A DNA stretch of 64,000 nucleotides, from the NCBI RefSeq assembly GCF_012910785.2, contig NZ_WTVH02000010.1, positions 434,001-498,000 of the forward strand, read 5' to 3'. This DNA is from Aromatoleum buckelii (lineage in GTDB: Bacteria; Pseudomonadota; Gammaproteobacteria; Burkholderiales; Rhodocyclaceae). Positions 1 through 64,000 of this stretch are shown here, piece by piece. The position numbers and the translations under genes are program-made. Every line of letters starts with the position of its first letter. The stretch's first letter is position 1. Below the pieces are notes generated by a model. That model did no database searches, had not been told where the DNA came from, and saw nothing but the letters and a program-made list of their open reading frames with translations.

Positions 1-1
1 C

Positions 2-3000
2 TGGTTCGGAGATTGGCAACATGACGACGACAGCAATAGCGCAGCAGATCCGGGAATGGCTGATGACCCAGCCGGACGACCCGAACAGGCCACTACCGCC
101 GCCGGCACCCGCGACGCTGGAGCAGGCGCGGACAGTCGAGGAAGTCGACGCGTGGATCGAGTCGCGCTCGACCCAGACACCGGAGAGCCGCGAGTCTTCT
201 TCCACGGGACCAGCGACACCATAGAGTCGTTCGACTTCAATCACCCGCGCCGCAAAGACGCGGGCTGGTTGGGCCGTGGTGCGTACGTCAGCAGCGACGA
301 CTTCATCGCCGAAACCTATTCGAGGGTCAAGCAGCCGGGCGACGCCGGGCCGAACATCCTGCCGGTGTTCGTCCGATCGGCGAACGCGTACCCGGCCGAT
401 CTGGAGCTGAAGCGCAAGCTGTCGCGTGTCTCGCAGGCGACGGTCGATGAAGCCACGCGCCGCATGCGCGCCGCCGGCTACGATGCATCCGCGCTGGTGT
501 TCGATGACGGCACGGTCGAGCTCGTGACTTTCGATCCGGCGTCGATCAAGAGCGCGATCGGCAACACCGGCACCTTCGACCCGCTCGACGCGGACATCGT
601 GCGCGAGGACGCGCCGGCCTATCGCGCACGGCAGACGCAAACCCCCGAGTTCAAGCGCTGGTTCGGCGCCAGCAAAGTCATCGACGCACAAGGCGCGCCG
701 CTCGTCGTCTATCACGGCACCGCGGCCGACGTGACGTTCTTCGACCCGCTCGCGCTCGGCGCGAACACCAAAGCGGGCTCAGCGCGCCGGGCGTTCTTCT
801 TCGCTGCCAGCCCGAAAGTCGCGTCCGGCTACGCGATGCTGTCCCAGTCGCGCCCGTCGCTGGGCGTGGCGATCCTGAAGAACGCGGCCCAAAGCGACAC
901 GCTGTCGGAGAACCTGCGCCGGTTGATCGCGCAGAAACTCGACACACCGACACCGGCCGAGCAGGCCGAAGCCGCCGAGTGGTCCGGCTACACCGGCGAC
1001 ACGCTGGCCGATCCGGTGAAAGGCCCCAACGTGCTGCCGCTGTACCTGTCGCTGCAGAACCCGCTCGTGGTCGATTACCAGGGCAACGAGTACCGCGAGC
1101 AGAGCTTCGGCGCGGTGGTGGCGAAGGCAAAAGCGGCCGGCCATGACGGCGTGATCTTCCGTAACGCCGAAGATTCGATGCACAAGGATTACGCCGAGAT
1201 CAGCGACATCTTCGCCGTGTTCAAGCCGGAGCAGATCAAGAGTGCGACCGGCAACTCCGGGGCGTTCGGCGTGGCCGAGCGGGACATCACGCGCGAACCG
1301 AGCATCGACTACGGCAGCCAGAACGAGAAGCGCCCCGACCGGTCAGAGGCCGAACCCGCATGGCGTACGAGCTCGAAGGTGGCGGGTCAGGGCGCAGAGC
1401 CGAATGTGCCACGGGTCGGGCAGCAGGGGCAGCCTTACAACCCCGCGCGTCCGGCGCTACCTGAGGAGACGCTCGCCCGTCGCCTTCAACGCCGCTGGCA
1501 GGACAAGCTCGGCCGCTTCACCGTCATCCAGGATTGGCTGAAGGCGCAGGGCGTGACGCTCTCCGAACAAGCCGACGTGTTCCGCGCCGAGGAACGCATG
1601 CACGGCCGGACCGCTACGCAGGTCGAGGACTTCCGCACCCTTCGCGTGCAACCGCTCATCCAGGACATCCGCAAGGCCGGGTTCACGATGGCGGAGGTCG
1701 CCGATTTTCTCCACGCGCAGCACGCTGAGGAGCGCAATGCGCAGATCGCGAAGCTCAACAGCGAGATGCCCGACGGCGGCAGCGGCATGACGACCGCGGA
1801 GGCGCAGGCGAAGCTCGCGCAGTACCGCCAGCGGCCGGAGCTCGTGCGCCTGGCCAATCAGCTGCGGGCGATCACCGACGACTCGCGCCGCCTGTTGCTC
1901 GACGCCGGCATCCTCACGCAGGAGATGTCTGACGCCTGGACCGCGGCTTACCAGCACTACATACCGCTGAAAGGCGGCCCCGAGGAGGATGCAGCGAACC
2001 AGGGCACCGGCCGAGGCCTGACCGTGAAGCAGAAGGTCAAGCGCGCGCTGGGCCACGGAGCGCGCGACGAATGGATCATCGAGAACATCCTGCGTGACCA
2101 CGAGCGGGCGATCCTGCAGGTCGAGAAAAACCGCGTCGGGCAGCACTTGTTGCAGCTCGCGATCGAGGCCGCGAACGAAGACCTGATCACCATCGGCCAG
2201 CCGGTGCGCCGCAAGGTGCTGCGCGATGCGAAGGCCTATGCGGTGAGCTACCGCGGCGCCACCGTCGAGACGTTCCACAACCTCGCCGATGCGCAGCGCT
2301 ACGTCGGGCAGGAGGCGTTGAAGCGGGGCCGCAGCGCGAAGGATTTCAACATCGCCACGAGCCACGATCTGGACGTCGTGATGATGCCCAGCCCCGTGCT
2401 CGATCCGAGCGAGACGCAGGTGTATGTGAAGGGCCACGCGGTGCGCGTGCAGTTCAAGGATGAGCTGCTCGCCCGCGCCTGGAACGCGCAGGGCGCCGAG
2501 CACATGAACATGATTTTCCGCAGCGCGCGGATGATCAACACCTGGCTGTCGAAGGCCTACACCGGGTACAACGTCGAATTCATATCGACGAACATCATCC
2601 GCGACTTCACGACGGGCGTGATCAACCTGACCGGCGAGGAAGGCGCCGCGTTCACCGCACGCACCGTCGCGAACTACCCGAAGGCGATGGGCGAACTGTT
2701 GCGCTACGCCTTTACCGGCAACGCGTCGAACTGGATCCGCCAGTACCGCGCCGATGGCGGATCGACCGGCGCCGCGTACCTCTCCGACCTCGAGCGCGTC
2801 GGGCGCGACGTCCAGGCGGCCTACGACGAGTACGCCGGCCTGCTCGAGACGGCGCGCCACGGCGGACCGCTGCGGGCCGCGCGTGTCGCAGGCCGCAAGA
2901 CCGTCGGCGCCTTCGTCGGCTGGGTCGAGAAGCTCAACCAGGCCGGCGAGAACAGCATGCGCCTGGCCGCGTATCGCACTGCCGTCGAGATGGGCCAGAC

Positions 3001-4237
3001 CCGTGCACAGGCTGCCGCGCTGGCGAAGAACAGCACTGTGAATTTCAATCGCAGCGGAGAATTGGGGCCGATGCTGGGCGCGATGTATCTGTTCTTCAAC
3101 CCGGCGGTGCAGGGCTCGGCGTCGATCGCTCATGCGCTGTTCAAGGGCAAGCACAAGCACCAGGCCCAGGCGCTGACCGCGGGGCTGGTCGGACTCGGCT
3201 ACCTGATAGCCATGACCCGCGGCGGCGGCGACGAGGACGAATACGAGAGGCTCGGCGAATTCACCAAGGAGCGCCACGCCACGATCTGGACGGGCACGGG
3301 CTGGGCGAAAATTCCAATCGCGTACGGCTACGGCTTTTTCTTCACGCTCGGCCGCAAGCTGCACGAACTGCAGGCCGGCGAAGATCCGGCGAAGATCGCT
3401 CTGCACCTCGCCTCGAACTTCGTTTCCGAGTTCAGCGTGTGGGGCGCCGCGGCGGATGCGGACGGGGACGAGAAGAACGTGCTCTTCCTGCTGCCGACCG
3501 TCGCGCAGATCATCGCCTCGCCGATCGCCAACCGCACCGGCCTGAACGCGCCGATCTACCCGGAAAGCAAGTTCGACGAGAGCCGCCCGGACAACCTCAA
3601 GCTGTGGCGCGCGACGGTCGGCACGGTCTGGCAGCGCAGCGCCGAGACGCTGAACGCGATCACGGGCGGCAGCGCGGTCGAAAAGGGCTGGCTCGACGTG
3701 AGCCCCGAGACCATGCGCTACTTGTGGGGCACGGCAACCGGCGGCACCGGGCGGTTCTTCGTCGATAGCGCGGCCTTGGTGAAGAACACCGCTGCCGACG
3801 GGCTCCCGCTCGCCGACGTCGAGAGCCGGGAGGTTCCGATCGTGCGCAAGTTCGTGCAGACGGCCGGCGACATCCGGGGCACCAGGGCGCGGTTCTGGAA
3901 GTACGCCGAGGAAGCAACGGACGCGATGGACGCGTTCCGGCGCGCCGTGAAGGTCGAGGACCACGCCCAGCGGCACAGCCTGCAGTCGAGGATCCAGCAC
4001 GAACAGGCCGAACTGCTCGGGCTCGGCAAAGCCGTCGACAGCTACAGCAAAGCCATCTCTGCCCAGCGCGACGCGATCGACGCGGTCCGGGCCGACGAGT
4101 CGAAGAGCCTGGCGTATCGGCGCAACCTGATCCGCACGATGGAGCGCGACGAGGCCAAGCTCTATGACGACTTTGTCGCACGGTTCAAGCAGCAGGATGC
4201 GAAGCGCCAGCAAAGGCTCGCCGCTGGCAGCAGGTAG
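2..4237 (+). CDS. Phage-type large polyvalent protein, 5' partial, with two ART-like units
   Basis: The reading frame is open to the left edge. The first in-frame residues (WFGDW) match the WFG motif that recurs at nt 659 (FKRWFGASKVID), so the gene very likely starts upstream and the ATG at 56 is internal. Two related N-terminal units are visible. Each has an HGT motif (about residues 68 and 238, counted from nt 2), a phenylalanine-rich strand, a NxLP segment and a closing IKSAxGNxGxF motif. This layout resembles the ADP-ribosyltransferase-like ART-PolyVal domains of phage polyvalent proteins. The rest is long, mostly helical and alanine/arginine-rich. A central-to-C-terminal part (from about residue 830, INTWLSKAYTGYN) resembles the LPD38-type polyvalent-associated region, and the C-terminus is probably coiled coil. 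Such proteins are thought to be packaged with the phage and injected into the host. The phage assignment is inference, and catalytic activity is not proven. Confidence 0.7.
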   Translation, partial: WFGDWQHDDDSNSAADPGMADDPAGRPEQATTAAGTRDAGAGADSRGSRRVDRVALDPDTGEPRVFFHGTSDTIESFDFNHPRRKDAGWLGRGAYVSSDDFIAETYSRVKQPGDAGPNILPVFVRSANAYPADLELKRKLSRVSQATVDEATRRMRAAGYDASALVFDDGTVELVTFDPASIKSAIGNTGTFDPLDADIVREDAPAYRARQTQTPEFKRWFGASKVIDAQGAPLVVYHGTAADVTFFDPLALGANTKAGSARRAFFFAASPKVASGYAMLSQSRPSLGVAILKNAAQSDTLSENLRRLIAQKLDTPTPAEQAEAAEWSGYTGDTLADPVKGPNVLPLYLSLQNPLVVDYQGNEYREQSFGAVVAKAKAAGHDGVIFRNAEDSMHKDYAEISDIFAVFKPEQIKSATGNSGAFGVAERDITREPSIDYGSQNEKRPDRSEAEPAWRTSSKVAGQGAEPNVPRVGQQGQPYNPARPALPEETLARRLQRRWQDKLGRFTVIQDWLKAQGVTLSEQADVFRAEERMHGRTATQVEDFRTLRVQPLIQDIRKAGFTMAEVADFLHAQHAEERNAQIAKLNSEMPDGGSGMTTAEAQAKLAQYRQRPELVRLANQLRAITDDSRRLLLDAGILTQEMSDAWTAAYQHYIPLKGGPEEDAANQGTGRGLTVKQKVKRALGHGARDEWIIENILRDHERAILQVEKNRVGQHLLQLAIEAANEDLITIGQPVRRKVLRDAKAYAVSYRGATVETFHNLADAQRYVGQEALKRGRSAKDFNIATSHDLDVVMMPSPVLDPSETQVYVKGHAVRVQFKDELLARAWNAQGAEHMNMIFRSARMINTWLSKAYTGYNVEFISTNIIRDFTTGVINLTGEEGAAFTARTVANYPKAMGELLRYAFTGNASNWIRQYRADGGSTGAAYLSDLERVGRDVQAAYDEYAGLLETARHGGPLRAARVAGRKTVGAFVGWVEKLNQAGENSMRLAAYRTAVEMGQTRAQAAALAKNSTVNFNRSGELGPMLGAMYLFFNPAVQGSASIAHALFKGKHKHQAQALTAGLVGLGYLIAMTRGGGDEDEYERLGEFTKERHATIWTGTGWAKIPIAYGYGFFFTLGRKLHELQAGEDPAKIALHLASNFVSEFSVWGAAADADGDEKNVLFLLPTVAQIIASPIANRTGLNAPIYPESKFDESRPDNLKLWRATVGTVWQRSAETLNAITGGSAVEKGWLDVSPETMRYLWGTATGGTGRFFVDSAALVKNTAADGLPLADVESREVPIVRKFVQTAGDIRGTRARFWKYAEEATDAMDAFRRAVKVEDHAQRHSLQSRIQHEQAELLGLGKAVDSYSKAISAQRDAIDAVRADESKSLAYRRNLIRTMERDEAKLYDDFVARFKQQDAKRQQRLAAGSR

Positions 4238-4343
4238 CCCGACAAGGGGGTGTCCGCACCGTGAGGGCGCCCCCTCACTCCCATCGCCCGGAAAATCCGC
4301 TATGTCCGCCGGCGCGCGTCCGGCATCGAGCAGGAGGTTTCCC

Positions 4344-4700
4344 GTGTCCTTAGCCGCCGTGCCGCGCAGTCATCGCACCGAGCAACACCGCCGTCAGGTC
4401 GAGATCGCGGCGCTGGCCGTACTGGTCGCGCATGAGGGGGAATGGGTCGGCGCCGTCGCTGCGGCCGAGGCGCTGCGGGTAAAGTGGCGCCCCCTTGCCT
4501 TCGCCTTTCGCCGCATGGTCGCACGCGGCATCGTGCAGGAGGAAATCGTCACCTATCGCGGTACCGCGCGCACGAAAGAGGAGACGCGGCGCTACCGCTT
4601 CGGCGAGGTGACGAGCCGCAACCCGCTGCTGCCGGCCGTGCATGTGCCGCCGCGGGGTGTAGCGCGACGGGTGAGCGGCCGGGCGTCGTGGGGTGGGTGA
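4344..4700 (+). CDS. Small hypothetical protein, possibly winged-helix, phage-associated
   Basis: This 118-residue protein is not recognised by name. The GTG at 4344 is chosen because a perfect AGGAGG lies at 4332-4337, 6 bases upstream. Longer in-frame starts (4302, 4164) lack a comparable site, and 4164 would overlap the preceding gene. The middle of the protein alternates short helices with a basic stretch (FAFRRMVARGIVQEE) followed by a charged strand-like segment, as expected for a winged-helix DNA-binding fold; that reading is speculative. It follows the polyvalent gene after 106 bp on the same strand and ends 80 bp before the insertion sequence, so it is probably part of the same mobile segment. 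Confidence 0.5.
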   Translation: MSLAAVPRSHRTEQHRRQVEIAALAVLVAHEGEWVGAVAAAEALRVKWRPLAFAFRRMVARGIVQEEIVTYRGTARTKEETRRYRFGEVTSRNPLLPAVHVPPRGVARRVSGRASWGG

Positions 4701-4771
4701 GGGTAGAAAGAACGCCACGTTTTTCTCCAGAAAGAACTACGTATGGTTCGGCTTAAGACGTTTCAACATTC

Positions 4772-4780
4772 CAGAACTGG
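4772..4780. repeat. Target-site duplication, left copy
   Basis: CAGAACTGG directly precedes the left IS end and is repeated exactly at 6211-6219 after the right end. Removing one copy plus the element reconstructs a continuous pre-insertion sequence. Confidence 0.88.
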
Positions 4781-4805
4781 GAGATATAGTCAAGACTGGT
4801 GTATG
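4781..4805 (+). repeat. Left terminal inverted repeat of the IS256-family element
   Basis: The outer 25 bases align with the reverse complement of 6186-6210 with four mismatches (positions 4, 7, 14 and 15). They contain the shared blocks AGTCAA and CTGGTGTATG. Confidence 0.9.
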
Positions 4806-4899
4806 ACCAGATCCTGATAGAAGGGCTTGATGAGGCGGCGTGCCTCTGCTGAGAATTGAGTTGTCGAGACCAAATTTTCAGCAACCACGGAGGCGCGCC

Positions 4900-6165
4900 T
4901 TGAAGAAGGATACGAGTGAGCAGTCGGTTGAGCAATCGGAAGTGGGGCTGTCGCTGGAGGAGCTGATCCGGCGCGGCGCGCGGGATCTCATCGAGCGGGC
5001 GATTGAAGTGGAGGTGCAGCAGTTGTTGGCCGAGTACGAGAACGTGCGGATGCTGGGCGGGAGCCGAGCGGTGGTCAGAAATGGCTACCTGCCGGCACGC
5101 GAGGTGCTCACGGCGGTCGGCAACGTCGAGGTGCGGGTACCCAAGGTGCGTGACCGCTCGGGCGCTGGGGTGAAGTTCAATTCCGCCTTGGTGCCGCCGT
5201 ATGTTCGCCGCTCGGCGCGGGTGTCGGCGGCGTTGCCGTGGCTGTACCTGAAGGGCATCTCGACGGGCGACATGCGCGAGGCGCTCACCGTGCTGCTCGG
5301 CGATGAGGCCAAGGGCCTCTCCCCCAACGTGGTGAGCCGCCTGAAGGCCGAGTGGGCGAGCGACTACGCCGGCTGGATGAAGCGGGATTTGTCCGGCAGC
5401 CGCTACGTCTATTGGTGGGCCGACGGCGTGCACACCAGCCTGCGCGGCGAGGACGATGCCCGCCAGTGTCTGCTGGTCGTCATCGGCGTGCGGCTCGACG
5501 GCACCAAGGAACTGGTCACGATCGGCGACGGGCACCGCGAATCGAAGGCGTCCTGGCTCGAGTTGCTGCGCGACCTCAAGGCTCGTGGCCTCGAAGTCGG
5601 TCCGCGCCTGGCAGTAGGCGACGGGGCGCTGGGCTTCTGGGGGGCGCTCGACGAGCTCTACCCCGAAACCCGCCGGCAGCGCTGCTGGGTGCACAAGAGC
5701 GCCAACGTGCTCAACGCGCTGCCCAAGAGCCTGCAGGCCAAGGCGAAGGCGCAGCTCCACGAGATCTGGATGGCCCCGACGCGCGCCGCGGCCGTGAGCG
5801 CCTTCGAGCGCTTCGTCGAGAGCTACCAGGCGAAGTACCCGAAGGCGGCCGACAAGCTCGTCAGGGATCGCGACGCGCTGCTCGCCTTCTACGACTTCCC
5901 GGCCGAGCACTGGATTCACCTGCGCACGACCAACCCGATCGAGTCGACTTTCGCCACCGTGCGTCACCGCACTACCCGCACGAAGAACTGCGTGTCGCGC
6001 TCGAGCTTCCTCGGTCTCGCCTTCAAGCTCGTGCAGGAAGCCGAGAAATCCTGGCGGCGGATTCGCGGCGTTGAGCGCATTGCCGAACTGATGGGCGGCG
6101 TCGTCTTCAAGGACGGCGAACCCGTGAAAGACGAAGAGCACGAACAGCAGCGGCTCGCCGCCTGA
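4900..6165 (+). CDS. IS256-family transposase
   Basis: This is a 421-residue mutator-type DDE transposase. The TTG at 4900 is preferred over the ATG at 4840 because GGAGG at 4889-4893 sits 6 bases before it, and the resulting N-terminus (MKKDTSEQ) precedes the helical DNA-binding region as in relatives. The catalytic acidic residues are visible in order: the first Asp in WADGVH, the second in VGDGALGFW, and the Glu in TNPIESTFATVRHR, with the RCWVHK segment between. Length matches the family (about 400 residues) and the frame is uninterrupted, so the enzyme is probably functional and would cut and rejoin the flanking inverted repeats. Confidence 0.95.
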   Translation: MKKDTSEQSVEQSEVGLSLEELIRRGARDLIERAIEVEVQQLLAEYENVRMLGGSRAVVRNGYLPAREVLTAVGNVEVRVPKVRDRSGAGVKFNSALVPPYVRRSARVSAALPWLYLKGISTGDMREALTVLLGDEAKGLSPNVVSRLKAEWASDYAGWMKRDLSGSRYVYWWADGVHTSLRGEDDARQCLLVVIGVRLDGTKELVTIGDGHRESKASWLELLRDLKARGLEVGPRLAVGDGALGFWGALDELYPETRRQRCWVHKSANVLNALPKSLQAKAKAQLHEIWMAPTRAAAVSAFERFVESYQAKYPKAADKLVRDRDALLAFYDFPAEHWIHLRTTNPIESTFATVRHRTTRTKNCVSRSSFLGLAFKLVQEAEKSWRRIRGVERIAELMGGVVFKDGEPVKDEEHEQQRLAA

Positions 6166-6185
6166 TCAGCCATGCCGGACGGGTC

Positions 6186-6210
6186 CATACACCAGAATTG
6201 ACTTTAGCTC
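6186..6210 (-). repeat. Right terminal inverted repeat of the IS256-family element
   Basis: Read on the minus strand this begins GAGCTAAAGTCAA and continues into CTGGTGTATG, matching the left end at 21 of 25 positions. Confidence 0.9.
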
Positions 6211-6219
6211 CAGAACTGG
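6211..6219. repeat. Target-site duplication, right copy
   Basis: This is an exact 9-bp direct copy of 4772-4780 immediately outside the right inverted repeat. Confidence 0.88.
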
Positions 6220-6252
6220 CCGTCGCTTCCGTTGTCCATCCGCAACACTGAG

Positions 6253-6281
6253 CTGACGTCATCGGAGTCGGTGGCTATACT
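6253..6281 (+). promoter_or_regulatory. Sigma-70-like promoter of the toxin-antitoxin operon
   Basis: CTGACG (6253-6258) and TATACT (6276-6281) are separated by 17 bases. The predicted transcription start is near 6288, almost on the ATG at 6289. It lies just right of the IS256 insertion, which therefore did not remove it. Confidence 0.6.
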
Positions 6282-6288
6282 CTCAAGT

Positions 6289-6345
6289 ATGGCAAGACCT
6301 TCCCGATTGGCCCGCGCTTTGCGGGCCTTGTTGTGGGATGAGTAG
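6289..6345 (+). CDS. Possible leaderless 18-codon leader ORF
   Basis: ATG at 6289 coincides with the predicted transcription start and reads 18 codons (beginning MARPSRLARAL) to a TAG at 6343. The frame spans a GC-rich hairpin with arms at 6309-6315 and 6321-6327. It could be a translated regulatory leader for the downstream operon, or simply chance coding across a 5' hairpin. No ribosome site is present, as would be expected if it is leaderless. Weakly supported. Confidence 0.25.
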   Translation: MARPSRLARALRALLWDE

Positions 6346-6410
6346 TGACCAAATCCGCTCAATCGAAAGCGGAACCGCCCGTGTAGGACGGTGATATGGA
6401 GTGAATGCGA

Positions 6411-6911
6411 ATGAACATTAAGCTAAGAGGTCCGGAGGCTGTGCACCAGTTTTGCGACGTGGTGTCAGATAGTTGCACTGCGAACCTCACACTGCTGCGC
6501 GCCGTCGATGGCGTCGTCGACTGGCTCACCACTCTTTCCGATGAGGCTCAAACTGCTGCAGCAAAGGCTGAGCGTTTTGCCGACCTGATCTGCAAGGCAG
6601 AGCCACAAGACGAGATTGACCCCGATGACATTACGGCCGATACCATTCACAACGCCGAAAGTGCCATCGAGCGTCTGATCGAGCAATTTCGTATTCGGCG
6701 ACAATCAGCGGTCAAAGATCGCGAACTCGGGGGTGAGCACGAGGCCTGCGTCCTTAGCGCTTACGACGAGACCATCGAGGCATTTCAACATCTCCACTCC
6801 GCCATGACCGCGCTTCGCTGGGCGATCATGGAGCACGACGCCGACTTGTCACCAGTTAGCGGACCGTTCAGTTCAGTTGAACAAATGCTCTCCCTGCTAA
6901 AAGCGGGATGA
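6411..6911 (+). CDS. Hypothetical protein, probable antitoxin partner of the following RelE-like toxin
   Basis: This encodes 166 residues from ATG 6411. GGAG at 6398-6401 is 9 bases before it and only 3 before the alternative ATG at 6405, so the second ATG is preferred. The protein is acidic and strongly helical, with heptad-like stretches around LTTLSDEAQTAAAKAERFADL and the IERLIEQF region. No familiar helix-turn-helix, AbrB or ribbon-helix-helix motif is evident, and it is about twice the size of most type II antitoxins. Its stop overlaps the toxin start (ATGA at 6908-6911), the usual arrangement for translational coupling. The antitoxin role is inferred from position only. Confidence 0.6.
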   Translation: MNIKLRGPEAVHQFCDVVSDSCTANLTLLRAVDGVVDWLTTLSDEAQTAAAKAERFADLICKAEPQDEIDPDDITADTIHNAESAIERLIEQFRIRRQSAVKDRELGGEHEACVLSAYDETIEAFQHLHSAMTALRWAIMEHDADLSPVSGPFSSVEQMLSLLKAG

Positions 6912-7216
6912 GGCAGGAGCACCAAAACGGCGGAGTCGTCATCCGCCGCCTTGCCATGACCGGGCGATTTGAGCGTGACTATAAGCGCCTCGATCACGGC
7001 CTCCAGGGGAAGGTTGATACTGTGCTCCTCAACCTCACTAAGAATCCCCGGTCTCCCATGCTTCGCTTTGAGAAGTTGGGTGGGTATCGAAGGCCGAGCA
7101 TCTACACGGTCCACGTCACCCCGAATCATTCGCACAAGCTCTCGTTCGAAATCGACGGGGATACTGCAATTCTCCGCCGGATCGGCACGCACAAGGAAAT
7201 CGACGGCGCGCCTTAG
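6908..7216 (+). CDS. RelE/ParE-superfamily toxin (probable mRNA interferase)
   Basis: The 102-residue protein has the RelE-like layout: FERDYKRLDHGLQGKV helices, then a loop with RFEKLGGYRRPSIYTVHV, and the closing strands KLSFEIDGDTAILRRIGTHKEID, which resemble the C-terminal RxGTHDEI-type segment of RelE/YoeB/HigB toxins. Such toxins usually cleave mRNA on the ribosome. The start overlaps the upstream gene by four bases, so synthesis is probably coupled. The N-terminus (about 16 residues before the first core helix) is slightly longer than usual, and the internal ATG at 6956 is an alternative start. The family call is strong; the exact subfamily is not resolved. Confidence 0.75.
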   Translation: MRQEHQNGGVVIRRLAMTGRFERDYKRLDHGLQGKVDTVLLNLTKNPRSPMLRFEKLGGYRRPSIYTVHVTPNHSHKLSFEIDGDTAILRRIGTHKEIDGAP

Positions 7217-7622
7217 CTCTTTTGTGATCGGGCGGAGGTATAGAGCGGGTGAGGGGGTTTTTGAAGGCAGCGATGGCGAATGTGAGTAAGGTTGAGAGTA
7301 ACAAGGCGGTTTAGCCTGGCTGAAAACGTAGCGTCGTCATCGGGTTGCATCTCTGTTGTGTGACTACCGCAGCGCGGCGCACTTCCCCGCGCCCGGCGAT
7401 CCTCCTCGCGGCGGGCCGGCGAGAACCGCCGGATGGCGCTCGCGGCGCCTCGCTGCCGCCACAAATCATCGCGCGGGTGTTGATTTGTGCACGTGATTCG
7501 GCCAGCGGCGAAGCCATAATGACGTTTTTCATGCCATCGGCGTGATGCTGGCGGCGTGGAAAATGACGAATGTCCCTCGGGCCACGTCGCGGCCCGGGCG
7601 GTCGAATGGCTTACATGAAAGC
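7217..7622. other. Non-coding interval between the toxin gene and the c-di-GMP enzyme
   Basis: No convincing gene is seen in these 406 bases; short frames here lack ribosome sites or family features. The interval holds a perfect dyad at 7460-7489, a -10-like CATAAT at 7515-7520 and GC-rich hairpin-forming sequence around 7380-7440. It marks the change from accessory DNA to chromosomal genes. Confidence 0.6.
7460..7489. repeat. Perfect 9-bp dyad upstream of the c-di-GMP enzyme gene
   Basis: CACAAATCA (7460-7468) and TGATTTGTG (7481-7489) are exact inverted copies around a 12-base spacer. They lie about 25 bp upstream of a -10-like CATAAT (7515-7520), a position suited to a regulator or to an RNA hairpin. 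Confidence 0.55.
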
Positions 7623-10600
7623 ATGAACCTGCAATCGAAAATATGGCTGGGCGTCGCTGCCGTGATCGTCACGATCATGAGTGCCGACCTGTACCTCGGC
7701 TATCGCGGCATCGAAAAGCAGGTGCGCGCCGAGCTCGACGAGCACGCGCGCGTCGTGCGGGCGCTGCTGATGGCGACGCGGCGGGTCTATCAGCAGCAGT
7801 TCCTCGCCAGCGGGCTGCCCGTTGATGAAAGAACCATCGGCTTCCTGCCAGCGCACGCGCTGTCGCGCATCTCGAGTGATTTTCCTCGATGGATCAGCAC
7901 CGGCTTGTGGTTCAACAACGTCTCGGACCGTCCGCGCAATCCGGACAACCGCGCCGACGCGCACGAAATCGCGGCGATGGACTGGTTTCGTCAGCATCCG
8001 ACAGCCAGCGAGCGCATTGCCGAAATCCGCGACGAGGGCGGGCCGGATGTCTATCACTTCACCGCACCGATCTGGCTCGAACCCTATTGCCTGCGCTGCC
8101 ACGGCGAGCGCGGCGCGGCGCCCGCGACGATTCGCGACACCTATGGCGAGGCCTACGGTTACAAAGTTGGCGACCTGCGCGGCCTCATGAGCATCAAGCT
8201 GCCGATGGACGAGGTGCGGGTTCGTGCGGCGGAAGTCTGGTGGCAACAATTCGGCCTGCGCAGCGGAGGCTACGTACTGCTCCTAATTCTGCTCGGCGGG
8301 CTGCTGCAGCGGCTCGTGGTGCGGCCGTTGCGCGAGTTGCGCGCAGTGACGCAACAACTTGCGCAGGGCGAACTGTCGGCCCGGGCTGGGGTGTCCGGGC
8401 GCGATGAGCTCGCTGAACTGGCGACCAGCTTCAACGACATGGCGGCAGCGCTCGCCTGCCACGACGCGCAATATGCCCGGCTGAACCGGATCTACGCAGC
8501 GCTCTCGGCAACGAACCAGATGATCGTGCGGGTCGACAGCGAACCCGAACTGCTGCGGCGCATTTGCGAAATCGCGGTGGAGCTTGGCGGCGTGGCGATG
8601 GCATGGGTCGGGCGCCGCGATCCGGATAGCGGCAACCTCGTCCCGGTGACGCGTTTTGGGGAGGGTGTCGAGTATGTCGACGGGCTGGTGATTCCGCTCG
8701 AGCCGCACGGCCTCGAATCGGCAGGGCCGACTGCCACTGCGTGGCGCAGCAACCGGCCGGTGATCGTCGAGGATTATCTCGCCGAGAGTACAACGCGGCC
8801 GTGGCATGCGCGGGCGCGCGAATTCGGATGGCGCTCGGCTGCAGCGTTTCCGATCCTGCGCGGCGGGCAGGTGCATCTGGTGCTCAACCTCTACGACACG
8901 ACCGTCCAGGGGTTCGATGTGAAGATGCGGGATCTGATCAGCGAGATGGTGACCGACATCGGCTACGCGCTCGACCGCATCGACCTGGTTGCCGAGCAGG
9001 CGCGAACGAGCGCCGCGCTGCGCGAGAGCGAAGTGAAATACCGCACGGTGCTCGAAACGTCGCAGGACGGGTTCTGGCTGCTCGACCGCGACGGGCTGCT
9101 GACCGAAGTCAACGACGCCTACGTCGAGTTCTCGGGCTATTGCCGCGATGAACTGGTCGGCATGCATGTCACGCAGCTCGATGCCTCCGACGCTTCGGAA
9201 GTGGCACGGCATATCGAATCCGCGGTCGAGGACGGCAACGCCACGTTCGAGACCCGGCACCGCACGAAGTCGGGCGAACTCAAGCCGGTCGAAGTCAGCG
9301 TGACGTTCGATGCCGGACGTGCAGCATGTTTTTCGCTGTTCGTGCGCGACCTGTCGCGCCGTGACGAGGCGCAGGAGCATATCCGGCGCCTGTCCCATTT
9401 CGACACGCTTACCGGGCTGCCCAACAGCAGCCTGTTCGCGGACCTGTTGCGCCAGGCGATCGGGAACGCGCAGCGCAGCGGCGAGTCGCTGAGCGTGATG
9501 TATGTCGACATCGATCACTTCCAGCACATCAACGACACGCTCGGGCATCGCATCGGCGACAGGCTGCTGGTCGAGATCGCCGAACGTTTCCGGAATGCTC
9601 TGTGCGCGGAAAACACGCTGGCACGCCTGGGCGGAGACGAGTTTTTGATCCTGCTGCCGCGCGCGCAGGTCGAGAGCGCCGCCCATGTGGCCGAGAAACT
9701 GATCGTCGCCGCCGCCGACCCGATGCTGATCGAAGGTCACGAGATGCTGGTGACGCCCTCGATCGGCATCGCGATGTATCCGGCCGATGGCGAGGACTTC
9801 GAGACGCTGCTGCAAAGGGCCGATACCGCGACGAACCGGGCGAAGAGCGACGGGCGCAACACTTACCGGTTCTTTACTGCGGAGATGCAGCAGCGCTCGG
9901 CGCGCACGCTGCGGCTCGAGGCTGCGCTGCGGCGCGCCCTGGAGCGCAACGAACTGGTGCTGCACTACCAGCCGCAGATCGATCTCGTCGACTTCGGGCG
10001 CGTGGCAGGCGTCGAGGCGCTGATCCGCTGGCAACATCCGGAACTCGGGCTGGTGTCACCGGCGGAGTTCATTCCGATTGCGGAGAGCAGCGGGCTGATC
10101 CTTCCGATCGGGGAGTGGGTCATGCAGACGGCGCTGCTGCAGCTCAAGGCGTGGCAGCTCGCCGGGCTGCCGCTGGGCCAGGTGGCGGTCAACCTGTCGG
10201 CGCACCAGTTTCGCCAGCAAAACCTGCCTGCCGTCGTGGCGCGCATTCTCGCCGCAGCGGGCCTGTCCGCCAGTTGCCTGGAACTCGAACTGACTGAAAG
10301 CGCGATGATGGACGATCCTGTCGCGGCGGGGGCGATGATGGACGCGCTGCACCGGGATGGCGTACGCATGTCGATCGACGACTTCGGCACCGGGTATTCA
10401 TCGCTCAATTACCTCAAGCGCTTCCGCATCGACAAGCTCAAGATCGACCAGTCGTTCGTGCGCGACCTGACCCAGGACCCCGAAGGCGAAGCCATCGTCG
10501 AGGCGATCGTCAGCCTCGCCCGCACGCTGAGGTTCCGCACGATCGCGGAAGGCGTGGAAAAACCGGAACAGCTCGCCTTCCTACGCGCGAGCGGCTGCCA

Positions 10601-10694
10601 GGAGGTGCAGGGCTACCTGTTCAGCCGGCCGCTGCCGGCCGACGAACTGGCCGCGTGGCTGCGGGCGTGGCGCCCGGAACTGGCAGCGACATGA
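7623..10694 (+). CDS. Membrane-bound GGDEF/EAL c-di-GMP enzyme with haem-binding sensor domain
   Basis: The 1023-residue protein makes and/or degrades cyclic di-GMP. In order it has a transmembrane helix (about 5-28), a periplasmic domain with a CLRCH c-type haem motif (residues 156-160) typical of the Tll0287-like/DUF3365 sensor fold, a second membrane helix (about 216-236), HAMP, a GAF-like region (about 300-450), PAS (about 475-585), GGDEF (intact GGDEF at about 670) and EAL (intact EAL at about 798, with DDFGTGYSSL further on). Both catalytic signatures are intact, so either activity is possible. An upstream ATG (7542) would add 27 residues, but the ATG at 7623 places the hydrophobic segment at the N-terminus; neither start has a strong ribosome site. 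It is likely a redox or gas sensor controlling biofilm or motility, by family inference. Confidence 0.9.
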   Translation: MNLQSKIWLGVAAVIVTIMSADLYLGYRGIEKQVRAELDEHARVVRALLMATRRVYQQQFLASGLPVDERTIGFLPAHALSRISSDFPRWISTGLWFNNVSDRPRNPDNRADAHEIAAMDWFRQHPTASERIAEIRDEGGPDVYHFTAPIWLEPYCLRCHGERGAAPATIRDTYGEAYGYKVGDLRGLMSIKLPMDEVRVRAAEVWWQQFGLRSGGYVLLLILLGGLLQRLVVRPLRELRAVTQQLAQGELSARAGVSGRDELAELATSFNDMAAALACHDAQYARLNRIYAALSATNQMIVRVDSEPELLRRICEIAVELGGVAMAWVGRRDPDSGNLVPVTRFGEGVEYVDGLVIPLEPHGLESAGPTATAWRSNRPVIVEDYLAESTTRPWHARAREFGWRSAAAFPILRGGQVHLVLNLYDTTVQGFDVKMRDLISEMVTDIGYALDRIDLVAEQARTSAALRESEVKYRTVLETSQDGFWLLDRDGLLTEVNDAYVEFSGYCRDELVGMHVTQLDASDASEVARHIESAVEDGNATFETRHRTKSGELKPVEVSVTFDAGRAACFSLFVRDLSRRDEAQEHIRRLSHFDTLTGLPNSSLFADLLRQAIGNAQRSGESLSVMYVDIDHFQHINDTLGHRIGDRLLVEIAERFRNALCAENTLARLGGDEFLILLPRAQVESAAHVAEKLIVAAADPMLIEGHEMLVTPSIGIAMYPADGEDFETLLQRADTATNRAKSDGRNTYRFFTAEMQQRSARTLRLEAALRRALERNELVLHYQPQIDLVDFGRVAGVEALIRWQHPELGLVSPAEFIPIAESSGLILPIGEWVMQTALLQLKAWQLAGLPLGQVAVNLSAHQFRQQNLPAVVARILAAAGLSASCLELELTESAMMDDPVAAGAMMDALHRDGVRMSIDDFGTGYSSLNYLKRFRIDKLKIDQSFVRDLTQDPEGEAIVEAIVSLARTLRFRTIAEGVEKPEQLAFLRASGCQEVQGYLFSRPLPADELAAWLRAWRPELAAT

Positions 10695-10720
10695 ATTCCC
10701 GGATTCGAATTCCCGGATTC
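10693..10720. repeat. Two tandem 14-bp repeats after the c-di-GMP enzyme stop
   Basis: GAATTCCCGGATTC occurs twice in perfect tandem, beginning within the stop codon of the upstream gene. It lies in the 57-bp convergent gap before apaG. Confidence 0.8.
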
Positions 10721-10751
10721 GCCTCCCGACGCGGGCAGCGGGATGCTCCGC

Positions 10752-11135
10752 TCAGTGCAGCACGCGTGGCATCGCCAGCATGAAGGCCGGGATTTCGGCG
10801 TCGAAACGGTGGCCGTCCTCGGCCGCCATCTGGTAGCTGCCCTGCATCGTGCCGACCGGAGTTTCGAGGACGGAGCCGCTCGAATAGCTGAACTGCTGGC
10901 CGGGCGCGAGCATCGGCTGTTCGCCGATCACCCCGAGTCCGCGCACTTCCTGGACTTTGCCCGCGCCGTCGGTGATGACCCAGTGCCGGCTGATCAGCTG
11001 CGCAGGCACCTCGCCGGTGTTCGTCAGCGTGATGTGGTATGCAAAGACGTAACGATTTTCGTCCGGGTCGGATTGTCCCGGTACAAACTCGGCGGTGGCT
11101 TCCACCTTGATGCGATATTTTTCGGATTCGCTCAT
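10752..11135 (-). CDS. apaG: ApaG-family protein
   Basis: The 127-residue protein is a single fibronectin-III-like domain of the ApaG family, also called CorD. It carries the hallmark glycine-rich segment GLGVIGEQPML followed by FSYSSGS. Length matches the family (about 125). The ATG at 11135 is chosen because the MSESEKYRIKV N-terminus is typical; the frame upstream of it has no family similarity. It is transcribed divergently from purB. The cellular role in bacteria is not firmly established. Confidence 0.93.
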   Translation of the reverse strand: MSESEKYRIKVEATAEFVPGQSDPDENRYVFAYHITLTNTGEVPAQLISRHWVITDGAGKVQEVRGLGVIGEQPMLAPGQQFSYSSGSVLETPVGTMQGSYQMAAEDGHRFDAEIPAFMLAMPRVLH

Positions 11136-11137
11136 AG

Positions 11138-12634
<1,497 letters not shown>

Positions 12635-12712
12635 GCGCTGTCACGCAACGGGCCTCGACGAGCGCCACCTGCGGGTGGCGTTCTGCCGCCATCGCAATCA
12701 ACCGGAGTTCCA

Positions 12713-13030
12713 ATGGCTTTTGCCGACAACCTCAAGCAGTTGCCGAAAATCTCGCACCTGGCCGCGCTGAACCTCATCGATGCGGACGATTCGATCGTCG
12801 CCACGATCGAGAACAAGGCCGGGCAGGCCGGCTCGCTGGCGGTCTATAACCACCTCGCGCAGCTTTACGGCGCGATCGGTGCCGAAGCGGCGCGGAAAGG
12901 GCTCGAGCTGTACGGCGAGCATAGCGAGGACGCCCGCGCGAATCCCGGCAAGCATCCGAACATCGACCGCCTGATCGGGCTGATCGAGCGCGGCGAGACA
13001 CTGCGGGTGAAGCAGGTTTTCGCGGTGTGA
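12713..13030 (+). CDS. DUF2322-like conserved protein
   Basis: This is a 105-residue soluble protein, MAFADNLKQLPKISHLAAL at the N-terminus, with a lysine-bearing IENKAGQAGSLAVYNHL segment and a C-terminal HPNIDRLI helix. It resembles the small uncharacterised DUF2322 family common in betaproteobacteria; this is recalled, not searched. CGGAG before the ATG supports the start. It follows purB by 78 bp on the same strand, with a short GC hairpin (12663-12680) between them. The function is unknown. Confidence 0.7.
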   Translation: MAFADNLKQLPKISHLAALNLIDADDSIVATIENKAGQAGSLAVYNHLAQLYGAIGAEAARKGLELYGEHSEDARANPGKHPNIDRLIGLIERGETLRVKQVFAV

Positions 13031-13125
13031 CGTCCGCGCGTTGAAAGTGCTTCTGGCCGGGGCGCGTCGAGGCGCCCCCGGAGTGGTATCGCGTGGCGAG
13101 GGACCGCCGTCCCCTCGCGCGGCGC

Positions 13126-14058
13126 TCACACGACCGCTTCTTCCTTTTCCCGCTTCGGCTTGACGAACTGCTCGCGCGATACGCCGAGCCACATCACGAG
13201 CGGGCTCGCGACGAGCACCGACGAGTAGATGCCGAACAGGATGCCGATCGTCAGCGCCATCGCGAAGTAGTGCAGCGTCGCGCCGCCGAACAGCAGCATC
13301 GACAGCACCATCATCTGCGTGCTGCCATGCGTGATCACCGTGCGCGAGATCGTCGACGTGATCGCGTGGTCGAGCACTTGGGGCGTCGAGAGGTTGCGGC
13401 GCTTCTTGAAGGTTTCGCGCACGCGGTCGAACACGACGACCGACTCGTTCACCGAGTAGCCGAGCACCGCCAGCACGGCGGCGAGCACCGGCAGCGAGAA
13501 TTCCCACTGGAAGAACGCGAAGAAACCCAGGATGATGATGACGTCGTGGAGGTTGGCGATGATCGCGGACACCGCGAAGCGCCATTCGAAGCGGATCGCC
13601 AGATACACGACAATGCCGAAAATCACCAGCAGCAGCGCCATTGCACCGTCGGACGCGAGTTCCTTCCCGACTTGCGGGCCGACGAACTCGACGCGCCGCA
13701 GCTCCGGCGCAGGTCCGGCGACCGACTGCAGCGTCGCCATGGTCAGCTCGGAAACCCGCCCAGTATCGAGGTCATCGCGGTTCGGCAGACGGATCAGCAC
13801 GTCACGGGCGCTGCCGAAATTCTGCACCTGGGCGTCAGGGTAACCGGCGTCGTCGAGCGCCTCGCGGATCGGTTCCAGTTCGGGCGCCTCGGGGTACGTG
13901 ACTTCGACCAGCGTGCCGCCGGTGAATTCGACCGACAGGTGCAGGCCGCTGGTCGCGAGAAAGAACACCGCGAGCAGGAAAGTGATGAACGAGATGATAT
14001 TGAACGTCAGCGCATGGCGCATGAACGGGATATCTTTCTTGATGCGGAAGAATTCCAT
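13126..14058 (-). CDS. secF: Protein translocase subunit SecF
   Basis: The 310-residue inner-membrane protein works with SecD to use the proton motive force in late steps of preprotein export. It shows the N-terminal membrane helix, the SVEFTGGTLVEV motif of the first periplasmic domain, and a C-terminal five-helix RND-type bundle with IRFEWRFAVSAI and VLGYSVNESVVVFDRVRE signatures. It lies 71 bp downstream of secD in the same operon. A GC-rich hairpin at 13096-13118, 3' of the gene, may end the transcript. Confidence 0.97.
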   Translation of the reverse strand: MEFFRIKKDIPFMRHALTFNIISFITFLLAVFFLATSGLHLSVEFTGGTLVEVTYPEAPELEPIREALDDAGYPDAQVQNFGSARDVLIRLPNRDDLDTGRVSELTMATLQSVAGPAPELRRVEFVGPQVGKELASDGAMALLLVIFGIVVYLAIRFEWRFAVSAIIANLHDVIIILGFFAFFQWEFSLPVLAAVLAVLGYSVNESVVVFDRVRETFKKRRNLSTPQVLDHAITSTISRTVITHGSTQMMVLSMLLFGGATLHYFAMALTIGILFGIYSSVLVASPLVMWLGVSREQFVKPKREKEEAVV

Positions 14059-14129
14059 TTCTCAGGCCTTTGGTTGCATCAGGGGCGGCGCCGGGCGCCG
14101 CATTCCTTGCGTGTTCGTCAGGTGCTCGT

Positions 14130-15995
14130 TCAGCTGGCTTTGCCGGGTTTCCAGATCTGGCCGATCGACAGGCTCTCGACTTTGCGGCGCCGACCGTAGA
14201 TCAGGTTCACGAGCATGCGCGAGATCAGGATCGCGCTGAACATCGAGGTCAGGATGCCGAGGCAGTGCACGACCGCGAAGCCGCGCACCGGGCCGGAGCC
14301 GAACACCAGCAGCGCGATGCCGGCAATCAGTGTCGTGATGTTCGAGTCGAGAATCGTATCGAACGCGCGATCGTAGCCGGTGTGGATCGCTGCCTGGGGC
14401 GACACGCCGTTGCGCAGTTCCTCGCGAATCCGTTCGTTGATCAGCACGTTCGCGTCGATCGCCATGCCGAGCGTCAGCGCCATCGCGGCGATGCCGGGCA
14501 GGGTCAGCGTCGCCTGCAGGAGTGACAGCAGCGCGACCAGCAGCAGCAGGTTCGCCGCCAGCGCGATCACCGACACCACGCCGAACAGCATGTAATACCC
14601 GCTCATGAACACCGCGATCGCGATGAAGCCCCACAGCGTCGAATTGAACCCCTTGGCGATGTTGTCGGCGCCCAAGCTTGGGCCGACGGTGCGTTCCTCG
14701 ATGATCTCCATCGGCGCGGCGAGGCTGCCGGCGCGCAGCAGCAGCGCGACGTCGTTCGCCTCGGTGGTCGTCATGCTGCCGGAGATCTGCACGCGGCCGC
14801 CGCCGATCTCGCTGCGAATCACCGGCGCGGTGACGACTTCGCCCTTGCCTTTTTCGATCAGCAGGATCGCCATGCGCTTGCCGACGTTCTCGCGCGTGAC
14901 GTCGCGGAAGATGCGGCTGCCGGCGGCGTCGAGCGTCAGGTGCACGGCCGGCTCGTTGGTCTGCCCGTCGAAGCCGGGCTGCGCATCGGTGAGGCGATCC
15001 CCGGTCAGCACGACCTGCGAGCGCACCAGCAGCGGCGAGCCACCGCGCTCGGTGTAGAGCTCGGTGCCGAACGGCACGTTGCCGGCGAGCGCGGCTTCGA
15101 GTGCGCCCGGGCTGTCGTCGACCATGCGCACTTCGAGCGTCGCTGTGCGCCCGAGAATGTCCTTCGCTTTCGCGACGTCCTGCACGCCCGGCAGCTGCAC
15201 GACGATGCGGTCGGCGCCCTGCTGCTGGATCACCGGCTCGGCGACGCCGAGCTCGTTGATGCGGTTGTGCAGCGTCGTGATGTTCTGCTTGATCGCGAAG
15301 TCGCGGATCGTCTGCTGGGCGACCGGAGTCAGCGTCGCGATCAGCTTCAGGTCGGTCGAGCCGTCGTCGCGGTCGACGAGCTGGAGGTCGCGCGTGCTGT
15401 CGAGGATCGCGTTGCGTGCCGCGTCGCGCTGGGCCGCGTCGCGAAAGCGCAGCTGGATGGCATTGCCTTCGCGCACGATGCCCGCGTGGCGCACGTCCTT
15501 GTCGCGCAGCAGCGTGCGCAGGTCGCCGGCGGTCGCGTCGAGGCGCTTCGTGATCGCGCCCGGCATGTCCACTTCGAGCAGGAAATGCACGCCGCCGCGC
15601 AGATCGAGGCCGAGGTACATCGGCAGCGCGTGAATCGCGGTGAGCCAGGTCGGCGAAGCCGACAGCAGGTTCAGCGCGACGATATAGGAAGGATCGCTGG
15701 GATCGGGATTGAGCCGTTTCTCGATCGCGTCCTTCGCGCGCAGCTGGTTCTCGGTGCTCGCGAGCCGCACGCGGATGCTGTTGGCGTCGACGAACAGCCC
15801 GTCGTAGGGGACCTGGGCGTCGCGCAGCGCCTGTTCGATCGGAGCGGCCAGCGCGGAATCGAGCTTGAGCGTCGCTTTGCCGCTGGAGACCTGAACTGCG
15901 GGGACTTCACCATAGAAGTTGGGAAGGGTGTAGATCAGGCCGAAGAACAGGACCAGACCAATGAGGATGTTCTTCCAGAGCGGGTAGCGGTTCAT
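14130..15995 (-). CDS. secD: Protein translocase subunit SecD
   Basis: The 621-residue inner-membrane partner of SecF matches the usual length of about 615. It has an N-terminal membrane helix, the DLRGGVHFLLEVDM motif of the periplasmic P1 domain, a second periplasmic GERxxGPSLG-like segment (ERTVGPSLGADNI), and a C-terminal membrane bundle with AIDANVLINERIREE (about residue 510). It sits between yajC and secF in the conserved order tgt-yajC-secD-secF. Confidence 0.97.
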   Translation of the reverse strand: MNRYPLWKNILIGLVLFFGLIYTLPNFYGEVPAVQVSSGKATLKLDSALAAPIEQALRDAQVPYDGLFVDANSIRVRLASTENQLRAKDAIEKRLNPDPSDPSYIVALNLLSASPTWLTAIHALPMYLGLDLRGGVHFLLEVDMPGAITKRLDATAGDLRTLLRDKDVRHAGIVREGNAIQLRFRDAAQRDAARNAILDSTRDLQLVDRDDGSTDLKLIATLTPVAQQTIRDFAIKQNITTLHNRINELGVAEPVIQQQGADRIVVQLPGVQDVAKAKDILGRTATLEVRMVDDSPGALEAALAGNVPFGTELYTERGGSPLLVRSQVVLTGDRLTDAQPGFDGQTNEPAVHLTLDAAGSRIFRDVTRENVGKRMAILLIEKGKGEVVTAPVIRSEIGGGRVQISGSMTTTEANDVALLLRAGSLAAPMEIIEERTVGPSLGADNIAKGFNSTLWGFIAIAVFMSGYYMLFGVVSVIALAANLLLLVALLSLLQATLTLPGIAAMALTLGMAIDANVLINERIREELRNGVSPQAAIHTGYDRAFDTILDSNITTLIAGIALLVFGSGPVRGFAVVHCLGILTSMFSAILISRMLVNLIYGRRRKVESLSIGQIWKPGKAS

Positions 15996-16069
15996 GACTT
16001 GAATGAAGTGGGGTGGGGAGGCGCCAAGCGCAGGGGCGGCGGATCGGGACGCTCACGCCGCCGCGGGCC

Positions 16070-16396
16070 TCACAGGGTCTTCAGCGTGCCCTTCGGCAGC
16101 ACGTTGGTGACCGATTGGGCCTGGACGATGATATTGACGTTGTCGGCCACTTCGACGTGCAGGAAATTTTCGCCCACCTGGGTCACGCGACCGGCGATGC
16201 CACCCTGGGTGACGATTTCGTCGCCTTTCGCGATCGCCGCGACCATCGCCTTGTGTTCTTTGGCGCGCTTCATCTGCGGGCGGATCATCAGGAACCACAG
16301 CACGATGAACATCAGGATCAGCGGCAGCATGCCCATCAGGCCGCCGGTCGGGTCGCCCGCAGGTGCGGCCTGGGCGTAAGCGTTGGAAATGAACAC
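16070..16396 (-). CDS. yajC: Sec translocase accessory subunit YajC
   Basis: This is a 108-residue single-pass protein of the SecDF-YajC complex. The hydrophobic segment MLPLILMFIVLWFLMIRPQ is followed by the basic RPQMKRAKEHK motif and a KGDEIVTQGGIAGRV domain, all typical. The start is GTG at 16396, supported by CGGAG 8 bases upstream. It is the first gene of the yajC-secD-secF group and follows tgt. Confidence 0.96.
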   Translation of the reverse strand: MFISNAYAQAAPAGDPTGGLMGMLPLILMFIVLWFLMIRPQMKRAKEHKAMVAAIAKGDEIVTQGGIAGRVTQVGENFLHVEVADNVNIIVQAQSVTNVLPKGTLKTL

Positions 16397-16497
16397 GTGG
16401 GACTCCGGGTGGTTGCGTAAAGCGGCCGATTATAGCAGCAGGATAAGTCGCGCCTCGTCGCGGCGCCCGCCCGCCTGGCGCCGCGACCGTTGGCGTG

Positions 16498-18637
<2,140 letters not shown>

Positions 18638-18641
18638 GCGC

Positions 18642-18671
18642 TTGCTGGTGGGGGGCAGTTTCATGGATAAT
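18642..18671 (+). promoter_or_regulatory. Promoter of tRNA-Leu
   Basis: TTGCTG (18642-18647) and GATAAT (18666-18671) with an 18-base spacer place the transcription start a few bases before the tRNA 5' end at 18685. The -10 lies in the 47-bp divergent gap to queA. Confidence 0.6.
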
Positions 18672-18684
18672 GCGGCGCTTCCCT

Positions 18685-18771
18685 GCCGGGATGGCGGAAT
18701 CGGTAGACGCAGCGGATTCAAAATCCGCCGGTGGTGACACTGTGAGGGTTCGAGTCCCTCTTCCGGCACCA
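18685..18771 (+). tRNA. tRNA-Leu (anticodon CAA)
   Basis: The 87-base sequence folds as a class II tRNA with a 7-bp acceptor stem, long variable arm, GGTTCGAGTCC T-arm and encoded CCA. The anticodon loop TTCAAAA puts CAA at 18719-18721, decoding UUG. Confidence 0.96.
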
Positions 18772-18901
18772 GTCAAGACATGATTCTAATTGTGGAATCA
18801 ATGGCTTGCAACTGAAGCGGGCTGCCGCCGGCGGCAATTTCCCAGCAACGTGCCATCAATGACCGGGGGCAGGTGTACGAAACGCCGGGCTCCATTTCAG
18901 C

Positions 18902-19492
18902 CTACCTCGGCGCGGCCGGGCGGGCGTTGAGTCGGGTGGTGGCGGCATTCCATTCGCCGCGCGCGATCAGCGGCCACGCTTCCAGTGCACGGTCGAGCGC
19001 TTCGTCGATCTGCACCTGTTCTTCACGACGCGCGGATTTCAGCACGTAATTCACGACTTCGTTGCGGTCGCCCGGATGGCCGATACCAATGCGCAGCCGC
19101 CAGTAATCGTTGGTGGCGAGGTGAGCCGACGTATCCTTGAGACCGTTGTGGCCGCCGAGTCCGCCGCCGAATTTCAGCCGCAACTGACCCGGAGGGATGT
19201 CGAGTTCGTCATGCACGACGAGGATCTCGGCGGGCGCGATGCGGTAGAAGCGCGCGAGCGCCCCGACCGACTGGCCCGAGCGGTTCATGTAAGTCTGCGG
19301 CATCAGCAGCCACACGCCTGCATCGCGTGCATGGGCGACGAAGCCATGAAAACGCGACTCGTGGCTGAAACGCACGCCGAGATTGTCGGCGAGCCGCTCA
19401 CAAAACCAAAACCCGGCGTTGTGCCGGGTTTCGGTGTATTCGGCGCCGGGATTGCCGAGGCCGACGACGAGGCGCGGGGCTGCTGCGCTCAT
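18902..19492 (-). CDS. pth: Peptidyl-tRNA hydrolase
   Basis: The 196-residue enzyme releases tRNA from prematurely dropped peptidyl-tRNA. The family motifs are present: VGLGNPGAEYTETRHNAGF with the catalytic His, MPQTYMNRSGQSV, VHDELDIPPG with the catalytic Asp, and GGGLGGHNGLKD. It lies 51 bp downstream of rplY in the conserved prs-rplY-pth order. The 130 bases between it and tRNA-Leu hold nothing I can name. Confidence 0.97.
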   Translation of the reverse strand: MSAAAPRLVVGLGNPGAEYTETRHNAGFWFCERLADNLGVRFSHESRFHGFVAHARDAGVWLLMPQTYMNRSGQSVGALARFYRIAPAEILVVHDELDIPPGQLRLKFGGGLGGHNGLKDTSAHLATNDYWRLRIGIGHPGDRNEVVNYVLKSARREEQVQIDEALDRALEAWPLIARGEWNAATTRLNARPAAPR

Positions 19493-19543
19493 CGAATCGA
19501 TATCCTCATGATCCCGGCGGGCTGCGAACGAGAAGTCGCAGCC

Positions 19544-20149
19544 TCAGGCCGCGGCTTCGCCTTCGGCGGCCTCGGCTGCGCCGCCCTTGACCATCAGCGC
19601 GGTCGCGACGACCGGGTCGCCTTCGCCGTGGTGGACGACTTCGACGCCTTCGGGCAGATTGAGCTGCGAGACGTGGATCGACTGGCCGGCTTCGAGCGTC
19701 TGCAGGTCGACTTCGATGAATTCAGGCAGGTTCGCCGGCAGGCAGGCGACGTCGAGTTCGGTCATCGTGTGCGAGATCATGCAGCCGCCGAGCTTGACCG
19801 CCGGATTGGTGTCGTTGTTGATGAAGTGCAGCGGCACCTTCAGGTGGAGCTTGTGGCCCGCATCGACGCGCTGGAAGTCGAGGTGCAGCACTTGCTGCTT
19901 GTACGGATGCCACTGGACGTCGCGCAGCACGACGGTCTGCTTGGCGCCTTCGATCTCGATCCCCAGCACCGAAGCGTGGAAAGTTTCCTTCTTCAGCAGG
20001 TGGTAGAGCTCGTTGTGGTCGACCGTGATCGCCTGGGCGTCGGCGTCGGCACCGTAGATGATGCCGGGGATCTGGCCGGCGCGACGCAGGCGGCGGCTCG
20101 CACCCGTGCCCTGTTCCACGCGCTGGGTGGCCTTGAATTCGATTTGCAT
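19544..20149 (-). CDS. rplY: 50S ribosomal protein L25, long (CTC/TL5) form
   Basis: This 201-residue protein binds 5S rRNA. The N-terminal L25 domain is recognisable (QRVEQGTGASRRLRRAGQIPGIIYG), followed by the CTC-type beta domain and a short acidic alanine-rich tail. It is the long form, unlike the 94-residue enterobacterial L25. It is located between prs and pth, as in other betaproteobacteria, and is probably co-transcribed with prs. Confidence 0.96.
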   Translation of the reverse strand: MQIEFKATQRVEQGTGASRRLRRAGQIPGIIYGADADAQAITVDHNELYHLLKKETFHASVLGIEIEGAKQTVVLRDVQWHPYKQQVLHLDFQRVDAGHKLHLKVPLHFINNDTNPAVKLGGCMISHTMTELDVACLPANLPEFIEVDLQTLEAGQSIHVSQLNLPEGVEVVHHGEGDPVVATALMVKGGAAEAAEGEAAA

Positions 20150-20228
20150 TGTGTGACTCCTGGTTGAAACGATCCGCCCGCGACCAGGCGGATGGGTTGG
20201 GCCGCCGGCTCGTGCCGGCGGCGAAAAT

Positions 20229-21179
20229 TCATTCCATGAACAGCGAGCTGACCGATTCCTCGTTGCTGATCCGCAGCACGGTGTCGGCGAGCAGCGAGGC
20301 GACCGAGATCTGGCGGATGCGCGAACAGGCTTTCGCGTCGTCGCGCAGCGGGATCGTGTCGGTGACGACCAGTTCGTCGAGATCGGAATCGGCGATGCGC
20401 GCCGCAGCCGACCCGGACAGCACCGCGTGGGTGCAGTACGACAGGACCCGGCGGGCGCCGTTTTCCTTCAGCGCGGTCGCGGCCTTGCACAGCGTGCCGG
20501 CGGTATCGACGATGTCGTCCATGATCACGCAGGTGCGATCCTTGACCTCGCCGATGATGTTCATGACTTCGGACACGTTCGCCTTCGGGCGGCGTTTGTC
20601 GATGATCGCCAGATCGCATTCCATGCGCTTGGCGAACGCGCGGGCGCGAACGACGCCGCCGACGTCGGGCGACACGACCAGCAGGTCATCGTATTTTTGC
20701 TTGTCGAGGTCGGCGAGCAGCACCGGGGCCGCATACACGTTGTCGACCGCGATGTCGAAGAACCCCTGGATCTGGTCGGCGTGCAGGTCCATCGTCAGGA
20801 GGCGCTGCACGCCGACGGCCTGCAGCATGTTGGCGACGACTTTCGCGGTGATCGGCACGCGCGCCGAGCGCGGGCGGCGGTCCTGGCGGGCATAGCCGAA
20901 GTAGGGGATTGCTGCAGTGATGCGGCCGGCGGACGCGCGCTTGAGCGCATCGACGAGGACCAGCAGTTCCATCAGGTTCTCGTTGGTCGGCGAGCAGGTC
21001 GGCTGCAGGACGAAGATGTCCTTGCCGCGGACGTTCTCGAGCAGTTCGATATTGACTTCACCGTCGGAGAACCGGCCCACCGTGGCCGCCCCGATCGAAA
21101 TGCCCAGTCTGCGCACGACGTCCGAGGCAAGCTTGGGGTTGGCGTTGCCGGTGAAGACCATCAGGCTGCCGTAGGCCAT
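20229..21179 (-). CDS. prs: Ribose-phosphate pyrophosphokinase
   Basis: The 316-residue enzyme makes PRPP from ribose 5-phosphate and ATP for nucleotide, His and Trp synthesis. Signatures are the N-terminal [10 protein letters not shown], the [13 protein letters not shown] metal/ATP segment, [16 protein letters not shown] and the PRPP-binding [10 protein letters not shown]. Length matches the class I enzyme (about 315). It follows tRNA-Gln and ispE on the same strand. Confidence 0.97.
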
Positions 21180-21255
21180 GTCCGAAACTCCGATGCCGAT
21201 AGAATGGTGGCGATAAAAACGATACGGGCAGGCGCGCGGCCTGCCCGTAATTTAC

Positions 21256-21332
21256 TGGCTGGGGAAGAAGGATTCGAACCTTCGAATGCCGGAATCAAAA
21301 TCCGGTGCCTTGACCAACTTGGCGACTCCCCA
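21256..21332 (-). tRNA. tRNA-Gln (anticodon TTG)
   Basis: The 77-base minus-strand tRNA starts TGGGGAGTCGCCAAG and ends with an encoded CCA. The U1-A72-type acceptor and the CCGGATTTTGATTCCGG anticodon arm are typical of glutamine tRNAs. The anticodon complement is at 21296-21298. It sits between ispE and prs, a conserved betaproteobacterial position, and may be excised from their common transcript. Confidence 0.96.
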
Positions 21333-21351
21333 GTAAAACCTTTTCGCCCGC

Positions 21352-22206
21352 TCAATCGACCCAGTCCCGAAGCGGATGCTGCATCACGCTGCGCGCCTTC
21401 CATGCCCGGCACGACCCCGGACAGCTTGCAACGATGCGTTCGGCATCGTCCTCGCTTGCCACCTGCGCAAAAATGCAGGCGCCCGAACCGGTCATTCGCG
21501 CCGGCGCAAACTGCGCCAGCCAGTCGATTGCTGCACCGATCTCGGGATAACGGCTGCACGCAACCGCTTGCAGATCGTTACGAGTGGTGCTCGTTGCGAA
21601 GTCCGTAATTTTGATGGGTTCGGTATTCCGCGTCAACTCCTGCGCTGCAAAAATTTCCACGGTGGGTACGGTGACCGGTGGCGCGACGACGACGTACCAG
21701 GCGGGCGGGAGGTCGAGCGGGCGCAGTTCGTCGCCGACCCCTTCGGCAAAAGCGTCGCGGCCGAAGATGAAAAACGGGACGTCGGCGCCGAGGCGCAGTC
21801 CGAGCGCAGCAAGCTCTTCACCGCGGACGCCGGTGCGCCACAGACGGTTCAGCGCGATCAGCGTCGTCGCGGCGTCCGAACTGCCGCCGCCGAGACCGCC
21901 GCCCATCGGCAGCCGCTTATCCACGCAGATGTCGGCGCCGAGCCGGCAGCCGGTGTATGACTGCAGCAGCCGCGCGGCGCGCACGACGAGGTCATGTTCG
22001 GCGGGAACGCCGGGAAGGTCGGTGACGCGCGCGACGACGCCGTCGTGGCGCAGCTCGAACGACAGCGCATCGCCCCAGTCGAGCAGGCGAAACGCGGTTT
22101 GCAGCAGGTGGTAGCCGTCCGGACGGCGCCCGATGACATGCAGGAAGAGGTTCAGCTTCGCCGGCGCCGGGCAATCGGCGAGACGGGTCAATTCAGCGGT
22201 GTCCAT
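21352..22206 (-). CDS. ispE: 4-diphosphocytidyl-2-C-methyl-D-erythritol kinase
   Basis: The 284-residue GHMP kinase phosphorylates CDP-methylerythritol in the non-mevalonate isoprenoid pathway. It shows CPAPAKLNLFLHVIGRRPDGYHLLQT near the N-terminus, the ATP loop PMGGGLGGGSSDAA and the C-terminal RMTGSGACIF. The ATG at 22206 is chosen since it gives the standard N-terminus and overlaps lolB by 19 bases; the longer frame to 22587 lies within lolB. Confidence 0.97.
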   Translation of the reverse strand: MDTAELTRLADCPAPAKLNLFLHVIGRRPDGYHLLQTAFRLLDWGDALSFELRHDGVVARVTDLPGVPAEHDLVVRAARLLQSYTGCRLGADICVDKRLPMGGGLGGGSSDAATTLIALNRLWRTGVRGEELAALGLRLGADVPFFIFGRDAFAEGVGDELRPLDLPPAWYVVVAPPVTVPTVEIFAAQELTRNTEPIKITDFATSTTRNDLQAVACSRYPEIGAAIDWLAQFAPARMTGSGACIFAQVASEDDAERIVASCPGSCRAWKARSVMQHPLRDWVD

Positions 22207-22772
22207 TGGTCGATGATAAGCCGGATCCGGGCGTCGCCCCAGTGGGCATCGATCCGGCGCGGCAACGCCTCGGCGCTGGCGCCGGCATATTCGACGTACT
22301 CGATCGTCCAGCCGGCGTCGGTGATGCGGGCCGGCCGGCCCCGCTCGTCGGTGTCGAGCACGCGGGCGCCGGGGCGTGCTGTCGCCTGCACCCAGTAGGC
22401 GAGTCCGTCGAGCGGTGCGGCGACGCCGAGCAGTCGGTGCAGCATTGCAGCGGTGTCGTCGCTGTGCTCGACGCGGCCGTCCGCGGTGCGCAGTTGGGCG
22501 CCTTCCGCGGTCGTGACGAGTTGGCCGACGATCTGGCCGAGCGGGCTCAGGACGGTCCATTCGTCGACGGCCGGCGAGTGAAACCATTGCAGTCCGCCGT
22601 TCGCGGCGCGCTCGCCGTCCGTCGCCGAAATGCGGCCTTCGAGTTCGAACGACGATGCGATCGCCCGCGCCGCGACTGTCGTCGCCGGCGGGGCGGGCTG
22701 GATCGCGCAGCCGGACAGCCCGGCGGTCGTGAACGCCACGATCGCCCCGAACCTTGCAAGACGCCGGTTCAT
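22188..22772 (-). CDS. lolB: Outer membrane lipoprotein LolB
   Basis: The 194-residue lipoprotein receives lipoproteins from LolA and inserts them into the outer membrane. A signal peptide ends in the lipobox LSGC (Cys at about residue 20), followed by the SFELEGRISATDGERAANGGLQW beta-sheet motif of LolB. The start at 22772 (MNRRLARFG) has an ATGA overlap with the preceding TPR gene, and the end overlaps ispE. The lolB-ispE pairing is conserved. Confidence 0.94.
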   Translation of the reverse strand: MNRRLARFGAIVAFTTAGLSGCAIQPAPPATTVAARAIASSFELEGRISATDGERAANGGLQWFHSPAVDEWTVLSPLGQIVGQLVTTAEGAQLRTADGRVEHSDDTAAMLHRLLGVAAPLDGLAYWVQATARPGARVLDTDERGRPARITDAGWTIEYVEYAGASAEALPRRIDAHWGDARIRLIIDQWTPLN

Positions 22773-24490
22773 CGATGGCCGAAACGCTGCATGATGTTCT
22801 TCAACACCGTGCTGTCCGGGTGAGCTTGCAAGGCTTCGTTCCAGATCCGCGTGGCGTCGGCTTGGCGGTTCAGGCTCCACAACACTTCGCCCAAGTGGGC
22901 GGCGATTTCGGGGTCGGGACGCAGGCTGTAGGCTTTTTCGAGATGTGCGAGCGCCGTGGCCGTGTCGCCCTGACGGAAGTTGACCCAGCCCATGCTGTCG
23001 AGGATGAAGGGATCGCCGGGCGTCAGTTCCAGTGCGCGCGCGATCAGCGTTTCGGCTTCGTCGAGGCGCAGTCCGCGGTCGGCCAGCGAATACCCGAGCG
23101 CGTTGTAGGCGTGGGCGTGGTCCGGTTGCAGCGCGATGAGCTTGCGCAGGCGCCCTTCCATGACGTCGAGCTGGCCGAGCTGTTCGGCGAGCATCGACGA
23201 CTCGTAGAGCAGGTCCGGGTCTTCAGGTGCCTTGCGCAGTTCGCCGTCGAGGAGTTCGAGCGCTTCGGCTTCGCGCCCTTCGGCCCGCAGCAGTTGCGAT
23301 TCGGCGAGCCGCAGGCGCTTGATCGTGTCGGGTCCCGCCTGCACCGACTGCAGATGTTCGCGCGCGTGCTGCAGTTTTCCCTGTTGCGCGAGCAGCGCCG
23401 CGATGCGGATCTGGGCGTCGGTGTGGTGGCGTCCGGGCTCGACGGTGCGGTACCAGCGCAGCGCGCCTTCGCTGTCGTCGCGGCGTTCGGCGATCTGGCC
23501 GAGGTTGAGGCGGATGCCGTCCGCTTCCGGATGGCCGGCGTTCAGCGCCTGCTCGAGCAGCGGCGCCGCGGCGTCGAAATCGTCGAGCTGGGCCGACAGC
23601 AGGCCGACCGCGTACATCAGGTCGCGATCATCCGGCGCGTTGTCGAGGAGCTTGCGGAATTCGTCGCGTGCCGCGTCGAAGCGGCGCGCCGAAACCAGCC
23701 CCCGCGCGTAGGCGACACGCGCGTTCTGGCTCTCGGGGTGACGGTCGATATGCTCCTTGATGAGCTGCAGCGCCGCGTCGGGCGAGTCGGACTGCGCCAG
23801 CAGCTGCGCCTTGAACAGGATCGCAAGCTCCCAGTCCGGGCGAAGCCCCAGCGCGAGGTCGATCGCGGCGAGGGATGCGATCGCGTCGTCGGCGGCGATC
23901 GCGGCCTGCGCGCGGGCGAACTGCGCCTCGGGGAGGTCGAGGTACGGTTCGGTCAGGCGGTCGACGATGCCTTTCACCGCCTGCTTGTCACTGATGCGCG
24001 CGAACGCGCGGTTGAGCCCCATCAGGTGGTTTTCGATCTGGTCCGGCGACTCTGCGAGCAGGCGCGCGAGCTGGATTTGCACCTGTTCGAGCTGCCCGCT
24101 GCCGCCCGAGAGAATGCCTGCCATCACGCGCCGGGCTTCGGCGGACTCGGGCTCGACGTCGACCCAGATCCTGGCTGCTTCGGTGGCGGCCGAGAGGTCG
24201 CGCGCGAACAGCGCGATTTCGACTGCGCGCCGCGCGATGCGGGGGTCGCGCGTGCGTTGCGCCAGATCGAGGTAGGCTTGCACCGAGACGCTGAGATCGC
24301 CACGGGCCCCGGCGATTTCGGCCAACAGGAACGTGTACAGCATCTGCGCGGTCAGTGACTGCCCGGGAATGTCGGTCGCCGCCGTCGAAGGGGCATCGGC
24401 GTCGGGGTCGACCGTCTGGGCGAATGCCGGGAACGCAAACGCGATCGCCAGCCCGAGGCCGGCAGTGAGCAGGGAAAGAGTGCGATTCAT
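22769..24490 (-). CDS. Periplasmic tetratricopeptide repeat protein
   Basis: This 573-residue protein has a signal peptide (about 1-24, ending FPAFA) followed by many TPR-like helical repeats. The clearest are near the C-terminus (HAYNALGYSLADRGLRLDEAETLI; DPFILDSMGWVNFRQGDTATALAHLEKAYSLRPDPEI). It is the first gene of a run that continues with lolB, ispE, tRNA-Gln and prs. TPR proteins before lolB are common in betaproteobacteria, and an envelope-assembly role is plausible. The ATG at 24490 is chosen for the signal peptide. Confidence 0.85.
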   Translation of the reverse strand: MNRTLSLLTAGLGLAIAFAFPAFAQTVDPDADAPSTAATDIPGQSLTAQMLYTFLLAEIAGARGDLSVSVQAYLDLAQRTRDPRIARRAVEIALFARDLSAATEAARIWVDVEPESAEARRVMAGILSGGSGQLEQVQIQLARLLAESPDQIENHLMGLNRAFARISDKQAVKGIVDRLTEPYLDLPEAQFARAQAAIAADDAIASLAAIDLALGLRPDWELAILFKAQLLAQSDSPDAALQLIKEHIDRHPESQNARVAYARGLVSARRFDAARDEFRKLLDNAPDDRDLMYAVGLLSAQLDDFDAAAPLLEQALNAGHPEADGIRLNLGQIAERRDDSEGALRWYRTVEPGRHHTDAQIRIAALLAQQGKLQHAREHLQSVQAGPDTIKRLRLAESQLLRAEGREAEALELLDGELRKAPEDPDLLYESSMLAEQLGQLDVMEGRLRKLIALQPDHAHAYNALGYSLADRGLRLDEAETLIARALELTPGDPFILDSMGWVNFRQGDTATALAHLEKAYSLRPDPEIAAHLGEVLWSLNRQADATRIWNEALQAHPDSTVLKNIMQRFGHR

Positions 24491-24683
24491 GGTTGATGCC
24501 CGAGGGGATTCCGTGAAGCCGCGGACGCTGCAAGTCGCCGTATCCGGCTGTATGCTGGGGTCCGCCAACGAGGTAGTGGTGGATTAGAAGGGCCGGAGGC
24601 GATTCCGTTCGCCCCATGTTATGCAGTTTCACGTCGCATGAGCAAGCACGCGCTTGCGTGAGGAATTCGAAGAAGGATTGCCG

Positions 24684-25499
24684 ATGCCGGAATTGCCGGA
24701 GGTGGAAATCACGTGCCGCGGCATTCGCCCGTTCGTCGCCGGGCGGACGCTGACTGCGCTCGAAGTGCGCAATCCGCGGCTGCGTCAGCCAGTGCCCGCG
24801 GATCTCGCGCAGACGCTTGTCGGCGAGCGACTGCAGGACGTGCGACGCCGCGCGAAATACCTGCTGCTGGACTTTCCGCACGGCAGCGTCCTCGTGCATC
24901 TGGGCATGTCCGGCAGCCTCCGGGTGGTGTCGGCCGACGAGCCCGCGGGCGTGCACGATCACGTCGACCTGGTGTTCGGCGCCGAGGCGCTGCGGCTGCG
25001 CGATCCGCGCCGGTTCGGCCTCGTGCTGTGGCACGCGGGCGACGGCTTGTCCCATCCGCTGCTCGCGGCGCTCGGCTGCGAGCCGCTCGAGAGCGGTTTT
25101 ACCGGTGCCTGGCTGCATGAGGCGACGCGAGGAGTGCGGATGTCGATCAAGCAGACGCTGATGGATGCGCATCGTGTCGTCGGAGTCGGCAACATCTACG
25201 CGTCCGAGAGCTTGTTCCGCGCCCGCATCCATCCGCTCGAACCGGCCGGCGCGATCGGGCCGCAGCGCCTCGCGCGCCTTGTCGCGTCGGTGCGCGAAAC
25301 GCTGCTCGCGGCGATCGACGCCGGCGGCAGCACGTTGCGCGACTTCGTCGGCGGAGACGGGCGCGCCGGGTATTTCCAGCAGCAGTACTTCGTGTACGGG
25401 CGCGAAGGCCTGGCGTGCCGGGTATGTGCCACGCCCGTTCGCCGCGTCGTGGTCGGCCAGCGCTCGACTTTTTTCTGCCCGCGCTGCCAGCGTCGCTGA
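24684..25499 (+). CDS. mutM: Formamidopyrimidine-DNA glycosylase
   Basis: The 271-residue base-excision repair enzyme removes 8-oxoguanine and cuts the abasic site. The ATG at 24684 makes the essential N-terminal Pro-Glu (after Met removal: PELPEVE); AGAAGGA lies upstream. Later motifs are HLGMSGSLR, VVGVGNIYASESLFRA and the four-Cys zinc finger CRVCATPVRRVVVGQRSTFFCPRC. Length is standard. It is divergent from the TPR gene. Confidence 0.97.
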   Translation: MPELPEVEITCRGIRPFVAGRTLTALEVRNPRLRQPVPADLAQTLVGERLQDVRRRAKYLLLDFPHGSVLVHLGMSGSLRVVSADEPAGVHDHVDLVFGAEALRLRDPRRFGLVLWHAGDGLSHPLLAALGCEPLESGFTGAWLHEATRGVRMSIKQTLMDAHRVVGVGNIYASESLFRARIHPLEPAGAIGPQRLARLVASVRETLLAAIDAGGSTLRDFVGGDGRAGYFQQQYFVYGREGLACRVCATPVRRVVVGQRSTFFCPRCQRR

Positions 25500-25655
25500 A
25501 CGGCCCCGGAAAACCTCTCCCCCGGCGGAGCGATACCGGCGGGATACCGTCGTTACATTCCGCGTGTCCCAAATTGGATGGCGCCGGAAACGGGGTTATG
25601 CTGGCGCGGTGTGTAATTTTTGCGCGGGCGAACCTCCGCGCGCGAGCGAGACGAC

Positions 25656-27632
25656 ATGAGCCTGGTTGACCAATTCTCGGCTTACAGCCAGTGGCGGGCC
25701 GCCGCCTCGTCGGCGGTCGGCCGTTTGCGGCAATGGCTGTCGCACAACGAGATCGGCGATGCGCAGGGCGACCTGCGGCTGCAGTGCGTGCTCGAACGCC
25801 TGCGCGACGACAAGCTCACGGTCGCTTTCGTCGCCGAGTTCTCGCGCGGCAAGTCGGAACTGATCAACGCGCTCTTTTTCTCCGGCTATGGCGACCGCGT
25901 GCTGCCGTCGAGCGCCGGTCGCACGACGATGTGTCCGACCGAACTGGAATGGAGCGCAGATGCGCGCCCCGAGATCCGTCTGCTGCCGATCCGCACCCGC
26001 GCGACGCACGCGAGTGTCAGCGAGCTCAAACGCTTCGCGCAGGAATGGCTCGTGCTGCCGCTCGACGTCGGCTCGGTCGGCAGTCTGCAGCAGGGATTCT
26101 CGCGGGTCGGCGACACCGAGCGGGTGTCGCCCGTCGAGGCGCGGCAGCTCGGCTTCGAAGTCGATCCGGACAGCGCGGACGGGCTCAAGCCCGGTTCGGA
26201 CGGTCTCGTCGAAATCCCGAGCTGGCGGCACGTCGTGGTCCAGTTTCCGCACCCGCTGCTCGAACAGGGGCTGGTCGTGCTCGACACGCCGGGACTCAAC
26301 GCGATCGGCGCGGAACCCGAACTCACACTGTCGCTGCTGCCGAATGCGCACGCGGTGCTGTTCATCCTCGCCGCTGATACCGGTGTCACGCACAGCGACC
26401 TCGCAGTGTGGCGCGAATACGTGCGCGGCGGGCCGGGCGGAGGAAGGAGAGGCGGGCTCGTCGTGCTGAACAAGATCGACGGCCTGTGGGACGGCCTGCG
26501 CGACGAGGCCCGCATCGACGAGGAAATCGACCGGCAGCTGCACTCGGTCGCCGAGGCGCTCGATGTGCCTGTCGAAAGCGTCTTCCCGGTGTCGGCGCAG
26601 AAAGGGCTGGTCGCGCGGATCCACGATGACGAAGCGCTGCTCGAGCGCAGCCGCCTCGGCGCGCTCGAGCGCGCGCTCAGCGAGGAGCTGCTGCCGACGA
26701 AGCAGGAAATCGTCCGGAACGGTGCGCTCGGCGAAACCGACGACCTGATCCTGCAGGCGCGCGAACTCCTCGGCGCGCGGCTTTCCGGGCTGCGCGAGCA
26801 ATTGCACGAGCTCACCGATCTGCGGGGCAAGAACCAGAGCGTCATCGAATACATGATGCGCAAGATCCGCACCGAAAAGACCGAGTTCGAGGAAGGGCTG
26901 CAGAAGTACTACGCAGTGCGGAGCGTGTTCTCGAACCTGACGAACAACCTGCTCGCGCACCTCGGCATGGACATGTTGCGCGACGAGACGCGCCGTACCC
27001 GCGAAGCGATGCTCGAATCCACGTTCTCGAAAGGCCTGAGCGCGGCGATGGAAGGCTTCTTCGAAAATCTGCGCGCCAGTCTTGCGCGATCGGCCGGCGA
27101 GATCGCTGAGATCACGCGTATGCTCGACAGCATGTACAAGCGTTTCAGCGTCGAGCACGGACTGAAGCTCGCCGCACCCGAAGCGTTCTCGACGTTGCGC
27201 TACGAGCGCGAACTCGAACGGCTCGAAGCCGCGTTCAATCGCCAGATCAACACCGCGCTCACGCTCGTGACGACCGAAAAGCACACGCTGACGCAACGTT
27301 TCTTCGAAACGGTCGCGGTCCAGGCGCGGCGCACGTTCGAAGTCGCGAACCGGGACGTCGAGCGCTGGCTGCGCGCGGTGATGTCGCCGCTCGAGACGCA
27401 GGTGCGGGAATACCAGTTCCAGCTCAAGCGCCGGCTCGAGAGCGTCAAGCGCATTCACCAGGCAACCGACACGCTCGAAGAGCGGATCGCTGAACTCGAA
27501 CAGGCCGAGGTCGCGATGCTCGCGCAGCTCGACGAGCTGACGGGGCTCGAGCGAGCGATCCACGCGGTGCTCGGCGCCTCGGTATTGGCGGTCGCTGCCC
27601 GCTCCGGCGCGCCGGTTCCCTGCGCCGCGTAA
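25656..27632 (+). CDS. Dynamin-like GTPase
   Basis: The 658-residue protein is a bacterial dynamin-family GTPase. It has the P-loop AEFSRGKSELINAL (about 60-73), a Thr-rich switch (AGRTTMCPTELEW), LDTPGLNAIG (about 209-218) and NKIDGLWDGL (about 272). The C-terminal half is long, helical and coiled-coil-like (DTLEERIAELEQAEVAMLAQLDEL) with a short hydrophobic end (IHAVLGASVLAVAA) that could contact membrane. The ATG at 25656 begins the conserved region. It is a single gene, unlike the paired bacterial dynamins of some lineages, and is probably involved in membrane remodelling or stress. The family is clear; the role is unknown. Confidence 0.85.
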   Translation: MSLVDQFSAYSQWRAAASSAVGRLRQWLSHNEIGDAQGDLRLQCVLERLRDDKLTVAFVAEFSRGKSELINALFFSGYGDRVLPSSAGRTTMCPTELEWSADARPEIRLLPIRTRATHASVSELKRFAQEWLVLPLDVGSVGSLQQGFSRVGDTERVSPVEARQLGFEVDPDSADGLKPGSDGLVEIPSWRHVVVQFPHPLLEQGLVVLDTPGLNAIGAEPELTLSLLPNAHAVLFILAADTGVTHSDLAVWREYVRGGPGGGRRGGLVVLNKIDGLWDGLRDEARIDEEIDRQLHSVAEALDVPVESVFPVSAQKGLVARIHDDEALLERSRLGALERALSEELLPTKQEIVRNGALGETDDLILQARELLGARLSGLREQLHELTDLRGKNQSVIEYMMRKIRTEKTEFEEGLQKYYAVRSVFSNLTNNLLAHLGMDMLRDETRRTREAMLESTFSKGLSAAMEGFFENLRASLARSAGEIAEITRMLDSMYKRFSVEHGLKLAAPEAFSTLRYERELERLEAAFNRQINTALTLVTTEKHTLTQRFFETVAVQARRTFEVANRDVERWLRAVMSPLETQVREYQFQLKRRLESVKRIHQATDTLEERIAELEQAEVAMLAQLDELTGLERAIHAVLGASVLAVAARSGAPVPCAA

Positions 27633-27651
27633 ACGCCAGTCCGGAAAAAGA

Positions 27652-27675
27652 AAGCGCACCCCGGAGGGTGCGCTT
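27652..27675. terminator. Bidirectional rho-independent terminator
   Basis: AAGCGCACCC (27652-27661) pairs perfectly with GGGTGCGCTT (27666-27675) around CGGA. On the minus strand the stem is followed by a TTCTTTTT run, so it mainly ends the ferredoxin transcript. It also lies 20 bp past the dynamin-like gene. Confidence 0.85.
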
Positions 27676-27709
27676 CGCCTGTCTGCTCCCCGCACTGCGG
27701 GGGAACTGC

Positions 27710-27967
<258 letters not shown>

Positions 27968-27978
27968 CTACTTCCTCG

Positions 27979-29002
<1,024 letters not shown>

Positions 29003-29006
<4 letters not shown>

Positions 29007-30385
29007 TTGGAAGGTTCCGCCCTGGCCGCGGGGGCACGTTCACCATTGGCGACCGCGTCGCCGTCGCCGCCGGCGACCACCGTGACGAGGTGCTCGTCGC
29101 GAATACGGCGCGAGAAAGCGTCGCGCACCGCCTCGACGGTGACTTCGGCGACGCGCTCCGGATAGGTGTCGAGCCAGTCCAGCGGCAGGCCGTAGAAGCC
29201 GATCATCGACACGTAGTCGAGGATCTTGCGGTTCGAGTCGAGCCGCAGCCCGAAGCCGTTGATGAAGTTGTCCTTGGCCGCTTGCAGTTCGTCGGTGGTC
29301 GGGCCGGCGGCGACGAATTCGTCGAGCACCGCCCGCGTCACCTGCCGCGCCTCCTTGGCTTGGCTGCCGCGCGTCTGCAGTCCGATTTCGAACGGGCCGG
29401 CGACGCGCAGCGGCTGGAACGAGCTGAAGACGCTGTACGCGAAGCCGCGTTTTTCGCGCACTTCCTTCGTCAGCCGAGACACGAAACCGCCTCCGCCGAG
29501 GACGTAGTTGCCGACGACGAGCGGGAAATAATCCGGGTCGTCGCGCGAGATTCCCGGCATTCCCATGAGGATATGGGCCTGTGCAGACGGGTGTTCGATA
29601 TGTTCGACGAGGCGGGGCGGAAGCTGCGGCGGGGGCAGCGGGGCGGGCGGCGTCCCGGCGGGCAGGGCTTCGGTGAGGCGGACCGCGATCCGTTCGGCCT
29701 GGTCGCGGCTGACGTCGCCGACGATCGCGACACTGGCCGCGAGCGCGGTGTAGTGCGTCTGGTGAAACGCTTCGATCTGGTCGCGCGTGATCCGCTGCAG
29801 CGATTCGACGGTGACGAGTCGGCCATAGGGGTGATCGCCGTAGATCGCACGGGTGAAGCTGCGCGCGGCGAGGGTGTCCGGGCGCGTCAGCGCGTCGCGC
29901 AGGCCGGCGATGCTGCGCGCGCGCTCGCGTTCGAGGATCTCCGCCGGGAATGTCGGCTTCGCGAGCAGCCGCGCGGCGAGCCCGATTGCCGCTTCGCGCT
30001 CGGCCTCGCTCGACAGGGTGCGCACCGACAGAGCCGCCATGTCCTTGTCCGTGCCGCCGCCGATGCGCGCGCCAGTGTCGGCGATCCGTTCGGCGATCTG
30101 CTGTTCGTTCAGGTTTTCCGTCCCTGCATCGAGGAGGCTGCGCGTCAGGCTCGCGACGCCGGCCGCGTCTGCCGGGTCGAGTGCGCCGCCGGCAGCGAAC
30201 GTGACCTGCACGTCGACGAGCGGCAGCGCGTGGCTTTCGACGAAAAACACGCGTGCGCCGGTCGGCGCGGTCCAGTGCTGGATGTCCGGGCCGGCAATCG
30301 CCGTGCCGAAGCTTGCGAAGGCAGCCAGCGCGAGCAGCGTCGCGCGGGCAGGGACGATCTTCCGGATCAGGGTGGTCGGATTCAT
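29003..30385 (-). CDS. M16-family peptidase-like protein, catalytic motif lost
   Basis: The 460-residue secreted protein has a signal peptide (about 1-31) and the two-lobed M16 (insulinase/MPP) fold. Where active members have HxxEH, it reads SLTRSLLDAGT, so zinc-binding residues are absent. The C-terminal lobe keeps LGGGGFVSRLTKEVREKRGFAYSVFS, the Arg/Tyr substrate motif. It follows the active M16 gene by one base, a typical pair in which the inactive subunit completes a heterodimer, as in mitochondrial processing peptidase. Confidence 0.9.
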
Positions 30386-30386
30386 G

Positions 30387-31760
30387 CTAGTGCCTCGTCG
30401 CCGGCGCCGCGGGGCGAGGCTGTCCGGCAGGAACGGGCAGCGGGTCGAGCTGTGCCCGGGTCAGCGTGGTGTCGGTGAAATATTTGCGCGCGACCGCCTG
30501 GACTTCCGCAGCGGTGACGCGACGCACGCCTTCGAGCAGCGCCGCCTCGTCGCGCCACGACAGGCCGCTCGCCTCGAGGAAGCCGATCTCCATCGCCTGG
30601 CCCATCAGGGAATCGCGCTTGTAGACTTCGCCGGCGATCGTCTGCGTCTTGACCCGCTCGAGCTCGTCCTCGGCGATCCCTTCGTTCTGGATGCGCGCGA
30701 TCTCGTCGCGCAGCGCCGCGGCGACGTCGGCGACGGTCTTGCCCGCTGCGGGAGCCGCGTCGAGCGTGAACAGCGACGGGCCGCGTGCCGTGCCGTCGTA
30801 GCCGGCGCCGACCGACACCGCGACGCGCGTCTCACGCACCAGCCGGCGCGGCAGACGCGCACCGTCATAGCCGTCGAGCACCGCCGCGAGCACCTGCAGT
30901 GCATACACGTCGCGGTCGTTCGCCGGATCGCGCAGCGTCGGCGCACGCCATGCCAGCGCGACGTAGGGCAGTTCGGCAGGCGCCCTGACGACGCTCTGGC
31001 GCGGGCCGAGCTGCTCCGGTTCGGGCGTGATGCGGCGCTTCGGCAGTTCGCGCGCGGCCACGGCGCCGTAGTAGCGGCGGGCGAGGTCGAACACCGCCTG
31101 GTGGTCGATGTCGCCGACGACGACGAGGCGCGCGTTGTTCGGCGCGTACCAGTTCCGGTGCCAGGTGCGCGCATCCTCGGCCGTCATCGAGGCGAGGTCG
31201 GTCATCCAGCCGATGACCGGACGGCCATACGGGTGGGCCTGGAACGTCGTGGCCATCAACTGCTCATGCACCAGCGCGCGCGGCTCGTCTTCGGTGCGCA
31301 GGCGCCGTTCTTCCCGCACGACGTCGAGCTCCGGCGCGAACAGCGAAGGCGTGATCTTCAGGTTCGCCATCCGGTCGGCTTCGAGCATCATCATGTCGTC
31401 CAGCTCGGCCGGCGGGATCTGCTGGAAATATGCCGTGTAGTCGCGCGACGTGAACGCGTTGTCGCGCCCGCCGACCGCGGCGACGCGCTTGTTGAACTCG
31501 CCCGGGCCGACTTTCTCCGTGCCTTTGAACATCATGTGTTCGAGCAGATGCGCGATGCCTGAGACGCCTGCCGGTTCGTCCATCGCGCCGACGTCGTACC
31601 ACACCATATGAACCACCGACGGGGCGCGGCGGTCTTCCTTGACGATGACTTGCATGCCGTTGTCGAGGGTCGTCTCGAACGGATTCGCGTGAAGCGGCCC
31701 CGCTGCGGCGAACAGCGCGGCGGCAAGCAGGGCGAGGCGGGGAAAGTTCTGGCGAAACAT
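30387..31760 (-). CDS. Periplasmic M16-family zinc metallopeptidase
   Basis: The 457-residue protein starts with a signal peptide ending PLHA (about residue 25). It has the M16 zinc motif HLLEH (in GIAHLLEHMMFKGTEK) and a downstream Glu-containing helix (EADRMANL). The start at 31760 is preferred over an upstream ATG at 31775 because of its spacing from AGGACAT and its clean signal peptide. It is first in the operon with the inactive M16 partner, rsmD, coaD and ferredoxin. The substrate is unknown; relatives degrade peptides. Confidence 0.92.
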   Translation of the reverse strand: MFRQNFPRLALLAAALFAAAGPLHANPFETTLDNGMQVIVKEDRRAPSVVHMVWYDVGAMDEPAGVSGIAHLLEHMMFKGTEKVGPGEFNKRVAAVGGRDNAFTSRDYTAYFQQIPPAELDDMMMLEADRMANLKITPSLFAPELDVVREERRLRTEDEPRALVHEQLMATTFQAHPYGRPVIGWMTDLASMTAEDARTWHRNWYAPNNARLVVVGDIDHQAVFDLARRYYGAVAARELPKRRITPEPEQLGPRQSVVRAPAELPYVALAWRAPTLRDPANDRDVYALQVLAAVLDGYDGARLPRRLVRETRVAVSVGAGYDGTARGPSLFTLDAAPAAGKTVADVAAALRDEIARIQNEGIAEDELERVKTQTIAGEVYKRDSLMGQAMEIGFLEASGLSWRDEAALLEGVRRVTAAEVQAVARKYFTDTTLTRAQLDPLPVPAGQPRPAAPATRH

Positions 31761-31900
31761 GGAGATGTCCTGCATCTGGTAGAATTCGCGGCTCGCGGTC
31801 CGGACTGAACCCGGCGCCGCTCGAACGTGCAGCCGCATCTTAGCGTTATTGGGACTTCGGCGCCGCCGAAGTTCAAACGTCACAACAGACCCGAATACCC

Positions 31901-33058
31901 ATGTTTGGTTTCCTGAGAAAAAAGCCCGCGAAGCCCGATGCGGTGGAAGACAAGACGCAGCCGGACGAGATCCCGGCGGAGCCTGCGCGCGACCAGGCCG
32001 AACCGATCGCCGAAGCGGTGCAGCCGGCTCCGCCCGCCGACGGCGGTCCCGATTTCGAAGCTTCCTTCGAAGCTCCTTTTGAAGCTCCCGTCCCGCTTGC
32101 CGCGGAGACGGCGAGGCCCGCCGCGAAACGTTCGTGGTCCGAGCGGCTCAAGGCGGGACTCAGCCGCACCCGTCAGCAGCTCGGCGGGGGGCTGGCGAGC
32201 CTCTTCGGCCGGCGCAAGATCGACGAGGAACTGCTCGAGGAGCTCGAAGCGACGCTGTTGATGGCCGACTGCGGCGTCGAGGCGACGCAGCACCTGCTCG
32301 GCGAACTGCGCAAGCGCTGGAAGCGCGACCGGCTCGAGACTGCCGACCAGCTGCAGAAGGCGCTCGCCGACGAGCTGCACGCGATCCTGCTGCCGCTCGA
32401 GGAACCGCTCGACGTGTCCGGCCACAGTCCCTACATCATCATGATCGCCGGCGTGAACGGCTCGGGCAAGACGACCTCGATCGGCAAGCTCGCGAAATAT
32501 TTCCAAGCGCAGGGCAGGAGCGTGCTGCTCGCCGCCGGCGACACGTTCCGCGCTGCGGCACGCGAACAGCTGATGACGTGGGGCGAGCGCAACAACGTCA
32601 CCGTCATCGCGCAGGACGGCGGCGACTCCGCGGCGGTGATCTTCGACGCGATCAACGCGGCCAAGGCACGCCGCATCGATGTCGTGCTCGCCGACACCGC
32701 GGGCCGCCTGCCGACGCAGCTGCATCTGATGGACGAGATCGCGAAAGTCAAACGGGTCATCGCGAAAGCTTCCCCGACCGGGCCGCACGAAGTGCTGCTC
32801 GTTCTCGACGCGAACATCGGCCAGAACGCGCTGGCGCAGGTGAAGGCTTTCGACAGCGCGATCGGCGTCACGGGCCTCGTCGTCACGAAGCTCGACGGCA
32901 CCGCGAAAGGCGGCGTCGTCGCGGCGATCGCACGGCAGTACCCGCGGCCGCTGCGCTTCATCGGCGTCGGCGAAGGAATCGACGACCTGCAGCCGTTCAA
33001 GGCGCGCGAGTTCGTCGACGCGCTGTTCGACACGAACGGAGCCGGCAGCGCGGCATGA
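31901..33058 (+). CDS. ftsY: Signal recognition particle receptor FtsY
   Basis: The 385-residue GTPase docks SRP-bound ribosomes at the membrane. It has an acidic N-terminal A domain, the NG domain with GVNGSGKTTSIGKLA, DTFRAAAREQL, LADTAGRLPTQ and TKLDGTAKGG. The A domain carries a short Phe-Glu-Ala repeat (about residues 50-63) encoded by near-repeats at 32049-32090. It is the first gene of ftsY-ftsE-ftsX, with an ATGA overlap to ftsE, and is divergent from the M16 operon. Confidence 0.97.
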   Translation: MFGFLRKKPAKPDAVEDKTQPDEIPAEPARDQAEPIAEAVQPAPPADGGPDFEASFEAPFEAPVPLAAETARPAAKRSWSERLKAGLSRTRQQLGGGLASLFGRRKIDEELLEELEATLLMADCGVEATQHLLGELRKRWKRDRLETADQLQKALADELHAILLPLEEPLDVSGHSPYIIMIAGVNGSGKTTSIGKLAKYFQAQGRSVLLAAGDTFRAAAREQLMTWGERNNVTVIAQDGGDSAAVIFDAINAAKARRIDVVLADTAGRLPTQLHLMDEIAKVKRVIAKASPTGPHEVLLVLDANIGQNALAQVKAFDSAIGVTGLVVTKLDGTAKGGVVAAIARQYPRPLRFIGVGEGIDDLQPFKAREFVDALFDTNGAGSAA

Positions 33059-33717
33059 TCGTTTTCGAAGAGGTCGTGAAGCGTTATCCCGGCGGCTACA
33101 CCGCACTCGCCGGCGTGAGCTTCGAGATCCCTGCCGGCGAACTCACGGTGCTGTCGGGGCATTCCGGCGCGGGCAAGAGCACGCTGCTGAAACTGATCGC
33201 CGCGATCGAGCGCCCGACCTCGGGCACGGTGCGCATCAGCGGCCAGGACGTGTCCGGCCTGCGGCGGCGCGCGATTCCGTACCTGCGCCGCAATCTCGGG
33301 CTGGTGCTGCAGGAAAGCCGGCTGCTGTACGACCGCAACGTGTTCGACAACGTGATGCTGCCGCTGGTGATCACCGGCCATCCGCCGCGTGATGCGGCAA
33401 AGCGCGTCGCCGCGGCGCTCGACCGCGTCGGCCTCGCAGGGCGCGAGCGCGAAATGCCGGCCGGGCTGTCCGGCGGGGAGCAGCAACGCGTCGCAATCGC
33501 GCGGGCGATCGTCAACCGGCCTTCGATCCTGATCGCCGACGAGCCGACCGCGCACCTCGACACCGCCTACGCCGCCGAGATCGCGACCCTGTTCAAGTCC
33601 TTCAACGCGGCGGGGGTGACGGTGCTGGTGTCGACCCATGACGACCGCCTGTTCGCCAAGCACCAGCCGCGCCGGATCGTGCTCGGCAAAGGCCTGCTGA
33701 TCGAGGCCGCGGCATGA
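33055..33717 (+). CDS. ftsE: Cell division ATP-binding protein FtsE
   Basis: The 220-residue ABC ATPase works with FtsX at the septum to activate peptidoglycan hydrolases. It has Walker [14 protein letters not shown], the Q-loop VLQESRLL, signature [14 protein letters not shown] and Walker [13 protein letters not shown]. The ATG at 33055 overlaps the ftsY stop (ATGA). A much longer frame through this region is an artefact of reading in frame into ftsY. Confidence 0.97.
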
Positions 33718-34616
33718 TCAACTGGTTCTCGCTGCATCTGCGCGCGTTCGCGCTGGCGCTGCGGCGCCTCGTCGCGCAGCCGCTCGGAACGCTGCTGTCG
33801 GCGCTCGTCGTCGGCATCGCGCTGTCGCTGCCGGCAGCCGGCTACCTGCTCCTCGACAACGTCGCGTCGCTCGCACGCGGCGTTTCCGGCACGCCTGAAA
33901 TCAGCGTCTTCATGGCGCAGGACGCGTCGGACGCCGACGTCGACGCGATCGACAAGCGGCTGCGCGCCGACGGCGAGCTCGCCGGCTACCGCCATGTGCC
34001 CAAGGACGAAGCGCTGCGGCAGCTCGAGCACAGCGGCCTCGGCGACGTGCTCGGCGGCCTGACGTCGAACCCGCTGCCCGACGCGTTCATCGTCACGCCG
34101 GGCAGCGACGATCCGGCTGCGTACGAGCAGCTCCATGCGCGCTTTGTGGCGTGGCCGGGCATCGCCCACGTACAGCTCGATTCGGCGTGGGTCAAGCGCC
34201 TGCATGCGCTGCTCGGGCTCGGGCAGTCCGCGGTGCTGCTGCTCGCCGGGCTGCTCGGCTTCGCGCTCGTCATCGTCACGTTCAACACGATCCGGCTGCA
34301 GATCCTCACGCAGCGCCACGAGATCGACGTCAGCCGCCTGCTCGGCGCGACCGATCCGTTCATCCGTCGCCCGTTCTACTGGTTCGGCACGTTGCAGGGC
34401 CTGCTCGGCGGAGGCGTCGCGCTGGCGACGGTGTGGGCGACCGTGCAGGCGCTGCGCGGGCCGGTCGCGAGTCTCGCCGAGACTTACGGCGCGGTGTTCA
34501 CGCTGAGCGGGCCGGGCCTGCACGAGAGCGCAGCGATCCTCGGCTTCGCCGCGTTCCTCGGCTGGCTCGGCAGCGCGATCTCGGTACGCCGTCATCTAGC
34601 CGAACGCCTCACGTAA
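33714..34616 (+). CDS. ftsX: Cell division protein FtsX
   Basis: The 300-residue membrane subunit of FtsEX has an N-terminal helix (LLSALVVGIALSLPAAGYLLL), a periplasmic loop that in relatives contacts the hydrolase activator, and three C-terminal helices. The conserved FNTIRLQILTQRHEIDVSRLLGATDPFIRRPFY segment lies between them. It overlaps ftsE by four bases. Confidence 0.96.
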   Translation: MINWFSLHLRAFALALRRLVAQPLGTLLSALVVGIALSLPAAGYLLLDNVASLARGVSGTPEISVFMAQDASDADVDAIDKRLRADGELAGYRHVPKDEALRQLEHSGLGDVLGGLTSNPLPDAFIVTPGSDDPAAYEQLHARFVAWPGIAHVQLDSAWVKRLHALLGLGQSAVLLLAGLLGFALVIVTFNTIRLQILTQRHEIDVSRLLGATDPFIRRPFYWFGTLQGLLGGGVALATVWATVQALRGPVASLAETYGAVFTLSGPGLHESAAILGFAAFLGWLGSAISVRRHLAERLT

Positions 34617-34640
34617 GGCTCCTCGGCGGCGGGCTGCGGC

Positions 34641-34646
34641 TATAAT
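34641..34646 (+). promoter_or_regulatory. Candidate -10 element for the radical SAM gene
   Basis: A perfect TATAAT lies 50 bp before the radical SAM start and 25 bp after ftsX. No good -35 hexamer is present at 16-18 bases upstream, so it may be an activated promoter. Confidence 0.4.
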
Positions 34647-34695
34647 CCGCGCCCGCCGCGGAAACATTTTCCCCCCAGCTCACGCACGACAAATC

Positions 34696-35826
34696 ATGAA
34701 CGCACCCGAACTGCGCCGGCCGATCGTCGGCAACCGCGTCGAACTCAACATCTTCACGACGCTCGCCTGCAACCTGAAGTGCTCGTACTGCTCGATCGCA
34801 GTCGGCGACGTCCTCGGTTCGCAGGGCAAGGTCGCGTATTCGCTCGACACGCTCGACACCTTCATCGCGACGCATCTCGCCGACAAGGAGATCTACGTCA
34901 CGTTCTACGGCGGCGAGCCGACGCTGAACATCCCGTTCATGGCGGCGCTCATGGAGCGCCACCCGACGTTCCGCTTCCAGCTGCAGACGAACGGCACGCT
35001 GCTGCACCGGCTGCCGGATGCGGTGCTGGCGAAGCTGTCGAACGTGCTCGTGTCGGTCGATGGCGCCGAGCACACCACCGACCATTACCGCGGCCGCGGC
35101 GTGTATCGCAAGGTGACGGCGAACATCGAAAAAATCCGGCCGAAGCTCGGCGGGAGGCTCACCGCGCGCGTGACCTGGGGACATCCTGACATCAGCTTCG
35201 ACGAACTCGACAGCCTGCTGCCGGCCTTCGACTACGTGTATTGGCAGTTCACCCAGGCCGAAGGCTTCTACGACGCCGAAGCCATGCCCGCCAAGAAGGA
35301 AGCGCTGACGCTGCTGATCGACAAGTTCTTCGCTTCGCCCGCGCTGTACCCGTTCATTCCTCTGATGGGCACGGTGCGCAACAAGGTGCTGCCGTCGCGC
35401 GCCCGCGAGGCGTGTAGCGGGCTGTCGCAATGCCGCGCGTCGACGCATATCCTCAACATCCTGCCGGACGGGCGCATCTTCCCGTGCCCGGACCTGACGC
35501 ACCGCCCGGAAATGCAGCAGGGCGACCTCGTCGCGAACTGGCTCAAGCCGAGTCCGCTGCAGCCGACGCCTGCGATGCCGTGCGAATCGTGCGAAGCGCT
35601 GCCGTTCTGCCGGCGCAACTGCATGAAGAACCTCTACGTCGGTTACGTGCTCGACGACGCGCCGTATCGCGAGCAGGTCGTCGAGCCGATCTGCGAGTTG
35701 GTGAAGTTCATGGGCGCCGAGATCGACCGCCGCGACCCGCACGCGTGGTTCGCGAACGCGCCGCTTGCAGTGCGGCGCGAGATCACCGACTGCGAGATCT
35801 ACGACTACGTCGAAGTGATGCCGTAG
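34696..35826 (+). CDS. Radical SAM/SPASM domain protein, substrate unknown
   Basis: The 376-residue protein has a radical SAM cluster motif CNLKCSYC (about residues 25-32), the FYGGEPTLN motif of the SAM site, and a complete C-terminal SPASM pattern. That pattern is C-X12-G-X4-C (ending DGRIFPC), then CX2CX5CX3C (CESCEALPFCRRNC), then a last Cys in EPICEL. It therefore probably holds one SAM cluster and two auxiliary clusters. SPASM enzymes usually modify peptides (RiPP maturation, quinone cofactors) or act as sulfatase maturases. No precursor peptide, sulfatase or transporter gene lies next to it. It resembles the archaeal/bacterial AF1255-type peptide-modifying group from memory, which is not verified. 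It stands alone between ftsX and the MFS gene. Confidence 0.85.
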   Translation: MNAPELRRPIVGNRVELNIFTTLACNLKCSYCSIAVGDVLGSQGKVAYSLDTLDTFIATHLADKEIYVTFYGGEPTLNIPFMAALMERHPTFRFQLQTNGTLLHRLPDAVLAKLSNVLVSVDGAEHTTDHYRGRGVYRKVTANIEKIRPKLGGRLTARVTWGHPDISFDELDSLLPAFDYVYWQFTQAEGFYDAEAMPAKKEALTLLIDKFFASPALYPFIPLMGTVRNKVLPSRAREACSGLSQCRASTHILNILPDGRIFPCPDLTHRPEMQQGDLVANWLKPSPLQPTPAMPCESCEALPFCRRNCMKNLYVGYVLDDAPYREQVVEPICELVKFMGAEIDRRDPHAWFANAPLAVRREITDCEIYDYVEVMP

Positions 35827-35896
35827 CGTAGAACGCTGCATCGACCGGTGGCCGGAACCTGCCGGGCGATGTCGAACGGAATGGTGCGATTGCGCG

Positions 35897-37093
35897 TCAG
35901 GCTTCGAAGGCCGGCACGTTGCCTGCGGTTTCGCGCCGTTCGACGGCTTTCAGCACCAGCAGCAGCACGACGCCGACGACCATCGCCGCGGCGGCGAGGT
36001 ACAGTCCCGCGGCGTAGCCGCCGAGCGAGGCCGCGAGCCAGCCGGTCAGCGCGGGGGCCGCGATCTGCGCGATGCCGTACGAGACGGTCATCTTGCCCAT
36101 CATTTTTGCCGGTCGCGTCGGGTAGTAGCGGCCGGCCATTGTCAGCACGAGGCTGACCATGCCGATGAACGTGCCGCCGAACAGCAGCGCGCCGGCGAGC
36201 GCCGCGGCGAGGCCGCCGGCAAGCGGCAGCAGGATGCCGCCGATCTGCAGCACCGCCGCGAGGATCAGCGCATTGAGATCCCCGGTGCGGCGCGCGACGA
36301 AGTCCCAGACGATGCACGCCGGCGCCGCGGCGACGCCGATCGCGAGGAACACCAGCGTGCCGCGCCCGGCGAGTCCCGGCAACTGGTCGACGATCGCGAC
36401 GATGAAGGTCGCGCTGACGACGTAGCCGATTCCCGCGCAGAAGTACGAGACCATGAAAAGGCGCATGAACAGCGGCGTCGGCGGCCGGTCGGCCATGACT
36501 TCGCCGGTTTTCGTCACCGCGCTGCGATCGGGCGGCGGCAGCCAGCGCAGCGCCGGCACCAGGAGCACGCAGCCGAACGCGGTGAACGCGAACCACTGCT
36601 CGCGCCAGTCGAGCCACGAACTCATCAGCGCGACCGCTGCCGCGCACCCGGCAATGCCGAGGCCGATCCCGGCGAAGTGGATGCCGAGTTCGCTGCGGTG
36701 GTTGTGACGGATCAGCCAGTTGAGGATCAGCCCGGTGCCGAACAGCATGCCCGCGGCACTGCTCAGCCCGGCGATGAAGCGCGACACCGCCCACACGGTG
36801 GAGTCCGTCGTCAGGCCCATCATCGCGGTGCTCAGGACTGCAACGACCATCCCGATCCGGTACAGGCGGTCCTTGAGCACGAGATCGCTGATCATCGCCG
36901 CGAGCACCGCGCCGGAGAGATAACCGGCGTAGTTGATGGCCGCCAGCCAGCCGGCTTCGGCAATCCCGAGCCCCGCCTGCTGCTGCATCAGCGGCAGCAG
37001 CGGGGTATACGCGAAACGCGCGACACCCAGCACGAGAATCAGGCTGAAGATGCCTGCGCTCAAAATCTTGATGCGTTCTTTCTGTTCGTTCAT
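35897..37093 (-). CDS. MFS transporter, YbfB/YjiJ-like
   Basis: The 398-residue protein has about 12 hydrophobic helices typical of the major facilitator superfamily. Its N-terminal pattern is LVLGVARFAYTPLLPLMQQQAGL, as in the YbfB/YjiJ group, with AGYLSGAVLAAM and later PTRPAKMMGKMT. ATG 37093 begins MNEQKERIK before the first helix. It is divergent from a LysR regulator with a dyad between them and lies beside the gentisate cluster, so import of an aromatic acid is possible. The substrate is inferred only. Confidence 0.85.
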   Translation of the reverse strand: MNEQKERIKILSAGIFSLILVLGVARFAYTPLLPLMQQQAGLGIAEAGWLAAINYAGYLSGAVLAAMISDLVLKDRLYRIGMVVAVLSTAMMGLTTDSTVWAVSRFIAGLSSAAGMLFGTGLILNWLIRHNHRSELGIHFAGIGLGIAGCAAAVALMSSWLDWREQWFAFTAFGCVLLVPALRWLPPPDRSAVTKTGEVMADRPPTPLFMRLFMVSYFCAGIGYVVSATFIVAIVDQLPGLAGRGTLVFLAIGVAAAPACIVWDFVARRTGDLNALILAAVLQIGGILLPLAGGLAAALAGALLFGGTFIGMVSLVLTMAGRYYPTRPAKMMGKMTVSYGIAQIAAPALTGWLAASLGGYAAGLYLAAAAMVVGVVLLLVLKAVERRETAGNVPAFEA

Positions 37094-37124
37094 CAGAGGC
37101 TCGTCAATTCTTCCGATCGGACAC

Positions 37125-37144
37125 GATAGACAGGATAATCTATC
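37125..37144. promoter_or_regulatory. LysR-type operator between the MFS and LysR genes
   Basis: GATAGA (37125-37130) and TCTATC (37139-37144) form a perfect 6-bp dyad with an 8-base spacer in the 100-bp divergent gap. Size and place fit a LysR-family binding site. Confidence 0.55.
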
Positions 37145-37193
37145 GAAACAAACGATTTGTTCTGAACGAAAAATTCTCTTTTGGAGATGGGTG

Positions 37194-38039
37194 ATGGAAC
37201 TCGTCGCGCTGCGGACTTTCCAGGCGGTCGTCGAAGAGGGCGGCATCCTTGCCGCGTCGCGCAAGCTCAACACCGTGCAGTCGAATGTCACGAGCCGCAT
37301 CCGCCGGCTCGAGGAAGAGCTGGGAACGGAACTCTTTTTCCGCAAGGGGCGCGGGATCGAGCTCGCGCCGTCCGGGCGGGTGCTGCTCGAATATGCGCGC
37401 CGGATGCTGCTGCTCGAACGCCAGACGACCGCAGCGATGCGGCAGGTCGGCGAGAGTGCAGGGGAATTGCGCATCGGCACGATGGAGACTTTCGCCGCGC
37501 TGCACCTGCCCGCAGCGCTGAAGGCCGTGCGCGCCGCGCATCCGGCGCTGGAACTGCGGGTGCAGGCGGACACCAGTGCCGCGCTGACCGAGAAGGTGCT
37601 CGACCACAAGCTCGACTGCGCATTCGTGGCCGGGCCGGTGAAGCACCCCGATCTTCAGTTCGAAGAACTTGTCGTCGAGGAACTCGTGCAGGTGTGCGCC
37701 GACGGCGCGGGCCCCCAAGCGCTGCCGCTGATCATTTTCCGTGAAGGCTGCGCGTACCGCGCCCGGGCGCTTGCTTGGCAGCGTGCTAGCGGGCAGGCGT
37801 GCGCCGACGTGATGGAGTTCGGCACGCTCGAAGGAATCCTCGGCTGCGTGTCGGTCGGGCTCGGCTGGACGCTGATGCCACGGCGCGTCGTCGAACGCTC
37901 GCCGCTTGCCGCCGAACTCGTCGTCGAGGCGTTGCCGGCGGACGTCGGCCGTGTGCCGACCGGGATGGTCCGCCTGCGCGATGCGCGACCGATAGCAGCA
38001 TTGAAGACGCTTGCCGACGCGGTGACGACCGGCGCGTGA
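37194..38039 (+). CDS. LysR-family transcriptional regulator
   Basis: The 281-residue protein has an N-terminal winged helix-turn-helix (LRTFQAVVEEGGILAASRKLNTVQSNVTSRIRRLEEELG) and a periplasmic-binding-like effector domain. The ATG at 37194 is supported by GGAG at 37183-37186. It is divergent from the MFS gene and probably regulates it, and perhaps the gentisate genes, by the usual LysR logic. The effector is unknown. Confidence 0.92.
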   Translation: MELVALRTFQAVVEEGGILAASRKLNTVQSNVTSRIRRLEEELGTELFFRKGRGIELAPSGRVLLEYARRMLLLERQTTAAMRQVGESAGELRIGTMETFAALHLPAALKAVRAAHPALELRVQADTSAALTEKVLDHKLDCAFVAGPVKHPDLQFEELVVEELVQVCADGAGPQALPLIIFREGCAYRARALAWQRASGQACADVMEFGTLEGILGCVSVGLGWTLMPRRVVERSPLAAELVVEALPADVGRVPTGMVRLRDARPIAALKTLADAVTTGA

Positions 38040-38134
38040 TGAGCGTCGCCGGGTTCCGGCGAGGCACCGGGAAGCGGGGAGTCAGGCGCCGCCAGCGGTC
38101 GCGTGCGCATTTACGGCCTGTACGGCTCGGGTGC

Positions 38135-38797
38135 TCAGGCTGTCGACGGCGGCGCGTCGGGTTGTCTTGCCGGCGCGGCGCGACAGAATGCGTCGAGCTG
38201 CCCGCACGCCGCGTCGACCGCGAGAAGGTTCGGGTACGGTGACAGATCGACGTTGAATCGCCGCGCGCTCTCCACCTGCGGGATCAGATAGACGTCGGCG
38301 AGCGTCGGCGCGTTGCCGAAGCAGAACTCCCCGCGCGACTTGTCGGCCGCGAGCAGCGCTTCGAGCGCGTCGAAACCGGCCTTGATCCACGTGCCGCACC
38401 ACGCGAGCACTGCCGCCTCGTCGCAGCCGAGAGTCTTCCGCAGGTATTCCAAGATGCGGCGGTTGTTGATCGGGTGGATGTCGCAGCCGACGATCGCGGC
38501 GAGCGCGCGCACGCGGGCGCGATCCTCGGCGCTGGCGGGCAGCAGCGCCGGCGTCGGGTAGCGTTCCTCGAGCCACTCGATGATCGCCGGCGACTGGATC
38601 AGCGTCAGGTCGCCCTCAGGGGACTCCGACACGAGCGCCGGCACCAGCGCCTGCGGATTCACCGCCCTGAAGGCGGCGTCAAGGTGTTCCTCGCTGCGCA
38701 GGTCGACCGCGACGTATTCGTAGTCGAGCCCTTTGAGGTTCAGCGCGATGCGCAGACGATGCGACGTGCCGCTGCGGAAGAAGTTGTAGAGCTGCAT
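38135..38797 (-). CDS. nagL: Maleylpyruvate isomerase (zeta-class GST-like)
   Basis: The 220-residue protein has a thioredoxin-like N-terminal domain with the zeta-class motif RSGTSHRLRIALNLKGLDYEY, then LVPALVSE and an all-helical C-terminal domain (GCDIHPINNRRILEYL). It would convert maleylpyruvate to fumarylpyruvate with glutathione. The close homologue maleylacetoacetate isomerase is the alternative, but the operon with gentisate dioxygenase and a fumarylpyruvate-type hydrolase favours maleylpyruvate. The start at 38797 is chosen for MQLYNFF. It is the last gene of the cluster, 11 bp after the hydroxylase. Confidence 0.88.
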   Translation of the reverse strand: MQLYNFFRSGTSHRLRIALNLKGLDYEYVAVDLRSEEHLDAAFRAVNPQALVPALVSESPEGDLTLIQSPAIIEWLEERYPTPALLPASAEDRARVRALAAIVGCDIHPINNRRILEYLRKTLGCDEAAVLAWCGTWIKAGFDALEALLAADKSRGEFCFGNAPTLADVYLIPQVESARRFNVDLSPYPNLLAVDAACGQLDAFCRAAPARQPDAPPSTA

Positions 38798-38808
38798 CGC
38801 TCGCTCCC

Positions 38809-40005
38809 TCATGCCGCCGCGGCGAGGCAGTTGTCGACGTTCCAGCCGTACAGCCACTCCATCGCGTCGTAGAAGCGCTCCGGCGTGCGGCCTTTCCACA
38901 GGTCGTTCCTGACGAGGCGCTCGACGCCCTTGGCGTGGTAGATGCGGCCCATTTCGCGCGACGACAACACGATGCGCGCGGTGCGCGCGACGCGCGAACG
39001 CTGGTAGAGATCGAAAGCCCGGACAAAGTCGTTGTCATGGACGCGCAGCGCTTCGCCGAGCGTCACGGCGTCTTCGAGCGCCATGCACGCGCCCTGCGCC
39101 ATGTATTGCGTCGTCGGGTGCGCCGCATCGCCGAGCAGCGTCACGCGGCCGAACGACCACTGGCCGATCGGCTCGCGGTCGGCAGTCGCCCAGCGCTTCC
39201 AGCTCTTCGGCAGGTCGATCAGCTGGCGCGCTTTCGAGCAGATGCCCTGGAAGTAGCTCTGCACCTCTTCGCGGCTGCCTTCGGTGACGCCCCATTCTTC
39301 CTGCTGGCGGCTGTGGAACGTCACGACGACGTTGTACTGCTCGCCGCCGCGCAGCGGGTAATGCACGAGGTGGCAGTTTGGCCCGACCCAGATGCTCGCG
39401 GCGTTCCACTGCAGGTTTTCGGGGAAATCCTTCTTGTCGATCACCGCCCGGTAGACGACGTGGCCGGTGACGCGCGGCGGGTCATTGACGTACTGCGCGC
39501 GCACCGCCGACTTGACGCCGTCGGCGCCGATCAGCGCGATGCCGCGGTGCGCGTTGCCATGCTGGTCGAACACCGTCACGCCGTGCTCGTCCTGCTCGAC
39601 ACGCTCGGCGCGGGTCGACGTCAGAAACTCGACGCGCCCGGTTTCCTGCGCGCCTTCGAGCAGCGACAGGTGCACATCGACGCGATGGATGACGGCGTAA
39701 GGGTTGCCGAAGCGCTTGCGGAACGCTTCCCCGGTGGGGATGCGGCCGACGAGGCTCTCGTCGAGCGCGTCGTGCATCACCATCTCGTCCGTATAGACCG
39801 CGCGGGCGCGCGCTTTGTCGCCGACGCCCAGCGCGTCGAACGCGTGGAAAGCGTTCGGGCCGAGCTGGATGCCGGCGCCGATTTCGCCGATCTCGGCCGC
39901 CCGCTCCAGCACCTTGACCGAAAAACCCTGGCGCACGAGCGCCAGTGCCGCGGCCAAGCCGCCAATGCCGCCGCCGGCGACGATTACGGGAAGTGTCTCG
40001 CTCAT
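38809..40005 (-). CDS. 3-hydroxybenzoate 6-hydroxylase (FAD monooxygenase)
   Basis: The 398-residue flavoprotein hydroxylates 3-hydroxybenzoate to gentisate, using NADH and O2. It has the FAD-binding GGGIGGLAAALAL, the middle DG motif ALIGADGVKSAVR and the GDAAHPTTQYMAQGACMALEDA motif. It resembles XlnD/MhbM/NagX-type enzymes more than salicylate 1-hydroxylase. Its place between gentisate pathway genes supports 3-hydroxybenzoate as substrate; salicylate 5- or 1-hydroxylation is less likely. Confidence 0.88.
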   Translation of the reverse strand: MSETLPVIVAGGGIGGLAAALALVRQGFSVKVLERAAEIGEIGAGIQLGPNAFHAFDALGVGDKARARAVYTDEMVMHDALDESLVGRIPTGEAFRKRFGNPYAVIHRVDVHLSLLEGAQETGRVEFLTSTRAERVEQDEHGVTVFDQHGNAHRGIALIGADGVKSAVRAQYVNDPPRVTGHVVYRAVIDKKDFPENLQWNAASIWVGPNCHLVHYPLRGGEQYNVVVTFHSRQQEEWGVTEGSREEVQSYFQGICSKARQLIDLPKSWKRWATADREPIGQWSFGRVTLLGDAAHPTTQYMAQGACMALEDAVTLGEALRVHDNDFVRAFDLYQRSRVARTARIVLSSREMGRIYHAKGVERLVRNDLWKGRTPERFYDAMEWLYGWNVDNCLAAAA

Positions 40006-40107
40006 GTCCGTCTCCTCTGTGTCGATGCGCGGGCCGTTCTCTGCGGTCCGCAGGTTCCGGCCCGGCTGTTCGCGGTCGGAAGCAGTTCTCGGGTGTCTCT
40101 CTTTGTC

Positions 40108-40818
40108 TTATTCCGGCTGACCGATCACGAGGTTGATCTCGCCGATGTCGTCGATCCGCCCGGTGAGCCGGTCGCCGGGATTGACGGCGCCGACGCCTTC
40201 GGGCGTGCCGGTGTAGATCAGGTCGCCCGGCTGCAGATGATAGAACTGCGACAGGTCGGCGATGATCTCGGGGATGCTCCAGATCAGCAGCGACACGTCC
40301 GACGACTGCTTCGTCTGGCCATTGACGGCGAGGGTCAGCGCCCCCTGCGACACGACGCCGAGTTCGCTTTTCGGCACGATCTCTGACGCGACCGACGACT
40401 GCTCGACATCCTTGCCCAGATCCCACGGCCGGCCGGCTTCGCGCGCGACGAGCTGCAGGTCGCGACGCGTCATGTCGAGGCCGCAGGCGTAGCCGTAGAT
40501 GAGCTTTTCCGCATCGGCTTCGGCGACGCGAAAACCCGGTGCGCCGATCGCGACGACGAGCTCCATCTCGTAGTGGAAATTCTTTGTCCCGGGGGGATAC
40601 GCGACGGTCGCGCCGGATTCGGTCAGCGTCGAAGGCGCCTTGGTGAAATAGAACGGCCGCGAAGTTGCCTTGTCCACGGGATTCCCCATCTCGACCGAAT
40701 GGGCGTAATAGTTGCGACCGACGAAAAACAGGCGGTTGATCGGGAACCGGGCATTGCTGCCGCACACCGGCAGCGAGCGGACCGGTGGCGGGGTGAAGAC
40801 GTATTCGGCTTGGCTCAT
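40108..40818 (-). CDS. nagK: Fumarylpyruvate hydrolase (FAH family)
   Basis: The 236-residue enzyme cleaves fumarylpyruvate to fumarate and pyruvate. FAH-family metal and active-site motifs are visible: FFVGRNYYAHSVEMG, the EME metal ligands in HYEMELVVAIG, and GDLIYTGTPEGVGAVNPGD. The ATG at 40818 is chosen for the GGAGAG ribosome site 7 bases upstream. It follows the dioxygenase by 25 bp in the operon. Confidence 0.9.
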   Translation of the reverse strand: MSQAEYVFTPPPVRSLPVCGSNARFPINRLFFVGRNYYAHSVEMGNPVDKATSRPFYFTKAPSTLTESGATVAYPPGTKNFHYEMELVVAIGAPGFRVAEADAEKLIYGYACGLDMTRRDLQLVAREAGRPWDLGKDVEQSSVASEIVPKSELGVVSQGALTLAVNGQTKQSSDVSLLIWSIPEIIADLSQFYHLQPGDLIYTGTPEGVGAVNPGDRLTGRIDDIGEINLVIGQPE

Positions 40819-40843
40819 CGTGATCTCTCCAGTGGCAGGCGTA

Positions 40844-41881
40844 TCAGGCACGGACTTCGTAGAGTCCGAGCTTGCGGTGCAGCGGGGACTCGTCGGCGAT
40901 GAAGATGAACGCCGGTTCGGTCGTCGAGCGGTTCTTCAGCGTGACGCGCGCGAACCCGGGGACGCAGCATGTGTCGGCCTCGGCGAGCGTGAACGCGGTG
41001 TCGTCGGCGGAAACGAGCGCACCACCTTCGATGACGTGGAACACCATCGCGGGGGAGCGGGCCGGCAGCGCGAGCGTCTCGCCCGGGCGCAGCATCAGCG
41101 CCGAGAAACCGAGGATATTCTGACAGCTGCTGCCGTCTTCGGGATTCACGTAGGCGACTTGCACCGCGTCGCTGCCGGGACGGTCGGCGGCGAGTGCTTC
41201 GAGCGCTGCGCGCACGTCGACCCACGGGTAGCGCAGCATCGGATAGGCTGACGTGTCGCGGGTGAACACCGGGCTCGGCACGACGCCGCCGCGCAGGTAT
41301 TCGCGGTCGCCGCGGCGCGGGATGACGTCCTGCTTCTCGCCTTCGACCGCGTACGACGCTTCCATGTAGTAGACCAGCGGCAGGTCGAGCACGTCGAGCC
41401 ACACGACCGCTTCGTCGCCGTCATGGCCATGCTCGTGCCACAGCCCGGTCGGAGTCAGGATCAGGTCACCGCGCTGCATCGGGCATTTTTCGCCATTGAC
41501 CGTCGTGTAGGCGCCGGTTCCCTCGACGATCATGCGCACCGCGTTCGGCGTGTGCCGGTGCGGGGGTGCCCATTCGCCCGGCAGCAGCAACTGCATGCCG
41601 AGGTACATGCTCGAACTCGCCTGCATCTTCTCGAGGCCGTGGCCGGGGTTCGCGAGCACGAGGACGCGGCGCTCGGCCTTCTCGATCGGCGTCAGCTCGC
41701 CGGCCTGCATCAGCAGCGGTCGCAGGCTCTTGTACGACCACATCGTCGCGCGAGTGCGGGGGCCGGGCTGGCCGAGCGGCAGGACCGCGCGCAAGCTCGG
41801 CCACAGCGGCACGAGATTCTGCGCGCTCAACGCCTGCCGGTAATCGAGCGGCAGATCTTCAAGGGTTCCGAGTTCCGACAT
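40844..41881 (-). CDS. nagI: Gentisate 1,2-dioxygenase
   Basis: The 345-residue bicupin Fe(II) enzyme opens the gentisate ring to maleylpyruvate. It has the cupin ligand motif PPHRHTPNAVRMIVEG with His-X-His, then DLILTPTGLWHEHGHDGDEAVVWLDVLDLP, and a second cupin in the C-terminal half. Length (about 345-350) matches. AGGAGG lies 9 bases before the ATG at 41881. It is the first gene of the cluster, divergent from a LysR regulator. Confidence 0.95.
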   Translation of the reverse strand: MSELGTLEDLPLDYRQALSAQNLVPLWPSLRAVLPLGQPGPRTRATMWSYKSLRPLLMQAGELTPIEKAERRVLVLANPGHGLEKMQASSSMYLGMQLLLPGEWAPPHRHTPNAVRMIVEGTGAYTTVNGEKCPMQRGDLILTPTGLWHEHGHDGDEAVVWLDVLDLPLVYYMEASYAVEGEKQDVIPRRGDREYLRGGVVPSPVFTRDTSAYPMLRYPWVDVRAALEALAADRPGSDAVQVAYVNPEDGSSCQNILGFSALMLRPGETLALPARSPAMVFHVIEGGALVSADDTAFTLAEADTCCVPGFARVTLKNRSTTEPAFIFIADESPLHRKLGLYEVRA

Positions 41882-41902
41882 GGCTGCACTCCTCCTTTGG
41901 GT

Positions 41903-41937
41903 ATTGATTTTCGATCAATTCTTTTGATCTAAATCAA
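41903..41937. promoter_or_regulatory. Paired LysR-type operators before the gentisate operon
   Basis: ATTGAT (41903-41908) and ATCAAT (41914-41919) form a perfect dyad containing a T-N11-A core. A second dyad, TTGAT (41924-41928) with ATCAA (41933-41937), follows at once. They share the TTGAT/ATCAA half-sites, so one regulator could bind both. Confidence 0.6.
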
Positions 41938-41986
41938 CAAAATTGTTATCGATGGGCGAAATGTACTGAACAGCAGACATTCAATC

Positions 41987-42025
41987 CATTCGTTGCATCG
42001 AATGCCCTTTATTCGAAAACAGAAT
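41987..42025. promoter_or_regulatory. Further dyads before the LysR start
   Basis: CATTCG (41987-41992) and CGAATG (41999-42004) are a perfect dyad with a 6-base spacer. ATTC and GAAT at 42011-42025 form a smaller one. They lie 12-50 bp before the regulator start, as expected for autoregulation. Confidence 0.45.
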
Positions 42026-42036
42026 AGAGTGAAGCG

Positions 42037-42942
42037 ATGGAAACTCTCGAAATCCGCCAGTTGAGCGTCTTCGACGAAATCTACAAGACGCGCAGCGTCA
42101 GCCGCGCAGCCGAGAATCTCGGGCTCGGCCAGCCGGCAGTGAGCATCGCGCTCGGCAAGCTGCGCGAGCATTTCGGCGATCCGCTGTTCGTGCGCACGTC
42201 GGGGGGCATGGAGCCGACGCCGCTCGGCGAGGAACTGGCCGAGCCGATTCGGGTTGCCGTTGCGGCGGTCGCGGCCGCATCGGGCCGTCGCGCCGAGTTC
42301 GATCCGACGCGGGCGCGCCGCACGTTCCGCATCGCGATGACCGACATCAGCCAGCTCGTGCTGCTGCCCCGACTGTGGGAGCGGCTGCGCACCGTCGCAC
42401 CGGGCATCCATATCGACATCGCGAATCTCTCGGCGAACACCGCCGGCATGCTCGAATCGGGCGAGGTCGACGTCGCGCTCGGCTTCATGCCGCAGCTCGA
42501 AGCCGGCTTCTACCAGCAGGCGCTGTTCCGGCAGCACTACGTGTGCATGGCGAGCGCGACGCACCCGCGGATTCGCGGCGGCCTGACGCTCGCGCGGTTC
42601 GAAGCCGAAGAGCATGCCGTCGTCAGCACTTCCGGCACCGGCCACCTGATCATCGACCGCGAGATCGCGCGCCAGGACATCAAGCGTCGCGTCGTGCTGC
42701 GCATCCCGAGCTTCGTCGGCATCGCCTACGTCGTCGAGCGCACCGCGCTGCTCGTGACGATCCCGCAGCGTCTGGGCGAACTGCTCGCCGACGAGGAGCG
42801 GCTGCGCGTGTACCCAGTGCCTTTCCCGCTGCCCGAATACGCCGTCAAGCAGCACTGGCACGAGCGCTACAACAACGATCCGGGCAACCGCTGGCTGCGC
42901 GCGCTGATCCAGGAGCTGTTATCGACGTCGCTCGCGCCGTGA
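42037..42942 (+). CDS. LysR-family regulator of the gentisate genes
   Basis: The 301-residue protein has the NahR/LinR-like LysR head (LSVFDEIYKTRSVSRAAENLGLGQPAVSIALGKLREHFGDPLFVRT) and effector domain with ARRTFRIAMTDISQLVLLPRL, typical of regulators responding to aromatic acids. It is divergent from gentisate dioxygenase across 155 bp full of dyads. It is probably an activator with an aromatic inducer, by family inference. The 276 bases between it and the next gene show no feature. Confidence 0.93.
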   Translation: METLEIRQLSVFDEIYKTRSVSRAAENLGLGQPAVSIALGKLREHFGDPLFVRTSGGMEPTPLGEELAEPIRVAVAAVAAASGRRAEFDPTRARRTFRIAMTDISQLVLLPRLWERLRTVAPGIHIDIANLSANTAGMLESGEVDVALGFMPQLEAGFYQQALFRQHYVCMASATHPRIRGGLTLARFEAEEHAVVSTSGTGHLIIDREIARQDIKRRVVLRIPSFVGIAYVVERTALLVTIPQRLGELLADEERLRVYPVPFPLPEYAVKQHWHERYNNDPGNRWLRALIQELLSTSLAP

Positions 42943-43218
42943 GAAAACGGGGGGCGGGGTCACGATTCTCGCGGCCGCAGCTCGCTCACAAGCGCTGGAT
43001 TTCCCCGCTCCGCGTGCTTGAATTGAATTGCCTTTTGATGCGCGACCCGAACGCATTCACTCGCGCGTTGCATTGCACCCTTCAGGGTCGGGTAGGCGCG
43101 AAAGGCGAGAGGGCCGGGAGCTCATTTTCGGCAGGCGGTCGGCACGGAGCCGAGCGCGGTCGAACAGTTCCGATGATCGTCCCCGCCCCTGCAACAGCCA
43201 GTCATAGTGAGGCAGATC

Positions 43219-43701
43219 ATGCGCAGCCTTAAATTCGTTACGATGTTATCGGCATTCATTCTGAGCGGGCTCGTCACGCCTGCGGCGATGGCAGCGGAGG
43301 CCGGGACCGAGGGCCTCATTTCCATTGTCCCGTCGGAAATCAAATGGGCCGATGCGCCATCGGTCGGTCCCGGCGCGAAAATCGCGGTGCTGGAAGGCGA
43401 CCTGAAGCAGGCCGTTCCGATCACTTTCCGCCTGAAGCTCCCGCCCAACTTCACGATTCCACTGCACACGCACCCGTTGCTCGAACGAGTCACGGTGCTC
43501 TCCGGCACCTTCCATCTGGGTGTCGGGGAGACGGTCGACAAAGCGAAAGCCAGAGCCTATCCGCCTGGCAGTGTGACGATGATTCCGGCGGGCATGCCGA
43601 TGTTTGCATATACGAGCGCCGAGGAGACAATCCTCCAGATTCACGGCACGGGTCCGTGGGGCATCTCTTACCTCGACTCCGGTGCGGCAGGGAAGAAGTG
43701 A
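43219..43701 (+). CDS. Exported cupin-domain protein
   Basis: The 160-residue protein has a signal peptide (about 1-25, ending AAMAA) and a single cupin barrel (IPLHTHPLLERVTVLSGTFHLGVGETVD; PPGSVTMIPAGMPMFAYTSAEETILQIHGTGPWGISYLD) keeping His-X-His and Glu metal-type residues. The ATG at 43219 is chosen over the GTG at 43207 because GAGG (43209-43212) is 6 bases upstream of it. It is placed after the gentisate regulator but on its own. The function is unknown. Confidence 0.8.
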   Translation: MRSLKFVTMLSAFILSGLVTPAAMAAEAGTEGLISIVPSEIKWADAPSVGPGAKIAVLEGDLKQAVPITFRLKLPPNFTIPLHTHPLLERVTVLSGTFHLGVGETVDKAKARAYPPGSVTMIPAGMPMFAYTSAEETILQIHGTGPWGISYLDSGAAGKK

Positions 43702-43748
43702 ATTTTCCGACCGGCCGGACGCGAGTCCAGCGCGCCTCCGGATATGAA

Positions 43749-43780
43749 AAAGCCGTTGAACCTTGCGGCTCAACGGCTTT
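43749..43780. terminator. Terminator between the cupin gene and tRNA-Met
   Basis: AAAGCCGTTGA (43749-43759) pairs perfectly with TCAACGGCTTT (43770-43780). On the minus strand it is followed by five T, so it ends the tRNA-Met transcript, and it may also stop the cupin transcript from the other side. Confidence 0.8.
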
Positions 43781-43788
43781 CGAAAACG

Positions 43789-43865
43789 TGGTGGTGATGG
43801 GCGGAATCGAACCGCCGACCTATGGGTTATGAATCCATCGCTCTAACCGTCTGAGCTACATCACC
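43789..43865 (-). tRNA. tRNA-Met (anticodon CAT)
   Basis: The 77-base minus-strand tRNA starts GGTGATGTAGCTCAG, with a 7-bp acceptor stem, T-arm GGCGGTTCGATTCCGCC and encoded CCA. The loop TTCATAA gives anticodon CAT (43829-43831 complement). The top anticodon-stem pair (31-39) is an A-C mismatch. Elongator identity is likely from the perfect 1-72 pair. Confidence 0.94.
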
Positions 43866-43917
43866 ACGCGAGCCTGCTAATATATAGGTTTGAGAAACGA
43901 GGCGTCAAGACGCGCTG

Positions 43918-45255
43918 ATGAAGAAACTCTACATCCGCACCTTCGGGTGCCAGATGAACGAGTACGATTCCGACAAAATGGCGGACGTGCTCGGCGCCAG
44001 CGAAGAGCTGGTGAAGACCGACAACCCGGAAGAGGCGGACGTAATCCTTTTCAACACCTGCTCGGTGCGCGAGAAGGCGCAGGAGCGGGTGTTCCACGAC
44101 CTCGGTCGCGTCAAGCATCTGAAACAATCGAACCCGAACCTGATCATCGGCGTCGGCGGTTGCGTCGCGAGCCAGGAAGGCGATGCGATCGTTGCGCGTG
44201 CGCCGTACGTGGACGTCGTGTTCGGCCCGCAGACGCTGCACCGTCTGCCGCAGCTGATTGCCGAACGGCGCAACAGCGGGCGGTCGCAGGTCGATATCTC
44301 GTTCCCGGAGATCGAGAAGTTCGACAACATGCCGCCGGCGCGCGTCGAAGGCGCGAGCGCTTTCGTGTCGATCATGGAAGGCTGTTCGAAGTACTGCACG
44401 TTCTGCGTGGTGCCCTACACGCGCGGCGAGGAAGTGTCGCGGCCGCTCGACGACGTGCTCGCCGAAGTCGCGGGACTCGCCGGGCAGGGCGTCAGGGAAG
44501 TCACGCTGCTCGGCCAGAACGTCAACGCGTGGCGCGGCGAGATCACGCGCGACGGCGGCGAGCAGGGCGATTTCGCGTTCCTGCTCGAATGCGTCGCCGA
44601 GATCCCCGGCATCGAGCGCCTGCGGTTCACGACCTCGCACCCGCGCGAAATGACGCAGGGAGTGTTCGACGCGTACGCGAAGATCCCGAAGCTCGTCAGC
44701 CACCTGCATCTGCCAGTGCAGTCCGGATCGGACCGCATCCTCGCGGCGATGAAGCGCGGCTATTCGGTGCTGGAGTTCAAGTCGGTCGTGCGCAAGCTGC
44801 GCGCGGCGCGCCCGGACCTGTCGCTGTCGTCCGACTTCATCGTCGGCTTCCCCGGCGAGACCGAGGAGGATTTCGAGAAGACGATGAAGCTCATCGACGA
44901 AGTCGGTTTCGATGCGTCGTTCAGCTTCGTCTATAGCCCGCGGCCCGGCACCCCCGCGTCGGATCTCGCAGACCCGGTGCCGCAGCAAACCAAGCTGCGC
45001 TGGCTCGCGCGGTTGCAAAAGCGCATCGACGAGCAGGCGCAGGCGATCAGCCAGGCGATGGTCGGTCGGGTCGAGCGCGCGCTCGTCGAAGGACTGTCGC
45101 GCAAGGATGCGAGTGAACTGGCGGCGCGCACCGGCAACAATCGCGTCGTCAATTTCGTCGGCAATCCGCGCCTCATCGGGCAGTTCGTCGACCTGACGAT
45201 CACTGCCGCTCTGCCGCACAGCCTGCGCGGCGAAATCGTCACAACGGAGAGTTGA
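43918..45255 (+). CDS. miaB: tRNA-2-methylthio-N6-dimethylallyladenosine synthase
   Basis: The 445-residue radical SAM methylthiotransferase modifies A37 of tRNAs reading UNN codons. The N-terminal UPF0004 domain has its three cluster Cys residues ([27 protein letters not shown]); the radical SAM domain has CSKYCTFC and the C-terminal TRAM region follows. It heads miaB-ybeZ-ybeY-corC-lnt, and its stop abuts the ybeZ start. Confidence 0.97.
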
Positions 45256-46227
45256 ATGGGGCGTCCGACGGAAGTGGTCCTCGAGCCGGTCGACAACGAG
45301 CGGCTTGCCAACCTGTGCGGCGCGCTCGACGAGAACCTGCGCCAGATCGAAACGGCGTACGACGTGACGATCGCCCGTCGCGGCGAATGTTTCACGCTAC
45401 AGGGCAGTGCCGCGCAGATGCAGCTCGCGGCGAAGGCGCTCAGCGAGTTCTACGAGCAGGCCGACGAGCACCTGTCGGTCGACGACATCCAGCTCGGGCT
45501 GATCGAGCTCGCGAACCGCCGCCAGTCCGACCAGCCGGCGCCGGCGCTCCTGACGCGCAAGACCGAACTGCACGGGCGCACGCCGCGCCAGATCGACTAC
45601 CTGCGCAACATCCAGGCGCACGACATCACGTTCGGCATCGGCCCGGCCGGCACCGGCAAGACGTACCTCGCGGTCGCGAGCGCCGTCGACGCGTTCGAGC
45701 GCCAGCTCGTCGAGCGCATCATCCTGACGCGCCCTGCAGTCGAGGCGGGCGAACGGCTCGGCTTCCTGCCCGGCGACCTCGCGCAGAAAGTCGACCCGTA
45801 CCTGCGGCCGCTGTACGACGCGCTGTACGACCTGATGGGCTTCGATCGCGTCGCCAAGCTGTTCGAGCGCGGCAGCATCGAGATCGCGCCGCTCGCGTTC
45901 ATGCGCGGGCGCACGCTGAATCACGCCTTCATCATCCTCGACGAGGCACAGAACACCACGCCCGAGCAGATGAAGATGTTCCTGACGCGCATCGGCATCG
46001 GCGCGAAGGCGGTCGTCACCGGTGACCTGACGCAGGTAGACCTGCCGCGCGGCAACCGCAGCGGGCTGCTCGAGGCGCGTGAAGTGCTCGCTACGGTGCG
46101 CGGCATCGCCTTCACCGAGTTCCAGAAGGAAGACGTCGTGCGCCATCCGCTCGTTGCGCGCATTGTCGAGGCTTACGATAACCAGACCGCGCGCGACGCC
46201 CAGGCTGCGCTCGCCCGCAAGTCGTGA
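45256..46227 (+). CDS. ybeZ: PhoH-family ATPase (PhoL/YbeZ)
   Basis: The 323-residue cytosolic ATPase has Walker [12 protein letters not shown], Walker [10 protein letters not shown] and a GDLTQVDLP motif. In relatives it acts with YbeY in rRNA processing and RNA quality control. It abuts miaB and overlaps ybeY by four bases (GTGA), so it is clearly co-expressed. Confidence 0.95.
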
Positions 46228-46688
46228 GCGTGGACACCGAGACTGCGCCGCCTCGCCTCGCGCTGACGGTGCAACGGGCGATCGGGGCCGAGAACCGCGC
46301 CCGTTCGCCGGCCAGCGTGCTCGTTCGGCGCTGGGCGCTCGCCGCGCTGCGCGGCGACGCCGAACTGACCGTGCGCCTCGTCGGCGAAGCCGAAGGGCGA
46401 CGCCTCAACCGGGACTATCGCGGCAAGGATTACGCCACCAACGTGCTGACGTTCGTCTACGACGAAGGCGAGCGGCTGGCCGGCGACCTGGTGCTGTGCG
46501 TTCCCGTCGTCGCGCGCGAGGCGGCCGAGCAGGGCAAGCCGCTCGAAGCCCATTTCGCGCACCTGATCGTGCACGGCATGCTCCACCTGCAGGGGTTCGA
46601 CCACGAAGCGCCCGACGAGGCCGAGGAAATGGAAGGCATCGAAACCCGCGTGCTCGCGACGCTCGGCTACCCGAACCCTTACGCCTGA
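46224..46688 (+). CDS. ybeY: Endoribonuclease YbeY
   Basis: The 154-residue metalloenzyme functions in 16S rRNA 3'-end maturation and ribosome quality control. It has the zinc motif [16 protein letters not shown] and the [18 protein letters not shown] segment. The GTG start at 46224 overlaps ybeZ. The N-terminus is somewhat longer than in Escherichia coli. Confidence 0.96.
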
Positions 46689-46737
46689 GGCGTGCCATCC
46701 TTACGCCTAAGCGTGCCTTCTAAACGAAACCGACTTC

Positions 46738-47586
46738 ATGGACAGTCTCCCCGGGAAACCCCTTTCATTGCTTGAACGGCTTTCGGCGCTGCTGTCGCGC
46801 GAGCCCGAAGATCGCGGCGAACTCATGGCGCTGCTGCACTCGGCGTTCGAGCGCAACCTGCTCGATGCCGACGCGCTTTCGATCATCGAAGGCACGCTGC
46901 AGATGTCCGACCTGCAGGTCAGCGACGTGATGGTTCCGCGTTCTCAGATGGAGGTGATCGGGGTCGACGACCCGATGGACAAGATCGCCAGCTTCGTCAT
47001 CGAGACCGGCCATTCGCGCTTCCCCACCGTCGGCGAAAGCAAGGACGACGTCGTCGGCATCTTTCTCGCGAAGGACCTGCTGCGTTATTTCGTCGGGCAG
47101 GAATTCGAGTTGCGCGACGCGTTGCGACCGGCGGTGTTCGTGCCGGAGACCAAGCGCCTGAACGTGCTGCTGCGCGACTTCCGCGTCAGCCGCAACCACA
47201 TGGCGATCGTCGTCGACGAGTACGGCGGTGTCGCGGGGCTCGTGACGATCGAGGACGTGCTCGAGCAGATCGTCGGGGAAATCGAGGACGAATACGACAG
47301 CGACTTCGCCGGCGACAACATCCGGCTCATGCAGGACGGGCGTTACCGGGTCAAGGCGACGACCGAGATCGCCGACTTCAACACCGCTTTCGCGACGAAT
47401 TTCAGCGACGCCGACGTCGACACGATCGGCGGCCTGGTGATCCGCGCGCTCGGCCGGTTGCCGCAGCGTGGCGACACCGTGATCCTCGGAGACATGAAGG
47501 TCCAGGTGCTGCGCGCTGACAGTCGACGGGTATATACGCTGCTCGTCGAACACGCGGTGCCGGTCGCCGACGCGAGACAGGCGTGA
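46738..47586 (+). CDS. corC: CorC/YbeX transporter-associated protein
   Basis: The 282-residue soluble protein has two CBS domains (VSDVMVPRSQMEVI; MAIVVDEYGGVAGLVTIEDVLEQIVGEI) and a C-terminal CorC-HlyC domain ending DMKVQVLRADSRRV. It was linked to Mg/Co efflux in enterobacteria; more recent work ties YbeX to ribosome metabolism. Its position between ybeY and lnt is conserved. Confidence 0.95.
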   Translation: MDSLPGKPLSLLERLSALLSREPEDRGELMALLHSAFERNLLDADALSIIEGTLQMSDLQVSDVMVPRSQMEVIGVDDPMDKIASFVIETGHSRFPTVGESKDDVVGIFLAKDLLRYFVGQEFELRDALRPAVFVPETKRLNVLLRDFRVSRNHMAIVVDEYGGVAGLVTIEDVLEQIVGEIEDEYDSDFAGDNIRLMQDGRYRVKATTEIADFNTAFATNFSDADVDTIGGLVIRALGRLPQRGDTVILGDMKVQVLRADSRRVYTLLVEHAVPVADARQA

Positions 47587-47626
47587 TGCGCGGGCTTCGC
47601 ACGAAACGCGCAGTGGCTGAGCGCTG

Positions 47627-49126
47627 ATGGTCCGGATCGTGGTGCTCGCCGCGCTGGCAGGCGGCGCATCGGTGTTCGCGTTTGCGCCGTTCGGGATTTT
47701 TCCGCTGGCTTTCGCGAGCCTGGCGGTGCTCGCCGGCTCCCTGCAGCGCATGCCAGGCGCTCGCGGCGGTTTCGTCGGGGGATTCGCGTGGGGATTCGGC
47801 GCCTTTCTCGCCGGCGTGTCGTGGCTCTATGTCGCGCTCCATCGTTACGGCGGCATGCCGATGCCGCTGGCAGGGTTTGCGATCGCGCTGTTCTGCGCCT
47901 ATCTCGCGCTCTTTCCCGCGCTGGTCGGGGGACTGTTCGTGCGCTGGCGGCGCGGCGGCCCTTTCCGGCAGGCCGCGCTGTTCGCGGGCCTGTGGGTTGG
48001 CGCCGAAGTGCTGCGCGGCTGGCTGTTCACCGGCTTCCCGTGGCTGGCGATCGGCTATTCGCAGACTCCGCCGAGCCCGCTCGCCGGGTTCGCTCCGTTG
48101 ATCGGCGTGTATGGCGTCGGCGGACTGCTCGCCTTTGCCGCCGCGCTCGCCGCCGTGACGCCTTGGCGGCGCCTACGTGGGGCGGCCGCGGCCGGGCTCG
48201 CGATCGTCGGCCTCGGCGTCACGGGCTTCGGCCTCGCACAGGTCGCCTGGACCCGACCCGTGGGCGAGCCCCTCGAGGTCGCGCTGATCCAGACGAACAT
48301 CGAGCAGGGGCTGAAGTGGCGCCCCGAACGTCTCGCCGACTGGCTGCAGACCAACGCCCGGCTCGCCCGCGAGCATGCGGCCGATCTCGTCGTGCTGCCT
48401 GAAACGACGTTGCCGCTGCTGGCCGACCGCCTGCCGGAGAGCTATTTGGACGAGCTCGCGCGCGACGTCCGGGCCGCCGGCGGCAATCTCGTGCTTGGCG
48501 TCTTCCTGCGCGATGCGCAGGGCGGCATCTACAACGCGGCGCTGAGCCTCGGCGCCTCCCCGAGCCAGACCTACGCGAAGCGTCACCTCGTGCCGTTCGG
48601 CGAATATTCGCCGCCGCTGTTCGGCTGGTTCTACGACCTCGTCGACATTCCGATGTCGGACCAGACGCGCGGCGCGCCGGACCAGGCGCCGATGAAGCTC
48701 GGAGAGCAGCGTGTCGCTGTCAACGTGTGCTACGAGGACCTGTTCGGTCGCGAGCTGATCCGCAGCCTGCCGGACGCGACGCTGATGCTGAACATCTCGA
48801 ACCTCGCGTGGTACGGCGATTCGTTCGCACAGCCGCAGCACCTGCAGATCGCCCGCATGCGGGCACTCGAAACCGGTCGGCCGATGCTGCGCTCGACGAA
48901 CACCGGCATGACCGCGGTGGTCCGGCCCGATGGCAGCGTTTCGGGCGTGCTCCCGCCGTTCACGCAAGGGGCGCTGCGCGTCGCGGTGCAGGGCCACGAA
49001 GGGCTGACGCCGTATGCGCGCTGGGGCGACCGCGCGGCGATGCTGCTGGCGCTCGTCGCGGCAGGTGCGGGCGTCGCCGGGGCGCGGCGGCAAACGGCCG
49101 GCAGGCTGAAAACGGTGTCCGGCTAG
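47627..49126 (+). CDS. lnt: Apolipoprotein N-acyltransferase
   Basis: The 499-residue inner-membrane enzyme adds the third acyl chain to lipoproteins. Several N-terminal membrane helices are followed by a nitrilase-like domain with the catalytic Glu (VVLPETTLPLLAD), Lys (YAKRHLVPFGEYSPP) and Cys (VNVCYEDLFG). It follows corC by 40 bp. Together with lolB and mlaA this window is rich in lipoprotein functions. Confidence 0.96.
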   Translation: MVRIVVLAALAGGASVFAFAPFGIFPLAFASLAVLAGSLQRMPGARGGFVGGFAWGFGAFLAGVSWLYVALHRYGGMPMPLAGFAIALFCAYLALFPALVGGLFVRWRRGGPFRQAALFAGLWVGAEVLRGWLFTGFPWLAIGYSQTPPSPLAGFAPLIGVYGVGGLLAFAAALAAVTPWRRLRGAAAAGLAIVGLGVTGFGLAQVAWTRPVGEPLEVALIQTNIEQGLKWRPERLADWLQTNARLAREHAADLVVLPETTLPLLADRLPESYLDELARDVRAAGGNLVLGVFLRDAQGGIYNAALSLGASPSQTYAKRHLVPFGEYSPPLFGWFYDLVDIPMSDQTRGAPDQAPMKLGEQRVAVNVCYEDLFGRELIRSLPDATLMLNISNLAWYGDSFAQPQHLQIARMRALETGRPMLRSTNTGMTAVVRPDGSVSGVLPPFTQGALRVAVQGHEGLTPYARWGDRAAMLLALVAAGAGVAGARRQTAGRLKTVSG

Positions 49127-49253
49127 GTTGTCCGGCAACAATTCCCGCGCGAGCGCGAGACTAAACGTCGCCCCTGCCGGCGAATGCCAGTAAAATCCGC
49201 TTCTTTGCGTTCGCAGCGCGGCCCGCGTGCCGCCTCCCCAGCCGTCCGAGACC

Positions 49254-50174
49254 ATGTCCCCGCACAAACCCACGTTCCAGCAAGTCATCCTGACGCTCCA
49301 GCAGTACTGGGGCGAGCGCGGCTGCGTGCTGCTGCAGCCGTACGACCTCGAAGTCGGCGCCGGCACTTCGCATACCGCGACTTTTCTGCGCGCGATCGGC
49401 CCGGAGCCGTGGAACGCCGCGTACGTGCAGCCGTCGCGCCGGCCCAAGGATGGCCGCTACGGCGAGAACCCGAACCGGCTGCAGCATTACTACCAGTTCC
49501 AGGTCGTGCTGAAGCCGTCGCCGCTCGATATCCAGGAGCTGTATCTCGACTCGCTGCGCGCGCTCGGTATCGATACCAACGCGCACGACATCCGCTTCGT
49601 CGAGGACGACTGGGAGAACCCGACGCTCGGCGCGTGGGGGCTCGGCTGGGAAGTGTGGCTCGACGGCATGGAAGTGACGCAATTCACGTATTTCCAGCAG
49701 GTCGGCGGGCTCGACTGCAAGCCGGTGCTGGGCGAGATCACGTACGGCCTCGAGCGGCTCGCGATGTACCTGCAAGGCGTCGAGAACGTCTATGACCTCG
49801 TCTGGGCGGTGTATCCGGACGGCTCGAAAGTGACTTACGGCGACGTTTTCCACCAGAACGAAGTCGAGCAGTCGACGTACAACTTCGAGCATTCGAACGT
49901 CGACTTTCTCTTTTCGCTGTTCGGCAACTACGAGGCCGAGGCGAAGCGCCTGATGGAAGCGGGCCTCGCGCTGCCGGCTTACGAGATGGTGCTGAAAGCC
50001 GCGCACAGCTTCAACATGCTCGACGCGCGCGGCGCGATCTCGGTCACCGAACGGGCGGCATATATCGGCCGCATCCGCAACCTGTCGCGCGCCGTCGCGC
50101 AAGCCTATTTCGCCTCCCGCGAGAGTCTGGGTTTCCCGATGCTGAATCAGAATCCTTCGCAGGAGGCCGCGTGA
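49254..50174 (+). CDS. glyQ: Glycyl-tRNA synthetase alpha chain
   Basis: The 306-residue catalytic subunit of the tetrameric bacterial GlyRS has [37 protein letters not shown] and [28 protein letters not shown]. The ATG at 49254 ([10 protein letters not shown]) is preferred over the GTG at 49227, which has no ribosome site. Its stop overlaps the glyS ATG by one base. Confidence 0.96.
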
Positions 50175-52261
50175 TGACCACCGCGACCCTGCTCGTCGAA
50201 CTCCTGACCGAAGAGCTGCCGCCGAAGGCGCTGCCGCGTCTGGGCGAGACGTTCGCCGCGCGCATCCACGAGGGGCTGAAGGCCTGCGGTCTCGTCGCGG
50301 AAGACCGGCCGTTCCGCTGGTTCGCCGCGCCCCGCCGGCTCGCGATCACGGTGCCGGGCGTGCGCGCCACTGCGCCGGCTCGCGAAGTCACCGAAAAGAT
50401 CATGCCGGTGCAGGTCGCGCTCGACGCCGAAAGCCGGCCGACGCCGGCGCTGCTGAAGAAGCTCCAGGCGAAAGGCATCGCGCCGGAAGCGGTCGCGAGC
50501 TTCGAGCGACGCGTCGACGGCAAAGCCGAAGCGCTGTTCTATACGCGCCTCGAACCGGGTGCCGCGCTCGACGACGTGCTCGCGGCGATCGTCCAGGAGG
50601 CCGTGAAGGCGCTGCCGATTCCGAAGCTGATGCGCTGGGGCGCGGGCGACGCGCAGTTCGTCCGGCCGGTGCACAAGCTCGCGATGCTGCACGGCGCGCG
50701 CGTTGTGCCGGGCCGCGTGCTCGATCTCGACGCCGGCCGCGCGACGATGGGGCACCGTTTCATGAGCCGCGGCGAGATCGAGCTTGCGACTGCAGAAGCG
50801 TACGAACCGACGCTGCTCGCCGAAGGGAAGGTGATCCCGGACTTCGCCGAACGTCGCGCCGACATCGAGCGCCAGCTCGTCGCGACCGCGCAGGCGCAGC
50901 ACGCGAGCCTCGGCGAATATGCAGACCTCCTCGACGAAGTCGCCGCACTGGTCGAGCACCCGACGGTCTACGTCGGCGAGTTCGAGGCCGAGTTCCTCGC
51001 CGTGCCGCAGGAATGCCTGATCCTGACGATGCGCGCGAACCAGAAGTACTTCCCGCTGCTCGACGCCGCCGGCCGGCTCCTGAACCGCTTTCTGATCGTT
51101 TCGAACATGCGTCTCGCCGACCCGTCGAACATCGTCGCCGGCAACCAGCGCGTCGTGCGCCCGCGCCTGTCGGATGCGCGCTTCTTCTTCGAGCAGGACC
51201 GCAAGCACACGCTCGACAGCCGCCTGCCCCGGCTGGCGCCGGTCGTCTACCACAACAAGCTCGGCAGTCAGCTCGAGCGCGTCGAACGTCTCGAACGCCT
51301 CGCCGGGCGGATCGCGAGTCGGTTGCACGGCGACGTCGCTGCCGCCTCGCGCGCGGCGCGTCTCGCCAAAGCGGATCTCGTCACCGACATGGTTGGGGAG
51401 TTTCCCGAGCTGCAGGGCATCATGGGGCGCTATTACGCGCTCAACGACGGCGAAGGCGAAGTCGTCGCCGATGCCGTTCAGTCGCACTACCAGCCGCGCT
51501 TCGCCGGCGATACGTTGCCCGCAAGCAACACCGCGTGCGCGGTCGCGCTCGCCGACAAGCTCGATGCGCTGGTCGGTTTCTTCGGCATCGGCCAGCTGCC
51601 GACCGGCGACAAGGACCCGTTCGGGCTGCGCCGCGCGGCGCTCGGCGTGCTGCGCATCCTCATCGAGACGCCGCTGCCACTCGACCTCGCGGCACTGGTC
51701 GGCGACGCGGCGGAAGGCTTCGGGCCGGGTCTGCTGACCGCCGCGGATTTCGAGTCGCAATTGCTGGACTTCATGTTCGAGCGCCTGAAGAACCTGCTGC
51801 GCGACGCGGGCCACGCCGTGGACGTCGTCGACGCAGTGCTCGCGCTGCGCCCGACGCGCATCGACCTCGTCCCGGCAAAACTCGACGCGGTGCGCGTGTT
51901 CCGCGGACTGCCGGAAGCCGAGGCGCTCGCCGCGGCGAACAAGCGGATCGTCAATATCCTGAAAAAAGCCGAGGACGAACTGTCGGAACCGGACGTCGCG
52001 CTGCTGCAGGAAGAGGCCGAGAAGGCGCTGTTCCATGCTGTCGTCGAAGTCGCGCCGTTGGTGCGGTCGCACGTCGCGAACGAGGATTACACCGATGCGC
52101 TATGCGCACTTGCCGGCCTGCGCGCAGCGGTCGACGCCTTCTTCGACGACGTCATGGTGATGGTCGAGGAGCCGCTCACGCGCCAGAGCCGCCTCGCGCT
52201 GCTGCGCCAGCTCGCAGGCCTCATGAACCAGGTCGCGGACCTGTCGCGGCTGTCTGCGTAA
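50174..52261 (+). CDS. glyS: Glycyl-tRNA synthetase beta chain
   Basis: The 695-residue tRNA-binding subunit partners GlyQ. It starts [23 protein letters not shown], has [10 protein letters not shown] and [18 protein letters not shown] in the HD-like region, and ends with a DALRP-type anticodon-binding segment. AGGAGG at 50161-50166 is 7 bases before ATG 50174, which decides the start over the GTG at 50171. Confidence 0.96.
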
Positions 52262-52276
52262 AGGCGCCCCACTGCG

Positions 52277-52810
52277 ATGAAACTGATCATCCTCGACCGC
52301 GACGGCGTCATCAACTACGACTCCGAGCAGTTCATCAAGTCGCCCGACGAGTGGAAGCCGATCCCGGGTTCGCTCGAGGCGATCGCCCGGCTCAACCAGT
52401 GGGGCTGGCGAGTCATCGTCGCGTCGAACCAGTCGGGCATCGGCCGCGGACTGTTCGGCATGGACACCCTCAACGCGATCAACGAAAAAATGGTCAGGAG
52501 CCTGGCGCAGGTCGGCGGCCGGCTCGACGCGATCTTCTTCTGCCCGCATGCGGCGAATTCCACGTGCAACTGCCGCAAACCGAAGCCCGGCCTGTTCTTG
52601 CAGATCGCCGAGCGCTTCAACGTCACGCTGGCCGGCGTGCCGTCAGTCGGCGACAGCCTGCGTGACCTGCAGGCCGGCGTGGAAGTCGGTTGCAAGCCCT
52701 ACCTCGTGCTGACAGGCAAGGGCCTCAAGACGCGCGACGATCCGGCGCTGCCGGAAGGAACACTGATCTATCCCGATCTCGCCACGGTCGTCGCCGACCT
52801 CACCGCCTGA
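52277..52810 (+). CDS. gmhB: D-glycero-beta-D-manno-heptose-1,7-bisphosphate 7-phosphatase
   Basis: The 177-residue HAD phosphatase works in ADP-heptose synthesis for LPS core. It has the nucleophile motif LDRDGVINY, SNQSGIGRGLF and the zinc-binding CPHAANSTCNCRKP. It follows glyS by 15 bp and precedes an acyltransferase, the conserved glyQ-glyS-gmhB-plsC order. Confidence 0.95.
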   Translation: MKLIILDRDGVINYDSEQFIKSPDEWKPIPGSLEAIARLNQWGWRVIVASNQSGIGRGLFGMDTLNAINEKMVRSLAQVGGRLDAIFFCPHAANSTCNCRKPKPGLFLQIAERFNVTLAGVPSVGDSLRDLQAGVEVGCKPYLVLTGKGLKTRDDPALPEGTLIYPDLATVVADLTA

Positions 52811-52818
52811 AGAAAACC

Positions 52819-53610
52819 GTGATCGTCCTGCGCTCCCTGTTGTTCGCGATCGTCCTCGCGATCGTCACCCCGCCTTACGCGATCTTCGGAATGCTGACGT
52901 TTCCGCTTCCGCCGCATGTGCGCCATCGCATCATCACCTCGTGGGCGCCGCTCGTGATGTGGTTCGTGCGGCATCTGCTCGGCATCCGCTACCGCGTGCT
53001 CGGGCGCGACAACATTCCTGCTCGACCGTCGGTAATCTTGGCGAAGCACCAGTCGGCGTGGGAAACGATGGCGCTGCAGGTGATCTTCCCGCCGCTGTGT
53101 TTCGTGCTCAAGCGCGAGTTGCTGAAAGTGCCGTTCTTCGGCTGGGGGCTCGCGCAGATTCCGGGAATCGCGATCGACCGGGCGGCTGGCAAGGACGCGC
53201 TGACGCAAGTCGTCGAGCAGGGGCGGGCGCGCCTGGCAGAAGGCTTCTGGGTCGTCGTATTCCCCGAGGGGACGCGGGTCGCGCCAGGCACGACGCGGCG
53301 CTACAAGCCGGGCGGGGCGTGGCTCGCGCAGAAAGCGGGCGTGCCGGTGGTGCCGGTGGCCCACAACGCCGGCGAGTTCTGGCGGCGCAACGCATTCCTG
53401 AAATATCCCGGCGAGATCATCGTCAGCATCGGGCCGGCGATCGGACCCGAAGGGCTCGACGCGAACGAAGTCAACGCCCGGGCCCAGCTTTGGATCGAGG
53501 CGGAGATGCATCGCCTGTTCGCGCATCACTACACGTCCGGCGCAAAACGCGGCGGCGAGCCGGGCAGCGGCGTCGTCGCGGCAGCACCGCCGGGCTCGGG
53601 CGAGAGCTGA
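52819..53610 (+). CDS. plsC: 1-acyl-sn-glycerol-3-phosphate acyltransferase-like
   Basis: The 263-residue membrane-associated acyltransferase would form phosphatidic acid. Motif I is HQSAWETM (Glu in place of the usual Asp of HX4D, common in this subgroup), motif III is FPEGTR, with an N-terminal membrane helix. The GTG at 52819 is chosen: the longer frame runs inside gmhB and no ATG lies between. An acyltransferase with different specificity is possible. Confidence 0.88.
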   Translation: MIVLRSLLFAIVLAIVTPPYAIFGMLTFPLPPHVRHRIITSWAPLVMWFVRHLLGIRYRVLGRDNIPARPSVILAKHQSAWETMALQVIFPPLCFVLKRELLKVPFFGWGLAQIPGIAIDRAAGKDALTQVVEQGRARLAEGFWVVVFPEGTRVAPGTTRRYKPGGAWLAQKAGVPVVPVAHNAGEFWRRNAFLKYPGEIIVSIGPAIGPEGLDANEVNARAQLWIEAEMHRLFAHHYTSGAKRGGEPGSGVVAAAPPGSGES

Positions 53611-53750
53611 GCGCTCTTCCTCCAGCGTCCGCTTCGACACGTCCTATCCGCTCTCCCGACAGCCGTCAGTCGGGCACGAATTCCGTCCGGCAGCCTGCCC
53701 ATTGTCAGGCCCGGTCGCAACGATCTCATTGAATCAACTCGGGAGGCAGC

Positions 53751-54980
53751 ATGGCATCCGCGCTCGGCCCTGAAGAAGCACGCAACTACATGCACAAGCT
53801 GCTGAAGGCGATGCACCAGATGGGAGGTTCGGACCTTTTCATCTCGGCCGATTTCCCGCCGAGCATCAAGTCGCACGGCGGCATGAAACCGCTGAGTCAG
53901 CAGCGGCTCGCGGCCGAAGTGACCCGGTCGCTCGCGCTGAGCCTGATGAACGAGCGCCAGCGGCGCGAATTCGAGGCTGAGATGGAGTGCAATTTCGCCA
54001 TCTCGCTGCCCGACGTGTGCCGCTTCCGCGTCAACGTGTTCATCCAGCAACAGCAGGTCGGCATGGTGATCCGGACGATCGCGTCGGAAATTCCGAATCT
54101 CGACAAGCTCGGCCTGCCCGCCGTGCTCAAGGACGTCATCATGACGAAGCGCGGTCTGGTGCTGGTCGTGGGCGGTACGGGATCGGGCAAGTCGACGACG
54201 CTGGCGGCGATGATCGACCACCGCAACACGAATTCGGCCGGCCACATCATCACGGTCGAGGATCCGGTCGAGTACGTGCACAAGAACAAGGGCTGCCTCA
54301 TCACGCACCGCGAAGTCGGCGTCGATACGCATTCGTGGGAGCACGCGCTGAAGAACACGCTGCGCCAGGCGCCGGACGTGATCCTGATCGGCGAGATCCG
54401 CGACCGCGAGACGATGGAGCATGCCATCGCCTTTGCCGAAACCGGGCACCTGTGTCTCGGGACGCTACACGCGAACAACTCGAATCAGACGCTCGACCGG
54501 ATCATCAACTTCTTCCCTGAAGAGCGCCGGAATCAGCTCCTGATGGACCTTTCGTCGAACCTGCGGGCGATCGTCTCGCAGCGTCTCGTCCGGACCGAGG
54601 ACGGCACCGGGCGCAAGGCGGCGATCGAAATCCTGCTGAACACGCCGACGATCGCCGAAATGATCTTCAAGGGGCAGTTTCATTCGATCAAGGAGATCAT
54701 GGCGAAGTCGCGCGAACTGGGGATGTGCACGTTCGATCAGGCACTGTTCGCGCTGTATGACGCGCACCACATCAGTTACGAAGAGGCGATCCGGAATGCC
54801 GACTCGGCAAACGAGCTGCGCCTGCAGATCAAGCTGAAGGCCGGCCGCGGGCAGCCACCGTCGGGTGTTGGGAGCGAATTCAGCCTGTCGATCGAGGAAT
54901 CCGGGGAGGAAGATTCCGACGAGGCGGAAAAAGCGGACCTGCCGCCCGCGTCCGGCGCCTCGGCGGCACACACGGCCTGA
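53751..54980 (+). CDS. pilU: Type IV pilus retraction ATPase PilU
   Basis: The 409-residue PilT-family ATPase has Walker A GGTGSGKSTTLAAM (about 141-154), ASP-type IITVEDPVEYVH, Walker B ILIGEIRDRETM and a His box LGTLHANNSNQTLDRI. ATG 53751 has GGGAGG upstream. It matches PilU rather than PilT in its N-terminus (MHKLLKAMHQMGGSDLF) and carries an acidic, low-complexity tail (about 375-409). No pilT is adjacent in this window. Confidence 0.93.
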   Translation: MASALGPEEARNYMHKLLKAMHQMGGSDLFISADFPPSIKSHGGMKPLSQQRLAAEVTRSLALSLMNERQRREFEAEMECNFAISLPDVCRFRVNVFIQQQQVGMVIRTIASEIPNLDKLGLPAVLKDVIMTKRGLVLVVGGTGSGKSTTLAAMIDHRNTNSAGHIITVEDPVEYVHKNKGCLITHREVGVDTHSWEHALKNTLRQAPDVILIGEIRDRETMEHAIAFAETGHLCLGTLHANNSNQTLDRIINFFPEERRNQLLMDLSSNLRAIVSQRLVRTEDGTGRKAAIEILLNTPTIAEMIFKGQFHSIKEIMAKSRELGMCTFDQALFALYDAHHISYEEAIRNADSANELRLQIKLKAGRGQPPSGVGSEFSLSIEESGEEDSDEAEKADLPPASGASAAHTA

Positions 54981-55030
54981 TTCGAAACGGGGCCGATCCG
55001 GATTTCGGACGCGGCCTGCCGCTGAAATGA

Positions 55031-55056
55031 AAAAAGCCCCGCGAGCGGGGCTTTTT
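55031..55056. terminator. Bidirectional terminator between pilU and the phasin gene
   Basis: GCCCCG (55036-55041) pairs with CGGGGC (55046-55051), extended by five A upstream and five T downstream, so it works on both strands for the convergent genes. Confidence 0.92.
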
Positions 55057-55079
55057 GATTCGGTGTGAGCCGAAGCGTA

Positions 55080-55646
55080 TCAGGCGGCCTTGGCCTTTTG
55101 CACGCCAGCCTTCGCGGAGGCGCCGACGGCCTTGACCGTGGCGTTGGTCGCGGCAGCCACGTTGGCTTCGGCGATCTCGGCAACTTGCTTCGCAGCCTTG
55201 CTGACGCTGTCGTACGCGCTGTTTGCGGCGGCGATCGCCGACTTGACGGCGGCAACGGCAACGTCGGAACCGGCCGGAGCGGACTTGACAGCCTTGTCGA
55301 GCGCCGACGACAGGTTCTTGTTCAGTTCGGCGATCTGGGTTTCGACCAGCTTCGAGATTTCTTCCTGGCCCTGCGACGCGATCTCGTAGACGCTGCGGTT
55401 GTAGGCGACGGCCTTCTCGACCAGCGGTTGGGCCAGGGCGGCCTGAAGGCTTGCCAGCTCCTGCACGTCCTTCGCGCCGAGCAGGGCCTTCGAGTTGGCG
55501 ATGCTGTCTTCGAGGATCGAGCGGGCGGTGTTCAGGTTAAGGGCGGCAAAGCGCTCGGCGCTGGCGAAAACGTTGTTGGCCAGGGTCAGCAGGGTTTCGA
55601 CGTTGGCTTTATTGGTCGCTGCAAACTGCTCGGGGGTAGCAAACAT
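55080..55646 (-). CDS. phaP: Phasin (polyhydroxyalkanoate granule protein)
   Basis: The 188-residue helical protein coats PHA storage granules. It begins MFATPEQFAATNKANVETLLTLAN, the classic betaproteobacterial phasin start, and ends with an Ala/Lys-rich tail (AKAGVQKAKAA) as in PhaP. The ATG at 55646 has AGGAG 8 bases upstream; longer frames lack support. A near-consensus promoter lies 85-110 bp upstream, matching the very high expression known for phasins. Confidence 0.93.
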   Translation of the reverse strand: MFATPEQFAATNKANVETLLTLANNVFASAERFAALNLNTARSILEDSIANSKALLGAKDVQELASLQAALAQPLVEKAVAYNRSVYEIASQGQEEISKLVETQIAELNKNLSSALDKAVKSAPAGSDVAVAAVKSAIAAANSAYDSVSKAAKQVAEIAEANVAAATNATVKAVGASAKAGVQKAKAA

Positions 55647-55728
55647 TTCTTCATCTCCTGATGGTGGTGCTTCAATGATTTGCTCCGCAACTCTTTCGGC
55701 CTGCTTGGTGCGTCGCAACATGGTCCGG

Positions 55729-55756
55729 ATTATAGAGGCGGCAAGGCCCTTGTCAA
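55729..55756 (-). promoter_or_regulatory. Consensus sigma-70 promoter of the phasin gene
   Basis: On the minus strand TTGACA (55751-55756) and TATAAT (55729-55734) are both perfect hexamers with a 16-base spacer. The predicted start near 55722 gives a leader of about 75 bases. Confidence 0.88.
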
Positions 55757-55765
55757 GCGTTTTTT

Positions 55766-55780
55766 TTGTGCGCTGCACAA
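55766..55780. promoter_or_regulatory. Dyad just upstream of the phasin promoter
   Basis: TTGTGC (55766-55771) and GCACAA (55775-55780) are a perfect inverted repeat with a 3-base centre, 10 bp upstream of the -35. It could bind a regulator of storage genes such as PhaR. A run of eight T lies beside it. Confidence 0.45.
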
Positions 55781-55902
55781 TACCCAAGGAATACCCGCCA
55801 ATGCTGTCCGGACCAAGCGCGAAAAGCCCAGCAAGACACGGTTTTTCGGCGATGTTTCGAGCTCTATGCGAGGATCTTTTTAACGGTAAACAGGTATGAA
55901 AA

Positions 55903-55936
55903 TTACCGTGATGCTGCAATTGCAACATCACGGTAA
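55903..55936. repeat. 34-bp near-perfect palindrome
   Basis: TTACCGTGATG (55903-55913) pairs with CATCACGGTAA (55926-55936). After one mismatch TGCAA and TTGCA continue the stem to the centre. Read on the minus strand, TTTT follows the stem, so it may be the terminator of the hydratase gene, though an operator role is possible. Confidence 0.7.
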
Positions 55937-55998
55937 AAATGACTGAGGAATGATGAAGGTTTGGTGCGCCGCCGCCGGGATGCGGCGGTGCGTCAACG

Positions 55999-56775
55999 TC
56001 AGCGGTGCTTGAACTCGGGCTTGCGCTTCTCGACGAAGGCAGCCATCCCTTCCTTCTGGTCGTCGAGGCCGAACGCGGCATGGAAAACGCGGCGCTCGAA
56101 CAGGAGGCCTTCGTTCAGGCTTCCTTCGAAGGCGCGATTGACGGATTCCTTGATCATCATCACGACCGGCAGCGAGAAGTTGGCGACTTCGGTGGCCACC
56201 GCAAGCGCTTCGTCGAGCAGTTTGTCGGCCGGCACCACACGGGCAACGAGTCCCGCCCGTTCCGCCTCCTCGGCCCCCATCAGCCGTGCAGTGAGACACA
56301 TGTCCATCGTTTTCGCCTTGCCGATCGCCCGCGGTAGGCGCTGCGTACCGCCCGAGCCGGGCAGGATGCCGAGCTTGATTTCGGGCTGGCCGAACTTGGC
56401 GTTGTCGGCAGCGATGATCATGTCGCACATCATCGCCAGTTCGCACCCGCCGCCGAGCGCGAAGCCGGCGACCGCTGCGATGACCGGCTTGCGGCAGGTC
56501 TTGACGCGTTCCCAATTGCGCGTGATGTAGTCGCCCTTGTAGGCGTCCATATGCGAAAAGTTCGCCATTGCGCCGATATCGGCGCCCGCGGCGAAAGCTT
56601 TCTCGCTACCGGTGATGACGATGGCGCCGATTCCCTCGTCGGCCTCGAAGTGGTCGAGCGCCTCCCACATTTCATCTACGACCTGATCGTTGAGCGCGTT
56701 CATCGCCTTCGGGCGATTAAGGGTGATCAGGCCGACCCGGCCACGCGTTTCAACGAGGATGTTCTGGAAACTCAT
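55999..56775 (-). CDS. Enoyl-CoA hydratase (crotonase family)
   Basis: The 258-residue enzyme hydrates trans-2-enoyl-CoA. Both catalytic Glu residues are present ([11 protein letters not shown] and FGQPEIKLG), with the oxyanion-hole AAGADIGAM segment and [10 protein letters not shown]. The start at 56775 is preferred because AGGAG lies 9 bases upstream; the ATG at 56784 would touch it. The sequence is close to short-chain crotonases of beta-oxidation or PHA metabolism. The neighbouring phasin gene makes a (R)-hydroxyacyl/PHA link tempting but unproven, since this family makes the (S)-isomer. Confidence 0.92.
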
Positions 56776-56810
56776 GCGTCTCATCTCCTGGTGATTGAGG
56801 CTTTGCTGGG

Positions 56811-56860
56811 GGTGTTATTGGGGTGTTATTGGGGTGTTATGGGGATGTTATTGGGGTTTT
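56811..56860. repeat. Short tandem repeat at the lptA stop
   Basis: Four units of GGTGTTATTGG, the third and fourth slightly altered (10 and 12 bases), run from the gap after lptA into its stop codon at 56848-56850. Slippage here could change the length of the lptA-hydratase spacer. Confidence 0.8.
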
Positions 56861-57420
56861 TGCGGCGCTTCGCTGCCCGGTTCCGCGGCCGAGCCTTTCG
56901 GCTGGATGACGGCCCGCACGCGTGAGTCGCCGGCCGTTGCCGAACTCGTGCCGGGCTGGTTCGTGACGACGTATTTCTCGCTCAGGGCATCGTATTCGAT
57001 GTAATGCCCGCGTACTTCGTCGCCGCCGGATTCGACGCGCGCCTGATTGAAAAGGCGCGCCCGCTCCGCCCGGCTGTCATATTCGATCCGTTCGGCCTCG
57101 CCTTCGACGAATTCGTTGCTGCCTTCGCGTTTCTGGCGGAACGTCGCGGGCCGTTTGTCGCTGCCGGTGGCCACTCCCGTCTGGAAACCGTCCGGGCCCT
57201 GCGTCACGACGAGCCGATCGCCCTTGATGACGAGAGAGCCCTGTGTGAGGACGACATTGCCTTCGAAGACGTGCACCTTGTTGCGGTCATCGACAGTCAG
57301 GCGGTTCGCCTCGATGTTGACCGGTTTTTCGCGGTCGGCAAGTTCCGCGAGCGCCGGCAGCGGCTGCAGTGCGGCAACGAGCCCGAGCGCGAGGAAGGCG
57401 AGTGCAAGGACATGCTTCAT
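56848..57420 (-). CDS. lptA: LPS transport periplasmic protein LptA
   Basis: The 190-residue periplasmic bridge protein carries LPS between LptC and LptD. It has a signal peptide (ending LPALA), then the OstA-like beta-jellyroll with DREKPVNIEANRLTVDDRN and FEGNVVLTQGSLVIKGDRLVV. It overlaps lptC by four bases. The usual downstream partner lptB is not next to it. Confidence 0.95.
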   Translation of the reverse strand: MKHVLALAFLALGLVAALQPLPALAELADREKPVNIEANRLTVDDRNKVHVFEGNVVLTQGSLVIKGDRLVVTQGPDGFQTGVATGSDKRPATFRQKREGSNEFVEGEAERIEYDSRAERARLFNQARVESGGDEVRGHYIEYDALSEKYVVTNQPGTSSATAGDSRVRAVIQPKGSAAEPGSEAPQKPQ

Positions 57421-57998
57421 GGTTGGGTCCGCGAGGTGCGTGGCATGAGAACGGTGACCCCGTCGAGCAGGTCGAGGGTGCCGAAGATATTGTCCGACTT
57501 GAGCCCGCCGGCGTGCGCAGTCGTCTTGCCCTGCGTGAGGATGACGGGGTCGCTGGTTTCGGCGCGCTCGTCGTCGGGCCAGACTTTCAGGGTCTCGGAA
57601 GCGAAGCTCATCGCCGGACTGCCGGCGGCGGCCGCGCGATGTACGCGCACGTCACCGCTCAGGAGCACTTCGCTTCCGCCTTCGTGAATTTCGCCGGACT
57701 GTGCCGTGATGCGCAACTCACGGCCTTCTGAGTCGTAGCGCAGTCGTGGACGGTCGAGCGCGGTGATGCCGGACAGGGGGTAGTTCGTGATCCGGTCGGC
57801 GAGCAGTTCGTAGCGTTGCTGCCCGTCGGCGCCGAAGCTGACCAGCCGGGTCTGCTCGGCGATGAAGTCCGGAGCGCGTCGCTGTTCGGTGCGGGCTGCG
57901 CCGTCCTCGTCGCGCGTGACCCGCTCGAGCCACAGAGTGGCGCCGGCCAGCACGACGAGCGCGACGACCGGATAGAGTTGCAGGATCGACGGGCGCAT
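57417..57998 (-). CDS. lptC: LPS export protein LptC
   Basis: The 193-residue bitopic inner-membrane protein has an N-terminal anchor (LYPVVALVVLAGATLWL) and a periplasmic jellyroll (RYELLADRITNYPLSG; REHELRITAQSGEI-like region; SDNIFGTLDLLDGVTV). It links the LptBFG transporter to LptA and sits between kdsC and lptA in the conserved order. Confidence 0.93.
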   Translation of the reverse strand: MRPSILQLYPVVALVVLAGATLWLERVTRDEDGAARTEQRRAPDFIAEQTRLVSFGADGQQRYELLADRITNYPLSGITALDRPRLRYDSEGRELRITAQSGEIHEGGSEVLLSGDVRVHRAAAAGSPAMSFASETLKVWPDDERAETSDPVILTQGKTTAHAGGLKSDNIFGTLDLLDGVTVLMPRTSRTQP

Positions 57999-58006
57999 CG
58001 CCGGCT

Positions 58007-58528
58007 TCAGACGAGATAGGCCGAGAGCATCGCTTCGAGCCTGCCCTGTGCGGCCAGCAGGTAGTCACACACTTCGCGCACCGCCCCGCGCCCGCCCGGC
58101 TTGCTTGCGACGTAGCCGACATGCCGCCGGACGAATTCGTGGCCGTCGGACGGGGTCGCCGAAAATCCGCATGCGCGCAGGATCGGCAGGTCGACGACGT
58201 CGTCGCCCATGTAGCCGGCTTCGCTGGCGGGGAGGCTCCGGCGTGCAAGCAGCGCCTCGAGACAGGCGCGCTTGTCTTCTACCCCCATGTGCAGCTCGCG
58301 AATGCCGAGATTCGCCGCCCGCAGTTCGAGTGCGCGAGAGCTGCGCCCGCTGATGATCGCGACTTCGACGCCGGCGCTCTGCAGCATCTTCAGGCCATGT
58401 CCGTCGAGGCTGGAGAAGACTTTCAGCTCCTCGCCATTGGGCGTGAAATACAGGCTCCCGTCCGTCATCACGCCGTCGACGTCGAAGCCCATCAGGCGGA
58501 TGCGCGAGGCGTTTTCGCGGGCCGGCAT
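58007..58528 (-). CDS. kdsC: 3-deoxy-D-manno-octulosonate 8-phosphate phosphatase
   Basis: The 173-residue HAD-type enzyme releases Kdo from Kdo 8-phosphate. It has the nucleophile motif GFDVDGVMTDG, ISGRSSRALELRA and GYMGDDVVDLPIL. The start codon overlaps the kdsD stop (TGATG-like), so the two are coupled. Confidence 0.96.
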   Translation of the reverse strand: MPARENASRIRLMGFDVDGVMTDGSLYFTPNGEELKVFSSLDGHGLKMLQSAGVEVAIISGRSSRALELRAANLGIRELHMGVEDKRACLEALLARRSLPASEAGYMGDDVVDLPILRACGFSATPSDGHEFVRRHVGYVASKPGGRGAVREVCDYLLAAQGRLEAMLSAYLV

Positions 58529-59523
58529 CAGATCACCTTCGCGAGCATCAGGTCGTGGGTCGTCAGCGCGCCCGCGAGCGTGCCATCGGCGCCGACGACG
58601 AGCAGCTGGCTGATGCGCAGCCGTTCCATGATTTCCGCTGCTTCGACGGCGAGCGCGTCCGGATTGATGCTACGCGGCGCGCGCGTCATGACTTCGGCAA
58701 GCGCCGCAGTACGTGCGTCGCAGCCGCGCTCGAGCGCCCGGCGCAGGTCGCCGTCGGTGAAGATGCCGATCGGCGCGCCGCGGGCGTCGACGACCGCCGT
58801 CATGCCCATGCCGCCGCGCGTCATTTCGAGCAGGGCAGAGGTCATCGGGACGGTTTCCGCGACCTGCGGAACGCGGTCCGCACCGCGCATCACGTCGCTG
58901 ACATGCGTGAGAAGGCGCCTGCCGAGGCTGCCGCCCGGATGGGAGCGGGCAAAATCGTCGGCACCGAAGCCGCGCGCATCGAGCAGCGCGACTGCCAGCG
59001 CGTCGCCGAGCGCGAGCGCCGCAGTGGTGCTGGCGGTCGGCGCGAGGTTCAGCGGACAGGCTTCCTCGCTGACCGCGGCGTCGAGATGGACGTCGGCTTC
59101 GCGCGCGAGCGGCGAATCCGGTTTGCCGGTCATCGAGATCAGCTTCGCGCCCTGACGCTTGACGAGCGGCACGATCGTCAGCAACTCCTCGCTGGCGCCG
59201 GAGTTCGATAGCGCGATGACGACGTCTTCGGCGGTGATCATGCCGAGGTCGCCGTGCGCGGCTTCCGCCGCATGCACGAAATAGGCGGGGGTGCCGGTGC
59301 TCGCGAGCGTCGCGGCGAGCTTGCGCGCGATGTGGCCGGATTTACCGATCCCCGTGACGATGACGCGGCCGTGGCGCTGCAGGATCAGCTGCACGGCGCG
59401 CTCGAAATCGGCGCCGAGACGTTCGGCCAGCGCCGCGACGGCGGCGGCTTCGATGTGCAGCACGCGGCGGGCGAGGGCGACGCAGCGGGTTTCATCGGGG
59501 AGAGCGGGCGGGACTGGGTTCAT
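58528..59523 (-). CDS. kdsD: D-arabinose 5-phosphate isomerase
   Basis: The 331-residue enzyme makes arabinose 5-phosphate for Kdo synthesis. It has an SIS domain (VTGIGKSGHIARKLAATLASTGTPAYFVHAAEAAHGDLG) and two C-terminal CBS domains. The ATG at 59523 gives the standard length; the longer frame upstream has no similarity. It heads kdsD-kdsC-lptC-lptA and is divergent from the antiporter. Confidence 0.96.
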   Translation of the reverse strand: MNPVPPALPDETRCVALARRVLHIEAAAVAALAERLGADFERAVQLILQRHGRVIVTGIGKSGHIARKLAATLASTGTPAYFVHAAEAAHGDLGMITAEDVVIALSNSGASEELLTIVPLVKRQGAKLISMTGKPDSPLAREADVHLDAAVSEEACPLNLAPTASTTAALALGDALAVALLDARGFGADDFARSHPGGSLGRRLLTHVSDVMRGADRVPQVAETVPMTSALLEMTRGGMGMTAVVDARGAPIGIFTDGDLRRALERGCDARTAALAEVMTRAPRSINPDALAVEAAEIMERLRISQLLVVGADGTLAGALTTHDLMLAKVI

Positions 59524-59672
59524 AGGGTTCGAAGCGGTTACACTCTGACGCACGAGACAGCCGGAAAACCGGCGGCGAACAGCAGGCCCGGCGGTGCAAA
59601 TCGAAGCTGCGAAGTATAGCAGACGGGTCGAGCGGCCCCGCATCGTGCACATTCCACCGATCACCCTCATTC

Positions 59673-61649
59673 ATGCACAACACGCTCGAGCTGGTCCTGT
59701 TGCTCCTGGCGGCCTGCGTCGTCGTGGTCGCGGTTTTTCGCAGCCTGAGCCTGCCGCCGGTGCTCGGATACCTGCTCGTCGGCGCCGGAGTCGGCCCGCA
59801 TGCGCTCGACCTGGTCGAAGCGTCGGACGGCGCGAGCCATTTGGCCGAGTTCGGCGTGGTGTTCCTGATGTTCTCTATCGGACTCGAGTTTTCGCTGCCG
59901 CGGCTGTTCGCGATGAAACGCATCGTGTTCGGACTCGGCGCGGCGCAGGTGCTCGGATCGCTGCTGTTCACGATGCTGGCGGGGACGATCTTCGGGCTCG
60001 GGTGGGGGGCGAGCTTCGCGCTCGGCGCGACGCTCGCGATGTCGTCGACGGCAATCCTCTCGAAGCTGCTGTCCGACCGCCTCGAACTCGACCGGCCGCA
60101 CGGCAGGGAAACGATCGGTGTGCTGTTGTTCCAGGATATCGCGGTCGTGCCGCTGCTGATTCTCATCCCCGCGCTGTCGCAGCCGGCCGGAGAACTCGCC
60201 GGGAGGCTCGGCATCGCGGCGCTCAAGGCCGTGGTGCTGCTCGCGCTGGTGCTCGTCGCCGGCCAGCGCGTGATGCGCTGGTGGTTTACCGTCGTCGCGC
60301 AGCGGCGCTCGGGCGAACTCTTCATGCTCAACGTGCTGCTGATCACGCTCGGGCTGGCGTGGCTTTCCGCGGCGGTGGGATTGTCGCTGGCGCTGGGGGC
60401 GTTCCTGGCGGGCATGCTGATTTCCGAAACCGAGTACCGCTACCAGGTCGAGGAGGACATCAAGCCGTTTCGCGACGTGCTGCTGGGCCTGTTTTTCGTC
60501 ACCGTCGGGATGTTCCTCGACGTCGGGCTGATCGTGGCGAACCTCGCGGCGGTGCTGGGCCTGCTGGTGGCGCTGCTGGTATTCAAGGGGGCGATCGTCT
60601 TCGCCGCGTCGCGCGCTTTCGGTTCGTCGAGTGGCACTGCCTTGCGCACGGCATTGTGGCTGTGCGCCGGCGGCGAGTTCGGCTTCGTGCTGATCTCGCA
60701 TATCGACGATGTCAATCTGATGCCGGAGGCGCTGCTGCAGGTCACGGTTGCCGCGCTGGTGCTGTCGATGCTTGTCGCGCCGCTGATCGTGCAGCTGAGC
60801 GACAGGCTGGTGCTGCGTTTCGTCGCTTCCGAATGGCTGCAGCGCTCGATGGAGCTGACGCGCGTCGCCGCGCAGACGATGAACACCAGCAAGCACATCA
60901 TCGTCTGCGGCTACGGTCGCAGCGGACAGTACATGGCGCGCTTCATGGAGCAGGAAAACGTCAGCTACGTCGCGCTCGACCTCGATCCGGAGCGCGTGCG
61001 CGAAGCGGGTGCAGCCGGCGATACCGTCGTGTATGGCGATGCCGCGCGCCACGAAACATTGATGGCCGCGGGGATCATGCGGGCGAGTGCGCTGGTGATT
61101 TCGTTCGGCGAAGTCGAAGCGGCGCTACGAGTCATGCACCGCGCCCATCTGCTGCGGCCGGACCTGCCGATCGTCGTGCGCGCGAGCGACGAGAAGGACA
61201 TGGCGCGGCTGTCGCAAGGCGGCGCCACCGAAGTGGTGCCGGAGGCTTTCGAAGGCAGCATCATCCTCGCCTCGCATGCGCTGGCGCTGATCGGCCTGCC
61301 GCTCAACCGCATCGTGCGACGCATCCGTGACATCCGCAACCAGCGCTATGCGCTGATGCGCGGCTTCTTCCACGGCGCGAGCGACGCAGCGGACGGGCCC
61401 GACGCGAACCAGGCGCGCCTGCGCTCGGTGACGCTGCCGGGCGGCGCCCGCGCAGTGGGCATGACGATCGGCGCGATCGGGCTCGGCGAAATCGGCGTCG
61501 GCGTCGGCGTGTCGGCAGTGCGCCGGCGGAACATCCGGGGGCTGTCGCCGGGGCCGGAAACGCAGCTCGAGGAAGGCGATGTCGTCGTCCTGATCGGCAT
61601 CCAGGCCGATCTCGAGCAGGCCGAGCGCCGCCTGCTCGGCGGGGCCTGA
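59673..61649 (+). CDS. KefB-type monovalent cation:proton antiporter with TrkA-N domain
   Basis: The 658-residue protein has a 12-helix CPA2 exchanger domain (FSIGLEFSLPRLFAM; LAMSSTAILSKLL; LLFQDIAVVPLL) and a cytosolic RCK/TrkA-N nucleotide-binding domain (IIVCGYGRSGQYMARFMEQENV), with a C-terminal RCK_C region. It probably exports K+ (or Na+) in exchange for protons. The YbaL/KefB/RosB group cannot be separated by eye. It is divergent from kdsD in a 149-bp gap, as in many betaproteobacteria. Confidence 0.92.
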   Translation: MHNTLELVLLLLAACVVVVAVFRSLSLPPVLGYLLVGAGVGPHALDLVEASDGASHLAEFGVVFLMFSIGLEFSLPRLFAMKRIVFGLGAAQVLGSLLFTMLAGTIFGLGWGASFALGATLAMSSTAILSKLLSDRLELDRPHGRETIGVLLFQDIAVVPLLILIPALSQPAGELAGRLGIAALKAVVLLALVLVAGQRVMRWWFTVVAQRRSGELFMLNVLLITLGLAWLSAAVGLSLALGAFLAGMLISETEYRYQVEEDIKPFRDVLLGLFFVTVGMFLDVGLIVANLAAVLGLLVALLVFKGAIVFAASRAFGSSSGTALRTALWLCAGGEFGFVLISHIDDVNLMPEALLQVTVAALVLSMLVAPLIVQLSDRLVLRFVASEWLQRSMELTRVAAQTMNTSKHIIVCGYGRSGQYMARFMEQENVSYVALDLDPERVREAGAAGDTVVYGDAARHETLMAAGIMRASALVISFGEVEAALRVMHRAHLLRPDLPIVVRASDEKDMARLSQGGATEVVPEAFEGSIILASHALALIGLPLNRIVRRIRDIRNQRYALMRGFFHGASDAADGPDANQARLRSVTLPGGARAVGMTIGAIGLGEIGVGVGVSAVRRRNIRGLSPGPETQLEEGDVVVLIGIQADLEQAERRLLGGA

Positions 61650-61797
61650 GCGCCTCTCGGGCGCCACTGCGACCGTCCGCGCTCTGATAAACTTCGCCGT
61701 TTGACCGATGCGCCGGGTAATGCGCGAAAGCACTTGATCTTCGTGAAGTGCCGCTCGTCCCTGATGCGTTAGTCTGCGTTTCCAAAGATTTTTCGGG

Positions 61798-62625
61798 TTG
61801 CCTCGCTTGTCATCCAACTCCTCCGCCACGCTCGTTCAGTTGCAGGACGTTCGCTTCGCATACGGCGAGCGGGTCATCCTGCGCGGCATCGATCTCGACA
61901 TCCCGCGCGGGAAAGTCGTGGCGATCATGGGCGGCAGCGGCTGTGGCAAGACGACTTTGCTGCGCCTGATCGGCGGGCAGCTGCGCGCCAGCGGCGGGAC
62001 CGTGAACGTCGCGGGCCAGGACCTGTCGCGCTTGTCGACGCGCGAACTTTATGCGTTGCGTCGACGCATGGGGATGCTGTTCCAGTTCGGCGCGCTCTTC
62101 ACCGACATGTCGGTGTTCGACAACGTCGCGTTCCCGCTGCGCGAACACACCGACTTGCAGCCTGAACTGATTCGCGACCTCGTGCTGATGAAGCTCAATG
62201 CCGTCGGCTTGCGGGGCGCGGCGACGCTGAAACCCGCGGAACTCTCAGGCGGCATGGCACGCCGTGTTGCGCTGGCGCGCGCGATTGCGCTCGACCCGAT
62301 GCTGATCATGTACGACGAGCCGTTCGCCGGCCTCGACCCGATCTCGCTGGGAGTCATCGGGCAGCTGATCCGCCGGCTCAACGATGCGCTCGGGGCGAGC
62401 ACGATCATGGTCACCCACGACATCCTCGAATCGCTGCAGATCGTCGATTACGTCTATTTCATCTCGGAAGGACGCATCGTCGCGCATGGCACCCCGGACG
62501 AGATCCGCGCCTCGACCGATCCGTTCGTGCAGCAGTTCATCCATGCCGAAGCCGACGGCCCGGTGCCGTTCCATTATCCGGCCGAGCCTCTTGCGCACAG
62601 CCTGCTGGGGCGGGGCGCGGCATGA
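61798..62625 (+). CDS. mlaF: Phospholipid transport ATP-binding protein MlaF
   Basis: The 275-residue ABC ATPase powers retrograde or anterograde phospholipid traffic between membranes. It has Walker [13 protein letters not shown], signature [14 protein letters not shown] and Walker [14 protein letters not shown]. No ATG starts the conserved region. The TTG at 61798 or the TTG at 61807 are the candidates; the latter gives [11 protein letters not shown]. It overlaps mlaE by four bases. Confidence 0.94.
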
Positions 62626-63416
62626 ACGGCCTGCTCGCTCTCGTGCGCCGGCTCGGCCGTGGCGTCACCGACGCGGTGTGGCGGCTCGGTTTCGCGGCGC
62701 GCTTCTTCGGCTTGCTGCTGCTGTATTCCGGGCAGTCGCTGCTGCGCGTGCACCTGACGATCCGCGAAGTCTATTTCAGCGGCGTGCTGTCGCTGCTGAT
62801 CATCGTCGTGTCCGGGCTTTTCGTCGGCATGGTGCTCGGCCTGCAGGGTTACGAGACGCTGCAGCGTTTCGGCTCCGGCGATGCGCTCGGCGTGCTCGTG
62901 GCCCTGTCGCTGACGCGCGAACTGGGGCCGGTCGTCGCCGCGCTGCTGTTCGCGAGCCGCGCCGGCTCGGCCGTGACGGCCGAGATCGGCCTGATGAAAG
63001 CGACCGAGCAACTCAAGGCGATGGACATGATGGCGGTCAATCCGATCGCCCGCGTCGTCGCGCCGCGCTTCTGGGGCGGGGTGATCTCGATGCCGCTGCT
63101 CGCCGCGCTTTTTTCCGCGATGGGCGTGTTCGGCGGCTGGCTGATCGGGGTCGTGCTGATCGGCGTCGATGAAGGCGCTTTCTGGTCGCAGATGCAGGCG
63201 GCCGTCGATTTTCGCTTCGATGTCGTCAACGGCGTGATCAAGAGCGTGGTGTTCGGCGCCGCGGTGTCACTGATCGCGGTGTTCGAAGGGTACGACTGCA
63301 CGCCCACCGCCGAAGGCGTCTCGCGTGCGATCACCCGCACCGTCGTCAGCTCAGCGCTGGCGATCCTGGCGCTCGACTTCGTGCTTACTTCCTTCATGTT
63401 CAGGGGCCAGTCATGA
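62622..63416 (+). CDS. mlaE: Phospholipid transport permease MlaE
   Basis: The 264-residue inner-membrane permease of the Mla complex has the family core [47 protein letters not shown] and [16 protein letters not shown]. Overlaps with mlaF and mlaD indicate translational coupling. Confidence 0.96.
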
Positions 63417-63880
63417 GCCGTACAACGCTCGACCTGTGGGTCGGTTTCTTCGTCGTCATCGGCATGGCTGCGCTGCTGTTCCTTTCGCTGAAGGTCGGCA
63501 ATCTCGCGAGCGCCAATTTCAGCGAGTCCTACGTCATCAAGGCGCAATTCGACAACATCGGCGGCCTGAAGGTCAGGGCGCCGGTGAAGAGCGCAGGAGT
63601 CGTCGTCGGGCGCGTCACGGACATCGGCTTCGATACCGGCAGCTATCGCGCCGAAGTGACTTTCGTCGTCGATACCCGGTTTCAATTCCCTCGCGACACG
63701 ATCGCGACAATCCTGACGTCCGGGCTGCTCGGCGAGCAATACCTCGGGCTCGAGCCGGGCGGCGACGTCGAGATGCTGAAAAGCGGGGAGGCAGTGCAGA
63801 TCACGCAATCCGCGGTGGTGCTCGAAAAGCTGATCGGACAATTCCTGTTCAACAAGGCAGCGGAGACGCCGGCGAACTGA
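63413..63880 (+). CDS. mlaD: Phospholipid transport substrate-binding protein MlaD
   Basis: The 155-residue protein has one N-terminal membrane anchor ([22 protein letters not shown]) and an MCE domain ([55 protein letters not shown]). It forms the periplasmic hexamer that passes lipids. It overlaps mlaE by four bases. Confidence 0.96.
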
Positions 63881-63905
63881 CCCTGCCGCATCGCATCGAA
63901 CAAAA

Positions 63906-64000
63906 ATGAATAACAATTCCTCCCCCCGACACACGACGCTCGCGGCGATCGCGCTCTGCCTGATGCTCGCCGCCGGCTGCACGACGCGCATCGCGAACCC
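63906..64000 (+). CDS. mlaA: Probable MlaA/VacJ lipoprotein, 3' truncated by the window
   Basis: Only 31 codons are visible. They encode a short basic start, a hydrophobic stretch (LAAIALCLML) and a lipobox LAAGC, so the product is a lipoprotein. It lies 25 bp after mlaD, where many betaproteobacteria carry mlaA (vacJ). The name rests on position and the lipobox alone. Confidence 0.55.
   Translation, partial: MNNNSSPRHTTLAAIALCLMLAAGCTTRIAN

Follow-up and report, generated by a model that had tools for sequence, protein, structure and literature searches.

A solitary radical SAM/SPASM enzyme next to ftsX in Aromatoleum buckelii and its candidate substrates

The stretch of DNA analysed here, called the window in what follows, comprises 64,000 nucleotides from Aromatoleum buckelii and carries on its forward strand an open reading frame (34696-35826, ATG start) encoding a radical SAM/SPASM enzyme of 376 amino acids. 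Its neighbours are close: ftsX ends at 34616, 79 bp upstream, and a convergent MFS gene (MFS_4) begins at 35897 on the plus scale, 70 bp downstream, exactly the gaps given in the initial annotation. FtsX, FtsY and RsmD pass their NCBIfam cut-offs. The features of the locus are the following:

34623..35871 approx. (right edge between 35861 and 35871), no strand: block missing from genome G765, whose locus is otherwise collinear (locus alignment)
34641..34646, plus strand: TATAAT, presumed -10 of the enzyme's own promoter (sequence, kept in relatives)
34696..35826, plus strand: radical SAM/SPASM enzyme, 376 aa (ORF, NCBIfam/Pfam matches, homologue alignment)
34768..34791, plus strand: CNLKCSYC, with the SAM-cluster ligands C25/C29/C32 (sequence, homologue alignment)
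35413..35415, plus strand: codon of C240, presumed fourth AuxI ligand (homologue alignment, tree)
35431..35694, plus strand: SPASM region, C246 to C333, with seven invariant cysteines (sequence, homologues)
35800..35823, plus strand: conserved C-terminal tail YxYVE[VI]MP, the very end of the protein (homologue ends, motif search)

Two adjacent M16-type peptidase genes lie between rsmD and ftsY (29003-31883, minus strand), which match YfmF/YfmH, pitrilysin and PqqF weakly and below the cut-offs; the earlier statement that the flanks hold no peptidase is correct for the adjacent genes and does not extend to this pair. The M16 pair was rejected as a partner of the enzyme, being part of an rsmD-M16-M16-ftsYEX neighbourhood, while in genome G775 the enzyme is encoded on another contig, away from ftsX. 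At 38135-41881 (minus strand) there is an apparent 3-hydroxybenzoate/gentisate catabolic cluster, in which a 3-hydroxybenzoate 6-monooxygenase and a maleylacetoacetate isomerase-type protein score over cut-off and gentisate dioxygenase-like and fumarylacetoacetate hydrolase-like proteins score under it; a LysR gene (within 36933-38039, plus strand, with a later true start) and an MFS transporter are found nearby.

The protein matches Pfam Radical_SAM (PF04055) with 49.4 bits against a cut-off of 29.5, which places it in the superfamily, and the CX3CX2C motif is read directly as C25, C29 and C32 within CNLKCSYC, as first annotated. The seven-cysteine SPASM motif, defined as CX9-15GX4C...CX2CX5CX3C...C (PMC6231123), is complete in the window protein: C246-X12-G259-X4-C264, C296-X2-C299-X5-C305-X3-C309 and C333. 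This pattern, too, is borne out as it was originally written, and its loss in homologues, which had been named as grounds for abandoning it, was seen nowhere: all seven cysteines are kept in 81 of 81 proteins (the window protein and the best 80 of 293 relatives) and in all 24 genomes of a further check that partly overlaps those relatives. The SAM-cluster cysteines are present in 80 of the same 81, the sole gap (locus L039) being due to the automatic choice of start, since the motif is readable just upstream of the chosen one. The Pfam SPASM model PF13186 finds nothing at E<=0.001 in the genome from which the window comes, so the SPASM call rests on the cysteine pattern, on homology and on NCBIfam TIGR04085, which matches 36 of 36 alignment members at E<=1e-5, a count based on E-values and not on the curated cut-off. 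Comparison with seven Aromatoleum/Azoarcus relatives gives a dN/dS of about 0.06-0.15; substitutions are thus mostly silent and the gene is maintained under purifying selection. In an AlphaFold2 model built from 36 sequences (mean pLDDT 83.7, pTM 0.85) the first barrel strand starts at residue 14, so that the protein is compact and has no RRE region before the barrel; Pfam likewise finds no RRE-type domain in it.

The enzyme represents a SPASM subfamily that is well bounded, has no name yet and is unusual in its genetics. Among the best 25 of its 71 NCBIfam matches none reaches the curated cut-off, and among the matches listed no clear orthology to an enzyme of known function, the other ground on which the orphan label was to be given up, was found. 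The two best are TIGR04084 (rSAM_AF0577; 148.5 of 225 bits) and PapB (NF047865; 86.3 of 340 bits), the remaining 23 covering mainly the barrel. Both models match all 36 alignment members, TIGR04084 with the best E-values, of which the lowest, 6.5e-49, corresponds by scaling to some 167 bits and is still below 225. The alignment to TIGR04084 runs from residue 19 through the SPASM region to residue 311, whereas the last 60 positions of the model stay unmatched, where the window family carries its own conserved tail; the suggested search against TIGR04084-type subfamilies therefore yields the nearest curated model and not membership in it. The anaerobic sulfatase maturase anSME (TIGR03942) is a compact SPASM enzyme without RRE and with unlinked protein targets, and the profile of the window family aligns to its structure 4k37 into the SPASM region; however, TIGR03942 matches only the barrel, with 58.9 bits against a cut-off of 349.45, and by sequence the window enzyme is not an anSME orthologue.

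The ranthipeptide maturase PapB is matched over residues 17-311, yet the window protein misses its cut-off, and PapB works on the CX3D motifs of its precursor PapA (PMC9413430), whereas no such precursor is linked to the window enzyme. ChlB and CteB are the nearest PDB folds (query TM-score 0.54-0.64 and rmsd 5.0-7.5 over the first five rows listed), and CteB (5wgg) is the closest solved relative by sequence, with E 1.1e-24 in a profile alignment. CteB also carries C-X12-G-X4-C, but both proteins share only 17-19% identity with the window protein and act on dedicated precursor peptides; furthermore, CteB has a leader-binding RRE domain (PMC6231123) that the window enzyme lacks. Prokaryotic viperin (pVip) resembles the enzyme in the radical SAM barrel (51.4 bits), but the match stops at residue 146 and the NCBIfam viperin cut-off is missed (47.8 versus 180 bits). 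The genes of pVip are patchy and often lone, and viperins are not known to have a SPASM domain. In the literature, a search for TIGR04084 found no mention, a combined-term search found nothing on orphan radical SAM/SPASM enzymes in betaproteobacteria, the titles among the matches listed for AF0577 look like accession-number matches, and none of the matches listed for Aromatoleum with radical SAM/SPASM concerns Aromatoleum.

The orphan status of the gene extends well beyond the window. In 81 loci (the window and the best 80 of 293 relatives; enzyme called in 78), clustering of the called genes revealed no family recurring beside the enzyme across genera, and the neighbours differ from genus to genus (ftsX, gyrB, purL, PEPC, tamB and others). 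Twenty nearby proteins, picked for Pfam analysis because their clusters recur in a few loci, are gyrase B, DNA polymerase III beta clamp, PurL, PEP carboxylase, TamB, UbiD, regulators, transporters and others. In Aromatoleum, ftsX precedes the enzyme in 19 of 19 loci tested (12 whole-genome and 7 contig loci, with overlapping species). Among 4283 small ORFs within 3 kb (20-130 aa), no credible one recurs in the 81 loci, some of which end at contig ends, and no linked precursor gene of the kind expected for a RiPP was found there; a single set is common to three loci with enzymes less than 80% identical, and it presumably represents the well-known spurious ORF beside tRNA genes. The other sets listed are pairs, mostly from one duplicated MAG locus: L020 and L073 belong to one MAG (Ideonella sp. 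H5_PRO6), have near-identical flanks and are probably the same locus assembled twice, one copy being error-rich. The comparison of genomic context that the initial annotation had proposed thus upholds its view of an orphan gene, with housekeeping neighbours that vary by genus and no conserved partner.

Upstream of the gene, all 8 Aromatoleum-type loci share the TATAAT, which supports the promoter-like element pointed out earlier as a -10 of the gene's own; no -35 partner passed the promoter scan. Inverted-repeat arms of 12 nt (34623-34634 and 34651-34662) flank the TATAAT, and the leader of the enzyme may form a structure. In several other Aromatoleum loci the TATAAT is closely followed by a different hairpin, CCCCAATGTTGGGG, and in L054 a hairpin at this place is terminator-like. 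An FNR-type box occurs upstream, within two mismatches, in 12 of 79 loci and looked enriched over shuffles; it was rejected, for other genes of the same loci score alike (99/738, 13%, versus 12/79, 15%).

A scan of 84,980 species genomes returned 293 encoded relatives, the best 80 of which (58-98% identity) were used. The named lineages among these are Betaproteobacteria, with one bin labelled Gammaproteobacteria and several labelled only Proteobacteria. Of 399 genomes of the order, 18 carry the gene at E<=1e-60; it was also seen in three of 398 drawn from the phylum, all of the same order, and in 16 of the 17 genomes of the genus, 15 of these carriers having copies 86-100% identical. The sixteenth, G775, has a 64% identical copy on another contig (L111, C122) and none after its ftsX; this copy is due either to a second transfer or to mis-binning of the contig (the genome has 6% contamination). 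In genome G765, of the same genus, the match with the window runs to 34622 and resumes at about 35862-35872; the missing 1.25 kb or so comprises the promoter, the gene and some 35-45 bp downstream, and nothing else, and the edges of the block show no shared repeat longer than 6 bp. Because the ftsX of G765 is 96% identical to that of the window and its close relatives G764, G766 and G772 carry the gene, loss appears likelier than a primitive gap.

In a quick tree the gene conflicts with taxonomy: monophyly is rejected for Rhodocyclaceae/Zoogloeaceae (p-AU 1.5e-6), and for Gallionellaceae (p-AU 0.012) and Rubrivivax (0.0115), these last two values, near 0.01, being weakened because the groups tested were named after the first tree had been inspected. 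Transfer of the single gene is the simplest reading of the conflict, old paralogy, losses or mis-binned MAG contigs being possible causes as well. Phage records give 26 matches, each below 60% identity. Plasmid records give one, of 25.5% identity, in Acetoanaerobium noterae, where a 49-aa Cys-rich peptide (L099, 5470-5619) is encoded just before the maturase on a 2.6-Mb record labelled plasmid, which is probably a mislabelled chromosome. We take this maturase behind a Cys-rich peptide to be SCIFF-type, outside the family of the window enzyme, and carriage on mobile elements was rejected.

A panel of 80 genomes, which are not independent of each other, served to try six gene families as partners or markers of lifestyle; it comprised 18 carriers and 62 of the 381 non-carriers (nine from the window's family, the others taken in handle order), and no specific partner emerged. 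NrdD (class III RNR) is found in 10 of 18 carriers versus 13 of 62 non-carriers (p 0.007) and the cd1 family in 13 versus 23 (p 0.014); one or the other is present in all 18 carriers and in 29 non-carriers (p 1.7e-5), a union chosen post hoc. This association, read post hoc, agrees with an oxygen-sensitive enzyme that serves growth under anaerobic or microaerobic conditions, and it does not separate carriers from their close relatives, as 15 of the 17 panel non-carriers from carrier families share the markers. No link was seen in this panel with RuBisCO (12/18 versus 27/62, p 0.11), NifH over cut-off (3/18 versus 15/62), NiFe hydrogenase (8/18 versus 20/62) or aldehyde ferredoxin oxidoreductase (AFOR; 4/18 versus 13/62, counted by eye).

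Two parts of the protein deserve closer attention. At position 240, six residues before the first SPASM cysteine, the 81 homologues have Tyr (62), Cys (18) or His (1), and two further carriers have Ala (G057) and Thr (G008). On a tree built without this column, many forks of which are weakly supported, the residue changes state eight times, or seven with two doubtful rows removed. By spacing, C240 matches what we take to be the extra AuxI ligand of anSME; the window protein has C240-X5-C246 and, since the profile alignment to 4k37 is off by two residues here, the equivalence rests on spacing. If it is right, all ligands of AuxI would be Cys in the window protein, and in most orthologues the site would be open or bound by another ligand. 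Both states have been reported in different enzymes, and whether the fourth site must be Cys-ligated or open is described as debated in SPASM mechanism (PMC6231123); here the two presumed states would alternate inside one family.

The other part is the tail. YxYVE[VI]MP is the end of the protein in 81 of 81 cases (the window protein and the best 80 of 293 relatives), and since it is encoded by 62 different 24-nt sequences among 80, the constraint acts on the protein. The exact pattern is absent from three of the 16 carriers searched, which are more distant (57% identical) and end in YEYCEVMP (G057) or YEFCEVMP (G008, G356), so the tail is strongly conserved to the last residue, yet not identical everywhere. 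A search for exact matches in 17 genomes (16 of the 18 carriers and the non-carrier G765) gave one match each in 13, all at the end of the enzyme's own gene, and none in G008, G057, G356 or G765; a second copy elsewhere in the genome was therefore rejected for these 17. In the AlphaFold2 model the tail has a pLDDT of about 44 and its position is left unresolved. Probably it folds over the active site or reaches into it, or else it docks the partner.

Taken together, a lone gene without a recurring partner in the relatives examined probably acts on something that the host already makes. The gene seems to enter, move between and leave genomes alone, so its target would already be present in the recipients, and an enzyme that seems to need nothing encoded with it would find its substrate already in the cell. 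Where compact SPASM enzymes lack an RRE and have unlinked targets, the best-known cases modify proteins (anSME). The reading that we favour, and hold with somewhat less than even confidence, is that this free-standing enzyme acts on a host protein or peptide. The closest curated relatives, TIGR04084 and PapB followed by many peptide and protein maturases, count in favour of it; the restriction to one order would be odd for an enzyme with a very conserved target. Of the initial interpretation, the complete, free-standing SPASM enzyme with a conserved -10 and no linked substrate stands, while the role of peptide maturase with a distant or host protein target does not go beyond this tentative reading.

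Judging from the family, the [4Fe-4S] cluster held by C25, C29 and C32 would cleave SAM to a 5'-deoxyadenosyl radical, which would take a hydrogen from the substrate. AuxI (C246, C264, C309 and C240 where it is Cys) and AuxII (C296, C299, C305 and C333), with ligands that we assume by analogy with anSME, would then carry the electron away, leaving the substrate oxidised by two electrons, for instance crosslinked or dehydrogenated. The target would most likely be a conserved protein or peptide of the host, which the enzyme would bind without an RRE domain, much as anSME acts on unlinked proteins. For the class as a whole, reductive cleavage of SAM, hydrogen abstraction and auxiliary clusters as likely electron acceptors are described (PMC9012708).

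It is unlikely, though worth keeping in view, that the substrate is instead a small molecule (a cofactor, tetrapyrrole, nucleoside or sugar), modified in an oxygen-independent step like those of AhbC/AhbD, NirJ, BlsE or MoaA. SPASM/Twitch enzymes of such a kind are described (AhbD, NirJ), BlsE and MoaA are among the fold matches of the AlphaFold2 model, the AhbC model TIGR04546 matches 36 of 36 alignment members weakly, and both the solitary gene, which needs no dedicated peptide, and the association with anaerobic-growth markers are consistent with it. However, no pathway genes recur near the enzyme, a specific link to RuBisCO, NifH or NiFe hydrogenase is missing in the panel, and the two best matches through the SPASM region are of the peptide-modifying kind, TIGR04084 by association and PapB by experiment (PMC9413430). 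The resemblance to CteB, PapB and ChlB speaks for a RiPP maturase whose short precursor gene lies elsewhere in the genome. This we consider rather improbable, as precursors are normally adjacent, none of the 81 loci offers a credible recurring small ORF within 3 kb, and the absence of the gene alone in G765 would strand a precursor.

That the enzyme modifies its own tail, or that of another copy, seems to us very improbable. Conserved tails can serve as lids, as does the conserved tail of MoaA. What favours self-modification is that the tail ends every one of the 81 proteins and is constrained as protein, that 68 of them have C366-X3-[DE], and that PapB, the second-best curated match, crosslinks CX3D/E motifs (PMC9413430); yet C366 is Ala in 10 of the 81 and Ala or Asn in several further carriers, so no such crosslink can be essential there. 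A bolder form of the host-protein reading, which we regard as doubtful, is that of a single-gene unit passing between Betaproteobacteria and modifying a core host macromolecule by radical chemistry while the host grows anaerobically, with the conserved tail as a built-in substrate mimic or lid.

If this bolder reading is true, the family would represent a SPASM protein modifier without a dedicated substrate gene, apart from sulfatase maturation. Many SPASM enzymes have been assigned through an adjacent precursor peptide, and a conserved, sharply bounded family that has no recurring neighbour defeats that method. The recurrent Cys/Tyr/Ala exchange at residue 240, the presumed fourth AuxI ligand, provides a natural experiment on Cys-ligated versus open AuxI, and the target is findable by proteomics and metabolomics because some near-isogenic genomes carry the gene behind ftsX and others lack it there. 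The family suggests a protein or metabolite modification as yet unknown in environmental Betaproteobacteria.
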